A DNA stretch of 32,443 bases from Campylobacterales bacterium (lineage in GTDB: Bacteria > Campylobacterota > Campylobacteria > Campylobacterales > QNZT01): the NCBI GenBank assembly GCA_027023405.1, contig JALVVN010000028.1, positions 61,142 to 93,584 on the forward strand. The letters run 5' to 3'. Below, piece by piece: positions 1 through 32,443 of the stretch. A model generated the notes under the pieces. That model saw nothing but the letters and a program-made list of their open reading frames with translations. It was not told the origin of the DNA and did not search any database. Within the stretch, counting starts at the first letter, position 1. Each line of letters opens with the position of its first letter. The position numbers were made by a program, and so were the translations under genes.

Positions 1-2109
1 CTCTATCCAAAGAGTACAGAAGAGGTGTGTGATGCGGTAAAGCATTTCCAATCTATCTCTATCGGTGGCGGACACTACAGTATGGGTGGGCAGAGTGCCT
101 GTGAAGAGACGATACATATCGATCTGCGCAAGATGGATAAGATTGTCCATTTTGATAGACAAAAGAGGGAGATTACGGTAGAGTCGGGTATGACATGGAA
201 GGCTTTACAAGCCTATCTTGATCCCTATGGTCTCTCTGTCATGGTGATGCAAACCTACTCAAACTTCACAGTTGGAGGTAGTATCAGCGTCAATGTACAT
301 GGTCGTTATGTAGGTGCCGGACCCTTGGCGATATCACTTCTTCACTTAAAGTATGTAGATGCTTTTGGGGAAGTGAAAGAGGCGAGTAGGGAGAAGAATG
401 CTGAGGCATTTTCGATGCTCATAGGAGGGTATGGTTCTATCGGTATTATCACAGAAGCGACGCTCAAACTGACAGAAAATACCAATGTCATTCAGCGTTG
501 TGAAAAGATGCCCCTCTCAGATTATCTTTCTCGCATTCAAGAGATCACAAGAAATCCCAAAGCGGTCTTTCACAATGCCGACATCTATCCACCGCACTAT
601 ACAAAGGTCAATGCAGTGACTTGGATAGAGACGGATGAAAAGCCGACACATACCCCATCTTTACAACAGGTGAAGCGTTTTTATCCACTGGAAAAGTATT
701 TATTGTGGGCGATTGCCAATACGCCTTTTGGTAAATGGCGTCGAGAGCACCTCTATGATCCTCTGATCTTCGCAAAAAAACGGGTGCACACTCGAAACTA
801 TGAAGCAAGTTACGATGTCGCAGAACTAGAACCGTTGAGTCGAAAGCGTACGACTTATGTCTTGCAAGAGTATTTTATTCCGATTGCCAATGCAGCGCGT
901 TTTGTGCAGAGGGTAGGAGAGGTGTTTCGAACTTACGGTGCCAATATTATCAATATCTCGATTCGACACGCTATCGCTGATGAGACGGCTTTACTCTCAT
1001 GGAGTCGCGATGAGGTGCTTGCCTTTGTGGTCTATTATCATCAAGGTACCTCCTACCAAGATCGCCAAGCGGTTTCTGTGTGGACACGCAAAGCGATTGA
1101 TGTGGCAATTGCGTGTGGCGGTGCATACTATTTGCCTTATCAACCCCACGCTACCAAAGAACAGCTCTGTGCGGCATATCCAAACTTTCCGCGCTTTGAA
1201 GCGCTCAAAAAAGAGTTTGATCCGCACTATAAATTTAAAAACGCACTCTTTGAAAAGTACATATACCCTAAGCCATCCGCACCTAGAGACCACCATTATG
1301 ACATTTTGAGCGATGCACGATATCGTGATAGATTGTATGATTTTCTGCGTTTTGTTTTTCGTACAGATGAGAAGAGGGTTTTTGCCAAAGTATGTGAAGC
1401 ACGAGTATCATGTGAGAGCAAGCAGGCGATCTATCACCAGATACAAAAATCCTGTGCCATAGGGGCTAAGAGTCTGCTCTCTCCATCAACTGTGTGGCAC
1501 ATCTATCAACAATTACGCACGCAAAACCGTGTATTGCAGACACAGAGTGAAGCGATACTCCAAGGTAAAAAAGTACAGGATCTACTGATGATAGAGCCTA
1601 TCGATCCAAAGAAGCCAAGTAAATATTTTAGGGATGCGTCGGGTATTTCATTTAAGCGACTTTTTGGACTCATGGGAGCAAAAGCAGATGCCCAGTACCG
1701 GATCGGTAGCGGTTCACTGTCGGATATGTTGGAATCGATAGAAGATGAGAGTATGGATGTCGTGACAATATATGGAGGTCTACACCATCTGTCCAAAGCG
1801 GATCGTAAACGGGTACACGAGGCGTTGTGGCGTATTTTGAAGCCTGATGGAGTTTTTATCATTCGAGAACATGATGTGACCGATGCATCGATGTTTGACT
1901 TTGTTTCATTGATCCACTCTGTCTTTAATGCCGTTACCAATACGCCTTGGGAGGTAGAAGATCGTGAGATTAGAGAGTTTGAGTCGATTCAACAGATTGT
2001 AAATGATATCGAGGCAAAAGGGTTTGAGGATATGGGGTATCGACTCAGACAAGATGGTGATCCGAGTGAAAATATTCTGTTGGGGTTTGTCAAAAAGGTG
2101 AGAAAATGA
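1..2109 (+). CDS. FAD-linked (ALO/ADPS-like) oxidoreductase fused to a C-terminal methyltransferase-like domain, 5' partial
   Basis: The reading frame is open from base 1, and the text before the GTG at 25 (LYPKSTEEVCDAV) is a normal continuation of a PCMH-type FAD-binding domain, so the true start lies outside the window. The FAD domain shows SIGGGHYSMGG and later GGSISVNVHGR and GGYGSIGIITEATL, typical of FAD_binding_4. A segment near residue 400 (FDPHYKFKNALFEKYI) resembles the C-terminal end of D-arabinono-1,4-lactone oxidase-type enzymes. About 270 further residues follow, with a class I methyltransferase-like stretch (MDVVTIYGGLHHL, then LWRILKPDGVFIIREHD). The glycine-rich SAM motif I is not obvious, so methyltransferase activity is uncertain. 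Its stop overlaps the next start by 4 nt (ATGA), which implies translational coupling. The substrate is unknown. Confidence 0.8.
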   Translation, partial: LYPKSTEEVCDAVKHFQSISIGGGHYSMGGQSACEETIHIDLRKMDKIVHFDRQKREITVESGMTWKALQAYLDPYGLSVMVMQTYSNFTVGGSISVNVHGRYVGAGPLAISLLHLKYVDAFGEVKEASREKNAEAFSMLIGGYGSIGIITEATLKLTENTNVIQRCEKMPLSDYLSRIQEITRNPKAVFHNADIYPPHYTKVNAVTWIETDEKPTHTPSLQQVKRFYPLEKYLLWAIANTPFGKWRREHLYDPLIFAKKRVHTRNYEASYDVAELEPLSRKRTTYVLQEYFIPIANAARFVQRVGEVFRTYGANIINISIRHAIADETALLSWSRDEVLAFVVYYHQGTSYQDRQAVSVWTRKAIDVAIACGGAYYLPYQPHATKEQLCAAYPNFPRFEALKKEFDPHYKFKNALFEKYIYPKPSAPRDHHYDILSDARYRDRLYDFLRFVFRTDEKRVFAKVCEARVSCESKQAIYHQIQKSCAIGAKSLLSPSTVWHIYQQLRTQNRVLQTQSEAILQGKKVQDLLMIEPIDPKKPSKYFRDASGISFKRLFGLMGAKADAQYRIGSGSLSDMLESIEDESMDVVTIYGGLHHLSKADRKRVHEALWRILKPDGVFIIREHDVTDASMFDFVSLIHSVFNAVTNTPWEVEDREIREFESIQQIVNDIEAKGFEDMGYRLRQDGDPSENILLGFVKKVRK

Positions 2110-3101
2110 GAGGGTGGATCGTCAGTATACTTTTGGTTTTTTCGATCTTGACCGGTGCAGATGCACAGGAGAGTTATCGGCGTCCTGCCGATCAGACATA
2201 CCTCACCTATCCGGAGTGGTTTTTGGTCTTTAGTCCTGAAGAGTATGCCACTTTTTTACGAGACCACCCCTCTTATGATTTTCCCTATTTTGGGCATATT
2301 GCACAGTTTTGGAAAGGGTACAAAACGATGTATGACCAAACAGTTAAACACCACTACCCTTTTAACACCGGTTATCATGTGATGGTTATGGTGATCGGTA
2401 CAAGCACCACCGTCGAATATACGATCAAGTCATTGTACGGCAACACTATCGGTCGCCTTGCCGCGCTGACGCAAACGCATGGACGCACAAGTGAACAGGA
2501 GTATGGTGCCAAAGTTGCGCAGGAGTATGTGGATTTTATCAAAAAGCGCCCATGGTATGAGTTTGATTTTGGTGAAAAATTGATAGGACTCTATCGTCAA
2601 AATGACTTTTTTGGTCCCGATTTTATTCGTAAATGTGAACGAAAATTTGCTTTGAGTGCTGAATATGGTATCAAATATCTCTATGCGAAGCTCATAGGCT
2701 TTTTGACGGATATCGGCTATGAAGCCCCCTCGATGAAAACGCGTGTAGTGATGCATAAAGATCGGCACGAAAAAGAGATCAAATTCCTACCTAGATATGA
2801 TGCGTTTAAAGAGCATATTCTTGCTTATGCAAAGTCAGGGTATGAGTTCGATGAGATCGCAGGTAACGATGCCAAGACCCCGATTCTTGTGAGTGTGGTC
2901 AGTAGTGATAAAAAGAGCATAGAGACACAGCAGTGTCTCTACACAAGTGCAATACTCAGTCAGCCGGGATACTACCGATGTCTATTTGAAGCTAAAATTG
3001 GAGCACTAGGCAGAAGGCTTCGAGAGGGTGGTTATGAGGTATATGAAGCCTTTTTACCCCCAAAACATGCGATGAAGCTTGAGCATGTGTTTGATTATTA
3101 G
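2106..3101 (+). CDS. Exported protein of unknown function, coupled to the FAD oxidase/methyltransferase
   Basis: The 331-residue product opens with a signal peptide (MRGWIVSILLVFSILTGADA, likely cleavage near residue 20-21) and has no later membrane span, so it is probably periplasmic. The start is fixed by the 4-nt ATGA overlap with the upstream gene. The body is rich in aromatic residues (TYLTYPEWFLVFSPEEYATF, YFGHIAQFWKGYKTMY) and has no domain I can name. The tight coupling suggests that it works with the oxidase, for example on the same lipid or envelope substrate, but that is inference. Confidence 0.75.
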   Translation: MRGWIVSILLVFSILTGADAQESYRRPADQTYLTYPEWFLVFSPEEYATFLRDHPSYDFPYFGHIAQFWKGYKTMYDQTVKHHYPFNTGYHVMVMVIGTSTTVEYTIKSLYGNTIGRLAALTQTHGRTSEQEYGAKVAQEYVDFIKKRPWYEFDFGEKLIGLYRQNDFFGPDFIRKCERKFALSAEYGIKYLYAKLIGFLTDIGYEAPSMKTRVVMHKDRHEKEIKFLPRYDAFKEHILAYAKSGYEFDEIAGNDAKTPILVSVVSSDKKSIETQQCLYTSAILSQPGYYRCLFEAKIGALGRRLREGGYEVYEAFLPPKHAMKLEHVFDY

Positions 3102-3103
3102 TA

Positions 3104-3163
3104 TTAGAGGTGTAATATAGAAAAATGTTGTACAATGATATTTCTCATTAAGGGCACCTCTAA
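3104..3163. repeat. 9-bp inverted repeat around a probable promoter of the L,D-transpeptidase gene
   Basis: TTAGAGGTG at 3104-3112 is perfectly complementary to CACCTCTAA at 3155-3163, with 42 nt between. A -10-like TACAAT lies inside at 3131-3136, about 40 nt before the start at 3176. It could be an operator pair or a weak hairpin. There is no T-run, so it is not a standard terminator. Confidence 0.35.
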
Positions 3164-3175
3164 AAAAGAAACGAG

Positions 3176-3853
3176 ATGAAAAATTTTTTGAAAAAAGCAA
3201 TAATCTCTGGTGTACTAGCATCTATCGGTTTGTATTTTTTGTGCGTCACTCTATCAAAATTGAAATATCGTCAAATGGATTTTAATCATGACGGAGTGAT
3301 TTCACCTTTTGAGGTGTTTTATGCACTGGATGTCGGAGAGAGAAAGGTATCAATTGTTAATTCAGATTGTATAGAGTATTTCTCTTATAAAGATGGTCTT
3401 ACTTTCGATATAGAGTGTACACCACCACCAAAAGCTGATCTCGTCGTAGTACACAAATCTTTAAGAGCATTGACACTGTTTAAAGATGGAAAAGTTTTAA
3501 AGGTGTATCACATCGCACTTGGATCGCATCCGAAAGGGCACAAGCGACAAGAGGGCGACGGCAAAACACCTGAAGGAAATTATACACTCGATTACAAAAA
3601 GCCGGATAGTGCATTTTACAAAGCGATCCATATCTCTTATCCCAATGAAGCGGATAAGGATTATGCACAAAAGAGAGGTATTGAACCGGGAGGATTGATC
3701 ATGATACATGGACAGAAAAACTATTTGGGGTGGTTATCATTCATTACACAACGGTTTGATTGGACGAGTGGGTGTATTGCGGTGACAAATGAGGATATGG
3801 ATGAGATTTACAAAAGTGTTGAGATAGGTACGAAAATTGTTATCTATCCTTAG
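3176..3853 (+). CDS. L,D-transpeptidase (YkuD fold) with an N-terminal EF-hand
   Basis: The 225-residue protein has an N-terminal membrane anchor or uncleaved signal (about residues 8-28). A canonical EF-hand loop follows at residues 35-46 (DFNHDGVISPFE; Asp35, Asn37, Asp39, Val41, Ser43, Glu46). The YkuD catalytic domain spans roughly residues 85-225 and carries the active-site pair IHG (His178) and TSGCIAVTN (Cys200). YkuD enzymes form or attach 3-3 peptidoglycan cross-links in the periplasm. The EF-hand suggests calcium-dependent stability or activity (inference). A membrane protein gene follows 18 nt downstream and is probably co-transcribed. Confidence 0.9.
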   Translation: MKNFLKKAIISGVLASIGLYFLCVTLSKLKYRQMDFNHDGVISPFEVFYALDVGERKVSIVNSDCIEYFSYKDGLTFDIECTPPPKADLVVVHKSLRALTLFKDGKVLKVYHIALGSHPKGHKRQEGDGKTPEGNYTLDYKKPDSAFYKAIHISYPNEADKDYAQKRGIEPGGLIMIHGQKNYLGWLSFITQRFDWTSGCIAVTNEDMDEIYKSVEIGTKIVIYP

Positions 3854-3871
3854 CAAAACGAAGATGAGAAA

Positions 3872-4630
3872 ATGAGAAGATTTTTGCAAATATATTTTAA
3901 AAGTTGGTATCTACCGAATCTGATACTTTTAATAATGATGTTCTTGTTGGTACTTTTGAGAATATTTGTATCAAATTTTTTTATAAATGCAGTGTATCTC
4001 ACTCAGTTGGCATTTTTAGGGGTAATCAGTGCGATTGTGTGGAATTTTTTGAAAAAACGCTTCCAAATAGGTTTTATGAATATTATTCTACTAATAGGTA
4101 ATATGGTAGTAGCTTTTTTTGCCGTAGGATTTTTAATGTTTGGACCAAGTGAAGATGGGTTTGCGGATGATTTAACGATTCCTAAAAATATAGAAATCTC
4201 CGAACCGATTCAAAATAGTACAGACTCTTGGTTGCTCAAGGCATCAGAGAGTAGGGATGCTTTTCAAACAGCGATTCTAGATCACTGCCATTGTCAATTT
4301 CGACTACTTAAAGGGATGCAACCCGGGATGTATCGTGTGGAGTATTTGCTCAATCCCCGAGAACCGGGATTTGTCTATCTTAAGGCGTTCGAAGTGACGA
4401 AAGGTACACCGCTATCCGAGAAACACCTCAAAGCCGATACGATGGTACGGATGAGTTGGTCTCCTAATCCAACGGATCGCTTTTATGAAAAAGCGGGTTT
4501 TATGATCTATGAGGGCGACTGGGGTAAACCCTATGCTGCCCGCTTTGAAGTATGGCTGAAGCCGGATTCGGGTAAAACGGAACGTAAATTAGCTGAGCGT
4601 ATCTACAAGATAGAGGGGTGGCAAAGGTAA
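3872..4630 (+). CDS. Membrane protein of unknown function with a soluble C-terminal domain
   Basis: The 252-residue protein has three predicted membrane spans in the first ~95 residues (around PNLILLIMMFLLVLLRIF, LTQLAFLGVISAIVW and MNIILLIGNMVVAFFAVGF). A ~155-residue hydrophilic domain follows, probably extracytoplasmic, including ILDHCHCQFRLLKGM and a beta-rich stretch. No family is recognised. It lies 18 nt after the L,D-transpeptidase in the same direction, so an envelope role beside that enzyme is plausible. Its end converges with the lipoprotein gene on the other strand 16 nt away, with no obvious terminator between them. Confidence 0.7.
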   Translation: MRRFLQIYFKSWYLPNLILLIMMFLLVLLRIFVSNFFINAVYLTQLAFLGVISAIVWNFLKKRFQIGFMNIILLIGNMVVAFFAVGFLMFGPSEDGFADDLTIPKNIEISEPIQNSTDSWLLKASESRDAFQTAILDHCHCQFRLLKGMQPGMYRVEYLLNPREPGFVYLKAFEVTKGTPLSEKHLKADTMVRMSWSPNPTDRFYEKAGFMIYEGDWGKPYAARFEVWLKPDSGKTERKLAERIYKIEGWQR

Positions 4631-4646
4631 CAGATTTAGTGTAGCA

Positions 4647-5195
4647 CTATCGATTTTGGATCACTATGCGCTTCCCCCAAAGCTCAAGTGTGATAGAGGG
4701 AAGTGCTTTGTTGATCGTCAAAAAGAGTGGATAATAGGTCTCACCTTCACGGCAGTTATTGCGCTTGATACTCAAAGTATGGTTGTCATCGTTGCTGATT
4801 GTAAGATTGCAATCTTGTTGCATGGTTACGGGATAAAATAGGAGATTATCTTTTGTAAAATCAATATCGTTTTGTTGCTCCATCCAAGAGAGGATCGTTG
4901 TGCGCTCTTTTGTCGGGAGCATCGCTTGTGCGCTTGCGTTGACTTCACTCAAAAAGTGTGCCCAATCTTCAGTAGTGGTGAGGAGAATTGTATCGCCGTA
5001 AAGTTTGGTAAAATCGATTGTTTGATTGTTGATAGGAAGCTTGATAGCAAAGATAGAGGCTTTATATTTTGACTCATTTGAAATTGCGTTGGCGTTATTG
5101 GCTTCTTCTGCCTCCTTGGTGGTGGTCTCCTGTGGGTTATTCATCACCCCGCAACCGGCTATGAGTAGTGCCAAGGTTAAAACTATCTTGTGTAT
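4647..5195 (-). CDS. Small lipoprotein, probably initiated at a non-standard AUA codon
   Basis: The mature protein (about 170 residues) has no recognised domain. The only ATG/GTG/TTG start available is TTG at 5174. It would give MALLIAGC, a lipobox with no basic n-region and too short for export. Reading in frame from ATA at 5195 gives M-HKIVLTLALLIAGC, a normal lipoprotein signal with Cys15 as the acylated residue. AGGAAAAGGAG lies at 5210-5200, 4 nt before the ATA, and a perfect TATAAT at 5227-5222 would place the mRNA start near 5215. The frame is closed by a TAG upstream. The alternative explanation is a base error at 5193, where the true codon would be ATG. The product is predicted to sit in a membrane facing the periplasm. 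Confidence 0.7.
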   Translation of the reverse strand: MHKIVLTLALLIAGCGVMNNPQETTTKEAEEANNANAISNESKYKASIFAIKLPINNQTIDFTKLYGDTILLTTTEDWAHFLSEVNASAQAMLPTKERTTILSWMEQQNDIDFTKDNLLFYPVTMQQDCNLTISNDDNHTLSIKRNNCREGETYYPLFLTINKALPSITLELWGKRIVIQNR

Positions 5196-5199
5196 CGAT

Positions 5200-5227
5200 C
5201 TCCTTTTCCTGTATGGGATCTATTATA
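5200..5227 (-). promoter_or_regulatory. -10 box and ribosome binding site of the lipoprotein gene
   Basis: On the minus strand a consensus TATAAT (5227-5222) is followed by AGGAAAAGGAG (5210-5200). The -35 region is poor, as is common for sigma70 promoters in Campylobacterota. The distances fit a start at 5195, not at the TTG at 5174, which would be about 25 nt from the ribosome binding site. Confidence 0.55.
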
Positions 5228-5307
5228 GCGCAAAAAAATGGCGAAAAAGTGTCTTCAAATCTGAGACAACCCATTTTTTCAACACTTTTTTTCAGTACAA
5301 TAGGCGT

Positions 5308-5988
5308 ATGAGAGATCCAAATCGATATACACTTCTTTTTGTCGAAGATGAAGCAATGATCCGTAAAATAGCGGTGGCGTTTTTGCAAGATCGCTTCAAG
5401 GAGATCTATGAGGCATCGGATGGAATAGAGGCTTATAATATCTATATGGAGAAACGACCCGATCTTATCATCACCGATATTCAGATGCCACGATTAAGCG
5501 GTTTGGGTCTGTGTGAGAAGATTCGCAGAGAGGATGAACAGACGCCTATCATCATTTTGACCGCCTATTCGCATACCGAGTATCTACTCAAAGCTACGGA
5601 GTTAAACCTCATCAAATACCTAATTAAACCCATAGAGGAGCAAGCGCTTGATGATGCGATCAACAAGGCGATTGAAAAGATCGAATCAAAAAGTCAAAGT
5701 GTCGTCCATCTTGGGAGCGGATACTATTTTGATGCATTTAACCATCTCTTGATCAAAGAGGAGCAGATCTCGCATCTGTCTGAGTTGCAAAATAGGTTGT
5801 TGGAGATATTGGTACGAAACGGTGGCAATGTCGTCTCTTACGGAAAACTTGAGAGTGAGATCTATCGTGGCGAATATATGAGCAAAGATGCTATTAGAAG
5901 TTTGGTGAGAGATATGCGCAAAATGAGCTACAAATGTATCATCGAAAATATCTCAAAAGTGGGTTACAGGGTCAATCTCGATGGATAG
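5308..5988 (+). CDS. OmpR/PhoB-type response regulator
   Basis: The start is taken at ATG 5308 because the in-frame sequence upstream is antisense to the lipoprotein gene and lacks regulator homology. The 226-residue protein has a receiver domain with acidic pocket Glu13/Asp14 (FVEDE), phosphoacceptor Asp57 (DLIITDIQMP), Thr85 and Lys107 (KYLIKP). It is followed by a winged-helix DNA-binding domain (about residues 130-226, ending SKVGYRVNLDG). A -10-like TACAAT at 5296-5301 sits so close to the ATG that the transcript may be leaderless or nearly so. The next gene overlaps by 8 nt and encodes what looks like a shortened sensor, so the usual kinase partner is not intact here. Confidence 0.85.
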   Translation: MRDPNRYTLLFVEDEAMIRKIAVAFLQDRFKEIYEASDGIEAYNIYMEKRPDLIITDIQMPRLSGLGLCEKIRREDEQTPIIILTAYSHTEYLLKATELNLIKYLIKPIEEQALDDAINKAIEKIESKSQSVVHLGSGYYFDAFNHLLIKEEQISHLSELQNRLLEILVRNGGNVVSYGKLESEIYRGEYMSKDAIRSLVRDMRKMSYKCIIENISKVGYRVNLDG

Positions 5989-6469
5989 GGTGCTGAAAAT
6001 CAAACTCCTCATTGTGGCAATCATCTTTGCCGTCTCGGCGTATTTTTATCAAACACTCTATTTTCAAGCTGATAGCGCGATCTACACTTACGATACCAAA
6101 CTCCTTTTTATCACCGCACTCTGTTTTGGGATCATCTTTAGTGCTGCGCTTTACAACCTTGCACTTGCGTGGTATATGCGGAGTAGAGAACATCTATTTT
6201 ACGCTTTAGTCTATCGTGACAGCGATCAATACTTCAACCCCTACTATGGAATGGATAATAGTTTCGTCTTTCAAGTCAATGATGAGACGCAAGTGCGATT
6301 TATTGCATCATTTGATCGAGATGAGGATGAGACTTCAAATCGGGGATATACGATTACATTTAGTAAAAGCTGGAAAGATAGATATCTTATCCATCTCTCA
6401 GGCGGTACGATGAAGACAGCGGAGTTTGACGAGAGTATCGCGAAGCTTTCACTCTATATGTTCTTGTAG
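5981..6469 (+). CDS. Two-span membrane protein, possibly a shortened 7TMR-DISM-type sensor
   Basis: The 162-residue protein overlaps the response regulator by 8 nt. It has a membrane span at about residues 7-25 and a second at 42-66. The second (FSAALYNLALAWYMRSREH, then LFYALV) resembles the first membrane helix of 7TMR-DISM sensor kinases, whose helices carry the pattern YNL...RS.YL.Y. After residue ~77 the similarity stops, and a unique hydrophilic 85-residue tail follows (YRDSDQYFNPYYGMDNS onward). There is no HisKA or ATPase domain. It is either a small membrane partner of the regulator or the product of an internal deletion in a kinase gene. The family assignment is tentative. Confidence 0.6.
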   Translation: MDRVLKIKLLIVAIIFAVSAYFYQTLYFQADSAIYTYDTKLLFITALCFGIIFSAALYNLALAWYMRSREHLFYALVYRDSDQYFNPYYGMDNSFVFQVNDETQVRFIASFDRDEDETSNRGYTITFSKSWKDRYLIHLSGGTMKTAEFDESIAKLSLYMFL

Positions 6470-6483
6470 TCTTCAGGCATTTT

Positions 6484-6508
6484 GGGGCGACACTCTTTTT
6501 TGTGCCCC
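6484..6508 (+). terminator. Hairpin terminator after the regulator/sensor pair
   Basis: GGGGC(G)ACA pairs with TGTGCCCC around a short T-rich loop, with one bulged G. It lies 15 nt after the stop at 6469 and is followed by AT-rich sequence (TATTTATT). An 8-bp palindrome (TTAAATAT/ATATTTAA, 6515-6532) just after it probably belongs to the next promoter. Confidence 0.6.
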
Positions 6509-6546
6509 TATTTATTAAATATAAATATTTAAGATGGAGAATGGTA

Positions 6547-7770
6547 ATGAAAAATATTTTGAAGATATCAGCAGTAGCGGCGGTGATGCTAGCATTGAGT
6601 GCTTGTGGCGATGGCAGTAATCATGATAAAAGTAATTTAAGTGTAAGTGCCGGTAGTGATGCTAAGCCTACCCTTAGAGCTAGTACTACACAAACTGCAC
6701 ATGTTCAAATCAATCAGCTATCACAAACTGCACCAAGTGCACAATACAAACAGAGTAGCGAGCTGTCACTAAAACAGATAGGTGCTTTAGATGTAAGTTC
6801 AGCATGCGATGATCAGACGGAAGTAACAGCGGAAGATATGGCACTCTCAAATGATGGGAATACCATTTTCCTTGCTGACGGATCGGCAGGTCTGAAGATC
6901 ATTGATGTGAGTAATCCCTCGGCTCCAAAGCTCCTTGCTAGTCTCGATGATGCTTGTGACAAGGGAGAAAACAAAGGCGGTTTTGGTAGAAGAATCACGA
7001 TCTCGCCGGACGGCAATACTATCTATTTGGCAGATGGATTGGCAGGTTTGAAAATTATTGATGTGAGCAATCCGGCTTGTCCTTACTATCTTGGAAAATT
7101 GGATACAAAGGGATTTTCACACGGTATTACCGTATCTGCAGATAATAGAACCGTTTATATAGCCGATAACGGTGAAGATGGCGGTAGACCCGGCTTAAGG
7201 GTTATCGATGTGAGCAATCCCTATTGTCCACATTTGATTGCTCAAAGAGATGAGCAGTGGGCAACACAAGTAGCACTCTCACCTGATAACAGCAAACTGT
7301 TTATTACCGATAAAAAAGCGGGGATTTTAGTTGTCGATGCGACGGCGTGTGATATAGAGTCGGCAACATTAGGCAAGTATAAAGTGACAGATAAAGGTAT
7401 CTCGGCGGATATCGTGATATCCAAAGATGGTACTAAAGCGTATGTTGCCAATAAAAAACCCGGCATAAAAATTTTAGATGTCAGTGACGCATCTGCTCCA
7501 AAACTCATCTCAAAATTTGACGCAGACGGCATGACAGGTAAAAGTATCGCTAAAAGCATTGCACTCTCACCGGACGGAAGCAAACTTTATGTTGCCAACA
7601 GAAAAACAGGTGTGCAGGTCGTAGATGTCAGCGATGCTTCATCGCCAAAACTGCTAGCATCCGCTTCAACATCGGGTATAGCAGAAGATGTGATGCTCTC
7701 TAAAGATGGCAATACTCTTTATGTAGCAGACGGCAAAGCGGGAATAAAAATCTTTCGTATTGTGCAGTAA
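6547..7770 (+). CDS. LVIVD-repeat beta-propeller lipoprotein
   Basis: The start at ATG 6547 is chosen because GGAG at 6536-6539 gives a 7-nt spacer, and because MKNILKISAVAAVMLALSACG is then a clean lipoprotein signal (lipobox LSAC). ATG 6541 and the earlier ATG at 6502 are worse placed. The ~407-residue protein carries about seven LVIVD-type repeats, for example GLKIIDVSNPSAPKLLASL, GLRVIDVSNPYCPHLIAQ and GVQVVDVSDASSPKLLAS. Most are preceded by blade elements such as LSPDGNTIYLADG. The repeats should close into a propeller at the cell surface or in the periplasm. LVIVD proteins are mostly of unknown function. The gene stands alone between two terminators. Confidence 0.85.
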   Translation: MKNILKISAVAAVMLALSACGDGSNHDKSNLSVSAGSDAKPTLRASTTQTAHVQINQLSQTAPSAQYKQSSELSLKQIGALDVSSACDDQTEVTAEDMALSNDGNTIFLADGSAGLKIIDVSNPSAPKLLASLDDACDKGENKGGFGRRITISPDGNTIYLADGLAGLKIIDVSNPACPYYLGKLDTKGFSHGITVSADNRTVYIADNGEDGGRPGLRVIDVSNPYCPHLIAQRDEQWATQVALSPDNSKLFITDKKAGILVVDATACDIESATLGKYKVTDKGISADIVISKDGTKAYVANKKPGIKILDVSDASAPKLISKFDADGMTGKSIAKSIALSPDGSKLYVANRKTGVQVVDVSDASSPKLLASASTSGIAEDVMLSKDGNTLYVADGKAGIKIFRIVQ

Positions 7771-7780
7771 AGCACTTTAT

Positions 7781-7818
7781 GAGTTTGATATTTGTTGTTG
7801 ATGACAAATATCAAACTC
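7781..7818. terminator. Bidirectional 15-bp perfect hairpin between convergent genes
   Basis: GAGTTTGATATTTGT at 7781-7795 is fully complementary to ACAAATATCAAACTC at 7804-7818, with an 8-nt loop. It lies 10 nt after the LVIVD gene stop and 3 nt from the stop of the opposing DUF4405 gene, so it can serve both. There is no strong T-run on either side. Confidence 0.75.
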
Positions 7819-7821
7819 TCA

Positions 7822-8640
7822 CTATTTCATCTGTGAAGCCAACAGTAGATTATAAAGTTGTGCAGGGTGAAGATTGTTCTTTTTTGCTATCTTTTTAAAT
7901 TTTGCATCCGGTGTTGCTTTTATGCCGTAATACTTTAAATGTCGCAAGAATTTGGTCAAATCCATTTTATACTCTTGGGATAATTCTCTCAAGGATTTAT
8001 GTGCTATTCCAACGGGTATCTCGCTCGGCAGATCGACCTTGGTTGAACGGTTTTTTATGATCGTAAATATTTTTTTTGGACTAATATGGTTGCCGGAGGC
8101 TATCGCTTTTAGAGTATCTTTTGTCGAATCTATCTTGATGCCGTTGTCCTTTAATTTTCTTTTCGCCTCTTCTATGTCTAGTGAAGTAATAAGACAAAAA
8201 TCTTCCAGTGTTGTGTACTCCGCGTATCCAAAAGGCGGGTTTCCGATATCTAGCGCATTCATTGCCTTGATGCCGTTGCCTATATTGACCAAGAAGCTAA
8301 AAGGCAGGGTCATTGTGACCGTCCCTATAACAAACAAGGCTGTAAGCACCAAGGCAACATTAAACTCTTTTGTAAATATCTTAAGCTCTTTTTTCACTTT
8401 AAGATAGTTTTTGATAGGTTTCCAGTTGTAATATATGTGCCAAATAATCATAACCAAAAACAAAATACCCAGATTTATATGTAGATTGTCCCACTGTTGT
8501 TTATCCAATCCCAAAAAAGTCCAATCTGTCCAAGAGGTCACTCTCCTGTCCGGTATAAAATATAATACAACGCTCGAAATTGCCAATACAACAAATGACA
8601 GCATTGCTGTGAGTGAGACAAATCTTTGATATTTCATCAT
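7822..8640 (-). CDS. DUF4405 membrane protein with a duplicated C-terminal helical module
   Basis: The first ~120 residues hold three membrane helices. The second carries His residues in the LHINLGILF...WHIYYNWKPI pattern seen in DUF4405 and small cytochrome-b-like proteins, so haem binding is possible. After residue ~135 come two similar ~60-residue helical modules. They align as TTLEDFCLITSLDIEEAKRK...NGIKID...IASGNHISPKKIFTII and KSLRELSQEYKMDLTKFLRH...YGIKAT...IAKKNNLHPAQLYNLL, which indicates an internal duplication. The module resembles a helix-turn-helix-like fold, but I cannot assign a role. The protein is probably in the inner membrane with the modules in the cytoplasm. Confidence 0.75.
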   Translation of the reverse strand: MMKYQRFVSLTAMLSFVVLAISSVVLYFIPDRRVTSWTDWTFLGLDKQQWDNLHINLGILFLVMIIWHIYYNWKPIKNYLKVKKELKIFTKEFNVALVLTALFVIGTVTMTLPFSFLVNIGNGIKAMNALDIGNPPFGYAEYTTLEDFCLITSLDIEEAKRKLKDNGIKIDSTKDTLKAIASGNHISPKKIFTIIKNRSTKVDLPSEIPVGIAHKSLRELSQEYKMDLTKFLRHLKYYGIKATPDAKFKKIAKKNNLHPAQLYNLLLASQMK

Positions 8641-8665
8641 ATTTCTCGGTCGTTTAACATTTTCA

Positions 8666-8887
8666 TTAAGCCTTCTTCTCTACCGATTCAATCTCGGCTA
8701 TCTGTCTATTTAATGCTCTGATATTAGTTGCCAATTTCTCCATATCATTTTGGATAATCTCCTCTTCCCATGTAGTCTCAATCCAAGTTAGCTTCTCTTT
8801 TGTCTCTTTATATTTTGCTTTGAGTCTCTTCACCTCTGCGATGTATGTATCTTTTTTGTTGGGGTCTATTTGAACATTTTCTTGCAT
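8666..8887 (-). CDS. Small coiled-coil protein of unknown function
   Basis: The 73-residue, highly charged protein is almost entirely heptad-like (VKRLKAKYKETKEKLTWIE...ALNRQIAEIE), so a helical hairpin or coiled coil is expected. There is no signal peptide. GGAG-like sequence lies just upstream of the ATG at 8887 on the minus strand. It lies 25 nt upstream of the DUF4405 gene in the same direction and may be co-transcribed with it. It is the last gene before the defence island. Confidence 0.65.
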   Translation of the reverse strand: MQENVQIDPNKKDTYIAEVKRLKAKYKETKEKLTWIETTWEEEIIQNDMEKLATNIRALNRQIAEIESVEKKA

Positions 8888-9203
8888 ATGTTTCTCCTTT
8901 AGATCAGTAGTTACAGGAGATTATATCAAGTGAATGTGAATGAAGTGTGAAAAGAGTCATCAAGTGAATTTAGATATCATATCTTAGACTAATAACCAAA
9001 GAAGTAACAATGAACATACGCATCTACTACAAAGACACCGTTAAGGCATCAATACCCCGCTAAGCCCTGTGTCATCGAGGTTTGTGATTTTTGAAATTTG
9101 CCCAAAATGGCGTTTTAAGCACAAAAATGGGCACAGTTTTCTCGCAGAGAGTGCAAGCACAAAGGGCACAGTAATTCTGTATTGTCGCCACAGCCAAAAG
9201 CAG
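8888..9203. other. Left edge of the defence island: ybgC promoter region plus an unexplained non-coding stretch
   Basis: No full gene lies here. 8888-9009 looks like a divergent promoter region (minus toward the coiled-coil gene, plus toward a former ybgC). 9010-9063 is the ybgC remnant. 9064-9203 has no credible ORF on either strand. It contains GGGCACAGT twice in direct orientation (9129-9137 and 9164-9172). The tract has the look of a repeated intergenic element, but copy number cannot be judged from one window. Confidence 0.5.
9010..9063 (+). pseudogene. ybgC: Remnant of a ybgC thioesterase 5' end
   Basis: The sequence reads MNIRIYYKDTVKASIPR-stop. The first ten residues match MKIRVYYKDT, the N-terminus of the intact gene at 17317, with conservative changes only. 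At DNA level 27 of the first 31 bases match, including an identical 13-mer (TACAAAGACACCG at 9028-9040 and 17335-17347). Similarity stops before the catalytic Asp codon, so no enzyme is made. It lies in the same direction as the intact gene and marks one border of the defence island. Confidence 0.7.
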
Positions 9204-10055
9204 TTAGGACTTTAAACCTACAAAAACCTCATTCACCCAAAAAGCATTCTCTTCCAGCACTTCTATCAACTCAAGATAGCTTTTTTCATCAAGATCGTAT
9301 TTCGCCGCATTGTTTCGGATACGCTTTTTGTAGGAAAAATCAAGCAGGCTTTTGTTTTCGAGTGCATCGTGGAATATATGCTGAAAGCTTTCTATCTCCT
9401 CTTTGAGATCATGAATATGCGTGATATCGGCGATTTCTATATCCCATTTCAAGTTGTGCTCAAGCGCACGCACAAGATGCCCCAGATCATATTGCAAACC
9501 GATGGCGTTTTCAAATTTCTCATTCAGATCCGAGATAAGCTCATCTGTTTCGATAGGTGGTAAATCCCGAAAGATGAAATAGAGATCGAAAAGATCTTTG
9601 GTAGTATCGGGACGATCACAGAGGGCTTTGAGCTTGTATAGCAGTATGTTGTAAAGGTTCTCCGTTTTGAAGGGTTGTGCTGTAAAGCCGGTATCTTTAA
9701 GCCTGGCGCAGGTGAAATTGAGCAGTTCGACTTTGACCATTTCATCGTTATCCTCAAATCGGCACCAAAGACGAAAGGCATTTTCCTCTTTGACGCGGCG
9801 TGTCTCTTCGACGGTTGCACTGGGAATAGCCTGGATAAGCTCTACTATCCGTTCACCCATCTCAAATACACATTTTCTATCCCGGAGTGTCGGAAAGAAA
9901 AAATCAAGATCTTCGGAATGTCGATAAGCACGGGGTAAAACAAAACGCTGCAAGCCAGTACCGCCGGCAAGAAAGATCTCATCTTCAAGGCTTTTGAGTG
10001 CATGAAGGATACGATTTTGATTGAGGTAAACCGCCTCCCAGTCGTCTCTATGCAT
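9204..10055 (-). CDS. AbiEii/AbiGii-type nucleotidyltransferase toxin
   Basis: The 283-residue protein shows the nucleotidyltransferase signature of the AbiEii family (PF08843): FLAGGTGLQRF (Gly31-Gly32) and RHSEDLDFFFP with metal-binding Asp49 and Asp51. AbiEii toxins act as NTP transferases that stop growth, in abortive phage defence or plasmid and island maintenance, and are neutralised by the product of the adjacent gene. The start at 10055 lies inside the upstream antitoxin gene (8-nt overlap), which implies coupling. It is the distal gene of a two-gene minus-strand operon. Confidence 0.85.
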   Translation of the reverse strand: MHRDDWEAVYLNQNRILHALKSLEDEIFLAGGTGLQRFVLPRAYRHSEDLDFFFPTLRDRKCVFEMGERIVELIQAIPSATVEETRRVKEENAFRLWCRFEDNDEMVKVELLNFTCARLKDTGFTAQPFKTENLYNILLYKLKALCDRPDTTKDLFDLYFIFRDLPPIETDELISDLNEKFENAIGLQYDLGHLVRALEHNLKWDIEIADITHIHDLKEEIESFQHIFHDALENKSLLDFSYKKRIRNNAAKYDLDEKSYLELIEVLEENAFWVNEVFVGLKS

Positions 10056-10470
10056 GGCGTTTCACTTGAGCGTTCAACGCTTTTTTGTGCAATGCTTCGG
10101 GCAGATTCTCTTTGAGTCTTTGCATAAAGCGTTTGTCGCCTGCTTGGGCATTTTCGATGATTTCACCGGCAGTGTAGTTGGTACCCCAAAATGCCGCTTC
10201 GATGCGTTTTTGCTCAGCCTTATCAAGTCCTATAACTTTGATATTGTCTCGTTTGCTGCGGCGTTGAAGCGCATGTCGTGTCTGCTCATCGAGTCGCATA
10301 CGATACGCCATATCTTTGGCGATCACCATAGCGTATGCCGGAACTTTGCCTTTTTTCTTCCAACCAGTTACGGTGTCGTAAGGGATCTTGGCATATTCGG
10401 CAAAGGCTTTTTGGGTAATGCCGTGGGCTTTGAGCGTATGGATAAATAGCTTATGATCGATCTTTTGCAT
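10048..10470 (-). CDS. HTH antitoxin partner of the AbiEii-like toxin
   Basis: The 140-residue protein begins with a helix-turn-helix (about residues 10-45: THGITQKAFAEYAKIPYDTV-type arrangement, seen here as AHGITQKAFAEYAKI and TVTGWKKKGKVP) suited to binding its own promoter. Its C-terminal half is charged and would contact the toxin or act at a distance. It lies first in the operon and overlaps the toxin by 8 nt, the usual order for antitoxin-toxin pairs. It is shorter than, and different from, the classical AbiEi. Repression of the promoter at 10498-10535 is expected, since two operator-like palindromes sit there. Confidence 0.75.
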   Translation of the reverse strand: MQKIDHKLFIHTLKAHGITQKAFAEYAKIPYDTVTGWKKKGKVPAYAMVIAKDMAYRMRLDEQTRHALQRRSKRDNIKVIGLDKAEQKRIEAAFWGTNYTAGEIIENAQAGDKRFMQRLKENLPEALHKKALNAQVKRHA

Positions 10471-10497
10471 GGTTTTTGCCTTTCAACTTTATATATC

Positions 10498-10535
10498 GTC
10501 ATTTTAACGATTTTTTCAAAAATAGTCAAATTGAC
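10498..10535 (-). promoter_or_regulatory. Promoter of the AbiE-like operon with two embedded operators
   Basis: On the minus strand TTGACT (10529-10524), a 17-nt spacer and TAAAAT (10506-10501) form a strong sigma70-type promoter about 30 nt before the ATG. An 11-nt perfect palindrome GTCAAATTGAC (10525-10535) covers the -35. A near-copy, GTCATTTTAAC (10498-10508), covers the -10, with centres 27 bp apart. This is a classical layout for autorepression by the HTH antitoxin. Confidence 0.7.
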
Positions 10536-10572
10536 GACTCAGCATTAAAGTACATTCTATTTCATTTTATAG

Positions 10573-10601
10573 ATGACTGCTTAGCTAATGTTTGCTAAAA
10601 T
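10573..10601 (+). promoter_or_regulatory. Probable promoter of the TIR/caspase cassette
   Basis: An extended -10 (TG at 10593, TAAAAT at 10596-10601) follows a weak -35 (ATGACT at 10573-10578) with a 17-nt spacer. The start of transcription would be near 10608, giving a leader of about 130 nt before the first gene. Confidence 0.45.
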
Positions 10602-10639
10602 GCTCCATAGTGTGGTTGAATCAAAAGGCAGGAAGTGTG

Positions 10640-10709
10640 AATGCTATACTGCCGTCAAGCCGACGCCATAGCATTAACGTCCTGAAGTGTATTCGCATCC
10701 GGGGGATGC
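10640..10709 (+). promoter_or_regulatory. Structured 5' leader of the TIR/caspase cassette
   Basis: Two hairpins can form. The first is AATGCTAT (10640-10647) with ATAGCATT (10668-10675), enclosing a nested CGTC/GACG stem (10653-10656 and 10662-10665). The second is GCATCC (10695-10700) with GGATGC (10704-10709) around a GGG loop. They lie between the predicted promoter and the start at 10737. There is no T-run, so this is not a plain terminator. A leader control element or small RNA is possible. Confidence 0.45.
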
Positions 10710-10736
10710 TCAATGAAGAATAGGTGATTGTGAAGT

Positions 10737-11393
10737 ATGACGATTAGTAAAGAGTTACTCGATATTATGCTGGTACTGACTCCAGGAATAATATCATTCT
10801 ATATAGTTGAAGCATTAACTCACCATAAAAAAATTGAATATCAACGTGTTATATTGAATATCATCGTATTGAACTTCATAATTTATTTGTTGATATATTT
10901 GTTTGCCATAGGACTTTATAAGCATTTTCCAGATTTGGCTCAAAAATGGCATCTTTCTACTGATCATATTATGGTTAAAAGTATAAATGTCCCGATGATG
11001 ATATTAGGATTATTCTTTGCGATATTGATAGGTTTAGTTTTGTCAAGATGGATTAATGAGAAGTATATTTACAAGTTAGCCAAGTATTTAAAAGTTTCAG
11101 ATCTCGATAGCAATTTAAATGTATGGGATGATTTTTTATCTGAGAAAAGAGATTTTGACGGAATTATAGTAAGGGATTATGAAAATAATGTCATGTACTA
11201 TGGTGTTCCAAAAAGATACTCAGAATTTTCTCATGATAAAAAAGAGTTGCATCTTGAAGATGTTAGAATTTTTTTAGAGCAAGAAGCTGAAGAATTGTAT
11301 AGGCAAAATGAACTTTATTTGGTTATTAATGATAAAATGACCATTGAAATCCCAAGACTTGAAAGGAATAAAAATGAGCAAAAAGACAAATAA
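10737..11393 (+). CDS. DUF6338-like membrane protein, first gene of the TIR/caspase cassette
   Basis: The 218-residue protein has three predicted membrane spans (about residues 10-26, 38-60 and 85-104) and a cytosolic C-terminal domain. The opening LVLTPGIISFYIVEALTHHK and the later NVWDDFLSEKRDFDGIIVRD...YYGVPKRYS...LHLEDVRIF follow the DUF6338 pattern (an LPG-type first helix, then a WDD motif and a small beta-rich domain). I assign this from memory of the family and not from a search. AGGTGA at 10722-10727 is the ribosome binding site. It overlaps the next small gene by 20 nt. A membrane protein beside a caspase recalls gasdermin-protease pairs, so it may be a protease target or a pore/anchor (inference). 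Confidence 0.75.
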   Translation: MTISKELLDIMLVLTPGIISFYIVEALTHHKKIEYQRVILNIIVLNFIIYLLIYLFAIGLYKHFPDLAQKWHLSTDHIMVKSINVPMMILGLFFAILIGLVLSRWINEKYIYKLAKYLKVSDLDSNLNVWDDFLSEKRDFDGIIVRDYENNVMYYGVPKRYSEFSHDKKELHLEDVRIFLEQEAEELYRQNELYLVINDKMTIEIPRLERNKNEQKDK

Positions 11394-11526
11394 TAAATCT
11401 GTGAACAATAACGTTGATAGAAGTGACAGACCCTTAAATGAGAGTGCTTCAGCATCACCAAGCAAAAAGCCCGAAAGGTCAAAACTTGATGACTACAATC
11501 CTCCTGCTAGAAAGAAAAAGGATTAA
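11374..11526 (+). CDS. 50-residue basic, disordered protein between the membrane and TIR genes
   Basis: The start at ATG 11374 is preferred over 11344 because AAAGGAATAAAA precedes it directly and yields a clean MSKKTNN N-terminus. The ORF overlaps the membrane gene by 20 nt and ends 2 nt before the TIR gene, so it is embedded in the operon. The sequence is low in hydrophobic residues and rich in Lys, Asn, Ser and Pro (for example ASPSKKPERSKLDDYNPPAR), and is therefore predicted to be unstructured. No family is recognised. It could be a protease substrate, an inhibitor of the caspase or a partner of the DUF6338-like protein. Confidence 0.65.
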   Translation: MSKKTNNKSVNNNVDRSDRPLNESASASPSKKPERSKLDDYNPPARKKKD

Positions 11527-11528
11527 CA

Positions 11529-11927
11529 ATGAAGACTTACAGATTGTTTATTAGCCACTCATGGGCTTATGACGATGCTTATGAAAAGATAATTGATTTT
11601 CTAGAGCAAGAGAATGTATCTTTTTATGATCATTCAGTACCCAAAAATGACCCTGTACATACAAATGGGACTGATCGGGAACTTGAAGAGGCTATAGATG
11701 CAAAAATAAGAGGGGTTAGCTGTATTTTGATATTGGCTGGGGTATATTCAACCTATAGTAAGTGGATAAATAAAGAAATTGCTATTGCAAAAAAATATGG
11801 AAAACCTATTATTGCAATAGAACCGTGGGGGTCTGAAAGAACATCAACAGTTGTGAAAGAAAATGCTTCAGAAATTGTTAAATGGCAGGCTTCCTCTATT
11901 GCAAATGCTATAAGATATTGGGGATAA
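11529..11927 (+). CDS. ThsB-like TIR-domain (DUF1863) protein
   Basis: The 132-residue single-domain protein matches the MTH538/DUF1863 TIR-like pattern: LFISHSWAYDDAYEK (strand A and first loop), FYDHSVPKNDPVH, ILILAGVYSTYSKWINKEI (putative catalytic Glu83) and KPIIAIEPWG, ending VKWQASSIANAIRYWG. In Thoeris such proteins sense infection and turn NAD+ into a cyclic-nucleotide-like signal that activates the partner effector. Here the partner is the caspase gene 3 nt downstream, as in type IV Thoeris. It is cytoplasmic. Which phage trigger and which signal molecule are involved cannot be read from the sequence. Confidence 0.85.
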   Translation: MKTYRLFISHSWAYDDAYEKIIDFLEQENVSFYDHSVPKNDPVHTNGTDRELEEAIDAKIRGVSCILILAGVYSTYSKWINKEIAIAKKYGKPIIAIEPWGSERTSTVVKENASEIVKWQASSIANAIRYWG

Positions 11928-11930
11928 AAA

Positions 11931-12911
11931 ATGAGAAAAGCACTTATCGTAGGTATTGATTATTATGAAAATGCTTCACCTCTCTTTGGCTGTGTCAATG
12001 ATTCATATGCAGTTAAAAGCGTACTAGAAAGGCATGGAGACGGCACTTTAAATTTTGATATTTTATATATACCAGTAACAAATGAATCTAAAAAAATTAC
12101 TCGTGGAGAATTAAAAGATAAAATAACTGAACTTTTTCGAGATGAATGTGATGTAGCACTATTCTATTTTTCAGGGCATGGATATGTTGAAAATAATGGT
12201 GGCTATTTAATCACTTCTGAGTGCAGTAGAGGAGATGACGGTTTGTCACTTGATGAAATATTAGTTATGGCAAACAAATCAAAAGCAAAAAATAAAATAA
12301 TCATATTGGATAGTTGCCATTCAGGTATAATGGGTGATATTTCTGCTATACCTAACCATGCATTGCTTACTGAAGGGATGACGATTTTGACAGCATCTAG
12401 TGAAGAGCAATATGCAGTGGAGGAAAATGGGAAAGGAGTTTTTACTGGATTGCTTGTAGATGCACTTAATGGATCAGCTTGTAATTTAGTTGGTGAAATA
12501 TCACCAGCGAGTGTATATGCGCATATAGACCAATCTCTAGGGTTATGGGAGCAAAGACCAATATTCAAAACGAATACGAAAAAGTTTGTTTCATTAAGAA
12601 AAGTAAAAGCACCGATCGAAATCGAGCTTCTATCAAAGATAACTGAATTTTTTGATGAACCAAGGAGCGTTTATTCCTTAAATCCTACTTTCGAACCCAA
12701 AAGAGATAATGCAGAACTCAAGAGAGAAATTCCTGACCCTATTGAAGAAAATGTTGAAAAATTCAGAATACTTCAGAAATATAATCGTGTTAATCTCGTT
12801 ATACCTATTGGTGAAGAGCATATGTACTATGCTGCAATGAATAGTACAGGTTGCAAATTGACACCTTTAGGAGAGCACTATTGGAATTTGGTAAAAAAGG
12901 GAAGATTATAA
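11931..12911 (+). CDS. Caspase-family (peptidase C14) effector protease
   Basis: Residues 1-215 form a caspase-like domain: MRKALIVGIDYY, the catalytic His in FYFSGHGYVE (His83) and the catalytic Cys in IIILDSCHSG (Cys129). Both dyad residues are intact. Residues ~220-326 form a separate C-terminal region with a linker (FDEPRSVYSLNPTFEPKRD) and a winged-helix-like end (CKLTPLGEHYWNLVKKGRL), a good candidate for signal sensing or autoinhibition. The position 3 nt after the TIR gene indicates the TIR-to-caspase logic of type IV Thoeris: the signal activates the protease and the cell dies or stops growing. The substrates are unknown, and the two upstream small proteins are candidates. Confidence 0.88.
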   Translation: MRKALIVGIDYYENASPLFGCVNDSYAVKSVLERHGDGTLNFDILYIPVTNESKKITRGELKDKITELFRDECDVALFYFSGHGYVENNGGYLITSECSRGDDGLSLDEILVMANKSKAKNKIIILDSCHSGIMGDISAIPNHALLTEGMTILTASSEEQYAVEENGKGVFTGLLVDALNGSACNLVGEISPASVYAHIDQSLGLWEQRPIFKTNTKKFVSLRKVKAPIEIELLSKITEFFDEPRSVYSLNPTFEPKRDNAELKREIPDPIEENVEKFRILQKYNRVNLVIPIGEEHMYYAAMNSTGCKLTPLGEHYWNLVKKGRL

Positions 12912-12924
12912 ATTAGATGCAATT

Positions 12925-12960
12925 ATAGTTTGAAATCTATAGGCTTTAGACTATATTTTT
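12925..12960 (+). promoter_or_regulatory. Intergenic signal between the caspase and mod genes
   Basis: TTGAAA (12930-12935), a 16-nt spacer and TATATT (12952-12957) could be the promoter of the restriction-modification operon. The same stretch can form a weak stem (ATAGTTT 12925-12931 with AGACTAT 12948-12954, one G-U pair) followed by ATTTTT, so it may also end the cassette transcript. AGGAG at 12984-12988 is the ribosome binding site of mod. Confidence 0.4.
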
Positions 12961-12996
12961 ACAATAAAAAAGTGACCATATATAGGAGAATGTTAT

Positions 12997-14784
12997 ATGC
13001 CAACCCTACAGTTCAAAGGAAAAAATATCATATGGAATCACCATATGAGTGTGCCGTACCATACGCTTGAGCGGGTGGAGAAGCTGGACTTTCAAGCGGA
13101 CAAAAGTAATGGCAATATCATTGTAGAGGGGGATAATCTTACGGCGCTTAAAGCGTTAGTGCCTCAATTTGGCGGTAGCGTCCAATGCATCTATATCGAT
13201 CCGCCGTATAATACCGGTAAAGAACACTGGGTATACAACGATGCCGCCAATTCTCCGATGATACAAGAGTGGCTTGGCAAAGAGGTTAGCAAAGAGGATC
13301 TTACAAAACATGACAAATGGCTTTGTATGATGACCCCAAGATTGAAGATGCTTTATCAATTGCTTCGTGAAGACGGTATAATTGTTATTCATATAGATGA
13401 GCATGAGATAAGCAAGCTCCGAGAACTAATGATAGAAATTTTCGGTGAAGAAAATGAGCTTGGTACGATTGTTTGGGACAAAGGTAATCCCAAAGGGGAT
13501 GTTGCAGCTATTGCGGTACAGCATGAATATATTGTTGTATTTGCTAAAAATATCGATATTTTCAAGGCTTCCAATGAACTCAAAAGACCAAAACGAAATG
13601 CAAAAAAAATATTGGAAAAAGCAGCAAAGCTGTTTAAGAAACTTGGGAAAGTAGATTTGCCGGAAGAACTAAAAGAGACCATAAAAAAATATAGCATCCC
13701 GGAATCATGTATTGAACAGTATAAGATTCCCTGCACTCTTGAAGATATCAATGAGCAGTTTCAATCTTGGCTTAAAAAGCAAGATTTTTCAAACGGTGAA
13801 AAGGCATACAAGTTTATCGACGAAAAAGGAAGAGTCTATCAGTCGGTGTCCATGGCTTGGCCCAATAAAAAGAGAGCACCGGATGAATATTTTGAACCTC
13901 TGATTCATCCAGTCACAAAAAAACCTTGTCCCGTACCGGATAGAGGCTGGAGGAACCCTCCTGAAACAATGCAAAAGCTTTTGGAACAAGGTCTTATTAT
14001 ATTTGGACAGGATGAAACAACACAACCCCGACGAAAATATTTACTTGAGGAAAATTTATACGAAAATATTCCTTCGATTCTCTTTTTTGGAGGAAGTGAT
14101 GACGCCTTGTTTAAAGAATTTGATTTGGAGTTTGACAATCCAAAACCATACAAATTTGCAAAAGAGCTATTGTCTTATTTCAGTAAAAAAGACTCGATCA
14201 TCCTCGACTCCTTCGCAGGCTCCGGCACCACCGCTCACGCCGTGATGGATCTGAACAAAGAAGACGGCGGCAACCGCCGTTATATCCTCGTACAGATGTC
14301 CGAAAACAGCGAAAAAGAGCCGGAGAAAAACATCTGCCGTGACATTACCCGGGAGCGGATCGTCAGAGCCATCGAGAAGTTTGGCTACGATTCGGGCTTT
14401 GAGTATCTGCGTGTGGGGCAGGCACTCGATGCCGAAACACTGCTAAGTGGTGAACTGCCCGAATATGAGACCTTTGCCAAGTATGTCTATTATCTGGCGA
14501 CCGGAGAGCATCCGGGGGCAGAGGCTCAGATCAACAAAGAGAGCTACTTTGTAGGCAGCAAGGGTAATGAAGATATCTACCTGATCTACACCGACGATAT
14601 GGATGCTTTGCAAAAACTCGCACTCAGCTATGAAAAAGCCGAGTCGATCCGCAAACGATCAGGGGCGAAAAAAGCGATCGTCTATGCGCCCGCCTGTTTC
14701 CTGGACGAAGAGGATCTCCAGGAGCTGAAGATCGAGTTTGTCTCTATCCCTTACAACCTCTTTGAGCGAAAGGCGGAAGTCTGA
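12997..14784 (+). CDS. Type III restriction-modification system methyltransferase (Mod)
   Basis: The 595-residue protein has the beta-class adenine methyltransferase order. The catalytic motif IV DPPYNTG lies at residues 68-74 and the SAM-binding motif I (DSFAGSGTT) at about residues 405-413, with a target-recognition region between them. It would methylate one strand of a short asymmetric site and, with Res, cut unmodified DNA. The stop overlaps the res start by 1 nt (TGATG). Base composition is uneven. The segment at about 13450-14190 (recognition region) is AT-rich with long A-runs, while the text from 14190 onward is markedly GC-richer, as in res. This suggests replacement of the recognition domain by recombination. 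Confidence 0.9.
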   Translation: MPTLQFKGKNIIWNHHMSVPYHTLERVEKLDFQADKSNGNIIVEGDNLTALKALVPQFGGSVQCIYIDPPYNTGKEHWVYNDAANSPMIQEWLGKEVSKEDLTKHDKWLCMMTPRLKMLYQLLREDGIIVIHIDEHEISKLRELMIEIFGEENELGTIVWDKGNPKGDVAAIAVQHEYIVVFAKNIDIFKASNELKRPKRNAKKILEKAAKLFKKLGKVDLPEELKETIKKYSIPESCIEQYKIPCTLEDINEQFQSWLKKQDFSNGEKAYKFIDEKGRVYQSVSMAWPNKKRAPDEYFEPLIHPVTKKPCPVPDRGWRNPPETMQKLLEQGLIIFGQDETTQPRRKYLLEENLYENIPSILFFGGSDDALFKEFDLEFDNPKPYKFAKELLSYFSKKDSIILDSFAGSGTTAHAVMDLNKEDGGNRRYILVQMSENSEKEPEKNICRDITRERIVRAIEKFGYDSGFEYLRVGQALDAETLLSGELPEYETFAKYVYYLATGEHPGAEAQINKESYFVGSKGNEDIYLIYTDDMDALQKLALSYEKAESIRKRSGAKKAIVYAPACFLDEEDLQELKIEFVSIPYNLFERKAEV

Positions 14785-17300
14785 TGTATCTCAAACGATA
14801 CCAAGAGCGTGTGGTTGGGGAGTTATCGCACTTTTTCGACACATGCAGCGGCAAAAAGGAGGAGATGGCAACAATCCTTGCCGCCGTACCACCGGGGATG
14901 AGAGACAAAATCCCGGCAAACTGGGTGGAAAACGCTTTCAATGAACTCAATCTCCCCTACGAAGATAAATGCAAAAACGGCTTGGGAGCATACTACCCTA
15001 GAGGGGTGATCAAAGTCCCCACCGGCGGAGGTAAAACGCTACTTGCCGTCGAAGCGATACGGGAGTATCAGACCCGCTTTGCCAAAAAGCCCCACGGCTT
15101 GGTGGTGTGGATCGTCCCATCAGAGACCATCTACACCCAGACTATCCGCCAGCTCAAGGACAAATCCCACCACCTCCGCCAGCTCATCGACCGCTCAAGC
15201 GGCGGCAAGACCATCATTTTGGAGAAGGGGCAAAAACTCACCACCGACGATATCGAGGGCAATCTGGTGATCCTTTTTGTGATGATCCAGTCCGTCAGTC
15301 GCGCCAACAACAAAGAAGCCCTCAAAGTCTTTCAAGATAGTGGCGGGTACGAAGGATTTTTCCCGCCGGACAACCGCTATGACCTGCACGAAAAGATCAT
15401 AGAGCAGTATCCCAATGTGGACTATTTCGAGTATCTAGGAAACAAAGCGGTCAAAAGCTCTCTGGGTAATGCGATCCGCGTCTCCAAGCCGCTGATTATC
15501 ATCGATGAGTTTCACAAAGTCTTTACCAAAACAGCCAAAAACACCATCGACAATCTCAATCCCGAAATGATCCTGGGATTTAGTGCTACGCCAAAAAATG
15601 GGATGAACATTATCTCCCGCGTCAGTGGGCTGGAGCTCAAAGAAGAGGAGATGATCAAGCTCGATATGCACATCATCCCGCCGCCAAATGACAACAATGA
15701 CTGGAAAGAGATGCTCAGACGGATCAAAGAGCACCGCGAACACCTGGAAGATACTGCGATGCGCTATCAGAAAGAGAGCGGCAGATACATTCGCCCGATG
15801 GCGCTCATCCAGGCAGAACGCACAGGCAAAGAGCAGCGGGGCAAAGGCGGCGTGCACGCGCTTGATGTCAAAGAGTATCTCATAGAGCTGGGGGTCAATG
15901 CCGATCAGATCGCCATCAAGAGCAGCTCCCAAAACGATATTGAAGATCTCAATCTCCTCTCCCGCGATGTGGAGATCCGCTACATCATCACCAAGGAGGC
16001 GCTCAAAGAGGGGTGGGACAACCCCTTCGCCTACATTCTCGGCATCATTCCCAACGCCCAGTCAAGTAGCTCCATGACCCAGCTTGTGGGCAGAATCCTG
16101 CGCCAACCCTATGTGCAAAAGACAGGGAGCCCCGAACTGGATGAGAGCTACATCTACTTTTGCAAAGGGGAAGTCTCCGAAGTACTGAAACATGTCGAAA
16201 CGGGTCTCAAAAGCGAAGGATTGGAGGATATTGTGGGCAATGTCGCCACCGATGAGGGCACCCCCACCCCGCGCCCCAGAAAGCGGGTAAAGATCAAACC
16301 AGAGTTTGCCGACAAAGAGGAGCAGTTCTACCTTCCCGTTTGGCTTGTCAAAGAAAATGGTGGGCACAGAAGATTCAGTTACGCACGCGATATCAAAACC
16401 AAACTGGACTTTGAAAACATCCGACTCACCGATGAAACGGTCGAGAAGATCGGCGGCTCTTTGAGTAAGCAGCATACGGAAATGGATGATTATGTCGTCA
16501 CTATCACCGATACCAACAGCATCGCCCACCAAAAGCGTGATATGACGATGGAGATCAGGGAGAACATCTCCTATACTTATGCCACCCGCCGACTTACTGA
16601 AGTGATCGAAAATCCCTTTTTGGCGCGTCGAAAAGCCGAAGAGTTTATCGCCGTACTCATCGATAAGTTGAGCCAAGAGCGTGTCGGGGAGCATTTCGGC
16701 TATATCGTCTCGGAGCTTGTCACCTATCTATCGGATCAAAAAGCCTCCCAGGAGAAGGCGATCTTCGATACTATGAGAGCCGAAGGGAAGCTACTGCTTG
16801 TGATCATCGATGAGAATACAAGAGGATGCAAGATACCCGAATCCGATGAGATTGAAGTGGGACGCTATCCCAACCCCTACCGCCACTATCTCTATGAAGA
16901 TCTCGATCTTGGCTCTCTCAACAGCTTGGAGCGCAGAGTCGGAGGTATCATCGATCGGCAAGAGAAAGTATTGTGGTGGGTCAGAAACAAAACCGGTAAA
17001 GAGTGGTATGCCATCCAGGGATGGAAGAAAAATAAAATTCGCCCCGATTTTATCGTCGCCAAGAAAAAAGAGAGTGACATTTTGGAGATCGTTTATATCC
17101 TGGAGAGCAAGGGTGAGCAGCTAACCGGCAACCCTGACACCCTCTACAAAAAAGATGTGCTTGATCTCATGACCGAACTTCATAATAATGGTCAATTACG
17201 GGTAATCAAAACCACTCTAAGTGACCTCAATGAGCATGCGGAAGCATATCTAATCCCCCAGGGATCCGAGGAGAGGGATATTCGGACATTGATGAGCTAA
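14784..17300 (+). CDS. Type III restriction enzyme helicase/nuclease subunit (Res)
   Basis: The 838-residue protein is an SF2 helicase with Walker A VIKVPTGGGKTLL at about residues 74-86, a DEAH-box variant LIIIDEFHKV near residue 240, GFSATP near 267 and a later helicase motif including QLVGRILRQPY. The C-terminal PD-(D/E)XK-type nuclease is visible as RPDFIV near 752 and ILESKG near 773, so the enzyme looks complete. It translocates or slides on DNA after Mod-directed site recognition and cuts near head-to-head sites. The start codon overlaps the mod stop. The ybgC gene follows after 16 nt on the same strand and may be carried on the same transcript. Confidence 0.92.
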   Translation: MYLKRYQERVVGELSHFFDTCSGKKEEMATILAAVPPGMRDKIPANWVENAFNELNLPYEDKCKNGLGAYYPRGVIKVPTGGGKTLLAVEAIREYQTRFAKKPHGLVVWIVPSETIYTQTIRQLKDKSHHLRQLIDRSSGGKTIILEKGQKLTTDDIEGNLVILFVMIQSVSRANNKEALKVFQDSGGYEGFFPPDNRYDLHEKIIEQYPNVDYFEYLGNKAVKSSLGNAIRVSKPLIIIDEFHKVFTKTAKNTIDNLNPEMILGFSATPKNGMNIISRVSGLELKEEEMIKLDMHIIPPPNDNNDWKEMLRRIKEHREHLEDTAMRYQKESGRYIRPMALIQAERTGKEQRGKGGVHALDVKEYLIELGVNADQIAIKSSSQNDIEDLNLLSRDVEIRYIITKEALKEGWDNPFAYILGIIPNAQSSSSMTQLVGRILRQPYVQKTGSPELDESYIYFCKGEVSEVLKHVETGLKSEGLEDIVGNVATDEGTPTPRPRKRVKIKPEFADKEEQFYLPVWLVKENGGHRRFSYARDIKTKLDFENIRLTDETVEKIGGSLSKQHTEMDDYVVTITDTNSIAHQKRDMTMEIRENISYTYATRRLTEVIENPFLARRKAEEFIAVLIDKLSQERVGEHFGYIVSELVTYLSDQKASQEKAIFDTMRAEGKLLLVIIDENTRGCKIPESDEIEVGRYPNPYRHYLYEDLDLGSLNSLERRVGGIIDRQEKVLWWVRNKTGKEWYAIQGWKKNKIRPDFIVAKKKESDILEIVYILESKGEQLTGNPDTLYKKDVLDLMTELHNNGQLRVIKTTLSDLNEHAEAYLIPQGSEERDIRTLMS

Positions 17301-17316
17301 TCAGAGGAATTATGAG

Positions 17317-17700
17317 ATGAAGATACGAGTCTATTACAAAGACACCGATTGCGGCGGGATCGTCTATCACGCACGATATCTCGACTTTTGTGAGATGGCG
17401 CGCAGTGATCTCTTTTTTCAGCGGGGGATGAAGCCCTATGTGGGGGAGTGTCACTTTGCGTTGAAGTCTATCAAGTGCGACTTTGTTTCGGTGGCGAGAT
17501 TGGGTGATCTGCTGGAGGTATCTACGAAAATCAAGCATCTTAAAAATGCCTCTTTTGTTGTGGAGCATGAGATCAAGAGAGATGAGACGCTGATCTTTAC
17601 GATGGAGGCGACTCTGGTCTTTTTGTGCCAAGAGGGTAAAATCGGCAAAATCGGTAAGATTCCGCCTGCTTACAGAGAGTTTTTGGAAGAGTTTTGTTAG
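17317..17700 (+). CDS. ybgC: YbgC-type acyl-CoA thioesterase
   Basis: The 127-residue single hot-dog-fold protein carries the YbgC active-site region YKDTDCGGIVYHARYLDF with catalytic Asp11 and His18. YbgC-family thioesterases hydrolyse acyl-CoA esters, and in many bacteria they sit with the Tol-Pal genes, which are not here. A second, dead copy of its first ~31 bases lies at 9010, so this gene's 5' end is the right border of the defence island and may have been supplied by it. Its start is 16 nt from the res stop with AGAGGAA as ribosome binding site. recR follows 9 nt later. Confidence 0.88.
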   Translation: MKIRVYYKDTDCGGIVYHARYLDFCEMARSDLFFQRGMKPYVGECHFALKSIKCDFVSVARLGDLLEVSTKIKHLKNASFVVEHEIKRDETLIFTMEATLVFLCQEGKIGKIGKIPPAYREFLEEFC

Positions 17701-17709
17701 ACTACTCGC

Positions 17710-18282
17710 ATGAAACAGAGAGGACTAGAGAAGTTTAACAACCTTGTCGATGCACTAGGATCGCTTCCGACAGTCGGCAAAAAGTCCGCACTCCGATATG
17801 CCTACCACATGGTGCTCAACGACTCATTTAGTGCGCTCAAGCTTGCCCATGCCATCGAAAATGCGGTGAGTTCGATTCGGCGTTGTACGCAGTGCGGCGG
17901 ATTGAGTGAGGATGAGATTTGTGATATCTGCTTTGATGATAGTCGAGATGAGAGTAAGCTCTGTATCGTCGAGAGTGCGAAGGATATCTTTGTGATTGAG
18001 GACGGCGGTATCTATGACGGCAAATATTTTGTCCTCGAAAATCTTGATGAAGACCAGATCCAACGGCTCAAATCGGTGATCGAGGGGAGGGTGGAGGAGG
18101 TGATCTTCGCCTTTACCCCCTCACTCGCAAATGACGGCGTGATTCTCTTTATCGAAGATAAACTCAAGACATTTGATCTCAAATTTACCAAGATCGCCCA
18201 AGGCGTCCCCACGGGTGTCAATCTTGAAAATGTCGATCTGCTCTCACTGGCAAAAGCACTCAATGATCGGGTGAAGATTTAG
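17710..18282 (+). CDS. recR: Recombination mediator protein RecR
   Basis: The 190-residue protein of normal family length has an N-terminal helix-hairpin-helix (LGSLPTVGKKSALRYAYHM), a four-cysteine zinc finger (CTQCGG...ICDIC) and a Toprim domain (LCIVESAKDIFVIED, then FAFTPSLANDG). The C-terminal VPTGVNLENVDLLSLAKAL is also present. RecR loads RecA at gaps together with RecO in this phylum. The last 55 bases, including the stop, are repeated perfectly at 19139, where a toxin-antitoxin unit has been inserted. The gene itself remains intact. Confidence 0.95.
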   Translation: MKQRGLEKFNNLVDALGSLPTVGKKSALRYAYHMVLNDSFSALKLAHAIENAVSSIRRCTQCGGLSEDEICDICFDDSRDESKLCIVESAKDIFVIEDGGIYDGKYFVLENLDEDQIQRLKSVIEGRVEEVIFAFTPSLANDGVILFIEDKLKTFDLKFTKIAQGVPTGVNLENVDLLSLAKALNDRVKI

Positions 18283-18287
18283 TCAAA
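18228..18287 (+). repeat. 60-bp direct repeat, copy 1 (3' end of recR)
   Basis: The 60 bases covering the last recR codons, its stop and 5 nt beyond are identical to 19139-19198. This copy belongs to the functional recR gene. Confidence 0.97.
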
Positions 18288-18298
18288 ATTTGCATTAA

Positions 18299-18457
18299 AC
18301 CCAAATCTCGAAATAGAGATTCATGACTTTGCATCATCGCATTCTCGGGCTTTAGATAAAATTATCGCCGAACCTACGGGTGCGACTCAAATTTGATGCA
18401 AACCCCATAAATACGAGCATAATATAAATTCAAAGAATTCTATTGCGAGATTTGGGT
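18299..18457. repeat. Nested inverted-repeat element upstream of the toxin-antitoxin genes
   Basis: Three complementary pairs are nested in order: a 12-bp outer pair ACCCAAATCTCG (18299-18310) / CGAGATTTGGGT (18446-18457), a 9-bp pair TTTGCATCA (18328-18336) / TGATGCAAA (18394-18402), and an inner stem TCGG...GATAA / TTATC...CCGA (18345-18371). All are perfect. Such nesting suggests a folded RNA or a folded single-stranded recombination site. No coding sequence overlaps it. Confidence 0.6.
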
Positions 18458-18469
18458 AGAGATTAAAAC

Positions 18470-18505
18470 TTGACAAAAGTTATCAAATATGATAATCTAT
18501 CATAT
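18470..18505 (+). promoter_or_regulatory. Promoter and palindromic operator of the toxin-antitoxin pair
   Basis: TTGACA (18470-18475) is followed after 17 nt by TAATCT (18493-18498). A 19-bp palindrome (ATATGATA-ATC-TATCATAT, 18487-18505) covers the -10 and the toxin ATG at 18504. It is a likely binding site for the HTH antitoxin, and transcription would begin at or next to the ATG. Confidence 0.55.
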
Positions 18506-18836
18506 GAATTGGACGATAGAGTTTTTTGATGAAAGTGTAGAGGCTGAAACTCTTGCTCTGCCCCCAAAGATTTTAGCAAAAATGCTACATATTTTTGAAC
18601 TAATCGAGATGGCTGGTGCCCAACTGGGAGAACCATATACAAAATCTCTTGAAAATGGGCTATTTGAAGTTAGAGCAAAAGCTAAAGAGGGAATTGGACG
18701 AAGTATCTATTGCTATCAAAAGGGACAAAAGATCATTATTTTACATACCTTTGTAAAAAAGAGTCAAAAGACACACAAAAGAGATTTAGAAATTGCTTTC
18801 AAACGCAAAAAGGAGATAGATAATGCAAGCAACTAA
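18504..18836 (+). CDS. HigB/RelE-superfamily toxin (phage Gp49-like)
   Basis: The 110-residue protein fits the Gp49/HigB-like branch of RelE toxins: MNWTIEFFDESVEAE, LHIFELIEMAGAQLGEPYTK, LFEVRAKAKEGIGRSIYCYQ and a basic end IILHTFVKKSQKTHKRDLE. These toxins are ribosome-dependent mRNA endonucleases held inactive by the HTH partner. ATG 18504 is preferred to 18489 because family members begin close to this point and 18489 lies inside the operator. Neither has a ribosome binding site, which fits a leaderless transcript. The toxin-first order and 14-nt overlap with the antitoxin are typical of HigBA-type pairs. Confidence 0.85.
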   Translation: MNWTIEFFDESVEAETLALPPKILAKMLHIFELIEMAGAQLGEPYTKSLENGLFEVRAKAKEGIGRSIYCYQKGQKIIILHTFVKKSQKTHKRDLEIAFKRKKEIDNASN

Positions 18837-19122
18837 AAGACCTACATTTAACAATTTTAAAAAGAAGGTATTACAAAATGAAGAGGTACGCAAAGAATAT
18901 GATCTGCTAAAACCGCTTTTTGAAATTAAAAAAGAGTTAATTGCCGCACGCCTTTCAAAAGGGCTTACACAAGATGAAATTGCTAAGAAAATCGGAACCT
19001 CAAAATCAAACATATCAAGACTTGAAAGTTTAAATAACAGCTATATGCCAAACCTCGTTACACTCATAAAATATGCTCAGGCTTTAGAAATGAAGCTGGA
19101 TGTAGGGTTAAAGACAATATAA
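18823..19122 (+). CDS. XRE-family HTH antitoxin
   Basis: The 99-residue protein has a Cro/C1-type helix-turn-helix at about residues 40-90 (LIAARLSKGLTQDEIAKKIG, then TSKSNISRLESL) and a basic N-terminal tail that probably wraps the toxin. It overlaps the toxin gene by 14 nt, so both are made together, and it should bind the palindrome at 18487-18505 to repress the pair. Together with the toxin it forms a type II module that would punish loss of the insertion. Confidence 0.88.
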   Translation: MQATKRPTFNNFKKKVLQNEEVRKEYDLLKPLFEIKKELIAARLSKGLTQDEIAKKIGTSKSNISRLESLNNSYMPNLVTLIKYAQALEMKLDVGLKTI

Positions 19123-19138
19123 ACCCAAAATTTGGCTT

Positions 19139-19198
19139 AAATGTCGATCTGCTCTCACTGGCAAAAGCACTCAATGATCGGGTGAAGATTTAGTCAAA
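19139..19198 (+). repeat. 60-bp direct repeat, copy 2 (orphan recR end)
   Basis: This is an exact copy of 18228-18287. It has no recR body in front of it and overlaps the last codons of aroE on the minus strand. The lack of any mismatch points to a recent event or to homologous maintenance. Confidence 0.97.
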
Positions 19199-19978
19199 TG
19201 CCTTTCGCATATAGCGTTCGATCTCCGCAGGATCAAAACGATTTTGATAAAAGAGATTAAACGCCAACACCCCCTGAAAGAGAAGCATATCGGCACCATC
19301 CTTGGCGGGTAGATCGTGCGTTTTGGCAAGTTTGAGGAATGGTGTTTGGCGGTTGTAGATCACATCGTGGGCGTAGCGGGTTTGATCAAGGAGGGGGTTG
19401 AGAATCTCCAGTGGAGCGGGGGGTGTGGCATCTTCCAATCCTGCTGAAGTGGTGTTGATGATGATATCATACGCTTTGGGGGTAAAATTCTCCCAAGTGT
19501 AGCACTCAAACGCTTTCAATTGCTCCAAGCGCTGTGCCGATCGGTTGAGGATCGTTAGGTCAATTCCCTTTTGTGTCAAGATATGTGCGATCGCCTTTGC
19601 GGTACCGCCCGCACCGAGGATCAGCGCGCTTTTGACATCGGGGAAATCTCTCTGCATTGAGAGCCAAAATCCCTCTGCGTCGGTGTTGTAGCCGATCATA
19701 TTTTCTCCCTCTTTGATGAGGGTATTGACCGCTTTGATCTCTTGGGCGATTCCTCTCACTTCATCCGCTTGAGCGTAGGCTGCCTCTTTGTGGGGAACGG
19801 TGACATTGGCACCGTCAAAATGCGCCATAAATTGCGCTCTCATCTGACACGCTTCGGTAAGGTGTGTTTTGGTGTAGTCGGCTTGGAGTCCTAGTCCCTC
19901 AATCGCGTAACCGTGCATGGTAGGGGAGAGGGAGTGTTCGACGGGATCGCCGAAGATGGTAAAGTGTTTAGTTGGCAT
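19190..19978 (-). CDS. aroE: Shikimate dehydrogenase
   Basis: The 262-residue protein reduces 3-dehydroshikimate to shikimate with NADPH. It shows FGDPVEHSLSPTMHG at the N-terminus, the catalytic lysine in NVTVPHKEAA (Lys64) and substrate-binding Asp100 (GYNTDAEG). The dinucleotide site LILGAGGTAKAI, with the NRS motif after it, completes the fold. It overlaps the trpE-like gene by 11 nt and is last in the long minus-strand block, so chorismate use and synthesis are coupled. In C. jejuni aroE also follows the SPOR-type gene. Its 3' end overlaps the orphan copy of the recR end. Confidence 0.95.
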   Translation of the reverse strand: MPTKHFTIFGDPVEHSLSPTMHGYAIEGLGLQADYTKTHLTEACQMRAQFMAHFDGANVTVPHKEAAYAQADEVRGIAQEIKAVNTLIKEGENMIGYNTDAEGFWLSMQRDFPDVKSALILGAGGTAKAIAHILTQKGIDLTILNRSAQRLEQLKAFECYTWENFTPKAYDIIINTTSAGLEDATPPAPLEILNPLLDQTRYAHDVIYNRQTPFLKLAKTHDLPAKDGADMLLFQGVLAFNLFYQNRFDPAEIERYMRKAFD

Positions 19979-21386
19979 CGTTGAGCTCGTCGAGTGTACT
20001 CATCATCGCCGCGAGTTTGTTGTTGACCTCCAAAAACTCTAACTCTTTTTGACTGTCGGCGACTACTCCTGCTCCCGCCTGAAAGATGATCTTATCATGG
20101 GTCAAGAGGGCGGTTCGGATGGCGATCGAGCTATCCATATTGCCGTCAAAACCAAAATATCCGACGGCACCGCTGTAAAATCCCCGCTTGAGCCCCTCAT
20201 ATTCGGCAATGAGCTCCATCGCTCTGATCTTTGGCGCGCCCGTCATCGTTCCTGCCGTAAAAGTCGCACCGAAGAGATCGAACATATCATACTTTTCATC
20301 GATCGTCGCTTCGATATCGCTCACCATGTGCATGACATGGGAGTAGCGCTCCACGCGCATCATTTCACGCACTTTGACGCTGCCTGTTTGGGCGACTCGT
20401 CCCACATCGTTTCGCCCGAGATCGACGAGCATCAAGTGCTCCGCACACTCCTTCTCATCCCCTAGCATCTCTTGTGCGAGTTCTTTGTCGCGTTGGGGTG
20501 TACTTCCTCGCCGCCTCGTACCGGCGATCGGACGCAAGAGGATCTCAGAGTCGTGGAGCGCGACCATCACTTCGGGGGAGCTTCCGATGATGCTAAAGTC
20601 GTGAAAATCAAGTAGAAACATATAGGGTGAGGGGTTTTTAGATCGCAAGATCCGATAGAAGCTCAGCCGGTCGATCTGCGCCTCTTGGGTAAAGCGGTTT
20701 GAGATGAGAATCTGGAAGATATCTCCACTTCGTATCATCTCTTTAGAGGCATCGACCATCTCAAAAAAGCGATCTTTATCAAAGGCAAAATGTCCCTTGT
20801 CGCGGTCAATCTTGCTCTTTTTGATCAATTTATAATGGTAGGGCTCTTTGAGAAAGTCGATGAGACTATCAAGCTCTTCAGCAAGATGATCTTCAGTAGT
20901 GAGGAGGGTGAGTCGATTACTCTTGTGCGAAAAGGCGACGACAAGTTTCGGGCGGATGAGATCGATATCGGGTGTGTTGAGATCATCATGGAGATCGTCC
21001 ATGAACGGACGCAGGACAGGTTCAAAAATCTTGACTGCATCGTAACCGATATAGCCGATAAAACCATCCACAAAACCGATACCCAATTCACTTGAGAGCT
21101 TTCGATAGGAGGCTTGATCGATCTCTTTGTAGTAGCGTTTGAGAAAGCTGAAAGGATCCTCCTCGAGCACTTTTGTTTGGTTGTGGTTATCGGTATAGAG
21201 TGTTTGATTATCTTGGTAAGTGAGTCGCTCTTTGGCGCCGATAAAGATATAGCTAAAGTTGCCTTGTTCGCTATTGACGGCGCTTTCAAAGAGGAAGGTG
21301 ATCTCCTCCCCGAATTTCGCTTTGAGTCGTTGATAGACGGCGATAGGGGTGAGTTGATCAAATAGAAGTTGTCTTGTGTGCACCAA
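19968..21386 (-). CDS. trpE: Anthranilate synthase component I-type chorismate-binding enzyme
   Basis: The 472-residue protein has the chorismate-binding domain with IGSSPEVMV, LRPIAGTRRRG, LGRNDVGRVA and FTAGTMTGAPKIRAM, as in TrpE and PabB. The length and the N-terminal FLFESA...FSYIF favour TrpE, but no trpG/pabA lies nearby, so an aminodeoxychorismate synthase (PabB) role cannot be excluded. The start is TTG at 21386, directly after the stop of the SPOR gene, with GAGGG 8 nt upstream. The second codon, GTG, is an alternative. The gene is not part of the syntenic C. jejuni block as I recall it, so it may be a lineage-specific addition. Confidence 0.82.
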   Translation of the reverse strand: MVHTRQLLFDQLTPIAVYQRLKAKFGEEITFLFESAVNSEQGNFSYIFIGAKERLTYQDNQTLYTDNHNQTKVLEEDPFSFLKRYYKEIDQASYRKLSSELGIGFVDGFIGYIGYDAVKIFEPVLRPFMDDLHDDLNTPDIDLIRPKLVVAFSHKSNRLTLLTTEDHLAEELDSLIDFLKEPYHYKLIKKSKIDRDKGHFAFDKDRFFEMVDASKEMIRSGDIFQILISNRFTQEAQIDRLSFYRILRSKNPSPYMFLLDFHDFSIIGSSPEVMVALHDSEILLRPIAGTRRRGSTPQRDKELAQEMLGDEKECAEHLMLVDLGRNDVGRVAQTGSVKVREMMRVERYSHVMHMVSDIEATIDEKYDMFDLFGATFTAGTMTGAPKIRAMELIAEYEGLKRGFYSGAVGYFGFDGNMDSSIAIRTALLTHDKIIFQAGAGVVADSQKELEFLEVNNKLAAMMSTLDELNDAN

Positions 21387-22301
21387 TTATTGTACCCTCA
21401 AGATATAAGCACCGGAAGCGAGTTGTGATTTTGCTTTGGAGAGGTACGAACTTGCCTGTGCTCTGGAGTGATAAGGACCAACTAAGACTTTTTTTATTTT
21501 TCTACCGTTTCTGTCAACCGTTTGGATCGCATAGTCAAATCCTGCCGCTTTGATTCGATTTAAGAATTTACGATCGGGAAATCGACTTGTGGCACCTACT
21601 TGAATATAGTAACCGCTAGGTACAGATCCGACGCGTGTTTTGTTGAAAAGATCAGCGGGGTTTGCTCGATGATGTACAACATGTTTCGGCTTTGGCTTGG
21701 CAGGATGAACAACTCTTCTAGGTGCTCTTGGTTTAGGAGATTCTTGAGTGATGATTGTGTGCTCTTGTGGTGTAACTACGACCGGTACTTCAGGTTTTTG
21801 GACGATAGTTTTTATCTCTTGAGGCTTGACCTCTTTCACGGTAGATTGTGTTGTAGTAGTCTGTGCTACCTGATCCTCCTCTTTCTTTACCTTGTTGCTT
21901 TTGATGATGGCATCTTGCTCTTTGAGTTTTTTCACCATCTCTTCAAACTTGAGATCAGTATCGGAACTCTCATCAATGATTGGCTCTTTTTTGAAGATAT
22001 TTTTCTTCTCTGTTTCATCTTTGGCGCTATTTTCAACTTCTGTCGTCGATGCCACCACCGGTTGTTCTGTTTGTACCGCTTTTGTATCTTGTCCGATATC
22101 AGCAATCGTATCTTGTGATGGTGATAGTTGATCTTTCTTAAACATATTTAAAACCATGAGGACAATCATAGCTAATAAGATTGCAGACGCAATCGCTAAC
22201 AACCATTTTTTCGTATTGACACGCTTTTTAGGACTTTTTTCGAGCACAATATCGCTCAAATCGCTACCTTTTTGCTGGAATTTTTTCAACTCTTCTTCCA
22301 T
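21387..22301 (-). CDS. SPOR-domain membrane protein
   Basis: The 304-residue protein has a cytosolic N-terminus, one membrane span (about residues 34-51, WLLAIASAILLAMIVLMVL), a long low-complexity periplasmic linker rich in Glu, Thr, Val and Pro, and a C-terminal SPOR domain (about 225-304: SGYYIQVGATSRFPDRKFL...KVLVGPYHSRAQASSYL). SPOR domains bind denuded glycan strands at division septa. It occupies the same place as Cj0404 of C. jejuni between the DUF1882 gene and aroE. About 97 nt separate it from the upstream gene, so it may have its own promoter. Confidence 0.88.
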   Translation of the reverse strand: MEEELKKFQQKGSDLSDIVLEKSPKKRVNTKKWLLAIASAILLAMIVLMVLNMFKKDQLSPSQDTIADIGQDTKAVQTEQPVVASTTEVENSAKDETEKKNIFKKEPIIDESSDTDLKFEEMVKKLKEQDAIIKSNKVKKEEDQVAQTTTTQSTVKEVKPQEIKTIVQKPEVPVVVTPQEHTIITQESPKPRAPRRVVHPAKPKPKHVVHHRANPADLFNKTRVGSVPSGYYIQVGATSRFPDRKFLNRIKAAGFDYAIQTVDRNGRKIKKVLVGPYHSRAQASSYLSKAKSQLASGAYILRVQ

Positions 22302-22398
22302 AACTCACTCTCCTTGAACTTTCTAACTTATTTTATCTAAAATGTCTGATACTAGCATAATAATTTTATTTTTTTGCTAAGAAAGGACAACTATTTTG

Positions 22399-22941
22399 TT
22401 ACATATGTCGTGACCAAGAGCTTCCTCGCTCTTTTTTGTAGAGCTTGTAAGGAAGATTAAGAATGTTAAAGTCTCTTGGGAGATCAGGATTGGGGTACAT
22501 TTTCCACTGTTTAGGGAGTTTTTGTGCCAATTTTGCGGAGAGTCGTTGGGCGAGTTGATATGCCTCTTGCAATGTCGTGTGACCTTTGTGGATATAGAGA
22601 TGCAGATGTCCGGGAGTTTTACTCTCATAAGCGGTAAAGTTTAAAAACCCCTCTTCACGAAGCATCAATTGTGCACGATGCCAAAACTTCTCCGGATCTC
22701 TGCCGTTGTAGTCAAAGACAATATTTTCAACTTTATCGCGTTCATTGATGAGGGGATGTGCGATGGTGACCTTTTTGTCACCATGCTCATTCATAAGGGT
22801 TCGGGTGAGCATGGCATCTATCTGCTCATATTTGTCGAAGTAGGTGCGCCCTTTATGGCTGATCTTGTTGAGAATTTTATCGCGTTTGATAAAGTAGGGC
22901 TTCTTGATCAGTTTAATCAGGGTTACATCTACATTATACAT
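22399..22941 (-). CDS. DUF1882 conserved Campylobacterota protein
   Basis: The 180-residue cytosolic protein has no signal peptide or membrane span. It begins MYNVDVTLIKLIKKPYFIKR and carries a DYNGRDPEKFWHRAQLML segment and a C-terminal basic tail. The gene follows glyA by 8 nt, as in C. jejuni (Cj0403) and H. pylori (HP0184), and I assign it to DUF1882 from that position and its length. The function is unknown in all members I can recall. Co-transcription with lysS and glyA suggests a link to translation or one-carbon metabolism, but that is only positional. Confidence 0.8.
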   Translation of the reverse strand: MYNVDVTLIKLIKKPYFIKRDKILNKISHKGRTYFDKYEQIDAMLTRTLMNEHGDKKVTIAHPLINERDKVENIVFDYNGRDPEKFWHRAQLMLREEGFLNFTAYESKTPGHLHLYIHKGHTTLQEAYQLAQRLSAKLAQKLPKQWKMYPNPDLPRDFNILNLPYKLYKKERGSSWSRHM

Positions 22942-22949
22942 ACTTGCTC

Positions 22950-24200
22950 CTAATAGGTCGGTTGGTGATAGATGACAAACTCTCTGGCTAGTGCGTGCAT
23001 CTCCTCTTTGATCTTGGCATGCAATGCGCTATCTTCAATATTGTCAAGTACATCGGCTATCTTATTGGAGATGATCTCAAACTCCTTCTCTTTCATTCCT
23101 CGTGCAGTCAATGCCGCTGATCCGATACGGATACCGCTGGTGACAAAGGGGCTTCGTGTTTCACCGGGAACGGTGTTTTTATTGACGGTGATTCCCGCGT
23201 TTCCGAGTGCCGCATCGGCATCCTTGCCGCTAAAATCTTTGTCCAAAAAGGAGACAAGTACGAGGTGGTTGTCGGTGCCGTCGCTGACGATTTTGTATCC
23301 GCGCTTCATCAATACATCGGCGATCACTTTGGCGTTGGCTTTGACCTGCTTGGCGTAGGTTTTCCACTCCGGCTTGAGGTTTTCACCAAATCCTACCGCT
23401 TTGGCGGCGATCACATGTACCAGCGGTCCACCCTGGATACCGGGGAAGATGGCGGAGTTGATCTTTTTGGCGATATCTTCATCATTTGTCATGATCATAC
23501 CGCCTCTAGGACCTCTAAGTGTTTTATGTGTCGTAGTGGAGACCACATCGCAGTGAGGGAATGGGCTAGGGTGCTCGCCTGCGGCGACCAATCCAGCGAT
23601 ATGAGCGATATCGGCAAAGAGGATCGCACCTACTTCATCAGCGATCTCGCGAAACTTTGCAAAGTCAATCTCTCTTGCATAGGCGCTGGCACCACAGACG
23701 ATGAGTTTAGGCTCTACGATCTTGGCGATATCGAGAACTCTGTCATAGTCGATGCGTCCATCCATCTCGACGCCGTAAAAGAAGCTGGAGTAGGTCTTGC
23801 CGGAGCTGCTTACCTTTGAGCCGTGCGTGAGGTGTCCGCCGTGGCTGAGATCCATCCCGAGGATTTTGTCGTAGGGTTTGAGGAGTGCTTGATAGACCCC
23901 TTGGTTGGCTTGACTTCCCGAATGGGGTTGGACATTGGCAAATTTGCATCCGAAGAGTTCACAGGCGCGATCGACAGCGAGTTGTTCGATACGATCGGCA
24001 TTTTCGCATCCGCCGTAGTAGCGTTTGTTGGGGTATCCTTCGGCATATTTGTTGGTAAAGACACTTCCCATTGCCTCCATGACGGCGGGTGAGGTGAAGT
24101 TTTCACTGGCGATCATCTCTAAGTGATCGGTTTGTCGTTCTAGCTCATCTTCGATGATTGCGTAAATATCGGGATCTTGGTTTTTTAAAAATTGACTCAT
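22950..24200 (-). CDS. glyA: Serine hydroxymethyltransferase
   Basis: The 416-residue PLP enzyme interconverts serine and glycine with tetrahydrofolate, supplying one-carbon units. Key text includes [28 protein letters not shown], the PLP-binding lysine in [13 protein letters not shown] (Lys226) and the C-terminal [11 protein letters not shown]. Length and motifs are typical. Its ATG overlaps the lysS stop by 4 nt, so the two are translationally coupled in the conserved fur-lysS-glyA block. Confidence 0.97.
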
Positions 24201-25732
24201 TCGTTCTCTTCCTTTCTCTCTTGATTATCTATATTCTCTTTTTTGGGTAACGGCTTCATCGCGGGGAATAGGATCACATCGCGTATAGAGTGGTTATTGG
24301 TGAGGATCATTGTCAAGCGATCGATCCCGATCCCCTCTCCGGCAGTCGGTGCCATACCGTAGCCGAGTGCATGGATATAATCCTCATCCATCTCATGTGC
24401 CTCATCATCCCCTTTGGCTTTGTTCTCTACCTGAGCTCTGAAGCGCTCATACTGATCGAGCGGATCGTTGAGCTCATTAAAGCCGTTGGCGATCTCCGCT
24501 CCGGCGATAAAAAACTCAAAGCGATCGGCGATCTGTGGATCTTCATCGTTGCGTCTGGCAAGTGGACTGATATCGATAGGGTAGTGGGTTAAGAATGTCG
24601 GGTTGATAAGCTTGGGTTCGATCATCTCATCGAAGATCTCCTCTTGGAGTTTGGCGACACTCAGACCCGCTTCGACGGAGATACCGTTTTGGCTCAAGAA
24701 ATCCTCAAGCGCTTTGGCATTTCTCAATACCTTGCGATCTACACCGGCAATTTCGACCAAAGCATCCTCCCACTTGATGCGTCGAAATGGTGTAGAGAAG
24801 TCGATCTCCAGATCACCGTAAGGGAGTTTTTTAGGTAGATTCAGCTCCGCCAAAAGCCTGTCAAACATCTCTTCGGTCAACTGCATCAAATCCTCAAAGT
24901 TGTGGTACGCCCAGTAGTACTCAAGCATGGTAAACTCAGGATTGTGTGTCTGATCCATTCCCTCATTTCGAAAGTTTCGGTTGATCTCAAAGACCGCTTC
25001 GAAACCGCCGACGATGAGTCGCTTGAGGTAGAGTTCGGGAGCGATTCTCAGATAGCGATCGATATCCAATGCGTTATGATGGGTGATAAAGGGACGCGCA
25101 TTCGCACCGCCGGCGATGGGGTGCATCATCGGTGTTTCAACCTCCAAAAAGCCCTTCTCCTCAAAGAAGCGTCTCAGTATGGAAACGATACGACTTCGTA
25201 CGATAAAGCTCTCTTTGACTTCACTATTCATAATCAGATCAAGGTATCGTTGACGATAGCGGAGCTCTTTGTCAGTGAGTCCGTGGAACTTTTCGGGTAG
25301 GGGCTTGATCGCTTTGCTTGCAAGTTTCAGATCCGATACATGAAGTGAAAGCTCTTCGGTTTTGGTGACAAAGGGGTAGCCTGTGACGCTGACGATATCG
25401 CCGACTTCGATAAGCTTTTTAAAGACATCATTGTAGAAGCCCTCAGGCAGGTTGTCTCTGGCGACATAGAGCTGGACGATCCCGCTCTCATCTTCAATCT
25501 TGACAAAGGCAGCCTTACCCATCAGGCGTAGAAACTTGATACGCCCTTGAAGGGTTACCTCTTTGGTAGTGTCACGACGATCCTCTTGGCTACTGACATA
25601 GGCATACTCATTTAAAAAGTCTGCGATCTGCATCCCTTTTGGAATATTTTGCGGATAGGGGTTGAAGCCACTCTCTTTGAGCCGGTTCGATTTTTCGATG
25701 CGTTGCTGTTCATATTGGTTGTCAAATATCAA
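24197..25732 (-). CDS. lysS: Lysyl-tRNA synthetase, class II
   Basis: The 511-residue enzyme has an N-terminal OB-fold anticodon-binding domain ([20 protein letters not shown]) and the class II catalytic core: motif 2 with [15 protein letters not shown] and motif 3 with [14 protein letters not shown]. It charges tRNA-Lys in the cytoplasm. The C-terminal tail after FPAMKP is short and charged. It overlaps fur (4 nt) and glyA (4 nt) at its ends, so the genes are co-transcribed and coupled. Confidence 0.97.
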
Positions 25733-26205
25733 CTATTTTCTCCGTTTTCACTCTCCTGACACTTCTTACAAATGCCGTAAAGTTGCATCAGGTGATGGGT
25801 TAGTTTAAAGTCGTGTATCTTAGCGATTTTTTCCTGAAGTTGCTCTATCTTCGGGTCGTGAAATTCGATGATCTTGCCACACTTTTGACAGATGAGATGA
25901 TCATGGTGCGGTTTGTTGGAGAGTTCAAATTTTTTGCCGTTGATGCCAAACGAGAGTGAAGTGACAAGACTGTTCTCTTCAAGGAGATTGAGTGTACGAT
26001 AGACGGTAGTGATCCCGATGGTGAGATCGGGGTGATTCTCTTTGATGAGAAGATAGAGATCTTCAGGGGTAAAGTGGTGGGGGTTTTGATAGAGGGTTTG
26101 GAGGATGATCTCTCGCTGGGAGGTAAACTTGAGAGAATTTTGCTTCAGAAGCGCTTTGAACGCTTCAAGTAACTCTTCATAGTTGAAATTTTCTATCTGT
26201 TCCAA
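25729..26205 (-). CDS. fur: Ferric uptake regulator
   Basis: The 158-residue protein has a winged-helix DNA-binding domain ([34 protein letters not shown]) and a dimer/metal domain with [18 protein letters not shown] and a second CXXC (ICKKCQ). The two CXXC pairs form the structural zinc site of Fur. It represses iron-uptake genes when iron is plentiful. Its position directly before lysS, with a 4-nt overlap, matches C. jejuni Cj0400-Cj0401, which supports Fur over PerR or Zur. Confidence 0.9.
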
Positions 26206-26210
26206 AAACG

Positions 26211-26738
26211 CTACTCCTCTTCTTCGTCCTCATTTGGGTGTTGTAGTGCGGTGGGATCAAACTGGACGATCTTCGCCCCCATGCTGGTAAAATAGGGATA
26301 CATCATACTCCCTTTAAAGACATTTTCGACACTCGCTTTAAAAATAGGAATGGAGTTGAGGACATAGATGATGACAGAGAAGATCATAAAGACCTTTGCC
26401 GCACCGACAAAAAAGCCCAATATCCGATCCAAGATACCTAGACCGCTGGAGCTGACAAGCTTACCTAGCATGGAACCGACTGTGACGGCAAGCAACCAAA
26501 AAGCGATGAGTGTAGCAATAAAACCGATAAGATACAGAGAGTTCTTATTTTGTAAATGAAGTAGACTTGTATCCAAATATTCACCGACTGGTTGTGCATA
26601 ACGAGATGCGACATAGATACCGCCGATAATACCTATGAGTCCAAAAGTCTCTTTGACAAATCCACGAAAGATGCCCTTTACACCTAAAAATGCAATGAGT
26701 GCAAGAGATACGAGATCAAGTAGTGATATATTTTCCAT
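26211..26738 (-). CDS. CvpA family membrane protein
   Basis: The 175-residue protein has four predicted membrane spans and the CvpA signature ([47 protein letters not shown]). CvpA proteins affect colicin V export in E. coli and envelope homeostasis elsewhere, with no defined biochemical role. It is the first gene of the cvpA-fur-lysS-glyA run, 5 nt before fur, and corresponds to Cj0399 of C. jejuni. The C-terminal end is acidic (NEDEEEE). Confidence 0.88.
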
Positions 26739-26740
26739 AC

Positions 26741-26784
26741 TGTTATAATGCCTTCACTGAGTAAAATTTGAAAGCATTATAACA
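26741..26784 (-). promoter_or_regulatory. Promoter of the cvpA-fur-lysS operon inside an 11-bp inverted repeat
   Basis: TGTTATAATGC (26741-26751) and GCATTATAACA (26774-26784) are perfect inverted copies 22 nt apart. On the minus strand the distal arm is an extended -10 (TG-T-TATAAT, box at 26781-26776), giving a ~30-nt leader before the cvpA ATG. The other arm is an equal promoter on the plus strand, antisense to pilT. The symmetrical arms could be a regulator site, possibly for Fur itself (speculative). Confidence 0.55.
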
Positions 26785-26792
26785 CAGTAGGT

Positions 26793-27893
26793 TTAAAGTC
26801 CTATTCTTGTTTTAAGCTCTTCAGGCTGTGTAGAGATCCGTAGTGCATCCTCTTTTTTGACAAGGTTTTTCTTGACCAATGCTTCGAGAGATTGGGTTTG
26901 GGTGATCATTCCCGTGTGTTGTTGGTTGAGCTGCATTTGTGAGTAGACTTGGTGGAGTTTCTTTTCACGGATCAAGTTTCCGATGGCGTGGTTGTTGATC
27001 ATGATCTCTTGTGCGACAACCCGTCCGCCTCCTATCTTGGGTAGAAGCATTTGTGAGATAACGGCTGTAAGTGAGATAGAAAGCATATTGGTCACTTGCT
27101 GTTGTTCACTTCCCTCAAAGGTATCGATGATACGGTTGAGGGTTTGCACGGCTGAGTTGGTGTGGAGTGTACCAAATACGAGGTGACCCGTCTCCGCCGC
27201 GGTAAGTGCCGCTTCGATCGTCTCCTTGTCACGCATCTCACCGATGAGGATGATATCGGGATCTTCACGCATCGCAAACTTCAGTGCCGTGGCAAAGCTT
27301 TTGGTATCTTCGCCGACATTTCTATGGGAAAAGAGTGACTTTTTGTTCTCATGGATAAACTCCACCGGATCTTCCACGGTGATGATATGTTTTCGTTCGG
27401 TAATGTTGATCTCATTGAGCAGTGCCGATAGGGTGGTTGATTTACCACTACCGGTCGGTCCGGTGACGAGGATCAATCCCTTTTCTCTTTTGACAATTTC
27501 TTTAAAGACCGGTGGAGAGTTGAGATCATCCAAAGAGGGGATTTTGGTTGGAATGATACGGAAAGCCGCAGCCAATTCACCACCGAGTGTATAGTAGTAG
27601 TTGCCCCTGAATCGTCCGACATTGGGGAGTGCGATCGCAAAGTCGACCTCTTTCTCCTCCTCAAGATGTTTCTTCTGTTTGTCGGTGATGAGTGCATAAC
27701 ACATCTCTTCGATCTTCTTTCCGTCAAGGACAGGTAAATTGAGCGGGACGAGCTTTCCGTCAATACGGATTTGCGGTTCGCTTCGGCTGACCAAGTGCAG
27801 ATCAGATGCACCGTGCACAACGACATTTTTTAGGAGTGTATGGATATCCATCTCTTGCAATGGAGCGTTAGATTGTTCTACAGTTGTTTGCAT
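26793..27893 (-). CDS. pilT: PilT-type secretion/retraction ATPase
   Basis: The start is placed at ATG 27893, with AGAGGAA 8 nt upstream, because the earlier ATG at 27920 has no such site. The 366-residue ATPase has Walker A GPTGSGKSTTL, the Asp box ITVEDPVEFIH, Walker B DIILIGEMRD and the His box GHLVFGTLHTNSA. The opening DIHTLLKNVVVHGASDLHLV is typical of PilT. PilT hexamers power type IV pilus retraction at the inner membrane. No pilus structural genes are nearby. The gene sits between gatC and cvpA, 44 nt after gatC, and probably belongs to the same transcript. Confidence 0.92.
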   Translation of the reverse strand: MQTTVEQSNAPLQEMDIHTLLKNVVVHGASDLHLVSRSEPQIRIDGKLVPLNLPVLDGKKIEEMCYALITDKQKKHLEEEKEVDFAIALPNVGRFRGNYYYTLGGELAAAFRIIPTKIPSLDDLNSPPVFKEIVKREKGLILVTGPTGSGKSTTLSALLNEINITERKHIITVEDPVEFIHENKKSLFSHRNVGEDTKSFATALKFAMREDPDIILIGEMRDKETIEAALTAAETGHLVFGTLHTNSAVQTLNRIIDTFEGSEQQQVTNMLSISLTAVISQMLLPKIGGGRVVAQEIMINNHAIGNLIREKKLHQVYSQMQLNQQHTGMITQTQSLEALVKKNLVKKEDALRISTQPEELKTRIGL

Positions 27894-27937
27894 AAGTTTC
27901 GTTCCTCTCTGTGGGAGCAAAGAGGCACGAAACCTCT

Positions 27938-28228
27938 CTACTCGATAATTTTTGGTACGATAAAGAAGCCCTCTTCAGCTTTAGGGGCGTGTGATAGAAT
28001 CGTTTCGATGACAGTCGGATCGTTTGTTGGTTGATCCTCTCGAAACGGGGTACCGCCCTCAATAGTTGAAAATGAAGCATCTTTATCATTTAAATCTAAT
28101 TGATTTAGATTTTCAACAAAATCGACAATCTTTCCAATCTCTTTAATCGTCTGATTGCGTTTACTCTCTTCGATGTGAAGTGCGGAGAGTTTTTCCAGCT
28201 TTGTGAGGAGGGTTTCGTCTATTTTCAT
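27938..28228 (-). CDS. gatC: Asp-tRNA(Asn)/Glu-tRNA(Gln) amidotransferase subunit C
   Basis: The start at ATG 28228 (AAGGAA ten nt upstream) gives a 96-residue protein of normal GatC length. The longer frame to 28279 lacks a binding site. It shows the family layout: ETLLTKLEKLSALHI, a middle helix (IGKIVDFVENLNQLDL) and a C-terminal PFREDQPTND...APKAEEGFFIVPKIIE. GatC supports assembly of the GatCAB complex that converts misacylated Glu-tRNA(Gln) or Asp-tRNA(Asn). gatA and gatB are elsewhere, as in C. jejuni. It is the first gene of the minus-strand block. Confidence 0.92.
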   Translation of the reverse strand: MKIDETLLTKLEKLSALHIEESKRNQTIKEIGKIVDFVENLNQLDLNDKDASFSTIEGGTPFREDQPTNDPTVIETILSHAPKAEEGFFIVPKIIE

Positions 28229-28269
28229 CGGTTTTTGGTTCCTTAAATGTTGTTGGTATAGTGGGGCGG

Positions 28270-28308
28270 ATTGTAGCATAAGAACACTTTTTTAAACTTT
28301 TCTATGAT
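28270..28308. promoter_or_regulatory. Divergent promoter region between gatC and the plus-strand run
   Basis: The minus strand has TACAAT (28275-28270), suited to gatC. The plus strand has TATGAT (28303-28308), about 36 nt before the TTG start at 28345. Neither has a good -35 box, as often in this phylum. Confidence 0.35.
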
Positions 28309-28344
28309 AGAGTTCACCATTAATGCCAATGAAAAGGATATACA

Positions 28345-28938
28345 TTGAGTCTGAAAGAGAATATGCAAGTGCTCAAAGAGGAGCTAAGCGCTGAAGAGCA
28401 GATTTTGGAAAGTGTGATCAAAGCGGAGGGATTTTGGAAAAAGTACAAGAAGATTATTTTGACACTTTTGGCGGTCATCTTTTTGGGGATTGCGTGGAAG
28501 TTGATTAGTGAGTATCTTCATCAGCAGTCATTGGAGAAGGCTAACCTCGCTTATAACCAACTCATGACCAATCCAAATGATGCCGATGCAAAAGCTCGTC
28601 TAAAGAGCGAAAATCCGAAGCTTTATGAGCTCTTTACCTATCAGCAAGTCGCGCAAATGAGTGAGCCGGCGAAACTTGAAGCTACATTGAAAGAGATGAG
28701 TGATCCGAATCTTCGTGATTTGTTGAGTTATCAGATCGCTTCATTGAAGAAAAAAGGGTTGGATGCGTATGCAATGAAGGAGGGGGCAATTTTGCGGGAT
28801 TTGGCGCGCTATCAAAGTGCGTACCTACTGCTCAAAGAGGGGAAAGTGAAAGAGGCGCAAACCAAATTAGCTGAGATTTCACAGCAATCCGCACTCTACC
28901 CACTGGCGCAAAATCTCAAAAACTATCAGGGGAAATAG
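28345..28938 (+). CDS. Single-span membrane protein of unknown function, TPR-like
   Basis: The start is TTG at 28345, chosen because AAAAGGA lies 7 nt upstream; ATG 28363 has nothing comparable. The 197-residue protein has a charged cytosolic N-terminus, one span (about residues 37-53, IILTLLAVIFLGIAWKL) and a helical C-terminal part with a repeat-like pattern (LAYNQLMTNPNDADAKARLK...AKLAEISQQSALYPLAQ), similar to YfgM/TPR-type proteins. It is probably a chaperone-like periplasmic helical domain, but the family is not certain. The stop is immediately followed by the next ATG. Confidence 0.7.
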   Translation: MSLKENMQVLKEELSAEEQILESVIKAEGFWKKYKKIILTLLAVIFLGIAWKLISEYLHQQSLEKANLAYNQLMTNPNDADAKARLKSENPKLYELFTYQQVAQMSEPAKLEATLKEMSDPNLRDLLSYQIASLKKKGLDAYAMKEGAILRDLARYQSAYLLLKEGKVKEAQTKLAEISQQSALYPLAQNLKNYQGK

Positions 28939-29940
28939 ATGTCTCGTTTAGGGCTTCACCTTCTGCTATTGGGAATGCTTTTCTTGGTCGGCGGTTGCGC
29001 AAGCAAAAATTACTACAAACCGACACAAACCACACAACCTCTTACCTATCGACTCGATCTCAAAACGCCGATTGCGAGTGTGGTGAGAGAGGGATTGACC
29101 TATGCGGACGGGCGTGTTGTGACACTTAAACGCGGGATGCTCAAGGTGGTCATTCCTCAGGGATATCACTTTGTCTATGATACGGGGAATGCTATTTTGG
29201 TTGCGGATGTTCAAGGACATATCAAAATTTTGCAAGCGGGTAAAACGCTTTTTGAAGATCAGTTGGATACGGCACTATCCAGCGGTGCATTCAAAGGGAG
29301 TCTTGGTGCTTTTGTATTGGCGAATAATCGTGTGTTGCTCTATGATTTAAATCGTAAAAAAGTGCTTTATGATCAAGCATTGGAGCCGAGTTTTGCGCTT
29401 GATAGTCGTATCGCCAATCCTGTGTTTATCAAAAATATGGTGATTTTCCCCACACTTGACGGTCGTTTGATCATCGTTGATCAGCAGCGTCACGCATTGA
29501 TCAAAACAGTCGTTTTGAGTGATAAGCCACTCTTTAATAATGTGATCTACCTCGCGGCAAAATCAGGAAATGTGGTAGCCGCGACACGCTACAAAGTAGT
29601 TGCGGTGACACCTCACTCGATGAATGAAAAGGCATATGACCTCAAAGATGTAATTTATGATGGGCAATTTGTCTATCTCTTTGGCAATGACGGAACGATT
29701 CAGCGGTGTGATATCCAACTCAAAACGCTTAATAAATTACAGTTTGATTTTGCAGTCTTTGTGGCGGACAGTGCGACACGAGAGAATCTCTATGCGGTAG
29801 AGAAGGGCGGTTATGCATTGAAGGTGGATAAGCAATTTCAGATAGTCTCCTATTTTCGATTGCCCGAAGCGATTGAGAAACCGGTTTTTCTTCTTGGAAA
29901 TAAACTCTTTGTCGGACGACACTATTTGACGATTCCATGA
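28939..29940 (+). CDS. Lipoprotein, probable beta-propeller
   Basis: The 333-residue protein has a type II signal (MSRLGLHLLLLGMLFLVGGC, Cys20). The body is made of repeating beta-strand units such as GRVVTLKRGMLKVVIP, NNRVLLYDLNRKKVLYD and DGRLIIVDQQRHALI, resembling a BamB/PQQ-type propeller without clear PQQ motifs. It directly follows the membrane protein at 28345 with no gap and overlaps the Xer gene by 4 nt. The TPR-like plus propeller lipoprotein pair resembles the yfgM-bamB neighbours of gammaproteobacteria, so a role in outer-membrane protein assembly is a reasonable guess. Confidence 0.72.
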   Translation: MSRLGLHLLLLGMLFLVGGCASKNYYKPTQTTQPLTYRLDLKTPIASVVREGLTYADGRVVTLKRGMLKVVIPQGYHFVYDTGNAILVADVQGHIKILQAGKTLFEDQLDTALSSGAFKGSLGAFVLANNRVLLYDLNRKKVLYDQALEPSFALDSRIANPVFIKNMVIFPTLDGRLIIVDQQRHALIKTVVLSDKPLFNNVIYLAAKSGNVVAATRYKVVAVTPHSMNEKAYDLKDVIYDGQFVYLFGNDGTIQRCDIQLKTLNKLQFDFAVFVADSATRENLYAVEKGGYALKVDKQFQIVSYFRLPEAIEKPVFLLGNKLFVGRHYLTIP

Positions 29941-30770
29941 AACTTTCCAATGCGGTTGAAGCTTTTTTAGAGTATATCGCACTCATTAAGCTTCAGAGTC
30001 GCGCGACGGTTGAAGCCTATCGCAACGATTTGGCACAGTATGAAGCTTTTTTGCAAAAGCCGGCGATAGAGTCGCATACCGAAGATCTCATCCGCTTTTT
30101 AGGACAATTCCACAATCCCCGCACACTCAACCGAAAACTCTCTGCTATCAATGCTTTTTTTAACTTTTGCGTCAAAAGTGAATTTATCGATGATGCACCC
30201 CATATTCAACGCTCCAAACTCCCCAAGATGCTTCCGAAGTTTTTAGAGTATGATGAGATTATGTGTGCGGTGGATCAGATCGATAGTTCGACTTGGTTGG
30301 GACTCAGAGATCGCGCTTTTATCCTCTTTCTCTATGCGAGTGGAACGCGTGTGACGGAGGCGATCGAGAGTCGTAAAAGTGATCTGGAGGAGGGGTGGCT
30401 GAGGATTCACCACGCCAAGGGAGACAAGGAGCGGATGGTGCCGATCGCTCCACAAGCAATCGAGGTGATTGAGCACTATTTGAATGCGCGTCCCTTTTCA
30501 AAAGATCAACTATGGCTCAACTACCGGGGTGAGAGATTGAGTCGAATTAGTGCTTTTAAGATTACACAAAAGTATTTGGGTGTATCTCCCCATGTATTGC
30601 GACACTCTTTTGCAACAGCACTAATTTTGGGTGGTGCTGATCTACGGGTGGTGCAAGAGTTTTTGGGGCATGTATCGTTGGATACGACACAGATCTATAC
30701 CCATCTGCATCGTCAAGATCTTGCCGATACACTAAGAGATTATCATCCATTGTCAAAGGAGAGTGCATGA
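29937..30770 (+). CDS. Xer-type tyrosine recombinase
   Basis: The 277-residue recombinase has an N-terminal core-binding domain (residues 1-85) and a catalytic domain with all expected residues: Arg138 (SGTRVTEA), Lys161/164 (KGDKERMVP), His219-X-X-Arg222 (HVLRHSFAT), His245 (FLGHVSL) and the nucleophile Tyr254. The order and length fit chromosome-dimer resolution recombinases (XerC/D/H). Campylobacterota generally use one such enzyme (XerH) with a dif site and FtsK. It overlaps its neighbours by 4 nt on each side in a housekeeping operon, so it is not an island integrase. Confidence 0.88.
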   Translation: MKLSNAVEAFLEYIALIKLQSRATVEAYRNDLAQYEAFLQKPAIESHTEDLIRFLGQFHNPRTLNRKLSAINAFFNFCVKSEFIDDAPHIQRSKLPKMLPKFLEYDEIMCAVDQIDSSTWLGLRDRAFILFLYASGTRVTEAIESRKSDLEEGWLRIHHAKGDKERMVPIAPQAIEVIEHYLNARPFSKDQLWLNYRGERLSRISAFKITQKYLGVSPHVLRHSFATALILGGADLRVVQEFLGHVSLDTTQIYTHLHRQDLADTLRDYHPLSKESA

Positions 30771-31099
30771 AAGAGATTGTCGATCGGTTGCGTGCTGAAG
30801 GATTGATCTTCAAGTCGCTTCACCCTGTCGATCCCAAAACGCTTGGGAGTCGCAAAAGAGTTGAAATCTATGAAGGGGTTGATCTCAAAAAAAACTATGT
30901 GGCGATTTTCGTCTATCGTCAAAAGAGTCGCTTTTTGCGAAAAGATATTGAACCGTTGGAGGTGTTGCTAGAGCAGTTGAAAAACTATGTCGATCACAAT
31001 TTTAAGATCAAGATTCTGCTTTACGATATGCCGATCTGTTCACACGCCAAAAAGGAGCTTGAGGAGTCTGGCTGGAGGGTAATCGATGCGATTGGTTGA
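30767..31099 (+). CDS. Small conserved protein of unknown function
   Basis: The 110-residue soluble protein has no signal peptide or membrane span. It reads MKEIVDRLRAEGLIFKSLHP and later VAIFVYRQKSRFLRKDIEPL and ILLYDMPICSHAKKELEESG. The single Cys in the MPICSHAK segment and the alternating strand/helix pattern could fit a small alpha/beta fold. No family is recognised. It overlaps the Xer gene by 4 nt and coaX by 14 nt, so it is translationally coupled to both. Confidence 0.75.
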   Translation: MKEIVDRLRAEGLIFKSLHPVDPKTLGSRKRVEIYEGVDLKKNYVAIFVYRQKSRFLRKDIEPLEVLLEQLKNYVDHNFKIKILLYDMPICSHAKKELEESGWRVIDAIG

Positions 31100-31694
31100 T
31101 GTGGGGCACACCAATGCCAAGATTTGGCACAACGGTGAGATCAAGCGCGTCAAACTCGAAAAGTTTGTACCTCCTCAAACACCGTACTACTACATCTGTG
31201 TTAATCCGGCATTTTCAGAAACGCTTGAAGCGGATCCAAAGGGTACGAATGTAGCAGAAATGGTCAATCTCAAAACAGATTATCAAGGTCTAGGAATCGA
31301 TCGTAAAGTGGTTTGCAAAGCGGTGGATGACGGGGTGATCGTCGATGCGGGGAGTGCCGTGACGGTGGATGTGATGGAGGGCGGTGTGCACCTCGGCGGG
31401 ACGATTTTGCCGGGGCTAGAAGCTTTTAGGCAAAGTTTTGCTACTATATCGCCTAATTTAATCTTCGATCTCGATGTCTCAGTGGATCTCAAAGCACTCC
31501 CGCAATCGACGCATGAAGCGCTCAATTTTGCGACATTTGGTTCGATTAAGGCGATGATAGAGCGTATCCGAGGTGAGAAGCGACTCTATTTTTGCGGTGG
31601 TGACGGCACGCGGTTGGCGTCGCTGTTTGAGGGAGCGATAGTGAGAGAAGATCTACTGTTTGAGGGGATGTTGAAGGTGATAAGGGGTGAGTAA
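31086..31694 (+). CDS. coaX: Type III pantothenate kinase
   Basis: The 202-residue protein is somewhat shorter than typical CoaX, as is usual in this phylum. It has the actin-like ATPase start MRLVDVGHTNAKIW (phosphate-binding Asp5), the second phosphate motif VIVDAGSAVTVDV and the GGTILPGLEAF motif, ending in a CGGDG loop. It performs the first step of coenzyme A synthesis. The stop is directly followed by the hisG ATG. Confidence 0.9.
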   Translation: MRLVDVGHTNAKIWHNGEIKRVKLEKFVPPQTPYYYICVNPAFSETLEADPKGTNVAEMVNLKTDYQGLGIDRKVVCKAVDDGVIVDAGSAVTVDVMEGGVHLGGTILPGLEAFRQSFATISPNLIFDLDVSVDLKALPQSTHEALNFATFGSIKAMIERIRGEKRLYFCGGDGTRLASLFEGAIVREDLLFEGMLKVIRGE

Positions 31695-32303
31695 ATGTTG
31701 GTCGTAGCACTGCCGAAAGGAAGAATCGGAGATGATTCGCTAGCGCTCTTTGCGAAGGCAAACGGTAGCAAGTTAGAGTTTGAAGATCGAAAGTTGATCT
31801 TGGAGGCTGGGGATTTTAAATTTCTGTTGGTCAAAAACCAAGATGTTGCAGAGTATGTGTTGCACGGTGCGGCGGATATCGGTGTAGCGGGGTTGGATAT
31901 CCTGGAGGAGCGAAACTACGATCTGGTCAAGCTTCTCGATCTAGGCTTTGGGCGATGTAAAATCTCAGTCGGAATGAAGAATGAGGATCATCTCGATCTC
32001 AATGCGCCTGAGATCACTGTCGCAACCAAGTTGGTCAATATCACCAAAAAGCACTTTGCCAAAAAGGCGATGTCGGTGGAGGTGATCAAGCTCAACGGAT
32101 CGATTGAACTTGCGCCGCTTGTCGGGCTTTCGGATGCGATCGTCGATATTGTCGAAACAGGAACGACGATGAAGCAAAACGGGCTTAAAGTGGTTGAAGA
32201 TATCATGGATTCATCGGCACATTTGATTGCAAATAAAAATAGTTTCATCGCGAAAAAACGGGAGATTTTAGCACTTTATGATAGAATAGTTAAAATCATT
32301 TAA
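31695..32303 (+). CDS. hisG: ATP phosphoribosyltransferase, short form
   Basis: The 202-residue protein catalyses the first step of histidine synthesis. It shows [18 protein letters not shown], the Asp-rich [13 protein letters not shown] and the PRPP-binding stretch [18 protein letters not shown]. The length marks the short form that lacks the C-terminal regulatory domain and therefore needs the HisZ subunit, which is not in this window. The ATG follows the coaX stop without a gap. Confidence 0.95.
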
Positions 32304-32317
32304 TAATTGAGGCGCAC

Positions 32318-32443
32318 ATGAAAGGCATCATTTTAGCCGGCGGTAGCGGAACACGGCTCTATCCCATCACCCAAGAGGTGATTAAGCAACTACTCCCTAT
32401 TTATGATAAACCGATGATCTACTATCCTCTCTCCGTGTTGATG
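32318..32443 (+). CDS. rmlA: Glucose-1-phosphate thymidylyltransferase, 3' cut by the window
   Basis: The first 42 codons are present, beginning [17 protein letters not shown] and continuing [20 protein letters not shown], the nucleotide-binding and sugar-phosphate region of RmlA/RfbA. The enzyme makes dTDP-glucose for dTDP-rhamnose or related sugars used in lipopolysaccharide. GAGG lies 5 nt before the ATG at 32318. It starts 14 nt after hisG, possibly on the same transcript, and probably opens a surface-sugar gene cluster beyond the window. Confidence 0.93.

Follow-up and report, generated by a model that had tools for sequence, protein, structure and literature searches.

The ATA-opened lipoprotein frame and its start region

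The window analysed here is a 32,443-nucleotide stretch of a Campylobacterales draft genome. It carries a predicted lipoprotein gene on the minus strand and, divergent from it, a response regulator gene followed by the remnant of a sensor histidine kinase gene. The features of the locus are listed below (positions are those of the window; G-numbers denote other genomes of the family).

4647..5195, minus strand: lipoprotein frame of 182 codons plus stop, opened by ATA (from the sequence and homologues)
5193..5195, minus strand: ATA at the start-codon position, where G002, G011 and G012 have ATG (from the homologue alignment)
5151..5153, minus strand: lipobox cysteine codon (L-I-A-G-C), codon 15 counted from ATA (from the sequence and homologues)
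5200..5206, minus strand: Shine-Dalgarno (SD) sequence AAAGGAG, with a 4-nt spacer to ATA
5222..5227, minus strand: putative -10 element TATAAT
5238..5285: a conserved intergenic motif around GTGnnGAAAAAATG in two facing copies, one at 5285-5272 and one, on the opposite strand, at 5238-5251; putative regulator binding sites
5308..5988, plus strand: intact OmpR-type response regulator, divergent from the lipoprotein (Pfam PF00072 and PF00486; 84% identical to G002)
5981..6208, plus strand: sensor histidine kinase remnant, first 76 codons only (from the match to the kinase of relatives)
6209..6469, plus strand: end of an unrelated gene, joined in frame to the kinase remnant; it corresponds to the C-terminus of a CxxCH-containing 409-aa protein (63% identity to G021)

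Downstream of the ATA the sequence reads HKIVLTLALLIAGC, and the frame then stays open to the stop codon ending at 4647. Translated from ATA, the N-terminus, (M)HKIVLTLALLIAG-C, has the marks of a type II signal peptide as judged by eye: a short charged n-region, a hydrophobic stretch and the lipobox cysteine. The initial annotation had proposed that the ATA at 5195 opens a lipoprotein signal, with an SD 4 nt ahead and TATAAT upstream, and that the usual start codons give no export signal. Re-reading of the minus strand confirmed the first claim. The second was also borne out. Ahead of the ATA, the lipoprotein frame is closed by TAA at 10 codons and TAG at 9 codons, and as the interval contains no ATG, GTG or TTG, an upstream canonical start in this frame is ruled out. 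The next in-frame candidate, TTG at 5174, is too near the cysteine, leaving only 7 residues ahead of it and no charged n-region, while GTG 5147 and ATG 5144 both lie behind the cysteine. No SD was found at any of the three by the criterion of the contig scan described below. Translation from one of these codons, yielding a shorter protein that lacks the lipoprotein signal, would use a standard start codon in the same frame; however, given the missing SD, the 7 residues left by the TTG and the position of the relatives' starts, in the ATA column or a few codons ahead of it, we regard it as highly improbable. If the ATA is real, gene finders restricted to ATG, GTG and TTG would call a wrong, signal-less protein here.

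Non-canonical start codons were scanned for in a 92,443-base part of the contig that holds the window (92 crudely predicted genes, about 4.5% of the genome). An ATA, ATT, ATC or CTG codon was accepted if it lay ahead of the first canonical start and was preceded by an SD of at least 6 nt at a distance of 2-9 nt. Three codons qualified, the lipoprotein ATA among them. The other two have a canonical start with its own SD within 20 codons, whereas the lipoprotein ATA has none. General AUA use was thus not seen in the 92.4-kb sample, about 4.5% of the genome. The aligned SD spacing of the lipoprotein ATA is 3 nt, as in 6 of the 62 SD-bearing starts of the scan. At about 12076-13035 on the minus strand of L044 there may be a second lipoprotein gene, the first canonical start of which is a TTG one codon after an ATC.

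Homologues of the lipoprotein and the ATG column

Seven of the 22 family genomes searched carry the lipoprotein, the one under study among them; the seven further copies are in G002, G011, G012, G017 (two), G019 and G021. A scan of genome contigs gave a single locus (L002), in which the sequence around the gene is the same as in G011:C183. No lipoprotein match was found in G001, the third genome of the genus, which is 57% complete. Identity to the window protein is 49.5% over 182 residues for G002, which belongs to the same genus, 41.4% for G011 and 38.9% for G012. In these three closest relatives found, ATG stands exactly in the ATA column and there is no indel up to the cysteine and the conserved CGVMNNP. 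In the four more distant copies (both from G017, and those from G019 and G021) the ATG lies three codons further up, counted from the cysteine. As we read them, all seven other copies start with ATG and none, same-genus G002 included, with a non-ATG codon; conservation of AUA among relatives, which would mark regulated use, is therefore absent (0/7). The lipobox G-C pair is invariant in 7/7 rows of the alignment, which comprises seven of the eight copies, the first G017 copy (L008) being left out.

The initial annotation had suggested that homologues be checked for ATG at 5195-5193, and ATG is what G002, G011 and G012 have there; no homologue starts in a different frame or at the TTG. By this alignment the predicted start site at the ATA column is right. 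The placement of the ATA also appears to exceed chance, as three distinct relatives have their ATG in precisely this column and no indel separates it from the cysteine. Judged from sequence only, the gene has AUA in the homologous start position and a suitably spaced SD, as an AUA-initiated gene should. Since ATG occupies the exact homologous column, the ATA is either a one-base derivative of ATG that arose in its own lineage or a sequence error.

The lipoprotein itself matched no Pfam family at E 0.001, and at E 0.1 only one weak viral-capsid match appeared, below the cut-off. The acidic lipoprotein LytA (NCBIfam NF058647) was considered and rejected, the score being 20.7 bits against a curated cut-off of 110 bits. 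An AlphaFold2 model built from the seven-sequence alignment had a mean pLDDT of 77.3, with residues 1-43 under 50. Searched with Foldseek, the model gave no PDB match at E 0.001 or better, and the best VIA-align Z score, 6.8, was to unrelated chains.

The regulator, the intergenic motif and the truncated kinase

In all eight copies, the window included, the lipoprotein gene adjoins an OmpR-type regulator gene; six of the seven others are arranged divergently and one, a G017 copy, in tandem. Seven intergenic sequences, without that of the G017 tandem copy, were aligned. A strict motif pattern was matched by the forward copy in 6/7, by the reverse copy in 5/7 and by both in 4/7, with the window among these four. 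The arrangement suggests that the regulator may bind the motif pair and so control both itself and the lipoprotein.

Behind the regulator, 7/7 other copies (G002:C47, G011:C183, G012:C143, twice G017:C11, G019:C19 and G021:C332) have a membrane histidine kinase of full length, its match running from residue 1 to 464-470 of 470. The G002 kinase has 7TMR-DISM, HisKA and HATPase_c domains, and the G002 regulator and kinase together match PF00072, PF00486, PF07695, PF00512 and PF02518, in which they resemble systems of an OmpR-type regulator with a 7TMR-DISM kinase. Unlike such two-component systems, the window retains only the N-terminal end of the kinase, and the associated lipoprotein belongs to no Pfam family at E 0.001.

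In the window the lipoprotein/regulator/kinase module lacks a full-length kinase, with about 76 codons of it present. The window kinase shares 79% identity with the G002 kinase as far as codon 76-78 and was matched over residues 1-78 only; past codon ~76 the frame continues unbroken into a stretch unrelated to the kinase and ends at 6469. Besides the window, G021 is the only one of the 22 genomes with a relative of this fused tail at E 0.01, and there it lies on a different contig from the G021 module. A search of the window's own genome revealed no other place encoding the rest of the kinase; its other kinase matches were at most 46% identical. Among the eight module copies, only the ATA-bearing one has a broken kinase, and this truncated partner kinase beside the ATA lipoprotein is new here.

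The kinase truncation and the ATA are both known from a single draft assembly of 44 contigs, for which a completeness of 99.93% and a contamination of 0 are listed. A sequencing or assembly error, with ATG as the real base, would agree with the draft state of the genome and with a one-base difference from homologues at a position expected to be conserved. However, the completeness and contamination figures speak for the assembly, and the separate, large kinase lesion in the same module, where a random error is not expected, makes a real mutation more plausible; an error is in our view unlikely.

Two further observations concern the same genome. At C19:21475-25630 lie two regulator-kinase pairs that converge on each other; their kinases belong to the same family and share 42-46% identity with that of G002, and a lipoprotein search of the genome revealed no copy beside them. 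Adjoining the kinase junction is an LVIVD beta-propeller gene (window 6502-7770, plus strand), for which a search of the 21 other family genomes at E 1e-40 gave no relative.

Initiation machinery and the standing of the ATA codon

The genome gave 35 tRNA matches, and ARAGORN was applied to the 30 loci obtained from them; of the five matches lacking a separate locus, two were covered by these loci and three were not. Three different tRNAs with CAU, including a normal initiator, and no UAU anticodon were identified. The initiator (L015) has the CAU anticodon, a C1-A72 mismatch and three G-C pairs in the anticodon stem; the mismatch and the three pairs we take to be the marks of an initiator tRNA. 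The gene for IF3, infC, is present with an open frame (L010, C24, reverse strand); its first canonical in-frame start is TTG, which is ordinary enough. An altered initiation machinery was rejected, given the normal CAU initiator, the lack of a UAU anticodon among the loci read and the presence of IF3. With a normal initiator tRNA and IF3, nothing points to special reading of AUA.

Relative-rate counts were obtained with two outgroups. Given as own branch versus the other, they were 16 vs 21 and 22 vs 21 for the lipoprotein, 11 vs 6 and 13 vs 11 for the regulator, and 6 vs 6 and 5 vs 3 for the kinase remnant. In these tests none of the three had a significant excess of changes on its own branch. 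Synonymous sites were saturated or nearly so, and dN/dS was therefore not used. As the kinase remnant is not accelerated, the kinase and ATA lesions are probably recent; the intact lipoprotein frame is weak evidence either way. The intact frame and the absence of a rate excess also fit a lipoprotein gene still in use.

The reading that we favour, at a probability of roughly 0.55, is a recent loss of the start codon, from ATG to ATA, in a lipoprotein/regulator/kinase module that is decaying. The ancestral ATG of the lipoprotein would have changed by one base, and a rearrangement would have removed most of the kinase gene, the module as a whole being on its way to loss. Kinase loss may have come first and eased the selective constraint on the lipoprotein, since a circuit deprived of its kinase would receive no input and could lose the lipoprotein start codon at little cost. 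The strong SD and the normal initiator tRNA would allow at most weak AUA initiation, so that little or none of the protein may be made. That the sole module with ATA is also the sole one with a broken kinase favours recent decay over purposeful down-tuning. Since the species is represented by one genome, the linked loss of ATG and kinase is a single case. Counting against decay, no damage is seen in the lipoprotein frame or the regulator, and the SD, -10 element and intergenic motif have likewise been preserved.

The initial annotation had taken the AUA to be used on purpose to lower expression. This was not supported: ATA occurs in 0/7 other copies, and a truncated partner kinase, seen in no genome but this one, suggests that the module is being lost. 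A related proposal is that the AUA is a functional start kept by selection and holding the lipoprotein at a low level, the strong SD partly compensating for the weak codon and IF3 discriminating. The 7-nt SD AAAGGAG at a spacing common to relatives, the intact frame and unaccelerated rates, and the conserved AUA starts with strong SDs of Staphylococcus aureus ccpN and infC in the available text of PMC13009471 all agree with it. However, ATA is missing even from same-genus G002, a strong SD also accompanies the ATG allele, G002 having AGGAAAGGAG ahead of its ATG, and the partner kinase is truncated; we find a selected AUA start doubtful. Less probable still is that the AUA acts as a compensatory volume control. 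Here a regulator without its kinase, unphosphorylated or subject to cross-talk, would mis-express the lipoprotein, and the change from ATG to ATA would have been selected to lower synthesis while the regulator and its sites were kept.

AUA starts are already on record for S. aureus (PMC13009471) and group A Streptococcus (PMC11238559), and the window ATA leaves knowledge of initiation codons unchanged. If real, start-codon loss in a decaying module shows a dedicated signalling module coming apart, with the kinase and the lipoprotein start lost while the regulator, promoter and reading frame still look intact. According to the available portion of the S. aureus report, non-canonical starts in reporters gave about 10% of AUG in poor medium, and the ccpN AUA up to 30% in rich medium, so that AUA with a strong context reaches some 10 to 30% of AUG (PMC13009471). 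As in ccpN and infC, where the SD is extended, a strong SD lies ahead of the window AUA; unlike the ccpN start, which is conserved between S. aureus and B. subtilis, the window AUA is found in one genome only (PMC13009471). The AUA start of S. aureus citZ is restricted to the NCTC 8325 lineage, with weak but measurable reporter initiation (PMC13009471). The window AUA is likewise limited to one lineage; unlike citZ, for which translation was measured, it is a predicted start, and its neighbouring partner gene is broken. A difference of ATG and ATA between lineages is also seen in group A Streptococcus, where emm4 ralp3 has ATA in place of the emm1 ATG and the authors suggest that little protein is made (PMC11238559). 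However, ralp3 is a different gene from a Gram-positive organism, and the available part of that report mentions no kinase lesion paired with the ATA.

Follow-up and report, generated by a model that had tools for sequence, protein, structure and literature searches.

Bacterial MITEs are commonly regarded as debris, with their hairpins ascribed to palindromic ends. The closest described systems to the element discussed here are the Correia/NEMIS, ERIC, RUP, BOX and QMITE elements, which are dispersed, 100–200 bp in length and bounded by terminal inverted repeats, and whose transcripts are predicted to form long stem-loops. In the case of Correia and ERIC, the RNAs influence how RNase III or RNase E cleaves transcripts, according to the sections drawn on from three reports (PMC2229807, PMC10969869, PMC3049150); those sections make no mention of a test for strand-specific covariation across genera and termini of the kind described below.

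The Campylobacterota element that is the subject of this work resembles these elements in each of these aspects of form, with no sequence relation apparent, and differs from them in its host and in its IS1380-type termini. It is located in a 32,443-nucleotide stretch of DNA (referred to throughout as the window), where a preliminary description had drawn attention to nested inverted repeats inside a toxin–antitoxin (TA) insertion and had suggested that these might represent a structured RNA, a folded single-stranded recombination site explaining how the TA unit moves, or the remnant of a MITE-like element. The explanation that we favour, with a probability of roughly 80% for the whole, is that the element is a MITE of IS1380 type with a structured RNA specific to one strand, and that a TA pair has arrived beside it by a separate insertion; the action of the RNA and the mobilisation of the element in trans are parts of this explanation that we infer.

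A MITE with IS1380-type ends

The 12-bp arms (18299–18310 and 18446–18457) and 9-bp arms (TTTGCATCA, 18328–18336, and TGATGCAAA, 18394–18402) reported in the preliminary description are exact and correctly placed, and no coding role is apparent for the stretch. The repeats are not, however, peculiar to the TA insertion, as ten other full copies are found elsewhere in the genome. Judged by its sequence, the stretch is a non-autonomous MITE with IS1380-type ends, 157 bp in length (18300–18456, minus strand), an internal deletion having removed 3 bp from the family norm of 160 bp. Copies of the family start with CCCAAATCTCGAAATAG and finish with the reverse complement of this sequence. In the window copy, the left terminal inverted repeat (CCCAAATCTCGAAATAGA, 18300–18317, plus strand) is identical to both ends of an IS1380-family element described below, whilst a single base differs in the right terminal inverted repeat (18439–18456, minus strand), which has GCAAT for GAAAT.

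Including the copy in the window, there are 11 full-length copies in this genome (157–160 bp, 89–94% identical), distributed over many contigs, along with approximately ten more that are truncated or internally deleted, some of them ~48 bp long with both ends. Internally deleted derivatives of 48–64 bp with both ends intact are found at L026 (570–617), L025 (1037–1084) and L024 (971–1034), and two MITE copies (L130, 3944–4104, and L081, 6658–6814) resemble recombinants between subfamilies. When copies from this genome and its relatives are pooled, exact 5-bp duplications are seen in 47 of 76, compared with a null mean of 1.7. The edge duplications of the pooled copies are 86% A+T and none match over 6 bp. 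In the window copy, the target duplication is degraded (TTAAA on the left, TAGAG on the right).

A pattern scan of GTDB contigs identified 58 stretches, nearly all in Sulfurovum, Sulfurimonas and their kin. One complete 2.2-Mb genome (G059; examples are L051 and L141) has an unusually heavy load, with 85 matches to the MITE end. No MITE match was found in the plasmid and phage collections searched.

Clues to the origin of the MITE come from a contig (L089) belonging to a MAG labelled Mariprofundus, and possibly misbinned, in which both MITE ends are present 1652 bp apart, separated by a single 437-codon ORF and accompanied by the duplication TTTAA. The ORF product is an IS1380-family transposase (NF033539, 308.6 bits against a cut-off of 180) and the 18-bp end is identical at both ends of the element. 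Left ends of similar elements are also present in other MAGs. The L089 element and the MITE have the same 18-bp ends and the 5-bp AT-rich duplication, but unlike IS1380 elements the MITE has no transposase and shows little similarity past the ends. Searching the window's draft genome assembly with the IS1380 family model revealed no transposase, and searching the same genome with the ends of the parent IS revealed no parent; near-matches to the IS end (at C7:161728, C24:2559 and others) were discarded as candidates, being located in ordinary genes. Past mobilisation would have depended on an IS1380-family transposase provided in trans, which would have recognised the ~18-bp ends and, on insertion, generated a 5-bp AT-rich target duplication.

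The suggestion of a MITE-like element is therefore borne out by the dispersed copies, common ends, 5-bp duplications and parent IS, and a search for a second genomic occurrence, proposed at the outset as a check, yielded many. The stretch is, moreover, more than a remnant.

The toxin–antitoxin pair beside the MITE

In several relatives, recR and the convergent aroE gene are adjacent. In the window, they are separated by a TA unit of ~850 bp that has an exact 60-bp repeat of the recR end on either side. The first copy of the repeat (18228–18287, plus strand) is the original 3′ end of recR and the second (19139–19198, plus strand) is 100% identical to it, with the convergent aroE end kept whole. 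Because the repeat flanks the TA unit, both recR and aroE are intact. Two genes upstream of recR, a gene encoding a type III restriction res-subunit-like helicase is found at 14784–17300.

The unit comprises a Gp49/RelE-like toxin gene (18504–18836, plus strand; PF05973, 91.6 bits) and an HTH_3 antitoxin gene (18823–19122, plus strand; PF01381, 44.8 bits). The ORF call places the toxin start at 18489 but comparison with a homologue (G007) supports 18504. The MITE is located inside the TA unit, within the remnant of a second, related MITE. One end of this remnant, CAAAATTTGCATTA (18284–18297, plus strand), is a 14-bp match to the second MITE type (as at G000:C40:2903–3063); it is interrupted by the MITE and continued by GAGATTAA on the other side, where the sequence after the MITE, with the degraded target duplication, reads TAGAGATTAA (18457–18466, plus strand). 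The TA unit's right edge carries a second C40-type end-like sequence, AAACCCAAAATTTGGCTT (19121–19138, plus strand), with a 15-bp exact match. Pieces resembling the ends of the second MITE type border the TA unit.

Three homologous TA pairs have edge duplications of 19–91 bp (19/19, 89/91 and 65/69 matches) and no MITE, whilst two further homologous pairs have weak edge duplications. Homologous TA loci with edge duplications (L229, L230 and L235) can be set beside positions 18228–19198 of the window. On the evidence of its borders, the TA pair in the window was inserted separately, with duplication of a 60-bp target. Insertion with long target duplication, on the order of 100 bp, has been described for restriction-modification units (Nobusato 2000, cited in PMC3874152), and the part of the latter paper drawn on here does not mention a TA case. 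The TA insertion, with its exact 60-bp duplication, looks like an event of this type; it differs from the restriction-modification units in having a toxin–antitoxin pair as its cargo, and it concerns the neighbour of the MITE.

These observations bear on the earlier proposal of a folded single-stranded recombination site by which the TA unit moves, a site that would be of the attC or IS200/IS605 kind. In favour of such a site are the strand-specific DNA hairpin and its position beside the border of the TA unit. Against this, the MITE is absent from TA homologues with long flanking duplications, and so does not explain TA movement; the boundary of the TA unit is the 60-bp duplication, which lies outside the MITE; and the ten other full copies are located elsewhere. 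Integron attC sites and the ends of IS200/IS605 elements are single-stranded DNA sites at the edge of their cargo and produce no target duplication, and the MITE, which has clean 5-bp target duplications and the ends of a DDE (IS1380) element and is missing from those TA homologues, differs from them on both counts. We consider a recombination site highly improbable.

We give equally little credence to a role in the TA operon, whether as its leader or as a regulatory RNA. The MITE is indeed directly upstream of the likely TA promoter/operator (TTGACA ... AAATATGATAAT, 18472–18500, plus strand), but that promoter, lying downstream of the MITE, is conserved in close TA homologues that lack the MITE, the structured strand is antisense to the TA genes, and the same element adjoins many unrelated genes.

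Covariation and strand bias of the hairpin

The plus strand of the window copy folds with an energy of −48.1 kcal/mol (z −5.76), a value reached by none of 200 shuffles, whilst the minus strand forms a single unbranched hairpin at −59.2 kcal/mol (z −7.39). The arms of the nested repeats are real, but the 9-bp inner pair is not a conserved pairing in homologues: the conserved partner of the 9-bp arm lies further 3′, within a full-length hairpin. As a family structure, the plus-strand fold of the window copy, including the 9-bp pair, finds little support, having six pairs with two-sided change and 180 of 500 shuffles as good.

The full-length hairpin behaves differently. Across 44 aligned full copies, 31 of its 67 pairs display two-sided change, with 155 such cells compared to 57 in shuffled alignments (0 of 500 shuffles as good). 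As the copies have a common ancestry, these counts overstate independence, a difficulty partly met by parsimony on a tree, which gives ~50 two-sided events at 28 pairs, with 13 pairs having changed at least twice, and by the held-out families described below. In the plus orientation there are 276 A.C cells versus 45 G.U cells, an excess that indicates that the other strand is the folding strand. When the alignment is made on the minus strand (A2), 94.6% of pair cells are standard pairs and 29 pairs show two-sided change, with 152 such cells compared to 46.9 ± 5.5 in shuffled alignments (0 of 500) and at most 51 in slid-alignment controls. The mean fold energy of 74 copies is −76.8 kcal/mol for the minus strand versus −52.1 kcal/mol for the plus strand, with the minus strand better in 73 of the 74. 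DNA parameters favour the same strand in 74 of 75 and, because G.T wobbles favour this strand in single-stranded DNA also, the bias is compatible with a single-stranded DNA role. The default RNAalifold consensus for the plus strand is weak, probably because this is the less stable strand.

Quasi-palindrome correction can transfer a change from one arm of a hairpin to the other, thereby mimicking covariation, and all MITE copies are near-palindromic, with self matches on both strands. The element might on these grounds be a plain palindromic MITE, its near-palindrome being kept by DNA processes such as template switching between the arms in replication, with no RNA role. We regard this as unlikely, though less so than the readings dismissed above. 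Several internal mismatches (at A.A, C.U, C.C and A.G positions) are complementary in 0 of the 42 copies counted, whereas arm-to-arm copying would erase them, and the wobbles are strongly one-sided. Taken together, covariation and strand bias suggest instead that one strand, the minus strand in the window, is conserved as a structured RNA of ~160 nt, from which we infer activity as an RNA. At the level of the family, the initial guess of a structured RNA is supported in this way, the compensatory changes across homologues that had been proposed as a check being present.

Related copies with other termini and a possible role for the RNA

A covariance model (R1) built from the minus-strand alignment scores the window element at 148 bits on the minus strand and 74 bits on the plus strand. 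Run on 397 genomes of the phylum, the model finds matches in 18, belonging to eight genera, with the copy numbers per genome being lower bounds, since few candidates were scored in each. The held-out copies are 54–69% identical to the consensus and some have other termini (CCCGAATTATGCAATAG, TAGACTTCTTGCATAACCC). All form rods that are more stable on the same strand as in the family, although the model that found them rewards this fold. An internal loop, UGA/GAU, is kept under the apical stem in many copies. In genus g25, the copies occupy mostly unrelated loci, one pair being at the same locus; being at different places, they appear mobile. A domesticated gene with conserved synteny was considered for the g25 copies and rejected, as their positions differ apart from the same-locus pair.

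A second MITE type with ACCCAAAATTTGCATTA ends, belonging to the same putative RNA superfamily, is found at L044 2903–3063 (G000:C40) and L188 1508–1657, with R1 scores of 106 and 52 bits. An Rfam scan of the window region gave no match, and in a scan of the diverged copies the only match on the element was to MIR821, below threshold at 32.9 bits against a cut-off of 249. Elsewhere, L136 (6131–6243) has a near-threshold match to the c-di-GMP-I-GGC riboswitch (56.8 bits, cut-off 59).

We tentatively propose a mobile RNA superfamily spread over several Campylobacterota families, with at least three terminal sequences and the same strand-specific rod of ~160 nt, in which the RNA rather than the DNA ends would be conserved and selected, and in which a protein of the host or of the transposon perhaps binds the RNA. 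Below its apical stem, the rod may often contain the UGA/GAU internal loop, in which tandem G.A pairs could form. We take this proposal seriously, loop included, without yet leaning towards it.

How might such an RNA act? From end to end, the element folds on one strand as a ~160-nt rod whose small internal loops are fixed, and comparison shows that compensatory changes have maintained this fold between genera and between elements whose termini differ. Where the element is inside a transcript, the rod may act as RNA. Correia/NEMIS and ERIC offer an analogy, which makes a processing or insulating hairpin the most likely form of action, and this would help the element to survive at its landing site. 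The main alternative within the RNA reading is that the conserved loop binds protein. Crude ORF calls around 74 pooled copies indicate a bias in gene orientation (p = 0.0006): of 69 genes flanking the RNA strand on its 5′ side, 49 point away. The processing model does not predict this bias, which counts against it.

Covariation, fixed internal loops and the one-sided wobble excess indicate an RNA under selection on one strand, outlasting changes in the DNA ends. Whether the hairpins of MITEs function as RNAs in their own right becomes a question that can be put directly to the test in hosts carrying many copies, and the sulfur-oxidising Campylobacterota would gain a structured RNA that as yet has neither a name nor a counterpart in Rfam and is carried by a transposon.
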